From: a virus
Direction: 5' to 3' (one strand)
Virus record (IMG/VR): IMGVR_UViG_3300043436_003128
Coordinates: 1-24,402 of that record
DNA length: 24,402 nt
The notes below the pieces were generated by a model, which was not told the origin of the DNA, made no database searches, and saw only the letters and a program-made list of their open reading frames with translations. Shown piece after piece: positions 1 to 24,402 of this stretch (position 1 is the first letter of the stretch; every line of letters starts with the position of its first letter). Made by a program: the position numbers and the translations under genes.

Positions 1-2
1 TG

Positions 3-122
3 ACAACAACGCAAAAGAACGCTATTGCTTCACCTGCGGTAGGTCTTGTGGTTTACGATACAACATTGAATAAACTTTGCGTGCGTGGTGCTTCAGCGTG
101 GGAAACAATAACTTCAGTATAA
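3..122 (+). CDS. C-terminus of a phage tail/virion-type protein (5' partial)
   Basis: An open frame enters from the left edge and stops with TAA at 120-122. The 39 visible residues contain NAIASPAVGLVVYDTT followed by a segment ending in AWETITSV. This 'N-A-I-x-S-P-A-x-G-L-x-V-Y-D-T-T-x-N-x-L' ending is, from general knowledge, common at the C-terminus of tail-fibre or other surface proteins of Bacteroidetes phages. The start and all N-terminal domains lie outside the window, so no specific role can be assigned. The next gene starts 17 bases downstream in the same direction, so this is probably the end of a structural operon. The frame is certain; the functional class is an inference. Confidence 0.7.
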   Translation, partial: TTTQKNAIASPAVGLVVYDTTLNKLCVRGASAWETITSV

Positions 123-139
123 TAATAAATATAAATACA

Positions 140-394
140 ATGGCTAAAATTCAACCAATCACATTCCCGCTAAATGCAGGAACAGCAACAGAAATGAGTG
201 TACTCATTCTGAATTTCGAAACATCTGCAACAACTTGCACTACCTACTACGAGTTAAAGACGGAAGAAGGCACAGTGCTTTCAAATGGTAACTACACCCT
301 CACCGAAGAAGAATTTGCTGAATGGGGTACAGACAACACATGGGTGGAAACTTGCGTAGCAAACGCTATCGGAGTTGTGATCCTAAGTTTTTAA
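140..394 (+). CDS. Small conserved phage protein, 84 aa
   Basis: The protein begins MAKIQPITFPL and has a central TTCTTYYELKTEEG segment and a C-terminal VANAIGVVILSF. The ATG at 140 is preferred over an in-frame upstream ATG at 77, because 77 lies inside the preceding reading frame and the gap at 123-139 is A-rich, as expected for a Bacteroidetes leader. No signal peptide or membrane segment is visible. It follows a tail-type gene directly and looks like the small proteins often placed after tail genes in phages of this host group. A virion or tail-assembly role is possible, but the sequence does not show it. Confidence 0.75.
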   Translation: MAKIQPITFPLNAGTATEMSVLILNFETSATTCTTYYELKTEEGTVLSNGNYTLTEEEFAEWGTDNTWVETCVANAIGVVILSF

Positions 395-397
395 TCG

Positions 398-405
398 TAC
401 ATTTG
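398..405 (+). promoter_or_regulatory. Candidate Bacteroidetes -7 box for the 422 gene
   Basis: TACATTTG matches the TAnnTTTG -7 consensus exactly. A TTG at 375-377 lies 20 bases upstream and could serve as the -33 element. The box is 16 bases before the ATG at 422. Confidence 0.5.
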
Positions 406-421
406 TACAAACACAAATATT

Positions 422-571
422 ATGATTACACTTAACGAAACACAAGTAAAAGAGCTTGAAGCTTTTATCCAGGAGATGCCGACCAAATTTGGAGTGCCGC
501 TACTGAACTTCCTAAGTAAGATTGCTCAGGAGCAGAACCCTAACAGCCCAGAGGTGATTGAAGAGAATTAA
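422..571 (+). CDS. Small hypothetical phage protein, 49 aa
   Basis: A short open frame from ATG 422 to TAA 569-571. It encodes MITLNETQVKELEAF, a middle section KFGVPLLNFLSKIAQ and an acidic end. It is hydrophilic, probably helical, with no signal or membrane segment. It has its own promoter-like TAnnTTTG element just upstream, and the spacing to the previous gene suits an independent small gene. Function unknown. The clean amphipathic pattern and regulatory context support it as real despite its length. Confidence 0.6.
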   Translation: MITLNETQVKELEAFIQEMPTKFGVPLLNFLSKIAQEQNPNSPEVIEEN

Positions 572-607
572 ATTTATTAACATTTGCAATTACAAAAGAT
601 TATTTTG

Positions 608-615
608 TACATTTG
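608..615 (+). promoter_or_regulatory. Bacteroidetes promoter -7 box ahead of the 715 gene
   Basis: TACATTTG is an exact TAnnTTTG match, with TTTG at 583-586 leaving a 21-base spacer, within the usual range for Bacteroidetes -33/-7 promoters. Transcription would give a leader of roughly 90 bases before the ATG at 715, carrying the hairpin at 668-687. Confidence 0.6.
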
Positions 616-667
616 CAATGTTCAATTGTTTCTCATAGATTTATTGATTATTGATTTAGGTTCATAT

Positions 668-687
668 AAGGGGGAGAAATCCTCCTT
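668..687 (+). promoter_or_regulatory. Leader hairpin with GAAA tetraloop
   Basis: AAGGGGGA (668-675) pairs with TCCTCCTT (680-687) through 8 base pairs, one of them G-U, around a GAAA (GNRA) loop. There is no U-run after it, so it is probably not a simple terminator. It sits between the promoter at 583-615 and the ATG at 715, so it may affect RNA stability or translation of that gene. Confidence 0.5.
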
Positions 688-714
688 ATGTGTTTCTAGC
701 AAAACCAAACGCCA

Positions 715-1134
715 ATGAAGTGTCAAGCCGAGGAATGTTTTTGTACGGATTTTAACCGTACATTCTGTAAGAATTACAGAGAGGATGCAAAGCCTAAGTC
801 TAAGGGTTTGAAGCGTACTCCAATGAAGAAGAAGTACAAGGCTACTGGCGAGATGGATCTTTTCAAACATCTATGGGAGACTCGAAAGCACAAGTGTTAT
901 GTAACAGGAAGAGACTTGGAGTTCTCTCCATCAATCTGCTTCCACATCCTTGGTAAGGGAGCGTTTCCTGCCTATCGTCTCAACCCTTCCAATATCATTT
1001 TTGTCAACGCGGAATATCACATAGATTGGCATACAATGTCGAGAGAGAAATTGCTCCAGAAAGATAGCCGGTGGTCTTATGTGTTTAAGCTTTACGAGAT
1101 GCTCAAGATTGCTTATTACAGCGAAGGCTTATAG
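715..1134 (+). CDS. HNH-like nuclease (phage recombination-endonuclease type), 139 aa
   Basis: The N-terminus is Cys-rich (C3, C8, C10, C18), followed by a Lys-rich linker near residues 27-42. A CYVTG segment at 61-65 is followed by FHILGKG (76-82), NPSNI (90-94) and EYHIDWH (100-106). The His...Asn...His spacing resembles an HNH/beta-beta-alpha metal site, and the overall plan recalls small phage nucleases of the NinG/DUF1364 sort. This comes from motif reading only; the HNH residues are not fully canonical. If right, it would nick or resolve DNA in recombination, alongside the RusA, RecT and exonuclease genes to the right. It ends inside the convergent gene at 1103-1312. Confidence 0.6.
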   Translation: MKCQAEECFCTDFNRTFCKNYREDAKPKSKGLKRTPMKKKYKATGEMDLFKHLWETRKHKCYVTGRDLEFSPSICFHILGKGAFPAYRLNPSNIIFVNAEYHIDWHTMSREKLLQKDSRWSYVFKLYEMLKIAYYSEGL

Positions 1135-1312
1135 TATGGTTCTTGCACAGCCTAATTTGATTTGAGTCAAAGTGTTTTATCTCTCCGGTATCCTCCAAGG
1201 CTACCACCCACACAGTATTATTTTGCATTCCGTAGTCCATGAGGAATAAGGCAATTCCATCACCTAACTCCGTCTCCACCCAAAGCACTTGTTGTATTTC
1301 GTGTATAATCAT
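1103..1312 (-). CDS. Small conserved phage protein, 69 aa
   Basis: From ATG at 1312 it reads MIIHEIQQVLWVETELG, then GIALFLMDYG and a middle WVVALEDTGEIKHFDSNQI. This pattern (short beta-strands, 'VLWVET', 'HFDSNQI') looks like a small all-beta protein often seen in Bacteroidetes phages. I know no function for it. An in-frame upstream ATG at 1354 is unlikely because it crosses into the oppositely transcribed gene at 1342. The 3' end overlaps the convergent 715-1134 gene by 32 bases. A TAAATTTG -7-like box lies just upstream at 1318-1325. Confidence 0.65.
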   Translation of the reverse strand: MIIHEIQQVLWVETELGDGIALFLMDYGMQNNTVWVVALEDTGEIKHFDSNQIRLCKNHTISLRCNKQS

Positions 1313-1317
1313 CGTAA

Positions 1318-1337
1318 CAAATTTAGTGTTATATTTG
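1318..1337. promoter_or_regulatory. Back-to-back -7 boxes of two divergent genes
   Basis: The 29-base gap between the divergent ATGs at 1312 (-) and 1342 (+) holds TAAATTTG on the - strand (1325 to 1318) and TATATTTG on the + strand (1330-1337), both exact TAnnTTTG matches. Both boxes lie within about 6 bases of their start codons, so the transcripts would be leaderless or nearly so unless other promoters are used. Confidence 0.5.
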
Positions 1338-1341
1338 TTAC

Positions 1342-1638
1342 ATGAGAAATTCATTAGCAGGTACTAAAAAAGGCAAGTCAGAGAGTGCCAAATACTTTCA
1401 GTCCAATCCAAAGGCGAAGGCTAAAAAAGACGCTTATAACAAAGAATATCACTCTACTCCCGAGAGACGTAAGTATCGTTCAGAACTGAACAAGGAGAAC
1501 CGCAAGGCTGGAACCTATGGGAAAATGTCTGAAATGGGAAAAGATAGAAGCCATACTAAGTCAGGAAAAATGGTTTTGGAGAATAGTTCGGCCAACAGAA
1601 AACGCAACGGTAAAAATGGGAAATCTAGCAAAAAATAA
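1342..1638 (+). CDS. Small basic phage protein, 98 aa
   Basis: The protein is very rich in Lys, Arg, Ser and Asn. It contains AKYFQSNPKAKAKKD, EYHSTPERRKYRSEL and a C-terminal SHTKSGKMVLENSSANRKRNG segment. Such Lys-rich proteins with an 'SHTKxGK...ENxSxNRxRN' tail are common in Bacteroidetes and marine phages, where their role is unknown; binding nucleic acid or packing inside the virion are possible. Its last 23 bases overlap the start of the HNH gene at 1616. It resembles in composition the lysine-rich block at 17.2-20.1 kb but is not obviously a paralog of those genes. Confidence 0.7.
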   Translation: MRNSLAGTKKGKSESAKYFQSNPKAKAKKDAYNKEYHSTPERRKYRSELNKENRKAGTYGKMSEMGKDRSHTKSGKMVLENSSANRKRNGKNGKSSKK

Positions 1639-2359
1639 AATTTGTACTAAATGTGGCACTTCTTTGCCTGCGTTAATAGGTAATTTTTATAAGGATATTC
1701 AAAAGAAAGACGGATTGTCCTCATCTTGTGCCGATTGTTGCCGTAAGCGTAAGTATGAAACTTTTATTAATATAACGAGTGAAAAACTGAAAGAAGAAAG
1801 AAGGTTAAAAAAAGAAACGTATTTAAAATCTGATGAATATCAAATGTTTCTAGCGAAATCTAAAGAAAAAGAAAAGATTAGAAAAAAAAGATACAGAGAT
1901 AAAAACAGAGAAATTCTAAATCAAAAAGCTCGACTTTCAATTAAGAAAAAACCTTCTCCTGAAAAAATAAAAGAGTATAAAAAAAAGGAGTATGAAAAAA
2001 TAAAGGCAAATCCACTAAAAAAACACATTCATTATCTTAGAGTTAGAATGAATGATTGTTTAAAAAACAAAAAACAATTTTCGGTAAATGATGTTATATG
2101 TTATAATCATGAGGAATTTTTAAATCACATAACATCTTTGTTTACAGAAGGAATGTCATGGGAAAACTATGGTAAAAAAGGGTGGCATATAGATCATATA
2201 AGGCCATTAGCATCTTTTAATTTAGAAAATATTGAAGATGTCAAGAGGGCTTTTTCATTACAAAATTTACAGCCTTTATGGAGTAGTGAAAACTGCTCTA
2301 AAGGTAGTCTTTATGAAGGAATTAGACATAAAACGGAAAAGGCGGCACTCCACGTTTGA
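1616..2359 (+). CDS. HNH endonuclease, homing type, 247 aa
   Basis: A CxxC...CxxC zinc-binding pattern lies at the N-terminus (C10, C13 and C38, C41 region), followed by a long Lys-rich linker. The catalytic part is WHIDHIRPLASF (190-201), FSLQNLQPLW (213-222) and a final SENCSKG, the classic HNH core (DH..P...F...NLQPL...N..K). I start at ATG 1616, where the zinc finger begins, rather than at 1517. It would cut double-stranded DNA and probably spreads itself. The gene is much richer in A than its neighbours (runs of A and AAA/AAG codons), overlaps the 3' end of the preceding gene and stops inside a hairpin, all consistent with insertion as a free-standing homing gene. Confidence 0.85.
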   Translation: MGNLAKNKICTKCGTSLPALIGNFYKDIQKKDGLSSSCADCCRKRKYETFINITSEKLKEERRLKKETYLKSDEYQMFLAKSKEKEKIRKKRYRDKNREILNQKARLSIKKKPSPEKIKEYKKKEYEKIKANPLKKHIHYLRVRMNDCLKNKKQFSVNDVICYNHEEFLNHITSLFTEGMSWENYGKKGWHIDHIRPLASFNLENIEDVKRAFSLQNLQPLWSSENCSKGSLYEGIRHKTEKAALHV

Positions 2360-2371
2360 AGTAACCGCCTT
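2339..2371 (-). terminator. Terminator of the - strand operon that ends with rusA-like gene
   Basis: AAGGCGG pairs with CCGCCTT, with an inner 5-bp stem ACTTC/GGAGT, and on the - strand the hairpin is followed by TTTT and then CCGTTTT. It lies 23 bases after the stop of the RusA-like gene. The HNH stop codon on the + strand lies inside the loop, so it may also end that convergent transcript. Confidence 0.65.
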
Positions 2372-2393
2372 CGCTCAACAGTAAAAATAGAAA

Positions 2394-2726
2394 TCATTCG
2401 AGAGGGATGATAGTAACCTCCCAAAACTCTTTTCCTCGTGGGACAATTAGTTTGTAGAGATGAATCTCGTAAACATCTTTGTCATTAAACTTATACTTCT
2501 TCTGCATAATATCCAACACCAACTTGGTTGGGTTGTCTACATCTGATGCTTTATTAGAAAAGCCATACCGTATGTGAAGTGCGACCTTGCCTTGAGGGAA
2601 TCGTAGCCGGGGCATCATCAATAGGCATGACTTTTCATATTCATTGTAATCCTTTGTCTTAAATCTCCTTCCCTGGAAGGCTTTGTTTATGGACAGAGGC
2701 TTTATGTTAACCTTTATTGTACTCAT
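2394..2726 (-). CDS. rusA: RusA-like Holliday junction resolvase, 110 aa
   Basis: The core DVDNPTKLVLDIMQ (62-75) matches the RusA signature D-x-D-N-x-x-K-x-x-x-D, giving candidate metal ligands D62, D64 and D72 and the conserved K68. A second acidic patch, NDKDV (81-85), follows at the expected distance. The N-terminal beta-strand 'IKVNIKPLSINKAF' and the length suit RusA (about 110-130 residues). RusA proteins act as dimers to cut four-way DNA junctions in recombination and replication. Its start overlaps the end of the upstream 108-aa gene by 20 bases, suggesting coupled translation, and a terminator follows. It completes a recombination set with the RecT and exonuclease genes upstream. 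Confidence 0.85.
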   Translation of the reverse strand: MSTIKVNIKPLSINKAFQGRRFKTKDYNEYEKSCLLMMPRLRFPQGKVALHIRYGFSNKASDVDNPTKLVLDIMQKKYKFNDKDVYEIHLYKLIVPRGKEFWEVTIIPLE

Positions 2727-3033
2727 TTGTATTCAAGAAAACATTTATAACCCTCTCTCTCGTCTCCTGATCTTCTATGAAGGATAATGCTTCAAACAAA
2801 TGAGGTGTGGTTGTGTTCTCGTGTGTAAATTTAACAAATGTTGGGTTAATTGCCTCAATATGTCCCTCATAATTTTCAATCAGAGCGACAGTTTCTCCCG
2901 AAACAATTCCCCAAGTATGAAAGTATCCAACCTTTGAGTTGTTGAATGTTATAACTTGGTACTCTCCATTCCACATATAACAAGCACCATCCTCAATTTG
3001 GATATCGTTCCAATACCTAACCTTCCTTCTCAT
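2707..3033 (-). CDS. Hypothetical phage protein, 108 aa
   Basis: It starts MRRKVRYWNDIQIEDGACYMWNG and has a predicted beta-rich N-terminal half and a more helical C-terminus (LFEALSFIEDQETRERVI). I do not recognise the family. No signal peptide or membrane segment is visible. Its start overlaps the end of the co-chaperonin-like gene by 17 bases and its end overlaps rusA by 20 bases, so it is a member of the operon with tightly coupled translation. Its role may relate to DNA metabolism or to the chaperonin gene, but the sequence does not tell. Confidence 0.7.
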   Translation of the reverse strand: MRRKVRYWNDIQIEDGACYMWNGEYQVITFNNSKVGYFHTWGIVSGETVALIENYEGHIEAINPTFVKFTHENTTTPHLFEALSFIEDQETRERVINVFLNTNEYNKG

Positions 3034-3283
3034 TGCCCATTATAAGTAGCACGTCAGATTCCATGATGTAGCCAACCTTCACACCCTTCTCCTCAAGGTA
3101 TACTGGAGTCTTTTCATTGAATCGGATAATGTCTCCAAGGCTAACCTCTTCAATCTCTGGTCCAACCTCAATAACTTTCCCCTCAATAACTTGTGTTCCA
3201 ATGTGGGATAGATCAAGTGCTGATGACTTGATAAGGTCTTGTTCAATAGGTAGAAACTTAATTCTGTCTGCTAGTGTTTTCAT
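3017..3283 (-). CDS. GroES-like co-chaperonin, 88 aa
   Basis: The section GKVIEVGPEIEEVSLGDIIR (35-54) and the ending GYIMESDVLLIM (71-82) follow the GroES pattern 'G-x-V-x-x-V-G-x...V-x-x-G-D-x-V-x-F...Y...E-x-D-[IV]-L-x-I'. The length (88) is close to GroES (about 95). A short segment at 20-32 occupies the mobile-loop position but lacks the typical Gly-rich IVL motif. Phage co-chaperonins such as T4 gp31 cap host GroEL to help fold large capsid proteins; this one may do the same. It lies between the membrane/coiled-coil genes and two operon genes, away from visible capsid genes. A GroES-fold protein of other function remains possible. Confidence 0.65.
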   Translation of the reverse strand: MKTLADRIKFLPIEQDLIKSSALDLSHIGTQVIEGKVIEVGPEIEEVSLGDIIRFNEKTPVYLEEKGVKVGYIMESDVLLIMGNEKEG

Positions 3284-3288
3284 TTATA

Positions 3289-3738
3289 TTAGTTTAAAAG
3301 TTTAGCGGTAAGTAGAACGCCTCCAACAAAGGATACTGGTATACCGACAATTGTTAGAGTCTTCCATGTAGTTTTCTTGGTGTCAAGAATCCAGTAAGAA
3401 CTCTCCAACTCATCGTACTCCTTTGCCTTTAAGTTATACTGCATCTGTAATAATTCGTATTGACTTGACTTAGCCTCGAAAGAAATCTTATAATCATTGG
3501 CAATCATATCCAATGTGGATATTTGCTTCTCAAGGTTAGCAATCTTACTCAAGTGAGTGTCATACATAGAGTGGTAGAACCTCTCCGATGCCGCTATCTT
3601 GTTAATGATTTTAATCTCAGTATCCTTCAGGCAGGTCAAAGTATCCTTGTTTATCAAGATCCTTGAACTCGTTGAGGTTAGTTGAGAGAAGACTTGATTG
3701 CTGACTAGGAGTAGCAAAATCAATATACCTTTTTTCAT
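3289..3738 (-). CDS. Secreted coiled-coil protein with C-terminal membrane segment; possible lysis protein, 149 aa
   Basis: Residues 1-19 (MKKGILILLLLVSNQVFSQ) look like a type I signal peptide. The middle, from about 55 to 115, is rich in heptad-like Leu/Ile positions and is probably coiled coil. A hydrophobic stretch near 127-147 (TIVGIPVSFVGGVLL) looks like a transmembrane helix. The gene starts inside the upstream 126-aa gene, sharing 122 bases in another frame, a layout seen in Rz/Rz1-type spanin pairs. Unlike Rz1 it has no lipobox. A role in disrupting the envelope at lysis is inferred from topology and overlap, not homology. Confidence 0.65.
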   Translation of the reverse strand: MKKGILILLLLVSNQVFSQLTSTSSRILINKDTLTCLKDTEIKIINKIAASERFYHSMYDTHLSKIANLEKQISTLDMIANDYKISFEAKSSQYELLQMQYNLKAKEYDELESSYWILDTKKTTWKTLTIVGIPVSFVGGVLLTAKLLN

Positions 3739-3997
3739 CTTTGTATTTGGTTTTAGTTTCCTTTGATTTATTATCTATTACAACCACATCTCCCTTCAGA
3801 CCTGTAAGAGTCTGCTGAAGTTGGGTAATCTCCACTTGCTTGGCATCTATAACCTCCTGCTGTTCCTCTATTTGATTACGGAGAATTGCATCAGCGTCAT
3901 TGTTGTCCTCCATTTCCTTAACGCTAAGGATGTGGATAGTGGCAATGAAGGTTAATATACCTATGGCAAGTGCTAAAAATTTGTGGTGGTCTTTCAT
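3617..3997 (-). CDS. N-anchored coiled-coil protein, inner-membrane-spanin-like, 126 aa
   Basis: An N-terminal membrane anchor (about residues 8-25, FLALAIGILTFIATIHIL) is followed by a predicted coiled coil (about 38-70, rich in Gln, Glu, Leu and Ile) and a polar C-terminal tail. This is the plan of an i-spanin (Rz-like): one N-terminal helix with a periplasmic coiled coil. Its last 122 bases are shared, in another frame, with the next gene, which encodes an exported coiled-coil protein. Its ATG overlaps the TGA of the 42-aa membrane protein (ATGA). No endolysin is seen nearby, so the lysis call stays tentative. Confidence 0.65.
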   Translation of the reverse strand: MKDHHKFLALAIGILTFIATIHILSVKEMEDNNDADAILRNQIEEQQEVIDAKQVEITQLQQTLTGLKGDVVVIDNKSKETKTKYKDEKRYIDFATPSQQSSLLSTNLNEFKDLDKQGYFDLPEGY

Positions 3998-4122
3998 GAG
4001 AGTTGTGTGTAGATAAAGATAATGATTAAAACAGCAAGTGAGATATAAATCTCACCCTTCTGCTGTGGGTTCAGAGTCAATTCTTTTTTGAACTTTCTCT
4101 CTCTCTTCCAAAGCCTTTTCAT
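3994..4122 (-). CDS. Small membrane protein embedded across a gene junction, 42 aa
   Basis: From ATG at 4122 the frame encodes MKRLWKRERKFKKELTLN and then a hydrophobic helix (ISLAVLIIIFIYTQLS) to the C-terminus. The strongly basic N-terminus predicts an N-in topology with one membrane segment. It overlaps the last 71 bases of the 124-aa gene in another frame and its TGA overlaps the ATG of the i-spanin-like gene. Its place directly before two envelope-type proteins suggests a holin-like, antiholin-like or membrane accessory role, which is inference only. It is short, but the basic-then-hydrophobic pattern and ATGA coupling make it credible. Confidence 0.6.
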   Translation of the reverse strand: MKRLWKRERKFKKELTLNPQQKGEIYISLAVLIIIFIYTQLS

Positions 4123-4426
4123 CCTTGTATTTTTTAATTAGTTGAACGATATCGTAGTAAGAAAACCAGGGTAGTGTAGAGATTTCCTCTATCAACTCTT
4201 CAGCATCACCCATTGCTCGAAGGTAGTAGTCACCACCCTCAAGGTCAAAGAGGGCGGTGGCTAGTACTTTATATCTCTGCTCGGCAGCTTTAACGAATTG
4301 GTTACCCTTCATCTTCACCTCCTTCTCCCAAAAGGGTGGCCCTATTTGGTCGGAGATGTTTACAAATGCATTAGCGTGTAGCATAGATGCAATTATCTGA
4401 TGTTTTTTGTGTTCGTCTAGAATCAT
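4052..4426 (-). CDS. Hypothetical phage protein, 124 aa
   Basis: The protein is hydrophilic, probably all-helical, beginning MILDEHKKHQIIASMLHANAF (short form shown) with a C-terminus rich in Lys and Glu (LEEREKVQKRIDSE). No membrane segment, signal or catalytic motif is recognised. It starts 4 bases before the stop of the exonuclease gene (overlap 4423-4426), so it is probably co-translated with the recombination genes. The distal end overlaps the small membrane protein. A structural or accessory role in replication is possible; family unknown to me. Confidence 0.65.
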   Translation of the reverse strand: MILDEHKKHQIIASMLHANAFVNISDQIGPPFWEKEVKMKGNQFVKAAEQRYKVLATALFDLEGGDYYLRAMGDAEELIEEISTLPWFSYYDIVQLIKKYKDEKALEEREKVQKRIDSEPTAEG

Positions 4427-5106
4427 CTTTTGCCTAACTTTTCGATTAAAAATTGCTTGTATTTAACTGCCATTTCGATAGCATTGTCCAAAATTTCTTT
4501 TGAATCAGGTTGTAAATGTACAGGAATTATCGCTAACTTGTTCTTACCATCCATTCGTGGATCGTAAGATATGAACATACCCTCTTCCTTTCCTGCAACA
4601 ATCATATTCATTTGCAACTGCCACCAATAAGGTTTTCTCTGCTTGAATAGGTCATCCTCGTCAGCAATGAGAAGGTTCTGAACGTGATTCTCGAAGTTAT
4701 ATGGACACTTAATCTCAATCACACCGAAGCGTGAGCAGATGCCATCGGGAGAGCCTCCTGCGTGGTCTCCGTAGGGGATGAACCCTACAGAGTCAACACG
4801 AGATTCCATCATCTCGGCATATAGATTACAAGCCTCTGCTTCGTGTTCTACACCCCAATCCGTAGCGGCAGAGTTAGTGGTCTGCTCAATGCCAGTCATT
4901 TCCTCGGCAACCTTAGACATAATATATGACTTGGTTGTTTCAGATAACTCTCCGTTCTCTCTCGCTGCCTTTGTTTGAGGTTGCGTCATTAGTTTGTATA
5001 TCTCTGATGCGGTGAACTTACCAACACGAGCGTTAAACCAAGCCTGTGAGCGTTGATTTGACGCTTGTGCTTGTTCCTTTAGGATTTCGTTTAATAGATT
5101 ATTCAT
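4423..5106 (-). CDS. YqaJ/lambda-exonuclease-like 5'-3' exonuclease, 227 aa
   Basis: Starting at ATG 5106, RSQAWFNARVGKFTAS (19-34) and GVEHE (85-89) match the YqaJ family. SPDG (119-122) and EIKCP (131-135) give the PD-(D/E)XK residues D121, E131 and K133, and a downstream YWWQLQMNM (160-168) supplies the conserved Gln. An upstream in-frame ATG at 5169 is less likely because it lies well inside recT. The enzyme degrades one strand of a DNA end so that its partner RecT can anneal the remaining strand. The gene overlaps recT by 8 bases, the usual RecE/RecT or Exo/Beta pairing. Confidence 0.9.
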   Translation of the reverse strand: MNNLLNEILKEQAQASNQRSQAWFNARVGKFTASEIYKLMTQPQTKAARENGELSETTKSYIMSKVAEEMTGIEQTTNSAATDWGVEHEAEACNLYAEMMESRVDSVGFIPYGDHAGGSPDGICSRFGVIEIKCPYNFENHVQNLLIADEDDLFKQRKPYWWQLQMNMIVAGKEEGMFISYDPRMDGKNKLAIIPVHLQPDSKEILDNAIEMAVKYKQFLIEKLGKR

Positions 5107-5965
5107 TGTCCCCTCCTTTAACTTTCTTACGAGCCTTCTCAATGATCTCTTTCTTCTGCTCCGGATCAATCATTACTGACTCATCAGATAGGGCAGTCTC
5201 AAGTTCTACCACATTGGTAGTCTTCTCAAGTAAGCGGTCAACTTGCTCCTCGCTCATCTTCACATACTCAACGGTCTTGTACTCCTCGTTGTCAATAGAG
5301 ATAGCGGTGTTAACCTTCTCAATCTTATCCAAGGCAAACGAAGACTTTGGGATAGACTTCCAACCTCTCTTCACAACGGTCTTACGAGCCATTTCCGCAT
5401 AGTCAGTAGACCAAGGCCCAACATCTTTGCGACCAGTCTCTGAACGATTCTTGATAGCATCGATTTGTGGCTTCCACATAACCTCGAACAAGGTCTCATC
5501 GTTATGCAACACGAAGATTGCGTACACAGCAATGATGTCATCAACCTTGAAGGTCTCTCCCTTCGGCTTGTGGTTGATGCGAGGTGATGTACCCTGCACG
5601 ATGTCGAAGTCATCTCCTCGGTAAACTACTCCCGAAGACACCGACTTGATGATACCGGTATCAGAGATAAGTTTAATCATCCCTTGGTAGCCTGGCATTA
5701 GTTTAGCGTTGCCCTTGAAAGGAACGAGGTAAGCCAAGTTCATCACAGGGTTCAGAGACAACTTGGTCAATGCACAATTGTACACAGCCATTGCAACTGA
5801 TTGTGGGTTAGAATTCGCTAACACTTGGTTGTTGTTAGCAGCTTGGATGGCGAAAGACATCTCTCTCATGAGGACTTCTTCTCCTCCCATCAGTTTAATC
5901 ATTTCCTCTCTGCGAGGTTCGATGAACGGCATAACCGTCTTTGGTGAAATTGTTATGTTTGACAT
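5099..5965 (-). CDS. recT: RecT-family single-strand annealing protein, 288 aa
   Basis: The core matches RecT: MPFIEPRREEM, then VYNCALTKLSLNP with NLAYLVPFKG, LMPGYQGMIKL, and later WSTDYAEMARKTVVKRG. The order of these blocks and the length (RecT is about 270) are typical. RecT binds single-stranded DNA exposed by its exonuclease partner, anneals complementary strands and promotes strand invasion in phage recombination and concatemer formation. The partner exonuclease follows with an 8-base overlap. The C-terminal 40 residues are acidic and Lys-rich and diverge. It is the first gene after a candidate promoter and probably heads this operon segment. Confidence 0.92.
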   Translation of the reverse strand: MSNITISPKTVMPFIEPRREEMIKLMGGEEVLMREMSFAIQAANNNQVLANSNPQSVAMAVYNCALTKLSLNPVMNLAYLVPFKGNAKLMPGYQGMIKLISDTGIIKSVSSGVVYRGDDFDIVQGTSPRINHKPKGETFKVDDIIAVYAIFVLHNDETLFEVMWKPQIDAIKNRSETGRKDVGPWSTDYAEMARKTVVKRGWKSIPKSSFALDKIEKVNTAISIDNEEYKTVEYVKMSEEQVDRLLEKTTNVVELETALSDESVMIDPEQKKEIIEKARKKVKGGDNE

Positions 5966-5994
5966 AATTATAAGTTTTCTTTATTAATGTTTTG

Positions 5995-6026
5995 CGAATG
6001 TAACACATTATTCGAAACCTTCCAAA
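5995..6026 (-). promoter_or_regulatory. Candidate promoter of the recT operon
   Basis: On the - strand TTTG (6026-6023) lies 20 bases before TACATTCG (6002-5995), one mismatch from the TAnnTTTG consensus. The start codon of recT is about 30 bases further on. It overlaps the end of the upstream gene (stop at 6008). Confidence 0.45.
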
Positions 6027-6298
6027 ACTTTTTTTGTAAATTTTTCTAATGTTAATAAGTAAGGTTCGTGTTCTAGTTTTATATCCGTCCCCCACTTACT
6101 GAATATCTGCTTGAGAATCTTCCTCCTCTCGCCCTGGGGAATGCTCAAAAGAGCGAGGTCGAAGTATACATATGACTTTGGATCTTGTGGAATGCCCAGA
6201 GAGATGCACATCTTGTTCACCCTCTTATGCATGGTATCAAGGACGAGGTATGTGTCTGCCCTCTTTAAATACTTCTGACTACGAAAAGATTTTGCCAT
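6008..6298 (-). CDS. Hypothetical phage protein, 96 aa
   Basis: Basic protein starting MAKSFRSQKYLKRADTYLVL, with MHKRVNKMCISLGIPQDP in the middle and a Lys-rich helical C-terminus. I recognise no family and no motif. It starts inside the last 20 bases of the upstream 79-aa gene, so it belongs to the same transcript. It could be a small DNA-binding accessory of the recombination operon, but that rests only on location and charge. Confidence 0.65.
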   Translation of the reverse strand: MAKSFRSQKYLKRADTYLVLDTMHKRVNKMCISLGIPQDPKSYVYFDLALLSIPQGERRKILKQIFSKWGTDIKLEHEPYLLTLEKFTKKVLEGFE

Positions 6299-6518
6299 TG
6301 TTTCTTGTGTCCGTTCTCTCTATAGATGACTTTATGTTCTTCCAATCGACTAGGTCTTGCTCCTCGAAAATCATCCTTCCATGAAACAAAGACATCATCC
6401 TCTTGACCTTTGCCTGATCAAACTCTGGTCGGAATATCTTTAGTGCATTCCTCGGATTGATGTCCTTCTCGGCAAAATAGGTGAGCCAATTCGCTCTATA
6501 CTTGTGCTTCGATTTCAT
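6279..6518 (-). CDS. Hypothetical phage protein, 79 aa
   Basis: Basic, helical protein beginning MKSKHKYRANWLTYFAEKDI with later MMSLFHGRMIFEEQDL. The region near residues 15-60 could form a small helix-turn-helix-like bundle ('NPRNALKIFRPEFDQAKVKRMM'-type arrangement, shown shorter than its full length), which suggests DNA binding but is weak evidence. It overlaps both neighbours by about 20 bases, indicating coupled translation. Its position at the head of the recT operon would suit a regulator. Confidence 0.6.
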   Translation of the reverse strand: MKSKHKYRANWLTYFAEKDINPRNALKIFRPEFDQAKVKRMMSLFHGRMIFEEQDLVDWKNIKSSIERTDTRNNGKIFS

Positions 6519-6873
6519 GCTTTAGGCGTTCAATTTTCTCTCTCATTTCCTCTACCTCGTCACAATATTGGAGGATGGAATTGATGACCTTTATGACCTT
6601 CTCCTGGTCTCTGATAGGCTTCTTTCTACCCACAATGTCGCTCATCCAACGCTGTCCATTACCACACATATGGTTGATATAAGCCATGTTTAACACATCT
6701 GCGTGAGAACGGCAAACCTTAATAAAGGACATTAATAGAGAATCTCCAACAACCTTTTTCTGCGGCTTATGTTCTTGAATGGTATTCAAACTATTGTTAT
6801 GATGTAAAATGTGTGCGAGAAGTTTTTCCAAACCAAATGTACTATAAAAGTCAGCAAAATCAAAACTCCGCAC
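6496..6873 (-). CDS. Hypothetical phage protein, about 125 aa, start uncertain
   Basis: The frame contains HILHHNNSL, KVCRSHADVLNMAYINHMCG and a final coiled-coil-like segment (VEEMREKIERLKHEIEAQV). The listed start is a GTG; the frame stays open about 60 bases further upstream without an ATG, so the true start is unclear. A shorter form from an internal Met is possible. The C-terminal heptads suggest dimerisation. The first gene of its run, it lies after the terminator at 7001-7030, so it needs its own promoter; no strong TAnnTTTG box is visible, only TACTTTTA further upstream. Family not recognised. Confidence 0.6.
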   Translation of the reverse strand: MRSFDFADFYSTFGLEKLLAHILHHNNSLNTIQEHKPQKKVVGDSLLMSFIKVCRSHADVLNMAYINHMCGNGQRWMSDIVGRKKPIRDQEKVIKVINSILQYCDEVEEMREKIERLKHEIEAQV

Positions 6874-6908
6874 CGTCTTACTTGTTGGAGAAGGTGATAG
6901 TAAATTTT

Positions 6909-7013
6909 TTGAAAACGCCGGGCGATCAGGCTAAAAGTAGATCAGGTGTTCCAAGATCCACGCAAACAAGCTCTAACCCTCTGAAAATTAGGCACAAAAA
7001 AAAAGGATGCTGA
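6909..7013 (+). CDS. Possible tiny basic phage protein on the opposite strand, 34 aa
   Basis: A + strand frame reads KTPGDQAKSRSGVPRSTQTS and ends NPLKIRHKKKGC. The composition (Ser/Thr/Arg/Lys, few hydrophobics) resembles the small basic virion-type proteins elsewhere in this genome. It would need a TTG (6909) or GTG (6894) start, since no ATG is close, and it lies against the open 5' extension of the - strand 6496-6873 gene. The stop codon sits within the loop of the hairpin at 7001-7030. Either this or the antisense extension may be a shadow. Confidence 0.35.
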   Translation: MKTPGDQAKSRSGVPRSTQTSSNPLKIRHKKKGC

Positions 7014-7030
7014 ATTAACAACATCCTTTT
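7001..7030 (-). terminator. Terminator ending the acidic-gene cluster
   Basis: AAAAGGATG (7001-7009) pairs with CATCCTTTT (7022-7030). Read on the - strand the stem runs directly into nine T residues, a strong intrinsic terminator for the - strand genes to its right. On the + strand only TTTT follows, so it is weaker in that direction. Confidence 0.8.
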
Positions 7031-7047
7031 AAGATTTTCCGTATAGA

Positions 7048-7197
7048 TTATTGCAGGTTACCTATCAGATAGACTATAGGTAGTATAGTCATCGTGCCTA
7101 ACATTAGTGGTGTTGAATCCGACACATAGGACACGAAAAACATAATTAGACAAAGTACACCTAGTACCGTCAGAATGATATCAATTGTCTTTCTCAT
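7048..7197 (-). CDS. Small two-helix membrane protein, 49 aa
   Basis: The frame encodes MRKTIDIILTVLGVLCLIMF, a short polar loop (SYVSDSTP) and a second hydrophobic segment LMLGTMTILPIVYLIG. Two transmembrane helices with a short exported loop are predicted. The ATG overlaps the TGA of the upstream 161-aa gene (ATGA) and a strong terminator follows, so it is the last gene of the cluster. Small two-helix proteins of this kind can be holins or superinfection-exclusion factors, but nothing specific is recognised. Confidence 0.65.
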   Translation of the reverse strand: MRKTIDIILTVLGVLCLIMFFVSYVSDSTPLMLGTMTILPIVYLIGNLQ

Positions 7198-7679
7198 TTA
7201 TTGATTTCTATTAATGTTCCATCCGCTTGTTCTTCGTAGTAGTAATCACTATCTTCAATATCCCATTCAGTAAAGTAATACTCTTCTTGGGCATATGCTT
7301 CATCTAGAAGGAATTCATCAGATAGTTCTTTGTACTCGTCAACATTTCTATCTCTCAACCATTTAATCAAGTCAGATTGATTCTCGAAATAAAAGTCCCC
7401 ATCAAAACAGCAAAAGCCTTTGTTCATTCCCTTCCCAGTTGCAGAGTCTTTTCTCGCCCACTTTCTTTTCACTCCCTTCAGCATATCGTATTGCTCCAAG
7501 GTAAGCTCCATATAGTCTGCCCATCCTTGTGCTTCATCCAACAATGCGTTTGGATGTGCAGATGAATCGTGGACGTACAAAGCACCTTCTCCGTTGGACA
7601 ACATTTCAATAGTAGTTGTGATTTCGTTATCCGACATATGCATAACTACTTCTTCTCCGAATAAATAATATACTTTCAT
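7194..7679 (-). CDS. Acidic hypothetical protein, 161 aa
   Basis: Asp and Glu clearly outnumber Lys and Arg, especially in the last 50 residues (YYFTEWDIEDSDYYYEEQ). The middle carries EAQGWADYMELTLEQYDMLKG, shown here in part: WADYMELTLEQYDMLKG, and a CCFDGDFYFENQSDL segment. No signal, membrane segment or known motif is visible. Tyr/Trp and acid-rich surfaces are typical of DNA-mimic anti-restriction proteins such as ArdA or Ocr, but the sequence does not show a recognised ArdA signature. It is in a run of similar acidic genes on the - strand. Function unknown. Confidence 0.7.
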   Translation of the reverse strand: MKVYYLFGEEVVMHMSDNEITTTIEMLSNGEGALYVHDSSAHPNALLDEAQGWADYMELTLEQYDMLKGVKRKWARKDSATGKGMNKGFCCFDGDFYFENQSDLIKWLRDRNVDEYKELSDEFLLDEAYAQEEYYFTEWDIEDSDYYYEEQADGTLIEINK

Positions 7680-7690
7680 TGTTTTACTTT

Positions 7691-8101
7691 TTAGATGTTT
7701 GGATTTAATGCGTTACCTAGGATTGCGAAGAGAGATTCTTTATCGTCTTCCTTCGTGAACTTTAACTTGATGATTCTCTCCACATAGAAAATGTGGTGAC
7801 GATTGTAAAGGTCAATTAGACCTTGTCTCCAAAGAGCGATTTCTTGAATGGATGCTCTGAAGTAAAAACCGTTTACATATTTGCAGAGGACATCCGTATA
7901 GATTGCTTCTTCAGTAATCTCGAAATCGTCTTGGTCATAGTCTGCTCCAATATGGGCATTAAGATGTTCAAAAAGCTGCTCCATCGAATCGAATTCCTCG
8001 TGTCGCTCAATTGAATGTGCATTGACTTCTTGAAGTTCGCCTTGCTCATAAGAGTCTAGTGTAGTGATACAAGAATGTCTAGTGATTCTAAATTTTTCCA
8101 T
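7691..8101 (-). CDS. Acidic hypothetical protein, 136 aa
   Basis: It begins MEKFRITRHSCITTLDSYEQ, has a very acidic middle (YDQDDFEITEEAIYTDVL) and a section WRQGLIDLYNRHHIFYVERI. The stop lies 11 bases before the ATG of the next gene, with an A-rich gap. No family is recognised. The protein is cytoplasmic by composition. It fits the cluster of acidic proteins likely expressed together; an accessory or host-takeover role is a guess from position only. Confidence 0.65.
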   Translation of the reverse strand: MEKFRITRHSCITTLDSYEQGELQEVNAHSIERHEEFDSMEQLFEHLNAHIGADYDQDDFEITEEAIYTDVLCKYVNGFYFRASIQEIALWRQGLIDLYNRHHIFYVERIIKLKFTKEDDKESLFAILGNALNPNI

Positions 8102-8121
8102 TTTTTCTGATTATTAAATTA

Positions 8122-8643
8122 TTATAGAACTTTGTTTCTTACTTGTGTGATAAATCCTTTTGATGAACATAGGGATTGAATGTCGCTAAATCTTTCCTCA
8201 TTTCCACAATATTTATATGCTAATCCCATAGGAATATTATCCCAATTTCCGTATTCATCTTCCATTGATGTTTCCGAAAGTCTCACTACATCAATAGTTA
8301 TACGGCTTTCGTGATGACCAATTAAATCACTTTCTCTTCTACCTATCAAAATAGAATTTCCTTCGTATTTGCGATTTTCTTTTCCTTGCTTTTGAATTAC
8401 TGCGTTAGGCAAGTCTTCCTTCAACAAAGAGATGATTCGATACACTTCTGCTTCGGCTAATTTGTACCAGTTCTCTCTTGCAATTTTGACATTCTCTGCG
8501 AATTCTATCTTCTTTCTATTCAGCATATGCAATTCGTCTGCATTGATTAGATTAAAAGATTTTGATGTGTTGAACTGCTCGTTCACTTTAGCGAATGAAT
8601 ATGACATATCCGAAATGATTTGTTTTTGTTGTTTCGTCAACAT
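8122..8643 (-). CDS. Hypothetical phage protein, 173 aa
   Basis: The N-terminal half is probably helical (MLTKQQKQIISDMSYSF and ENVKIARENWYKLAEAEVYR), and the C-terminal half has alternating strands with IGRRESDLIG and SRITIDVVRLSE. Not as acidic as its neighbours. No known motif is seen. The 33-base leader upstream (8644-8676) contains tandem TTGATT-like repeats on the + strand. It lies in the - strand accessory cluster; no function can be assigned. Confidence 0.65.
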   Translation of the reverse strand: MLTKQQKQIISDMSYSFAKVNEQFNTSKSFNLINADELHMLNRKKIEFAENVKIARENWYKLAEAEVYRIISLLKEDLPNAVIQKQGKENRKYEGNSILIGRRESDLIGHHESRITIDVVRLSETSMEDEYGNWDNIPMGLAYKYCGNEERFSDIQSLCSSKGFITQVRNKVL

Positions 8644-8650
8644 AACTTTT

Positions 8651-8680
8651 TGATTTTATTGATTTGATTTGATTGATTAA
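8651..8680 (-). repeat. Low-complexity GATTT/GATT leader repeat
   Basis: Short tandem GATTT and GATT units read on the + strand (AATC on the - strand) precede the gene ending at 8643. A similar GATTTT run is found at 9908-9925 before another gene of the cluster. Spacers like these may act as A-rich translation-enhancing leaders. Confidence 0.5.
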
Positions 8681-9000
8681 ATGTAATTACCGTTTCCTAA
8701 ATCTGAATAAGTCTCGTTATCAGAGAATGATAGTAAAGAGCAGTCTTGTGGATGCTCAACATCGTCTTTGAAGACATAAAATGTCTCGCATTCGAATTCA
8801 ACACTCTCTCTCATTTGTCCGTATCTGAATGACTCGTCTTTGGAGTAATATCCGTCAATCCAAATGATGACGAATGTCTTGTCATCCAACACGAAGTCTC
8901 TATCCAATTCAATGTGACCAGGCTTTGTCTCATTTAAATAATCGGAGAGGATAACTTGTATCCTCCCGATTTCGTTTGTGTTCAGTTCTATTGCTTTCAT
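8677..9000 (-). CDS. Hypothetical phage protein, 107 aa
   Basis: From ATG at 9000 it reads MKAIELNTNEIGRIQVILSD, then FVLDDKTFVIIWIDGYYSKD and a Cys-, Asp- and Ser-rich end. Alternating strand-like segments suggest a small beta-rich domain. The ATG at 9000 is one base after the stop of the upstream gene (9002-9004), which supports it over an in-frame start at 9036 inside that gene. Family not recognised. It is part of the acidic cluster. Confidence 0.65.
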   Translation of the reverse strand: MKAIELNTNEIGRIQVILSDYLNETKPGHIELDRDFVLDDKTFVIIWIDGYYSKDESFRYGQMRESVEFECETFYVFKDDVEHPQDCSLLSFSDNETYSDLGNGNYI

Positions 9001-9001
9001 A

Positions 9002-9886
9002 TTAGTCTCGGTATTTCCATTCGTCAGAAGATACATCCGTCAACAATTTGATGTTGTGTGCGTGAGACAATTCCTCAACCAATGTATCTGCACCGTCACC
9101 CAATTCACGCAATTGGTCAAATAAGATTTTCGCTTGTGTGTTAGCCAAAGCAAGTCTTTCTAAACATTCTTCCTTACTGATATTCTCTTCGTGAAGGACT
9201 GACCAAATTGCATCGTCAACAGACATCTGCTTCGCCAATACTTTTTCAGTAAGTTCAACATTAGGTAGGAAGAATTCCTCTTGCAAGGCATCGAAAGAAT
9301 CATATCCTTGAAAGTAGTCTACTCCTACAATCTCGTTGTTCTCGTTTCTCCATTCAGATATCCATCGGTCAGATTCTTGAACAAGTCTCCATTCATGCGT
9401 TACCTTGACGAAACGATGTTCGAATAATTGGTAGTGTTTTACATCTTCTCCACTATAGTCAGTAACATCTATTGCACCTTCCTCGTTTCCATCGTACGAA
9501 TCGAAGACAAGTACCTTTCCTTTCAAGTCATAATTATTTTCAAATAAGTCATCACCGTCAACAATCATTAGATAGTCTCCTACTTCGAATCTTACCTTCG
9601 GCATTATATCTTTCAGATTCTCGAATATCTCAAACCAATTGATGTTGCTGAAGGCAATTCTACCAAATGAATCTTTCACACTATTGTTGTCGCTCTTGAA
9701 TACTAATTCAGTAAATAGAACACCTAATCGAAGAGGATTGTTATACTGACGAATGTTCTCGAATGCTTCGTCCATCCATCCGCTATTGTGAATGTATACA
9801 ATCATTGTGAAGGTTTCTAGGTTAGTGTATCCGTTAACCATTTGGTCTGCGCCAGTGTTGGCTGAATTTAAGTTTGTGTTTTTCAC
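9002..9886 (-). CDS. Acidic hypothetical protein with TNLET-type N-terminus, 294 aa (GTG start)
   Basis: The N-terminal part GYTNLETFTMIVYIHNSGWM resembles a short domain found in phage and plasmid proteins (TNxETxxxxxxxxN, as in DUF7249-type proteins), function unknown. Later parts include YLMIVDGDDLFENNYDLKG and WRLVQESDRW; the C-terminus is helical. I favour the GTG start at 9886, because it is preceded by TTAAAGACAA, close to the TTAAGACA found before ATG in sister genes; an ATG start at 9841 is the alternative (279 aa). It is the largest gene in the cluster. Acidic throughout, cytoplasmic, role unknown. Confidence 0.65.
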   Translation of the reverse strand: MKNTNLNSANTGADQMVNGYTNLETFTMIVYIHNSGWMDEAFENIRQYNNPLRLGVLFTELVFKSDNNSVKDSFGRIAFSNINWFEIFENLKDIMPKVRFEVGDYLMIVDGDDLFENNYDLKGKVLVFDSYDGNEEGAIDVTDYSGEDVKHYQLFEHRFVKVTHEWRLVQESDRWISEWRNENNEIVGVDYFQGYDSFDALQEEFFLPNVELTEKVLAKQMSVDDAIWSVLHEENISKEECLERLALANTQAKILFDQLRELGDGADTLVEELSHAHNIKLLTDVSSDEWKYRD

Positions 9887-9922
9887 TTGTCTTTAAGTTT
9901 TAATTATTGATTTTGATTTTGA

Positions 9923-10198
9923 TTAGTTCTCTTCCTCTTCGTAAGTTGCAAATCCGAGATCCACAAGAATGTCTAATATGCAAGTCTCGTTTACTTCGAG
10001 GATGTCTGCAATGTCTCTCACTTCTAAAGTGTAGAGCATAAATTGTTCGCAGTCTCTTTGATAGTTGTCGAATTCGTTCTCAAGATATTCTCGAATTGAT
10101 TTCTCTTGCTGAAAATCCATACGCAAGATTCTTCGATTGATGGTTGAACAAATGTCTTGTATAGCATTTGTTACGTTGTCTTGATGTGTTGTCTTCAT
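9923..10198 (-). CDS. Hypothetical acidic helical protein, 91 aa
   Basis: It begins MKTTHQDNVTNAIQDICSTI and is probably all-helical. The section YTLEVRDIADILEVNETCI could hold a helix-turn-helix (DIADILEVNETCILDIL), as in small phage regulators, but the evidence is weak. The C-terminus is acidic (TYEEEEN). The start follows TTTTAAGAAA, similar to the leaders of neighbouring genes. It may be a small DNA-binding regulator of the cluster; that is speculative. Confidence 0.65.
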   Translation of the reverse strand: MKTTHQDNVTNAIQDICSTINRRILRMDFQQEKSIREYLENEFDNYQRDCEQFMLYTLEVRDIADILEVNETCILDILVDLGFATYEEEEN

Positions 10199-10212
10199 TT
10201 TCTTAAAAGGGA

Positions 10213-10812
10213 TTAAAGGATTGAATTACTAAGTCTTAATTTTGATTCTGCTCCAAGTCTATCTATAGAGCGTAGGTAGGTGAGTAAAAGGTCAAGGTCT
10301 TCGTGCGGAAGGTTGACCAGAGTACCGTCAGATTTAAAATCGGCAACTCCCTCATCGTCGCATTCCCAAACAACATCTCCTTTCCAATCTTCGATGTAGC
10401 AATAGTAATTACCTAATTGCTCTTCTACTTCGCTTACAACAAGCACGAATTGGTTGTAGTCTTTCTGCTCTCCGCTTTCGTACTCATTCCATTCCTCAAG
10501 TTCATCCTCGTGAACTAACCAAAGGTCACCATCCTCTCCTTGCGTTAGGTAGAATAGTTCGTTCGTTCCAATCTTACGCATCTCGTTGTAGTGAGAGATG
10601 ATAGTATTCCAATTGTCCCAATAGTATTCGTTGTCTCTCCCTTGGATTAGGTCATTCAACATCTCAGTTAACAAGGCATCTCCTCTCTCCGTATTGAATT
10701 CATATAGGCACGAAGGATGTATCATCTCCTCTGCAAACAATTGTGGGATATAAGTTCCGTTGTGACCATCAAAAATGAAGATGGATTTCTCTAATTTCAT
10801 TGTGCTTTTCAT
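10213..10812 (-). CDS. Acidic hypothetical protein, 199 aa
   Basis: The protein carries many Asp/Glu and Trp/Tyr residues: YYWDNWNTIISHYNEM, YLTQGEDGDLWLVHEDELEE and a later IEDWKGDVVWECDDEG. The last 40 residues are leucine-rich and helical. No known family signature is recognised. The start used is ATG 10812 (MKSTMKLEKS); an alternative ATG is four codons later, at 10800. It is one of the most acidic genes of the cluster and so a good example of a possible DNA-mimic-like protein, but this is composition only. Confidence 0.65.
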   Translation of the reverse strand: MKSTMKLEKSIFIFDGHNGTYIPQLFAEEMIHPSCLYEFNTERGDALLTEMLNDLIQGRDNEYYWDNWNTIISHYNEMRKIGTNELFYLTQGEDGDLWLVHEDELEEWNEYESGEQKDYNQFVLVVSEVEEQLGNYYCYIEDWKGDVVWECDDEGVADFKSDGTLVNLPHEDLDLLLTYLRSIDRLGAESKLRLSNSIL

Positions 10813-10833
10813 AATTTCCAGCCTTTGTGTATT

Positions 10834-11484
10834 TTAAATTTTTGAAAGAATTTCTATTGCTTTATTCAGACGATTCTCTTTTGCTGTTGCAGTATAAACT
10901 TCTATTGAAGAGAAGTCTTCGGGATTTTCCATCACGCATTCATCGTGAGATGTCAAGTATTCTTCAATTAAGATACTCGCTTCCTCAACTGAGTAGACTT
11001 GTGTTCTGCGATTAATCCATTCGAACGGCAAGTCTAATCCTCTCTCAGTAAATTCTGAAGGAGACATCCAATCGTTCAAGTCCTTCAGATTTCTCTTGAT
11101 GACTTGCTTGTTGATTCCAAGGTCATTAGATAGGTGTACCATCTTTACTTCCTTTGCAATCTCTTCAACAACTACTTCAGCAATCTCCTCAACAATCTCC
11201 TCAACAACTTGCTGAACAACTTCCTCTTCAACATTGTTCCACGACGGATTGTAATTGCTCCAAAGAAATCCGTTAATGTCTTCACATTGGTGATTCCACA
11301 TTACATCTGAATTCCATTTCAGTAGGTTAACATATTCCTCGCTAACTTCCGTCTCAAAAATGATGTCAGTAGGACAATCGTCTATGTGATAACAAAAGTC
11401 TGATTCTCCTAACCAATTAAGGTAGTTGATGATGTCTTGCGCTGAAGCATTTTGAGTCAGCATAGGGATTCTTAAATCTTTCAT
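10834..11484 (-). CDS. Acidic hypothetical protein with Val/Glu coiled-coil block, 216 aa
   Basis: The N-terminal ~80 residues contain many Trp and acidic residues (YLNWLGESDFCYHIDD). The middle (about residues 84-113) is a run of VVEEIVEEIAEVVVEEIAKE, an amphipathic helix likely to be a coiled coil. It is followed by LSNDLGINKQVIKRNLKDLN, which looks like a helix-turn-helix, and a C-terminal helical region. The start follows TTTTAAGACA, shared with other cluster genes. A dimeric DNA-binding or DNA-mimicking regulator is conceivable; no family is recognised. Confidence 0.65.
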   Translation of the reverse strand: MKDLRIPMLTQNASAQDIINYLNWLGESDFCYHIDDCPTDIIFETEVSEEYVNLLKWNSDVMWNHQCEDINGFLWSNYNPSWNNVEEEVVQQVVEEIVEEIAEVVVEEIAKEVKMVHLSNDLGINKQVIKRNLKDLNDWMSPSEFTERGLDLPFEWINRRTQVYSVEEASILIEEYLTSHDECVMENPEDFSSIEVYTATAKENRLNKAIEILSKI

Positions 11485-11503
11485 TGTCTTAAAATTTATT
11501 GGA

Positions 11504-11668
11504 TTATTTTTTACTTAATTTACTGATTTCAACTTCTACTTTGTTTCCGTATTTATCTGCAACGATTCCTCTCTTACAATCGTTGTCAGTATACCCTAGG
11601 AAGAGATATGTTTGTTCGTTCATTCGAACATTTTGTCCGCACTTATACGGCATCTTTGAATTGCTCAT
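11504..11668 (-). CDS. Small hypothetical protein, 54 aa
   Basis: The frame runs from ATG at 11668 to TAA at 11504-11506 and encodes MSNSKMPYKCGQNVRMNEQT, then YLFLGYTDNDCKRGIVADKY and a Lys-rich end. Predicted beta-strands around 'RGIVADKYGNKVEVEI' suggest a small SH3-like or KOW-like barrel, which would suit binding nucleic acid or protein. This is shape guesswork. It fits exactly between the flanking genes (8 bases from 11677, 20 bases from 11484). Confidence 0.55.
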   Translation of the reverse strand: MSNSKMPYKCGQNVRMNEQTYLFLGYTDNDCKRGIVADKYGNKVEVEISKLSKK

Positions 11669-11676
11669 CGTTTTTA

Positions 11677-12108
11677 TTATTTGTTTAGTGAATGAAATTC
11701 TATTGTCTCAATGAAGTACTCTCGCTCTTCCTCTCTTGCATACTCCCACTCTCCGTTGCTATTGTCGAACGCTTCGCAGAGTTCAGCAAGTTGACCAAGG
11801 GAAGTCACTTCTCCCCAACACCATCCGCAATCGAATGCGTAGTACTTCTCACCATCAACTTCGAAGTAAACACCACTACTCACAACAACCTTCTCACCAT
11901 CGCAAGTCTCATACAACACACCATCCTCGAAAGATAGGATTGATTCAGACTCTTCGTTTTGGAACATCCACTCTTGCTCGAACAACTTCTTAATCGTTGT
12001 CTCGCTGAAGTATGGTACTGACCATCCGTTCCAATACATATTAGAACTATAACCTACGAAGGTGAAGTCTACGTTTCCTCCGTCAATTGAAAATACTGCT
12101 TTTTTCAT
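11677..12108 (-). CDS. Acidic hypothetical protein, 143 aa
   Basis: It begins MKKAVFSIDGGNVDFTFVGY with later WNGWSVPYFSE and CDGEKVVVSSGVYFEVDG, and a GWCWGEVTSLGQLAELC block. The 'SIDGGN...F.G....W.GW..P.F' plan is recurrent in small accessory proteins of Bacteroidetes phages and mobile elements, to my knowledge without a known role. Acidic, cytoplasmic. Its start follows AATTAAGACA, the same context as neighbours. A short hairpin (about 12139-12159) lies in its leader. Confidence 0.65.
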   Translation of the reverse strand: MKKAVFSIDGGNVDFTFVGYSSNMYWNGWSVPYFSETTIKKLFEQEWMFQNEESESILSFEDGVLYETCDGEKVVVSSGVYFEVDGEKYYAFDCGWCWGEVTSLGQLAELCEAFDNSNGEWEYAREEEREYFIETIEFHSLNK

Positions 12109-12138
12109 TGTCTTAATTTGTTAAATAGTTAGTGTTTA

Positions 12139-12159
12139 CGCATTCCCCAGGAATAGCGC
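12139..12159 (-). promoter_or_regulatory. Leader hairpin before the 12108 gene
   Basis: CGC-ATTCC-CCA-GGAAT-A-GCG forms a short stem of 8 base pairs with one bulged A and a three-base loop. It lies between the 54-aa membrane protein gene and the acidic gene starting at 12108, with no U-run after it, so attenuation or RNA processing is more likely than termination. Confidence 0.35.
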
Positions 12160-12199
12160 ATTTTGAAATTTTTGATTGTCTTTGCTACGTCTCTCGTTG

Positions 12200-12364
12200 T
12201 TATTTCTTCAGTTTAACGATAAGCGAAATAGCAGATAAGAGGAAGGTAAAGAATGCGAATTCACATAAGTTAACATCTCTCTCAACAATAGAGATTAAGA
12301 TTACAATAGTACTTACTAGCATACAAGCGAATAAGAATGTTTCGAAGGCAATTGATTTTTTCAT
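12200..12364 (-). CDS. Small two-helix membrane protein, 54 aa
   Basis: The frame from ATG at 12364 encodes MKKSIAFETFLFACMLVSTI continuing into VILISI, a short polar loop ERDVNLCE, and a second hydrophobic segment FAFFTFLLSAISLIVKL. Two membrane helices with Lys at both ends are predicted. It is the first gene of the - strand cluster and lies just downstream of the tRNA-like fold. Its twin in topology is the last gene (7048-7197), though the sequences differ. Function unknown. Confidence 0.6.
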   Translation of the reverse strand: MKKSIAFETFLFACMLVSTIVILISIVERDVNLCEFAFFTFLLSAISLIVKLKK

Positions 12365-12384
12365 TTTGTTTTATGTATTAAGTA

Positions 12385-12439
12385 TAGCAGAATGGATGGA
12401 CTCGAACCATCAGATGCGAACATCTCTCCAAGCATTCTA
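12385..12439 (-). ncRNA. tRNA-like top half (acceptor + T arm + variable-arm-like hairpin)
   Basis: Read on the - strand: TAGAATG pairs with CATTCTG as a 7-bp acceptor-like stem (first pair U-G); GATGG-TTCGAGT-CCATC is a perfect T arm with a canonical TTCGA loop, directly followed by the 3' acceptor strand; and AGATG-TTCG-CATCT is a hairpin just before the T arm, where class II tRNAs have a long variable arm. Only 21 bases separate the 5' acceptor strand from the T arm, so D and anticodon arms are missing. It is not a functional tRNA by standard rules; it may be a degraded tRNA, an attachment-site remnant or a true tRNA-like RNA. Confidence 0.5.
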
Positions 12440-13008
12440 GAATGTTTTAGTATAACAAGCAGAAAGGCATATAGTACATATGTGATTCCCTTCGTTCTCG
12501 CTGATGCGATTCAATTCAAGATGTCAAAGAACTTCGGCCTTTATACGCTTCTCCGTTTATGCGTCCCAACTTTACTATTTCATCCCCTCTATTAAGATTT
12601 TACTCCGTTCGTTTCAATTACTCTAGTACTCAAGGTTGTTGGTTACTCCTCTTACTATTCATATTAGGTTGAATAATGCTCTCTATAATTCACGCTATAG
12701 ATATTCCCATATGTATGCGCTTATAACAATTCAGTTGCGGAGCAAAACCAATCTTTCAATTTTCATAATTCCCGTTGGAATCGGATACAAAGATGAAAAT
12801 TATTTTCACCTAAAAATCACATAATTGCAACAAATTTCATCATTCTTGGAATCCTAACGTAATAGCCTGGAAATTAGCATTTTAACCCACAAAAAAACGT
12901 ATACATTTTGACTGTTTTTGTGTGTTTCAGAGGAAAATAGACTATAATAAAGCACCCGAAAATGATTTAGGATGCACCATAATTTCCTTGCAAATGGATT
13001 CGATTTGT

Positions 13009-13303
13009 ATGCGATTTTGAATTGCCTATTGAATTAGTGCTTGAACGCTGAATAGGTTTGCTACGAAACATTGTGGTTCGTTCGACATTAACCTTTATAG
13101 AGTTACGAACATAGTTACTAACAATGGATGCGGATGTATGCCTTACGAAATCCGTAGTGAATGTGCAATAGGTTTGCTGAATAGTTACGAACAAAGTTAT
13201 TCACATAGTTTATTGGGGCATTACTGCTGACCTTACGCGATTTGTGACGGCAATAGAGACGTTGTAATATGCTGACCATAGTAAACCATCACGATGCGAT
13301 TTT
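13009..13303. repeat. Mosaic of short imperfect repeats
   Basis: Repeated pieces include AGTTACGAACATAGTTA (13101-13117) against AGTTACGAACAAAGTTA (13183-13199), AATAGGTTTGCT (13051-13062 and 13167-13178), GCTGAATAG (13047-13055 and 13176-13184), ATGCGATTTT (13009-13018 and 13294-13303), CCTTACG and GCTGACC (twice each). Such scattered, same-direction copies are typical of iteron-like control regions. Confidence 0.65.
13197..13205 (+). promoter_or_regulatory. DnaA-box-like site
   Basis: TTATTCACA differs from the classic DnaA box TTATCCACA at one position and lies among the imperfect repeats. The genome encodes a DnaA domain IV-like protein at 23412-23921 that could bind here. One such site is expected by chance now and then, so this alone is weak. 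Confidence 0.35.
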
Positions 13304-13366
13304 CGTTGCTTATTGCCTAGCGTATGGAAGCGAGACGAGGAAGAGACGAGAAGGTTGAGAGCCGTA

Positions 13367-13381
13367 GCGAAACGGTTTCGC
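13367..13381. repeat. Palindrome in the GC-rich island
   Basis: GCGAAAC and GTTTCGC are perfect inverted repeats around a single central G. The arms of 7 bases could form an operator-type protein site; the single-base centre is too tight for a stable RNA hairpin. Confidence 0.5.
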
Positions 13382-13734
13382 CTGGGGGGTGGGTTCGGAA
13401 GACCTGATCTCCTGATCGGCCCGGTGGTGGGATCTTGGTTGGTAAACCCCCTTCCTCTAACATCTCGCCCCCTTTTTGTTTTGGATTGGGTATTTTGTTC
13501 CCCTGATCCCCTTTTTGTGACTATATAAAGATACGAAATCTATTCTAAAGATTATAATAATATGGGTCGAAATGCGGTTTGTCCATCGGTGAGTATCCTG
13601 ATTTTGCTGGGTTTGTAATTTTTGGAATGGGGGGGGTGGTGTCGCAAAATGCGTTTCTTGCATAATGCTGATCCTGTTTTGGGGACCAGGGTGAAAAAAA
13701 ATTTTGGCGGTAAAAAAATGAGAGGGCATAAAAA

Positions 13735-13752
13735 AACCCTATCTCTAGGGTT
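13735..13752 (-). terminator. Terminator after the 159-aa basic protein gene
   Basis: On the - strand AACCCTA-GAGA-TAGGGTT is a 7-bp stem with a GNRA loop followed directly by a run of T residues. The stop codon of the gene (13751-13753) is inside the stem. Confidence 0.8.
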
Positions 13753-14230
13753 ATTTCTTTTTTCTGCTTTGTTTGATTCTCTGCTTGTCGGCTTTGAACT
13801 GTTCGGACTGGGTGTAGAGCTTACCAGCCTTTTTATCCTTTCGATATGCCTCGTTAGCGTCCTTTTTAGCATAACCTTCCTTCCACTTCTTTCCGTATGC
13901 GAACTTCTCTGCTCTCTTGGCTGACTTGAAGCCGACTACTTCTCCTCTCTTTAGTGCCTCATCGTATGCTTGTTGAGGTTTGTCTTCGAGGTTGGTCCAC
14001 GTCTTACCTCCATTGTTAGGGAAAACGGTTGGGTGAACCTCGTATGGTCTCTTTTTGTTTCCTGTTTCTCCAGAGGAGAGGAGTACGGTTGAGGAGGGTC
14101 CCTCTGCATTTTTCATAGGAGTAACCCCTTTTCTCATGTCTCGGAGTGCCTTAACCTTGCGAGAGACGATGAGTCCATCCTTGGTGCGAGGTTTCTTTGG
14201 GTCTGGGTTGAAGTAGTCTTTTGCTTTCAT
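13751..14230 (-). CDS. Basic phage protein with conserved 'HPTVFPN' domain, 159 aa
   Basis: The N-terminal 40 residues are Lys/Arg-rich. From about 42 on, EGPSSTVLLSSG, then YEVHPTVFPN (63-72), WTNL and a helical AYDEALKRGEVVGFKSAKRA block match a short domain seen at the end of large phage proteins and alone in many phages ('Y-x-x-P-T-L-F-P-N...A-x-x-x-A-x-x-R-G-E-V...A-x-x-F-A'). Its role is unknown; in other phages it is often linked to virion or injected proteins. The C-terminus is strongly basic. The gene stands alone between two terminators, suggesting its own transcription. Confidence 0.7.
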   Translation of the reverse strand: MKAKDYFNPDPKKPRTKDGLIVSRKVKALRDMRKGVTPMKNAEGPSSTVLLSSGETGNKKRPYEVHPTVFPNNGGKTWTNLEDKPQQAYDEALKRGEVVGFKSAKRAEKFAYGKKWKEGYAKKDANEAYRKDKKAGKLYTQSEQFKADKQRIKQSRKKK

Positions 14231-14244
14231 GTTGTAAAAATATA

Positions 14245-14267
14245 AAAAAAAGCCTCTTGCGAGGCTT
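14245..14267 (-). terminator. Terminator between the 54-aa and 159-aa genes
   Basis: AAGCCTC-GCAA-GAGGCTT on the - strand is a 7-bp stem with a GNRA loop, followed by a run of eight or more T residues. It would end transcripts of the genes at 14290-14961. Confidence 0.85.
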
Positions 14268-14289
14268 ATTCATTGCGAAGTATTTTTTT

Positions 14290-14454
14290 TTATTTAGTCT
14301 TTTTTGAGAATGTTCCGTCAGGATTCTTTACAAAGGTAACACCGCTTCTTGTGTATGTTGTTTTGCTTACACTTGGTTTTGTGGTGTATGGGTTAGGTTT
14401 TTGAGTTGGCTTCTTGGGTGCTGCACTCATCTTTGCTGTTTTCTTAATGGCCAT
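14290..14454 (-). CDS. Small basic phage protein, 54 aa
   Basis: The frame reads MAIKKTAKMSAAPKKPTQKP, continues NPYTTKPSVSKTTYTRSG and ends FVKNPDGTFSKKTK. It is rich in Lys, Thr, Pro and Ser with almost no long hydrophobic residues, like the other small basic proteins of this phage. It lies 9 bases after the 166-aa basic gene and is followed by a GNRA-loop terminator. Virion-associated or nucleic-acid-binding roles are possible; not shown. Confidence 0.65.
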   Translation of the reverse strand: MAIKKTAKMSAAPKKPTQKPNPYTTKPSVSKTTYTRSGVTFVKNPDGTFSKKTK

Positions 14455-14463
14455 TTTTTTATA

Positions 14464-14961
14464 TTATTTTTTAGTTTTAGGGGCGAATCTTCCTGTAGCC
14501 TTAATTATTTCATTATTCTTTTTCTTGAGAACAGTTCCTCCTTTTTCTCTGTATACACTTTTTCCTTTACTAATTACGCCCGAAGCATCTGTTTTGTATT
14601 TAACGCGACTTCTTCCAACAAGTTTACCAGAAGCGTCATATTTCTTCTCTGTAAATCTCACTTTTGAACCCACGCCATTTTTACCTGTAGTAGTTCTTTT
14701 CTTTTTTACAGAAAAACCATCACTAACTGTTGGGACATTAGCTGTTGGCTTAACACTTCTTTCTCTAGTTACTGGCTTACCTAGAGCGTTTTTCTCTTTG
14801 TAGGTAGTTTCTTTTGAAAAACCTACTTTACGACCCTCTGTTGGAGAGCTTTGATAAGTCCTTTCGAGTTTAGAACTCATCTGAGCCTTATTAGCGTTTG
14901 CGACTCTATTGCTTCTTATTTTGGAGATGAGTCCTTGCCCCGGTTCTTTTCTAATTGCCAT
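14464..14961 (-). CDS. Lysine-rich phage protein, 165 aa
   Basis: From ATG at 14961 it reads MAIRKEPGQGLISKIRSNRV. The rest is rich in Lys, Ser, Thr, Gly and Val with repeated short strands (YDASGKLVGRSRVKYKTDAS; SKGKSVYREKGGTVLKKK), recalling the + strand basic proteins at 17.5-19.7 kb. The longer in-frame start at 15018 is rejected because it would overlap the promoter (14989-15019) upstream. Repeated beta-hairpin-like units suggest a fibrous or nucleic-acid-binding protein. Likely virion-associated; function unknown. Confidence 0.75.
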   Translation of the reverse strand: MAIRKEPGQGLISKIRSNRVANANKAQMSSKLERTYQSSPTEGRKVGFSKETTYKEKNALGKPVTRERSVKPTANVPTVSDGFSVKKKRTTTGKNGVGSKVRFTEKKYDASGKLVGRSRVKYKTDASGVISKGKSVYREKGGTVLKKKNNEIIKATGRFAPKTKK

Positions 14962-14988
14962 GGTTTTGTATTTATTATTAATAATACA

Positions 14989-15019
14989 CAAATATACAAA
15001 TCTTGCTTTACTAGGCAAA
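14989..15019 (-). promoter_or_regulatory. Bacteroidetes promoter of the lysine-rich gene
   Basis: On the - strand TTTG (15019-15016) is followed after 19 bases by TATATTTG (14996-14989), an exact -33/-7 match. The start codon at 14961 is 28 bases downstream. It is the clearest promoter in the window. Confidence 0.75.
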
Positions 15020-15129
15020 AAAAATCAGTTGGTTACATCTACTAACCATCTTGTTGGAATCGACTAAATGGTGCATGATGTTTTTGGAAAAATTCATGCA
15101 GTAACTCGGCTATATTCCGAATTAGCGTT

Positions 15130-15172
15130 GATTATTTTCCACTAAAGGCTGATTCTGGGGATTATTTTCCAC
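15130..15172 (+). repeat. Two GATTATTTTCCAC direct repeats
   Basis: Identical 13-base copies at 15130-15142 and 15160-15172, 30 bases apart. Each contains TTTTCCAC, close to a DnaA box (TTATCCACA or TTTTCCACA). Three helical turns of spacing would put two bound proteins on the same DNA face. Confidence 0.7.
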
Positions 15173-15217
15173 GATCAAACATTTGCCAGCAGATGTTGTC
15201 TACTGTCTATTGTTGGT

Positions 15218-15255
15218 TGTCCGCTTATATCGGACAGGTGTTATAAATAACATCT
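15218..15255. repeat. Two adjoining hairpins
   Basis: TGTCCG/CGGACA (15218-15236, loop of 7) is followed directly by AGGTGTTAT/ATAACATCT (15236-15255, 9 bp with one G-U, two-base loop). Neither is followed by a T-run on either strand. Confidence 0.55.
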
Positions 15256-15305
15256 AGCTCATTTAAATATGCAGAATTGGTCTATGGAGAGTAAATGACT
15301 ATTAA

Positions 15306-15359
15306 ACCATGCTTTTGTATGGATTCTAATACAAAAAAGCCTCCACGGCTATACATGGT
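15306..15359. ncRNA. Branched (three-way junction) fold
   Basis: An outer stem ACCATG/CATGGT (15306-15311 with 15354-15359) encloses two hairpins: CTTTTGTAT with ATACAAAA (loop GGATTCTA) and AGCC-TCCAC-GGCT (15338-15350). The nesting is perfect apart from one or two unpaired A residues. This is more than a simple terminator and suggests a structured RNA or a DNA cruciform. Expression is not shown. Confidence 0.45.
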
Positions 15360-15364
15360 CCTGA

Positions 15365-15387
15365 AAATCACTCATATAATGTGATTT
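15365..15387 (-). terminator. Terminator-like hairpin after the Cys-rich gene operon
   Basis: AAATCAC pairs with GTGATTT around a nine-base loop; on the - strand TTTTC follows. Together with the next hairpin it lies just after the stop of the 67-aa Cys-rich gene. Confidence 0.5.
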
Positions 15388-15425
15388 AGCTCGTAACATT
15401 TTTACCTATGTTTTTGTTACGAGTT
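15388..15425 (-). terminator. Long hairpin overlapping the stop of the Cys-rich gene
   Basis: AGCTCGTAACA pairs with TGTTACGAGTT in an 11-bp stem (one G-U) around a 16-base loop. The TAA stop at 15417-15419 is inside the stem. No T-run follows directly, so it may protect the RNA 3' end or work with the next hairpin. Confidence 0.5.
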
Positions 15426-15620
15426 CCCCTTGACAATCTCCTTGAGTTGGGAGAGGATGTCTGTCTGTGTCTTTCCCCAGAACATATCGCAGGTTCCGTC
15501 TGCCTTGATTGGCGGCTTTGCAAGATACGCCTGACGGTACTCATCAGCAGGTGCTGTAAATCGGTAGCATTTTTCTTTATGGGGACAAATTGTCCCCTCG
15601 CATTTACTTATGTCCGCCAT
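15417..15620 (-). CDS. Cys-rich conserved phage protein, 67 aa
   Basis: MADISKCEGTICPHKEKCYR begins a protein with Cys at 7, 12, 18 and near 44 (CDMFWG). The pattern 'KCEG..CP.KEKCYR(Y/F)TA...PP....CDMFWG' is a small family widespread in phages, with a likely Zn or Fe-S site from its four Cys. Its molecular role is unknown. The ATG is 2 bases after the stop of the 44-aa Cys-rich gene (TAA-CA-ATG), so they are probably co-translated. It is the last gene of the 15.4-16.8 kb operon. Confidence 0.8.
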   Translation of the reverse strand: MADISKCEGTICPHKEKCYRFTAPADEYRQAYLAKPPIKADGTCDMFWGKTQTDILSQLKEIVKGNS

Positions 15621-15622
15621 TG

Positions 15623-15757
15623 TTACCTCCGTTGTTGTTTAGTTTTTTCTTCAATTTCATAGTTATCGCCCTCATCACATTGTTCGCACATCTCCTTTTG
15701 CTTATTGGCACATGAGTCGAATCCAAATTTACATTCTAATTTAATTTTCTTACTCAT
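15623..15757 (-). CDS. Small Cys-rich protein, 44 aa
   Basis: The frame encodes MSKKIKLECKFGFDSCANKQ, then KEMCEQCDEGDNY and a Lys-rich end. Four Cys (C9, C16, C24, C27 by count) form a CxnC...CxxC set suited to one zinc ion. It is too short for most annotation cut-offs but fits exactly between its neighbours: one base after the stop of the 80-aa gene and two bases before the ATG of the next. Possibly a zinc-ribbon partner protein; function unknown. Confidence 0.65.
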   Translation of the reverse strand: MSKKIKLECKFGFDSCANKQKEMCEQCDEGDNYEIEEKTKQQRR

Positions 15758-15758
15758 T

Positions 15759-16001
15759 CTATTCTATTGTTAAGTTGCTGTCCTGTAGTTCCTGGCGAAT
15801 ATACTCTCTTATCTTATAGCACACATCCATTTCTTCTGAAGTGGCTTCTCCTGATCCTTCGAGGGCGTTTCCGTATTTATGTACGCTACGGAGTTTTTGG
15901 TCGAGTTCCCAGATGAACATTTTGTATTTCCATCCGTCTAATGCATTACGAAGATCATCTGCCTCTTCTACCCGGTCAAATTCTATTGTCACTTTGCTCA
16001 T
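15759..16001 (-). CDS. Conserved phage protein, 80 aa
   Basis: MSKVTIEFDRVEEADDLRNAL begins with a beta-strand and continues with helix-forming WKYKMFIWELDQKLRSVHKY and an acidic tail (EEMDVCYKIREYI). The pattern 'VTIEFDxxEExxDxxxALDGxKxKxxIWDLDQxLR' is a known small phage family of unknown function. It overlaps its upstream neighbour by 4 bases (ATGA type), part of a tight operon. Confidence 0.75.
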   Translation of the reverse strand: MSKVTIEFDRVEEADDLRNALDGWKYKMFIWELDQKLRSVHKYGNALEGSGEATSEEMDVCYKIREYIRQELQDSNLTIE

Positions 16002-16201
16002 AGCTTTTCAAGTTCTACTTTTACCTCTTGCCAATAGTAGAAAAATTCAACACCCGACATTCTTGTATTAATAATCTCATCTACTGCTATTAAAGCGCAA
16101 TGCTTCGCATCGTCTTTAGCCTCCTCATCGTAAAGAAGTCCTGCTCGTAGATAGATCCAATACTTGTCGACTAGACTCTTCGCTTTTTCCTTTGGTGTCA
16201 T
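15998..16201 (-). CDS. Small phage protein, 67 aa (tandem paralog 1)
   Basis: MTPKEKAKSLVDKYWIYL starts a small helical protein ending YYWQEVKVELEKL. It shares 'MTPK.KAK.LVD', a central 'A..CAL..VDEI' and 'YW..V..E..KL' with the gene directly upstream, so the two are tandem duplicates. Such 'KAKELVDKY...CALIAVDEII' proteins are very common in phages of Bacteroidetes, often in several copies; the function is unknown. It overlaps both neighbours by four bases. Confidence 0.75.
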   Translation of the reverse strand: MTPKEKAKSLVDKYWIYLRAGLLYDEEAKDDAKHCALIAVDEIINTRMSGVEFFYYWQEVKVELEKL

Positions 16202-16422
16202 AACTTCTTTATTTCTAACTCCACCTTCCTCCAGTAGATTCTGTGTGGAGCAGTTGTTTCATCGTATTGAAATTCTAGAACCTCCTTGACAATTTCGTCT
16301 ACTACTTTTAAAGCACATAGCTTTGCTGTAGGGAGGTATATTTGAGAGTAGTCGGATAGTTTAGGCGGCTTCAAATTCATGAAGCTATCGACTAGTTCTT
16401 TTGCCTTAACTTTCGGTGTCAT
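16198..16422 (-). CDS. Small phage protein, 74 aa (tandem paralog 2)
   Basis: MTPKVKAKELVDSFMNLKPP begins this version, with LCALKVVDEIVKEVLEF in the middle and YWRKVELEIKKL at the end. Compared with its paralog at 15998-16201 it has a longer, Pro-rich insert after residue 15. It follows the 42-aa gene after 5 bases. Function unknown; possibly a protein-protein adaptor, given the repeated helical core. Confidence 0.75.
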   Translation of the reverse strand: MTPKVKAKELVDSFMNLKPPKLSDYSQIYLPTAKLCALKVVDEIVKEVLEFQYDETTAPHRIYWRKVELEIKKL

Positions 16423-16427
16423 TCCTT

Positions 16428-16556
16428 TTATTTTTCCTTCTTATTCATTTGAGAGAGTACCCAAGTCAAGACCTCTAACTTTAACTCATCGGAGAGATCC
16501 TCGCTAAAGGTCTTGCGGAGCATTCGCTCATACACCAGCTGCTTCACTATCTTCAT
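16428..16556 (-). CDS. Small hypothetical protein, 42 aa
   Basis: The frame from ATG at 16556 encodes MKIVKQLVYERMLRKTFSED, then LSDELKLEVLTWVLSQMNKK. It is an amphipathic helical protein with no motif recognised. It overlaps the last 29 bases of the upstream gene in another frame and stops 5 bases before the next ATG. The regular Leu/Val spacing and fit between neighbours support it. Confidence 0.55.
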   Translation of the reverse strand: MKIVKQLVYERMLRKTFSEDLSDELKLEVLTWVLSQMNKKEK

Positions 16557-16800
16557 TGGATGCCCCTAATTGTAAAGCGTTTAGAAAAGCAACAGACTCT
16601 TGTTGGAACTCCGGATCATTTCTCATTGCGTTGAGAGCATCGTTTGCTACAGAAGTTAGATCTTTAGTTAATCCTTCAAAAGACTCGAGAATTTCTTCGT
16701 TGCTCAACTCCATGTTAAGCGCCAACAACTCGGTTAATAGTTTATGGCATGAGAGAGCAAACTCCTGTACTGTCTCGTTTGTTACTTTTAATCTTTGCAT
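16528..16800 (-). CDS. Hypothetical helical protein, 90 aa
   Basis: From ATG at 16800 it reads MQRLKVTNETVQEFALSCHK, continuing as an all-helical acidic protein (MELSNEEILESFEGLTKDL). No signal or membrane segment. A GTG at 16818 in the same frame is rejected because it lies on the promoter box. It is the first gene of the operon that runs to 15417. Function unknown. Confidence 0.65.
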   Translation of the reverse strand: MQRLKVTNETVQEFALSCHKLLTELLALNMELSNEEILESFEGLTKDLTSVANDALNAMRNDPEFQQESVAFLNALQLGASNEDSEAAGV

Positions 16801-16817
16801 TTTGTTTATTATTTTCA

Positions 16818-16825
16818 CAAATATA
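16818..16825 (-). promoter_or_regulatory. -7 box of the 16.8 kb operon
   Basis: TATATTTG on the - strand, in the context TTTGTATATTTGTG that is also found before the gene at 14961. The ATG at 16800 is 17 bases downstream. No clear TTTG is seen at the usual -33 distance. Confidence 0.55.
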
Positions 16826-16870
16826 CAAAAGTTGTTGGAGTAATGATTAGTAAGTTTTCAACAATACGGA

Positions 16871-17032
16871 TTATAGATTTGGAGGAAGTTTGTACTCCTC
16901 TCCACTTTCTTTCGCGGCTTTGTAGTCGTTGACAATGTCACATAACTTTATCTTCTTGTCTATCTCGGGACATCCAAGTTGGTGAGCGTTGTAGTAGCCA
17001 CAGACAGGGCATTTATATTTCGGCTTTTTCAT
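16871..17032 (-). CDS. Small zinc-ribbon-like protein, 53 aa
   Basis: MKKPKYKCPVCGYYNAHQLG starts with a CPVCG knuckle (C8, C11) and has further Cys at 21 and 31 (GCPEIDKKIKLCDI), which could complete a Zn site. The tail is Lys/Glu-rich. The ATG overlaps the TGA of the upstream 49-aa gene. Zinc-ribbon proteins of this size in phages often bind nucleic acid or polymerase, but no specific role can be read here. Confidence 0.65.
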   Translation of the reverse strand: MKKPKYKCPVCGYYNAHQLGCPEIDKKIKLCDIVNDYKAAKESGEEYKLPPNL

Positions 17033-17178
17033 GACCCACAGTATAAGCACCCTTCGTCATCGTCCTCGATAGAGTGTGCCTCGTTATTTATTCTAATAGC
17101 CTCCATTTCAATTTGCTCGTTAGTCCACTCGGGATGAAAGGCTTTAAGTTGAGATTTAAGAAAAAGTAGTTCGCTCAT
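17029..17178 (-). CDS. Small hypothetical protein, 49 aa
   Basis: It encodes MSELLFLKSQLKAFHPEWTN, then EQIEMEAIRINNEAHSI and an acidic end with CLYCG. The helical first part and the C-terminal CxxC are notable; the CxxC could pair with the zinc-ribbon partner encoded next. A TATATTTG box on the - strand (17199-17206) lies 20 bases upstream. Function unknown. Confidence 0.6.
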   Translation of the reverse strand: MSELLFLKSQLKAFHPEWTNEQIEMEAIRINNEAHSIEDDDEGCLYCGS

Positions 17179-17198
17179 GACTATAAATTTTGGTTATA

Positions 17199-17234
17199 CA
17201 AATATACGGAGAGAAACTTATTTACATATCTTTG
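17199..17234. promoter_or_regulatory. Divergent promoter region
   Basis: TATATTTG on the - strand (17206-17199) faces the genes ending at 16871, and TATCTTTG on the + strand (17227-17234) faces the basic-protein block starting at 17253. Both match TAnnTTTG, though neither has a clear TTTG at the usual distance. This is the switch point between the - and + strand blocks. Confidence 0.5.
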
Positions 17235-17252
17235 TTTAGCAAAAAATATAAT

Positions 17253-17390
17253 ATGGCAAAGGTTCAGTCAACTAGCACATTTAAGAAGAAACCGAAGGTC
17301 CGCAGACCTGGTGTAATCGCAAAGACAAAGTGTTCTTGCTCAAAGAACTCTAAAAACTATGTTAAATCATATAGAGGTCAAGGGCGATGA
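17253..17390 (+). CDS. Small conserved basic phage protein (KRPG-type), 45 aa
   Basis: MAKVQSTSTFKKKPKVRRPG is followed by AKTKCSCSKNSKNYVKSYRGQGR. The 'MAKVQSTSTFKKKPKVxRPGVxAKxK...SKNYxKxYRGQGR' pattern is a small conserved protein I recall from Bacteroidetes and marine phages, likely virion-linked. Here two Cys (CSC) replace the usual Ser/Thr/Lys positions. ATG 17253 is chosen because the upstream frame from 17190 crosses the promoter. Its stop overlaps the next ATG. Confidence 0.8.
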   Translation: MAKVQSTSTFKKKPKVRRPGVIAKTKCSCSKNSKNYVKSYRGQGR

Positions 17391-17563
17391 AAAAACAGAT
17401 GCTTAAAAGAAAGGATGGTAGCGTGTCTCCAAGAGGACTTTGGGATAATTTGAGAGCCAAGGCAGCTCAAAATAAAAAGACTGGCGCAAAACCAAAGGCT
17501 CCTACTGCCGCAATGGAAATGCAGAAAAAAATTATCAACTCTAAAACTAAAAAGAAAAAGTAA
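17387..17563 (+). CDS. Small basic phage protein (SPRGLWDN-type), 58 aa
   Basis: MKKQMLKRKDGSVSPRGLWD begins the protein, followed by NLRAKAAQNKKTGAKPKAPT and a Lys-rich helical tail. 'KRKDGS.SPRGLWDN.RA' with 'KKPT.EM...E' is a recurring small phage family near structural genes. It is too short for many annotation pipelines. The ATG overlaps the stop of the preceding gene (ATGA) and its stop overlaps the ATG of the next (TAATG), so the three are translationally coupled. Confidence 0.75.
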   Translation: MKKQMLKRKDGSVSPRGLWDNLRAKAAQNKKTGAKPKAPTAAMEMQKKIINSKTKKKK

Positions 17564-18186
17564 TGGCAACAAATACTGACAGAAAAAAGAAAGCTTCAAA
17601 TCCTAATGGAGACTACAGAGGTAGAAGAAACATTTTTGGACAAGTTAAAGATAAACAGACAAATATTACAACTGAAAGAAATGATAAAAGGGGTACAACT
17701 ACTACTCGAAAGGAAGTGGTTAAGACTCGATCTATTTCTCCAAAAAGAACTGTTGTTGTAAAAAGTGGAAGCACAACTGAAGCCCCTCTTGGATACAAAG
17801 GAATATTCAAATCAAAGGGTGATGTAAAGGCTGTGAAAACAAAAAACTTAGATAACTTTATAAAAAGAAAAGGTGGAAAATACACACCATCATCTAATCC
17901 TAACCAAAGAGTATTAGTAACTAAAAAAGATATAGAGGTTAAAAAAACAACAGATGCTTTCCGTACAAAGAAAAAAGAACTTGAAAAGGCAGCAAAAAAC
18001 AATAGTACAGTAATGGACCTAGAAAGAACTAATACCATGAAGGGTACAAAAATAGAAAGAAATCCTTTGAATAAAACAAGGATATATAAAGCAAAGCAGT
18101 TACCAAAAAGAGTTGCTGTTGCTGCTCAAAATGGGCTTATGGCTCTTGGAATAGGTAATGAATATAGAAAAGCGGCAAAAAAATAA
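17563..18186 (+). CDS. Lysine/arginine-rich phage protein, 207 aa
   Basis: Starts MATNTDRKKKASNPNGDYRG and is rich in Lys, Thr and Asn throughout, with RNIFGQVKDKQTN and a Lys-rich helical region (TDAFRTKKKELEKAAKNN). No known domain is recognised. High positive charge, low hydrophobicity and the location between conserved small virion-type proteins suggest a DNA-binding or internal virion protein, perhaps one injected with DNA. This is an inference. Confidence 0.75.
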   Translation: MATNTDRKKKASNPNGDYRGRRNIFGQVKDKQTNITTERNDKRGTTTTRKEVVKTRSISPKRTVVVKSGSTTEAPLGYKGIFKSKGDVKAVKTKNLDNFIKRKGGKYTPSSNPNQRVLVTKKDIEVKKTTDAFRTKKKELEKAAKNNSTVMDLERTNTMKGTKIERNPLNKTRIYKAKQLPKRVAVAAQNGLMALGIGNEYRKAAKK

Positions 18187-18191
18187 AGCTA

Positions 18192-18464
18192 ATGGCTAAG
18201 ACACCAGCATGGACTCGAAAGGAGGGTAAGGACCCAAAAGGTGGACTCAATGCAAAAGGAGTCGCTTCTTATAGAAAGGCTAATCCTGGATCAAAGTTGC
18301 AGACCGCTGTAACTACCAAACCATCTAAACTAAAACCAGGAAGTAAAGACGCGAAGAGAAGAAAAAGTTTTTGCGCGAGAATGTCAGGTATGCCGGGTCC
18401 AATGAAGGACGAAAAAGGCCGCCCAACAAGAAAGGCACTTTCGTTAAGAAAATGGAATTGTTAA
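18192..18464 (+). CDS. DUF6321-like phage protein, 90 aa
   Basis: The N-terminal part contains DPKGGLNAKGVASYRKANPG and the C-terminal part KSFCARMSGMPGP followed by ALSLRKWNC at the very end. This 'KGGLxxxGRxxY...RKSFCARMxGM...SLRKWxC' plan matches the small DUF6321-type domain seen in many marine and other tailed phages, usually near head or portal genes. Conserved Cys in FCARM and at the C-terminus could bind metal. Its function is unknown to me; a virion role is usual by context. Confidence 0.85.
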   Translation: MAKTPAWTRKEGKDPKGGLNAKGVASYRKANPGSKLQTAVTTKPSKLKPGSKDAKRRKSFCARMSGMPGPMKDEKGRPTRKALSLRKWNC

Positions 18465-18475
18465 TAAAAAAATAG

Positions 18476-18483
18476 TATATTTG
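18476..18483 (+). promoter_or_regulatory. -7 box for the 18501 gene
   Basis: TATATTTG, in the context GTATATTTGTGTA shared with other promoters of this genome, lies 17 bases before ATG 18501. A TTG at 18458-18460 is closer than the usual spacing. Confidence 0.5.
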
Positions 18484-18500
18484 TGTAAATATTTAAAGCG

Positions 18501-18875
18501 ATGATTATAGGTACAAAAGAATTAGAAGATACTCAGAATGTTGTAAGAATCCCAAATGGTGGGGGATACGAGGAATACAATTTTTACAAGTTGCAATACG
18601 TTAAAACTGAAATTGTTCAAGGAGTTACAGCGAGTATTCCTAATACAACACCAACTTTAAATCAAGTAAGTTTGGCTAATAAGGGATTGGACACAGATAC
18701 TGAAGCTTATTGTTCAGAATATTTCCCATATGACCCTGACTGGCAAAACAATGACAGTTTTATATGTTATGAATCCAATAGAGATATAATGAACGCGGCA
18801 GGAGCTAATGTAGGTCGCCTTCATTCTCAGGTTGATGTTTATAGAATTATCCAATCAACTAATAACGCATACTAA
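18501..18875 (+). CDS. Hypothetical, non-basic protein, 124 aa
   Basis: Unlike its neighbours this protein is not basic. It begins MIIGTKELEDTQNVVRIPNG, with YNFYKLQYVKTEIVQG, several Tyr and an Asn-rich C-terminus (YRIIQSTNNAY). The beta-rich, Tyr/Asn-rich composition resembles small virion decoration or fibre-linked proteins. It has its own -7 box, so it may be expressed separately in the + strand block. Family not recognised. Confidence 0.65.
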   Translation: MIIGTKELEDTQNVVRIPNGGGYEEYNFYKLQYVKTEIVQGVTASIPNTTPTLNQVSLANKGLDTDTEAYCSEYFPYDPDWQNNDSFICYESNRDIMNAAGANVGRLHSQVDVYRIIQSTNNAY

Positions 18876-18886
18876 AAATAAAAAAA

Positions 18887-19285
18887 ATGAAACAACCATT
18901 AGTAAAAACACGCAAGAACCTTTTAGGTCGTGATGTTAAAATTACTCGTTCAGGTAATGAGAAAACTCGTGAAGTCACTGGAAATCGCGTAGCAAAAACT
19001 ACAGTGTCTAAAAATTTAAAGACTGGAGGTAAGAAAATTACTTCAAGTAAAATGGTAATTTCTCCAAGAGAGCAGATGGTTGATGTTATCAACAAGACTA
19101 AATATACAGGTGCGGCAGGTAGAAAGCGTATGCTTGATGTAAATCCTGAGACAAGTAGAAAAAAGACTACTTCTAAAGCTTTTGGTGTAGACCCTAAGAA
19201 AGCAAAAGAAACTAAAAACAAACTTTCAGTTAGAGAGAGTGCGAAGAAAATGTACAAAGGAACTAACCAACCTAAGAGGTTTTAA
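18887..19285 (+). CDS. Basic virion-type protein, tandem paralog A, 132 aa
   Basis: MKQPLVKTRKNLLGRDVKIT begins the gene. Its key blocks (RKNLLGRDVKIT, TREVTGNRVAK, NKTKYTGAAGR, NPETSRKKTT and a final KMYKGTNQPKRF) recur in the next gene, showing a tandem duplication. It is Lys/Thr-rich with no Trp or long hydrophobic run. Short repeated beta-strands with basic loops suggest a structural or nucleic-acid-coating protein. Its role is unknown. It starts 11 bases after the previous gene. Confidence 0.75.
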   Translation: MKQPLVKTRKNLLGRDVKITRSGNEKTREVTGNRVAKTTVSKNLKTGGKKITSSKMVISPREQMVDVINKTKYTGAAGRKRMLDVNPETSRKKTTSKAFGVDPKKAKETKNKLSVRESAKKMYKGTNQPKRF

Positions 19286-19287
19286 TA

Positions 19288-19734
19288 ATGGCTAAAATTA
19301 TCACAAGAAAAAATTTATTAGGGCGTGATGTAAAGATTACAAAAACTCCAACCACTAAAACTCGTGAAGTTACAGGTGACTTTGTTGCCAAGAAAAAAGT
19401 CAAGACTAATTTAAAGGGTACAACTCAAATTAGAAACCCATTTACAGGTACTAAGCGTTTTGAAAAAGTGGATATTGGTAAAAGAGTTTCGACTAGTAAG
19501 ATAAAGGTGAATAGAAAAAATGATTCTATTGACGTTACCAATAAAACAAAGTATACTGGATCAGCAGGAAGAACTAAAAATTGGGATGATAATCCAAAAA
19601 CTAACAGAAAGAAAACTACTGTAAGAACTTACATGGAAGACCCTAATAATGTTAGTAGAATCAAAAAAAATGTTCCGTTAGAAGAAAAAGCTGCAAAGGC
19701 GTATAAGGGAAAAAATTTACCAAGAAGATATTAA
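19288..19734 (+). CDS. Basic virion-type protein, tandem paralog B, 148 aa
   Basis: The blocks TRKNLLGRDVKIT, TREVTGDFVAK, NKTKYTGSAGR, NPKTNRKKTT and AYKGKNLPRRY match paralog A in order. It carries a longer middle insert (about residues 50-68, around RNPFTGTKRFEKVDI). Only 2 bases separate the two genes, so they were formed by duplication and stay co-transcribed. After its stop, another frame continues open to about 19783 with a tail ending TGKTLYGNKKQ, which may be a decayed C-terminal extension. Confidence 0.75.
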   Translation: MAKIITRKNLLGRDVKITKTPTTKTREVTGDFVAKKKVKTNLKGTTQIRNPFTGTKRFEKVDIGKRVSTSKIKVNRKNDSIDVTNKTKYTGSAGRTKNWDDNPKTNRKKTTVRTYMEDPNNVSRIKKNVPLEEKAAKAYKGKNLPRRY

Positions 19735-19787
19735 TCCTATAGCTGCAACAGGAAAAACATTATACGGAAATAAAAAACAATAAAATT

Positions 19788-20126
19788 ATGGCTAAAATGT
19801 ACACCACTTCTAAAACTAACCCTATTACAGGAATGTCTACAGATAAAAACCCTCGTCAAGAAAAGAGACAGGCTCGAAGAGAAGAGAAAGCTTTAAATAA
19901 AAGTCTTAACGAGGGGATTAAAAAGCAAAAGGTTGACAAGTCTGTAAAAACCATTTCTTACAAAGGAGTTCCTGCCAATGAAACTCCCAAGCAAAAAGAT
20001 TGGAGAGATAGAGTTAAACCAGATAAGGGCGGTAAGAAAAATATGTCTACTAATACACCTAAAACAAAGAAAGGTATTAGTATAATCCCGAAGTCTTGTC
20101 GTGGCCCTAAGGAGTGGACTAGATAG
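19788..20126 (+). CDS. Basic phage protein, 112 aa
   Basis: MAKMYTTSKTNPITGMSTDK begins a Lys/Arg/Thr-rich protein; the middle (EKRQARREEKALNKSLNEG) is a charged helix, and the C-terminus GISIIPKSCRGPKEWTR ends the + strand block. No domain is recognised. The composition matches the other proteins of this block. Its stop overlaps the stop of the convergent gene at 20119 by 8 bases, and no terminator is visible between them. Confidence 0.7.
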   Translation: MAKMYTTSKTNPITGMSTDKNPRQEKRQARREEKALNKSLNEGIKKQKVDKSVKTISYKGVPANETPKQKDWRDRVKPDKGGKKNMSTNTPKTKKGISIIPKSCRGPKEWTR

Positions 20127-20373
20127 AATCTCGGTTCATAAAGATAGACTTAATTGATTCGTAAGGTAATTTGAATAGGCGTGGGTTTCCCATGCCTATT
20201 TCTATTACAGCGTATTCCGGAACCAACTCGTCCACTTGACGTATAGACATCACATCTCGAATGTCGAACATAGTTCTTACCAATTGTTCTGTTGGAGTTA
20301 GGTCGAAGAAGTTTATGTTTCCGCTATTGGTTAGGACCTCCAAAGCCTCGATATAGTAGCCTCTAATCAACAT
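20119..20373 (-). CDS. Hypothetical phage protein, 84 aa
   Basis: MLIRGYYIEALEVLTNSGNI begins this protein; later FDLTPTEQLVRTMFDIRDVM. Alternating helix and strand signals, no known motif, neutral to slightly acidic. It overlaps the 67-aa gene by 11 bases and is the last gene of the - strand operon that starts near 24.4 kb. Function unknown. Confidence 0.6.
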   Translation of the reverse strand: MLIRGYYIEALEVLTNSGNINFFDLTPTEQLVRTMFDIRDVMSIRQVDELVPEYAVIEIGMGNPRLFKLPYESIKSIFMNRDSI

Positions 20374-20566
20374 TTGGTCTTAGGATATGTCGGATTAATC
20401 TTCGTAGGTTCTTTGCGTCTCTATAGGAGAGAGGAATCAATTGTCTGCCCTTATCATCGGTTATAGCAACATCCACTCCTGCGCCATTGGCCCATTCAGA
20501 GACTTCCATAAATTTCCCTTCCTCCTGATCGTGGAAGAATGTCTTCTTAATTTTTTTTGTGTGCAT
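20363..20566 (-). CDS. Conserved small phage protein, 67 aa
   Basis: MHTKKIKKTFFHDQEEGKFM leads to VSEWANGAGVDVAITDDKGR and a helical YRDAKNLRRLIRHIL. The 'EWANGxGVDV' core with a following helix recurs in phage proteins of unknown function. It overlaps the nuclease gene by 20 bases, so both are probably translated together. Confidence 0.65.
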   Translation of the reverse strand: MHTKKIKKTFFHDQEEGKFMEVSEWANGAGVDVAITDDKGRQLIPLSYRDAKNLRRLIRHILRPNVD

Positions 20567-21035
20567 TTTCTTTAAATCTTAATAGTTGATCTTGTTCTAG
20601 TACATACGAATCTCCTGTTCCAAGGTTACGAATATTCTCTTCTTTTTTTACATCTTCTGAGCGTGAGTATCCAGCGAATCGGATAGTGTAGTCATCTTCC
20701 ACTATGGCAAGGACGTACATATCCATCGGTTGAGAGTTTAACTTAACAATCATACGCCCTTTTGGAAGGCGAGTGCTTTTGATGTCTATTGTCAAATTCT
20801 TATACACGCAGTCTGGTTGACCTGCCGTATCATCTCCAAAAGACAAACTGAAATGGATGTTGTGCCACTTGCAGAAGGCATACTCCGAAAGACATCCGTC
20901 AAAGTCTATTTCAAACCCCGACTTGTCCGAGGCAAACTTTTGATCCACCACATTTTTCTTTCTACTGAAGAATGATCTTGTGGAGGCAAGTGTTCTCAAA
21001 AAGTGAACTTCAGATTCGTTTAGTTTAATCGTCAT
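20547..21035 (-). CDS. PD-(D/E)XK-like nuclease, 162 aa
   Basis: GCLSEYAFCKW (47-57) supplies a candidate helix with E51; GQPD (72-75) and then DIKST (84-88) match the PD...(D/E)xK pattern (D75, D84, K86), the catalytic core of many phage and restriction endonucleases. The following KGRMIVK strand is as expected. It would cut or nick DNA; the target is unknown. It overlaps a 32-aa membrane protein upstream (ATGA) and is near the methyltransferase gene, so protection of phage DNA and attack on unmethylated DNA is conceivable. That pairing is an inference. Confidence 0.7.
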   Translation of the reverse strand: MTIKLNESEVHFLRTLASTRSFFSRKKNVVDQKFASDKSGFEIDFDGCLSEYAFCKWHNIHFSLSFGDDTAGQPDCVYKNLTIDIKSTRLPKGRMIVKLNSQPMDMYVLAIVEDDYTIRFAGYSRSEDVKKEENIRNLGTGDSYVLEQDQLLRFKENAHKKN

Positions 21036-21130
21036 GATTGAAATCCAGTTTGGTTATCATCACCTCCAAAGTAGGAGAGAAATACTATTATCGCTGTTAT
21101 GATCACAGCCGCCATTAGAAATTTATTCAT
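21032..21130 (-). CDS. Tiny single-helix membrane protein, 32 aa
   Basis: The frame encodes MNKFLMAAVIITAIIVFLSY and a short acidic tail (FGGDDNQTGFQS). One membrane helix with the N-terminus inside is predicted. Its TGA overlaps the ATG of the nuclease gene, and its start is five bases after the stop of the lipoprotein gene. Both envelope genes and the nuclease may be expressed together. Function unknown. Confidence 0.55.
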   Translation of the reverse strand: MNKFLMAAVIITAIIVFLSYFGGDDNQTGFQS

Positions 21131-21135
21131 AGTGT

Positions 21136-21333
21136 TTAATATTCAGGGTCTGTTGTTGTTCCTACAGTTGTTGGGTCTACCCAAACTGTATCCTCGGGTA
21201 TCTTAACAACTTTAAACATTTGGTAGTCTTCTTTCTTTAGTGGATGGTAAGTGCTTATGTCGCAACTTAACGCTAGGCAAGTTATTACAACCGCTAACAA
21301 GAATATAAATAATTTTTTACTTTTTGTTGACAT
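21136..21333 (-). CDS. Small predicted lipoprotein, 65 aa
   Basis: From ATG at 21333 it starts MSTKSKKLFIFLLAVVITCL and reaches LALSC at the signal peptidase II site, followed by DISTYHPLKKEDYQ. This is a type II signal with a lipobox, so the mature protein of about 40 residues is lipid-anchored. In phages such genes often act in superinfection exclusion or as outer-membrane spanins. A longer start at 21345 (MNRT) is possible. It overlaps the end of the methyltransferase gene by 17 bases. Confidence 0.65.
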   Translation of the reverse strand: MSTKSKKLFIFLLAVVITCLALSCDISTYHPLKKEDYQMFKVVKIPEDTVWVDPTTVGTTTDPEY

Positions 21334-22954
21334 TGTTCTGTTCATTAATTAGTTCACTTACTTCTTGAATTCTCTTTCCAATCCACGCCATCACAGGAAC
21401 AGCCATTGAGTTGCCCAATGCTTTGTATCTTGGGCCATCTGGAGACTCTTCCTTTTTTCTATATGGAATATTTGTAAAGTTGTCTGGAAATCCTTGCAGT
21501 CTTTCGCACTCCACAGGAGTTAGTCTACGAACTCTTGCGTTCTGAATTGTACCACCTGTGTGATTGATATCTGAAGCGGAGGATGAAAGAGTTTGAGAAG
21601 TCTGCTCGTTGATGCTCATATTGTACATATCAACGGCAACTGGAAATACAGCGTGAGGACCTCTAGCGACTAAAGTAGGTATTGTTTCTGACTCTTCAAT
21701 CTTTGCATCGTATTGAGCATTTTCGCCTTGATTAAAAGATGCTCTATCTAATATAACAAGACCTCTTCCTTCAGTTAAATCATCGTTTCCAATTCCCTTG
21801 TAATCTCTTGCTCTTAATGTGCCTATTGTTTCAGATTCATTTGGAGGTAACCACTTCGTTTCGTTTTTCTTGTCATTATAAAAAACAGCCTTAATTTCAT
21901 CTATGGCTTCCATACTGCATCCACCTCTACTACCTTTTGAAGTTGTAATAGTCGGTGATGTATTAATAATAGGTTCTGAAGAAGACAACAACTCTGTTTC
22001 AGAAACTATTGGTGTATTTCCACCACCTGTTCCCCAACGAGATGTAACTGTGCTACTTGTTTCGCCCATTTCCTTAACTCGACTGTCGTTAGGGTGATTT
22101 TCGTAAACATCTTTTTGAATCACAGCAGAGAAGTGTCCCTTATCTGGCATATATTGATCGTGGCAACGAGTTGTTAGACTAGCGGCTGTTTGCCCCCCAT
22201 CCCACCAAGACCCATTTTCCACAACAGATACAGTAGACCTAACGTCTCCTACATCAAAACAATTCAATGTATTTGACACCTGATCTTCTACCCAGGTTTC
22301 TAATCCGTCTTTGGTTGTTGCTCTGCTTGATTTACGGTATGGAGTAGAGCTTCCCTCAATCGATCTGGTAACTTTTTCCCTCTTACTTCTGCTCTCCGCA
22401 ATATCCCTGCACAGGCTTTCTGACTCAAATAGAACCGCTGCGGCAGGTCTCCAGTCTCCAAGGTATCCGATAAGAAAGACTCTTCTGCGTCTTTGTGCGA
22501 CTCCAAAATGTTGAGCGTCAAGAACTCTGTAGGCGAACCCATACCCGAGTTCCCCCAACGCCCCGAGGAGGGAACCAAAATCTTTTCCTCCGTTACTTGA
22601 CAAGACGCCGGGGACATTTTCCCAAACGATCCACTGGGGTTTTGCTTTGTCAGCAATTCGACAGAATTCAAGGGCCAAGTTGCCACGAGGGTCTTCCATT
22701 CCTTTTCGGAGACCTGCAACTGAGAATGATTGGCAGGGAGTTCCTCCAACGAGAACATCGATAGTTGTTTCATTAAATATAGGGTTTGAGTGAATTAAAG
22801 TCATATCCCCAAGGTTTGGGGTTTCTGGGTAGTGGTGCTGTAACACAGCAGATGGGAATGGTTCTATTTCAGAAAACCATTGTGGCTTCCATCCTAATGA
22901 GTGCCAAGCCATTGTTGCAGCTTCGATACCCGAGCATACTGATCCGTATTTCAT
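21317..22954 (-). CDS. dcm: DNA C5-cytosine methyltransferase, 545 aa
   Basis: The family motifs are in order: motif I-like VCSGIEAATMAW (6-17), motif IV GGTPCQSFSVAG (70-81) with catalytic Cys74, motif VI WENVPG (111-116), motif VIII QRRRRVFLIG (154-163), and C-terminal LTPVECERLQGFP (478-490) and ALGNSMAVPV (512-521). The stretch between VIII and IX (about 170-475) is long and holds the target recognition region; its sequence specificity cannot be read. The enzyme transfers methyl groups from SAM to cytosine C5, most likely to protect phage DNA from host restriction. It overlaps the MazG-like gene by 4 bases (ATGA). Confidence 0.95.
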   Translation of the reverse strand: MKYGSVCSGIEAATMAWHSLGWKPQWFSEIEPFPSAVLQHHYPETPNLGDMTLIHSNPIFNETTIDVLVGGTPCQSFSVAGLRKGMEDPRGNLALEFCRIADKAKPQWIVWENVPGVLSSNGGKDFGSLLGALGELGYGFAYRVLDAQHFGVAQRRRRVFLIGYLGDWRPAAAVLFESESLCRDIAESRSKREKVTRSIEGSSTPYRKSSRATTKDGLETWVEDQVSNTLNCFDVGDVRSTVSVVENGSWWDGGQTAASLTTRCHDQYMPDKGHFSAVIQKDVYENHPNDSRVKEMGETSSTVTSRWGTGGGNTPIVSETELLSSSEPIINTSPTITTSKGSRGGCSMEAIDEIKAVFYNDKKNETKWLPPNESETIGTLRARDYKGIGNDDLTEGRGLVILDRASFNQGENAQYDAKIEESETIPTLVARGPHAVFPVAVDMYNMSINEQTSQTLSSSASDINHTGGTIQNARVRRLTPVECERLQGFPDNFTNIPYRKKEESPDGPRYKALGNSMAVPVMAWIGKRIQEVSELINEQNNVNKK

Positions 22955-23187
22955 TTGTTCTTTATTTTTTCGATTGCACTTTTTAAATACACAGCCATAT
23001 CAAGGCACTCCTCGTATGCTTCTTGTAGCCACATTAGGTGGTCATAGTCAGTTCGGTCAACTGTTGTTCCGTACTGCAAGAAACCTTTCTTCTCTCTTTT
23101 TTTAAGGTCATCATATAATTTGGTGAGAATCTTAGAGTCTTTGATTTCGTATTGAGGTTCTATGTTGTGGGTACTATTCTGCTCCAT
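22951..23187 (-). CDS. MazG-like nucleotide pyrophosphohydrolase-type protein, 78 aa
   Basis: From ATG at 23187: a helical N-terminus leads to KKGFLQYGTTVDRTD (33-47) and WLQEAYEECLDMAVYL (53-68). The EExxD motif (E59-E60, D63) resembles the metal-binding part of all-alpha NTP pyrophosphohydrolases (MazG and relatives), which remove dUTP or other NTPs or lower (p)ppGpp. The protein is short, so only part of the fold may be present. A different function is possible. Its start overlaps the end of the upstream gene by 14 bases. Confidence 0.55.
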   Translation of the reverse strand: MEQNSTHNIEPQYEIKDSKILTKLYDDLKKREKKGFLQYGTTVDRTDYDHLMWLQEAYEECLDMAVYLKSAIEKIKNK

Positions 23188-23410
23188 AAGTCTCGTAGTG
23201 TTTACGGATAATATTCTCAACGAACTTTTGTTTTGTTTCATTCCAATCACTTGTATCTGTCTCGTCTTTTGATAGTTGAGCAGACACTCCGTAAATTGTT
23301 CCTTCCGCAGTTACAGATTTAGCCAGGGTGTATTCGTACTTCACATCTAAAGTAATTTCTCCTTTAAAGTAATACTCTGTCTTGTGTGGTTTTTGAATCG
23401 TAATCTCCAT
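23174..23410 (-). CDS. Hypothetical phage protein, 78 aa
   Basis: From ATG at 23410: MEITIQKPHKTEYYFKGEIT and then SVTAEGTIYGVSAQLSKDET; the end is helical (WNETKQKFVENIIRKHYETYG). A beta-sheet followed by a helix, no known motif. An upstream in-frame ATG at 23497 lies inside the DnaA-like gene and is less likely; the ATG at 23410 is next to the stop of that gene (23412). Role unknown. Confidence 0.6.
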   Translation of the reverse strand: MEITIQKPHKTEYYFKGEITLDVKYEYTLAKSVTAEGTIYGVSAQLSKDETDTSDWNETKQKFVENIIRKHYETYGAE

Positions 23411-23411
23411 T

Positions 23412-23921
23412 TTATTTCTCGATTTTAAGTTTAAAGTAAAGGTCTCTGTATGCTTGTCTAGGTTGTGGGTAGCCAAGCTCTTCCATTTTCTCAACAAAGT
23501 ATTGTACTAGCATTCTGTCCTTCCAAGAGGTTAGTATTGTATCCTCAAATGTTTTGATTCCGTAAAGGACCGTTGCGTGGTTTTTGTTTTTAAATTCGCT
23601 ACCAATCCCACCTAATGTTACAGGAAGTGTTTTATACATCATCCAAAAAACTAATTGTCTATAGACTACATTCTCTCTCTTTCTGTTCTCTTCACCTGTC
23701 GCATTGTATATTTTCATTGCCACATCTTTCATGAGGTCTATATAGTTTCTCATATTAGTGCCTATAGCAACATTGTGAATCACATGGCTAAATTTGTCAG
23801 CCTCTTCTTTTAGGTGAGGAACATAGAGAATTAAATCATGAATGAATCTCTCTTTACGATCATTTGGCACATACTCTAGGATGTCTCCAAAATGAATTTT
23901 CTTTTCTTCTTGAACTTCCAT
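23412..23921 (-). CDS. Stand-alone DnaA domain IV-like protein, 169 aa
   Basis: Residues about 84-130 (ENVVYRQLVFWMMYKTLPVT, then IGSEFKNKNHATVLYGIKTF) follow the DnaA C-terminal pattern 'A...A..L......LxxIGxxFGxRDHSTVLHAxxxI', including the signature NKNHATVLYGIK that reads the DnaA box. No ATPase domain precedes it; the N-terminal 75 residues are helical and acidic. DnaA domain IV alone could bind DnaA-box-like repeats as an origin-binding factor or regulator, or compete with host DnaA. The window has DnaA-box-like sites at 13197 and 15130-15172. Family membership is likely, role is inferred. Confidence 0.8.
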   Translation of the reverse strand: MEVQEEKKIHFGDILEYVPNDRKERFIHDLILYVPHLKEEADKFSHVIHNVAIGTNMRNYIDLMKDVAMKIYNATGEENRKRENVVYRQLVFWMMYKTLPVTLGGIGSEFKNKNHATVLYGIKTFEDTILTSWKDRMLVQYFVEKMEELGYPQPRQAYRDLYFKLKIEK

Positions 23922-23932
23922 TTTTGTTTTTG

Positions 23933-24355
23933 TTATTGTTTTAGGTTATTGAAAATTTCTTGAACTTGCTCTAGTGTGTGTCGTTGGATAAAGTCCCAGT
24001 AGACGAACTTGTACAGATTTTGAAAATATTTGTGTTTGTAATTTTCAGAGTTGACCGGCTTGTCGAGGCCAAGTTCTTTACAAGTCCTTTTATTCGCTTT
24101 ACTTTTAATTTCATCGCTGACTTCTTTAGAGATAATGTTATTGTTCCGCAAATATCTAACATTCTTTTCACAAAATCCAAATAAAACTTCAACTATTTCA
24201 ACATATTTTTTATCAACACAGATATAAACAGCTTCAATGTTTTCGTAAAACGCTTCTTTTGAACCAATTAACTCACCATCCTTCAGTTTTGTAATTGCAA
24301 CCTGTCGAAGGCCATACTGAAAAGCCGGATCAGAATGGTATGTCTTCGTCTTCAT
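23933..24355 (-). CDS. Hypothetical phage protein, 140 aa
   Basis: MKTKTYHSDPAFQYGLRQVA begins this mostly helical, Lys-rich protein. The middle includes VDKKYVEIVEVLFGFCEKNV and a charged KSKANKRTCKELGLDKP section. No family is recognised. It overlaps the end of the presumed SSB gene by 26 bases and lies directly before the DnaA-like gene, so it may belong to the replication genes as a loader or adaptor, but that is from position only. Confidence 0.65.
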   Translation of the reverse strand: MKTKTYHSDPAFQYGLRQVAITKLKDGELIGSKEAFYENIEAVYICVDKKYVEIVEVLFGFCEKNVRYLRNNNIISKEVSDEIKSKANKRTCKELGLDKPVNSENYKHKYFQNLYKFVYWDFIQRHTLEQVQEIFNNLKQ

Positions 24356-24402
24356 ATTCGTGTTGTCTTGTTTCGTATTCGTCTAATAAAATTCCCTTAC
24401 TA
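24330..24402 (-). CDS. ssb: C-terminus of probable single-stranded DNA-binding protein (5' partial)
   Basis: The frame enters from the right edge, reads SKGILLDEYETRQHEYEDED and ends IPF-stop at 24330-24332. An acidic tail finishing in 'D-[ED]-D-I-P-F' is the hallmark of bacterial and phage SSB proteins, where it recruits replication and repair partners. Only the last 24 residues are visible, so the OB-fold cannot be checked. It lies upstream of the DnaA-like gene, fitting a replication module. Confidence 0.6.
   Translation of the reverse strand, partial: SKGILLDEYETRQHEYEDEDIPF

Follow-up and report, generated by a model that had tools for sequence, protein, structure and literature searches.

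Temperate phages with operator/stoperator arrays, such as mycobacteriophage L5, carry many short protein-binding sites per genome, and datA of E. coli is a DNA titration locus. The locus described here, on a 24.4-kb IMG/VR phage contig (the window, i.e., the whole stretch of 24,402 nucleotides that was analysed), is a gene-free array of palindromes at approximately 15030-15423 that is flanked by two minus-strand genes. As in the L5-type arrays, many short candidate protein-binding sites lie in one phage genome, but here several palindrome classes form one ordered block and no phage repressor was identified. Like datA, the array is a non-coding block putatively able to bind a regulator without regulating a neighbouring gene; it differs in being phage-borne, in containing several different sites and in its would-be targets, host antitoxins, which it would titrate.

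The promoters of AbiEi, an antitoxin of the type IV AbiE systems, and of its relative Rv2827c from M. tuberculosis contain inverted repeats to which the respective protein itself binds (PMC3985639, PMC7319586). Palindrome classes V, I* and XII in the arrays of related phages have arms, spacing and an A/T-rich spacer in common with the operators of this family (DUF6088, PF19570), whereas the phage array is non-coding and without AbiE genes, and the dyads of the window belong to other sequence classes. The antitoxin PrpA binds origin iterons and lowers plasmid copy number (PMC7848731). The array resembles iteron origins and the PrpA-bound plasmid origin in having direct repeats beside antitoxin-type sites, in single copy, but no initiator was identified for it and the skew evidence comes from one of two phage groups. 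The best reading of the stem-loops is as double-stranded DNA palindromes, candidate operators for dimeric DNA-binding proteins, rather than as RNA. On balance the array is probably a set of operator-type sites for dimeric repressors, themselves probably host-encoded and, for some of the sites in relatives, of the AbiEi type; the array might work as a decoy.

Layout of the array in the window

The first-pass annotation had described five structures within 15218-15425, namely two adjoining hairpins, a branched fold, a 7-bp hairpin and an 11-bp hairpin overlapping a stop codon, and every one of them was found. The array does not end at 15218, however; the cluster at 15218-15423 is its left half, and palindromes and a twin 13-mer continue to approximately 15030. 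With about 400 bp the window carries a short form, the arrays of relatives being 0.4-1.5 kb long. The features are as follows (dyads and folds are given without a strand unless stated).

15417-15620, minus strand: 67-aa gene (phrog_20586, function not assigned), upstream of the array; relatives in 58 IMG/VR contigs
15390-15423: dyad class I, CTCGTAACA-N16-TGTTACGAG; perfect in L008, 8 of 9 pairs in L002
15365-15387: dyad AAATCAC-N9-GTGATTT, a 7-bp hairpin at the class II position, where relatives have dyads with different arms
15306-15359: predicted branched fold (three-way junction), ACCATG..CATGGT around two hairpins; window-specific, not conserved
15236-15255: dyad class III, AGGTGTTATAAATAACATCT (AGGTGTTAT..ATAACATCT), within conserved block q158-210
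15218-15236: dyad class IV, TGTCCGCTTATATCGGACA (TGTCCG..CGGACA), adjoining dyad class III
15160-15172, minus strand: direct repeat copy 1, GTGGAAAATAATC, 13 bp
15130-15142, minus strand: direct repeat copy 2, GTGGAAAATAATC, 13 bp
15103-15123: dyad class VIII, AACTCGG-N7-CCGAATT
15072-15100: dyad class IX, TGCATGA-N15-TCATGCA
15045-15072: dyad class X1, ACCAT..ATGGT
15030-15048: dyad class X2, TGGTTA-N7-TAACCA
14989-15019, minus strand: Bacteroidota-type promoter TTTG-N19-TATATTTG of the 165-aa gene
14464-14961, minus strand: gene of a basic 165-aa protein, downstream of the array; start ATG 14961, not TTG 15018
1314-1341, plus strand: second class I dyad, GTAACAAAT-N10-ATTTGTTAC; conserved in relatives G008 and G009

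The hairpin at 15390-15423 has nine perfect pairs (11 in the plus-strand fold), and the TAA stop (15419-15417) of the minus-strand 67-aa gene sits in an arm of this dyad. It is highly improbable that the 11-bp hairpin and those next to it simply end transcription of the upstream gene as intrinsic terminators: the first hairpin does overlap the stop codon, but no T run follows it, and a terminator scan found one site in the 1.8-kb region, the same number as in shuffled sequence. The view that terminators alone would be insufficient to explain the structures thus held.

The 13-bp direct repeats have a period of 30 bp in the window and 31 bp in relatives. The basic 165-aa protein downstream had no match in Pfam or PHROG. 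Small, very basic proteins of one family (KNLLGRDV motif) are encoded beside the array at 17563-20126 and 13751-14961, and their promoters are part of the modular region in relatives. A second long gene-poor stretch (12440-13750) is GC-rich near 13350 and carries conserved TTTGCGATACCACCCCCC-like sequence; relatives have it immediately after the array, and three genes intervene in the window. A tRNA-like remnant was noted at 12385-12450 (minus strand), with a T-arm-like GATGG-TTCGAGT-CCATC flanked by AGAATG..CATTCT; it received no ARAGORN or Rfam call and could be an att-type site or a degenerate tRNA.

The second class I dyad overlaps a promoter (-7 box TATATTTG) and touches the ATG of gene 1342-1638. 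With a class I dyad also at the promoter of this phage gene, some of the array's sites may act in regulation by the phage itself. The -7 box is perfect on one strand, with TAAATTTG on the other. Gene 1342-1638 (plus strand) encodes a basic 98-aa protein (phrog_6437) common to both phage groups and, distantly, to cyanophages.

Conservation and carriers

A search of IMG/VR contigs with the twin 13-mer yielded 36 stretches, representing 29 distinct arrays, in which dyads were annotated by pattern. The order of palindromes is kept: I - II - III - IV - (I*) - VI or V - twin 13-mer - VIII - IX - X1 - X2 - promoter. Class I is the conserved leading element in most long arrays, and the class V or I* dyad directly before the repeat starts 34 bp upstream of the first 13-mer. 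The twin repeat occurs exactly once per record in all 20 records checked. Conserved order, single copy in these records and presence in 29 distinct phage arrays establish a real non-coding element.

Blocks of the window array recur in contigs with relatives of the 67-aa gene, at times split by genes. Genes inserted at several points of relatives' arrays encode a GIY-YIG-HTH endonuclease, endonuclease VII and small basic proteins. The GIY-YIG endonuclease, fused to an XRE-type helix-turn-helix, lies inside the array in L017 (3331-3939), L003, L023, L049 and L106; it occurs in both phage groups, with about 70% identity between them. As for a packaging signal, which the first-pass annotation had suggested, many contigs end near the array, at differing places. 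A blastn search of annotated phages with the array gave no match, and the twin 13-mer was absent from all bacterial and archaeal genome contigs searched. In isolated relatives (Elemovirus, NC_055854) the genome is compact, with no long non-coding stretch annotated.

Five carriers of 98-123 kb are crAss-like, any two of them having 71-86 proteins in common; the assignment is based on Crass_capsid (PF23898), terminase phrog_6681 and portal phrog_6547, shown directly for G002. The window's own group has genomes of approximately 60-68 kb (G008 67.7 kb, G009 58.3 kb). By BLASTP the window has 0-2 genes in common with each crAss-like record and G008 has 2-6, and both groups match the same terminase and portal PHROGs. 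The gene at 18192-18464 of the window has 95.6% identity in G001, and a 938-aa tail-region protein is 75% identical across the groups (G008 14667-17483, G005 64020-66836). Because of this gene and this protein, the two groups probably meet in the same hosts and swap DNA; the likeness of the tail-region protein suggests a common host and receptor. The array would be a modular element that two groups of Bacteroidota phages have passed to one another and that each genome carries once.

The first-pass annotation had also named an origin with cruciforms. In such a reading, a serious rival although we consider it rather unlikely, the array would be the phage replication origin, with the twin 13-mer and further TGGAAAAW copies as initiator iterons and the palindromes as accessory or cruciform elements. 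The array is single-copy and non-coding, with iteron-like repeats of 31-bp period; the other strand of the repeat holds TTTTCCAC, which is similar to a DnaA box, but the base adjoining TTTTCCAC is not conserved. Binding of origin iterons by an antitoxin is known from PrpA (PMC7848731). In 5/5 large crAss-like records both the minimum of cumulative GC skew and the point where gene direction switches are found within 0.7-2 kb of the array. No skew switch occurs at the array in G008 and G009, however, and in G008, whose gene order is continuous across the ends, the array lies about 15 kb from the skew minimum in a co-directional block. GC skew was not accepted as proof of an origin, given the misfit of G008 and given that gene direction, which the skew follows, explains it. 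The window's group encodes a DnaA domain IV protein (Bac_DnaA_C; 23412-23921, minus strand, in the window), found in 7 of 14 array records searched but in none of the five crAss-like carriers, so that a DnaA-like protein was rejected as an obligatory partner.

DNA palindromes or RNA

The first-pass annotation had named folding no better than that of shuffled sequence as a sign against its structures. Segment 15200-15440 folds better than 200 dinucleotide shuffles on both strands, with energies of -59.6 kcal/mol (plus) and -58.9 kcal/mol (minus), z of -3.57 and -3.76, and 0/200 shuffles as good. This stability and the strict compensation in the arms of class I and V dyads would fit an undescribed structured non-coding RNA of the phage, as had been proposed. 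Over the 29 arrays, however, the 220 bases before the twin repeat are equally stable on the two strands (mean z -2.40 vs -2.12, no strand bias), and class V dyads are found in both orientations, some palindromes being flipped in place. The three-way junction is predicted for the window sequence, but in 4/4 aligned relatives the outer stem and the larger of the inner hairpins are disrupted, and the other inner hairpin, of 4 bp, pairs fully in one of the four.

Compensatory changes, for which the annotation had proposed a test in related phages, are strict in class I and V arms. In class II (CAYAY-N4-RTRTG), by contrast, a variable position in one half changes independently of its counterpart in the other; at position 3/12 Watson-Crick pairs were counted 4 times, AC 5 and GT 5, A.C being as frequent as G.T. 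By eye, half-sites of classes VIII and X2 resemble class II in this independent variation, which is the pattern expected, in sequence terms, of the half-sites of a dimeric protein. The strictly symmetric arms of classes I, I* and V (GTAACAA/TTGTTAC, GTCACAA/TTGTGAC, GTCGCAA/TTGCGAC) fit homodimer operators of differing specificity as well as they fit hairpins, and compensation in classes I and V would be expected equally of such operators. Rfam 15 gave no match on the window at the gathering threshold; at E<=5 there were chance unrelated matches only, none within 15030-15423, and a tRNA scan of the region returned nothing. Because the strands fold equally, A.C and G.T mismatches are equally frequent, some palindromes are inverted in place and the three-way junction is confined to the window, an RNA is unsupported and we consider it very unlikely. 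For the crAss-like group, hairpin promoters of a virion RNA polymerase, as in N4-like phages, were also considered.

Likeness to operators of AbiEi-type antitoxins and the possible role of the array

Two palindrome classes of relatives, TGTCRCAA-N13-TTGYGACA and TGTCMAGT-N14-ACTKGACA, correspond to operators that immediately precede AbiEi-type antitoxin (DUF6088) genes of Bacteroidota. Across 257 billion bases from bacterial and archaeal genomes the class V consensus matched at only two sites, each in a member of the Bacteroidales: one in Geofilum rubicundum, 17 bp before a DUF6088/AbiEi antitoxin gene that is followed by an AbiEii toxin gene, the other about 150 bp before a YhcG/DUF1016 nuclease gene. 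Arm-pattern searches covered limited samples of 375 and 296 Bacteroidota genomes. The arms TGTCGCAA-N13-TTGCGACA and TGTCACAA-N13-TTGTGACA were found at ten distinct loci in the sampled genomes; six of the ten lie 17-106 bp upstream of a DUF6088 gene (rough chance ~1e-28). In the reverse test, 7/12 strong DUF6088 loci had a dyad of the same architecture upstream, with GTCCCAA, GTCACAA or GTCGCAA arms and a 13-nt spacer.

In a weaker DUF6088 subfamily (241 aa), 3/4 loci have an AbiEii toxin partner; its TGTCAAG or TGTCCAG dyads match class XII, found in 6/29 phage arrays (for example TGTCCAGTTTTTTGCGCAATAAACTTGACA in phage L088 and TGTCAAGTCAATTGCGCAATAAACTTGACA in cellular locus L189). A third AbiEi subfamily of Bacteroidota (MYVS.., ~205 aa; L226, L232, L235, L236) carries, 12-13 bp ahead of its start codon, a third conserved operator-type dyad, GCATACA-N12-TGTATGC.

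Class V, I* and XII dyads in seven relatives' records all lie within approximately 250 bp of the twin repeat; by strict pattern, a symmetric dyad of these classes is present in 13/29 arrays only. For these classes, then, arms and spacing match dyads directly upstream of cellular DUF6088 genes, and at the level of sequence there is good support, in relatives, for a link with the operators of host antitoxins.

Dyads of classes V, I* and XII are absent from the window array. Its classes I, III and IV showed no toxin-antitoxin link in 198-296 Bacteroidota genomes, and no such operator match was found for them; patterns of classes I, III, IV and VIII occurred in Bacteroidota genomes not at all or at control level, with no toxin-antitoxin context. 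Dyad I is similar to the matched classes in arms and spacing, yet has no cellular link. For the window array we infer the link to host antitoxin operators from its relatives, whose sites its own dyads would resemble in their working.

None of the 147 phage sequences examined encodes a homologue of AbiEi, DUF6088 or AbiEii, so the proteins binding the array would probably be the host's. Palindromes might instead be what remains of the promoters of cassettes (toxin-antitoxin, endonuclease and others) that were lost from an insertion hotspot. This we regard as unlikely: genes are indeed inserted at several points of relatives' arrays and the matching cellular dyads sit at antitoxin promoters, but arms are perfect and positions fixed across distant phages (V or I* 34 bp before the first 13-mer), which disfavours relics, and AbiE genes were found neither inside nor beside any of the arrays.

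Some of the palindromes of relatives are those which host bacteria use to control abortive-infection toxin-antitoxin genes, and this points to a site for regulation or a decoy and not to a non-coding RNA. In relatives, two or more palindrome classes would serve as operators for antitoxins of the AbiEi family, which repress their own type IV (AbiE) toxin-antitoxin operons in Bacteroidota. An array amplified with phage replication could bind and titrate host antitoxin or defence repressors; alternatively, it could place a phage control region under these repressors. Either step is put forward tentatively. Titrating an antitoxin might free the toxin and harm the phage, which speaks against a decoy, and no natural phage operator decoy for toxin-antitoxin regulators was found in the literature searched. 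It is doubtful, though conceivable, that Bacteroidota phages, crAss-like phages included, carry horizontally exchanged copies of host toxin-antitoxin and defence operators that titrate antitoxin-repressors as a DNA-based counter-defence. The candidate roles may overlap: a decoy that titrates host antitoxins, a site through which host regulators govern phage genes or replication, and relics of lost cassettes.

If the sites bind host antitoxins, DNA sites, instead of proteins or RNAs, would be the means by which these phages counter or exploit abortive infection, and an array would be a record of the toxin-antitoxin operators present in the hosts of a phage. Even without antitoxin binding, the array would be a conserved non-coding control region common to otherwise different phages, crAss-like phages included.
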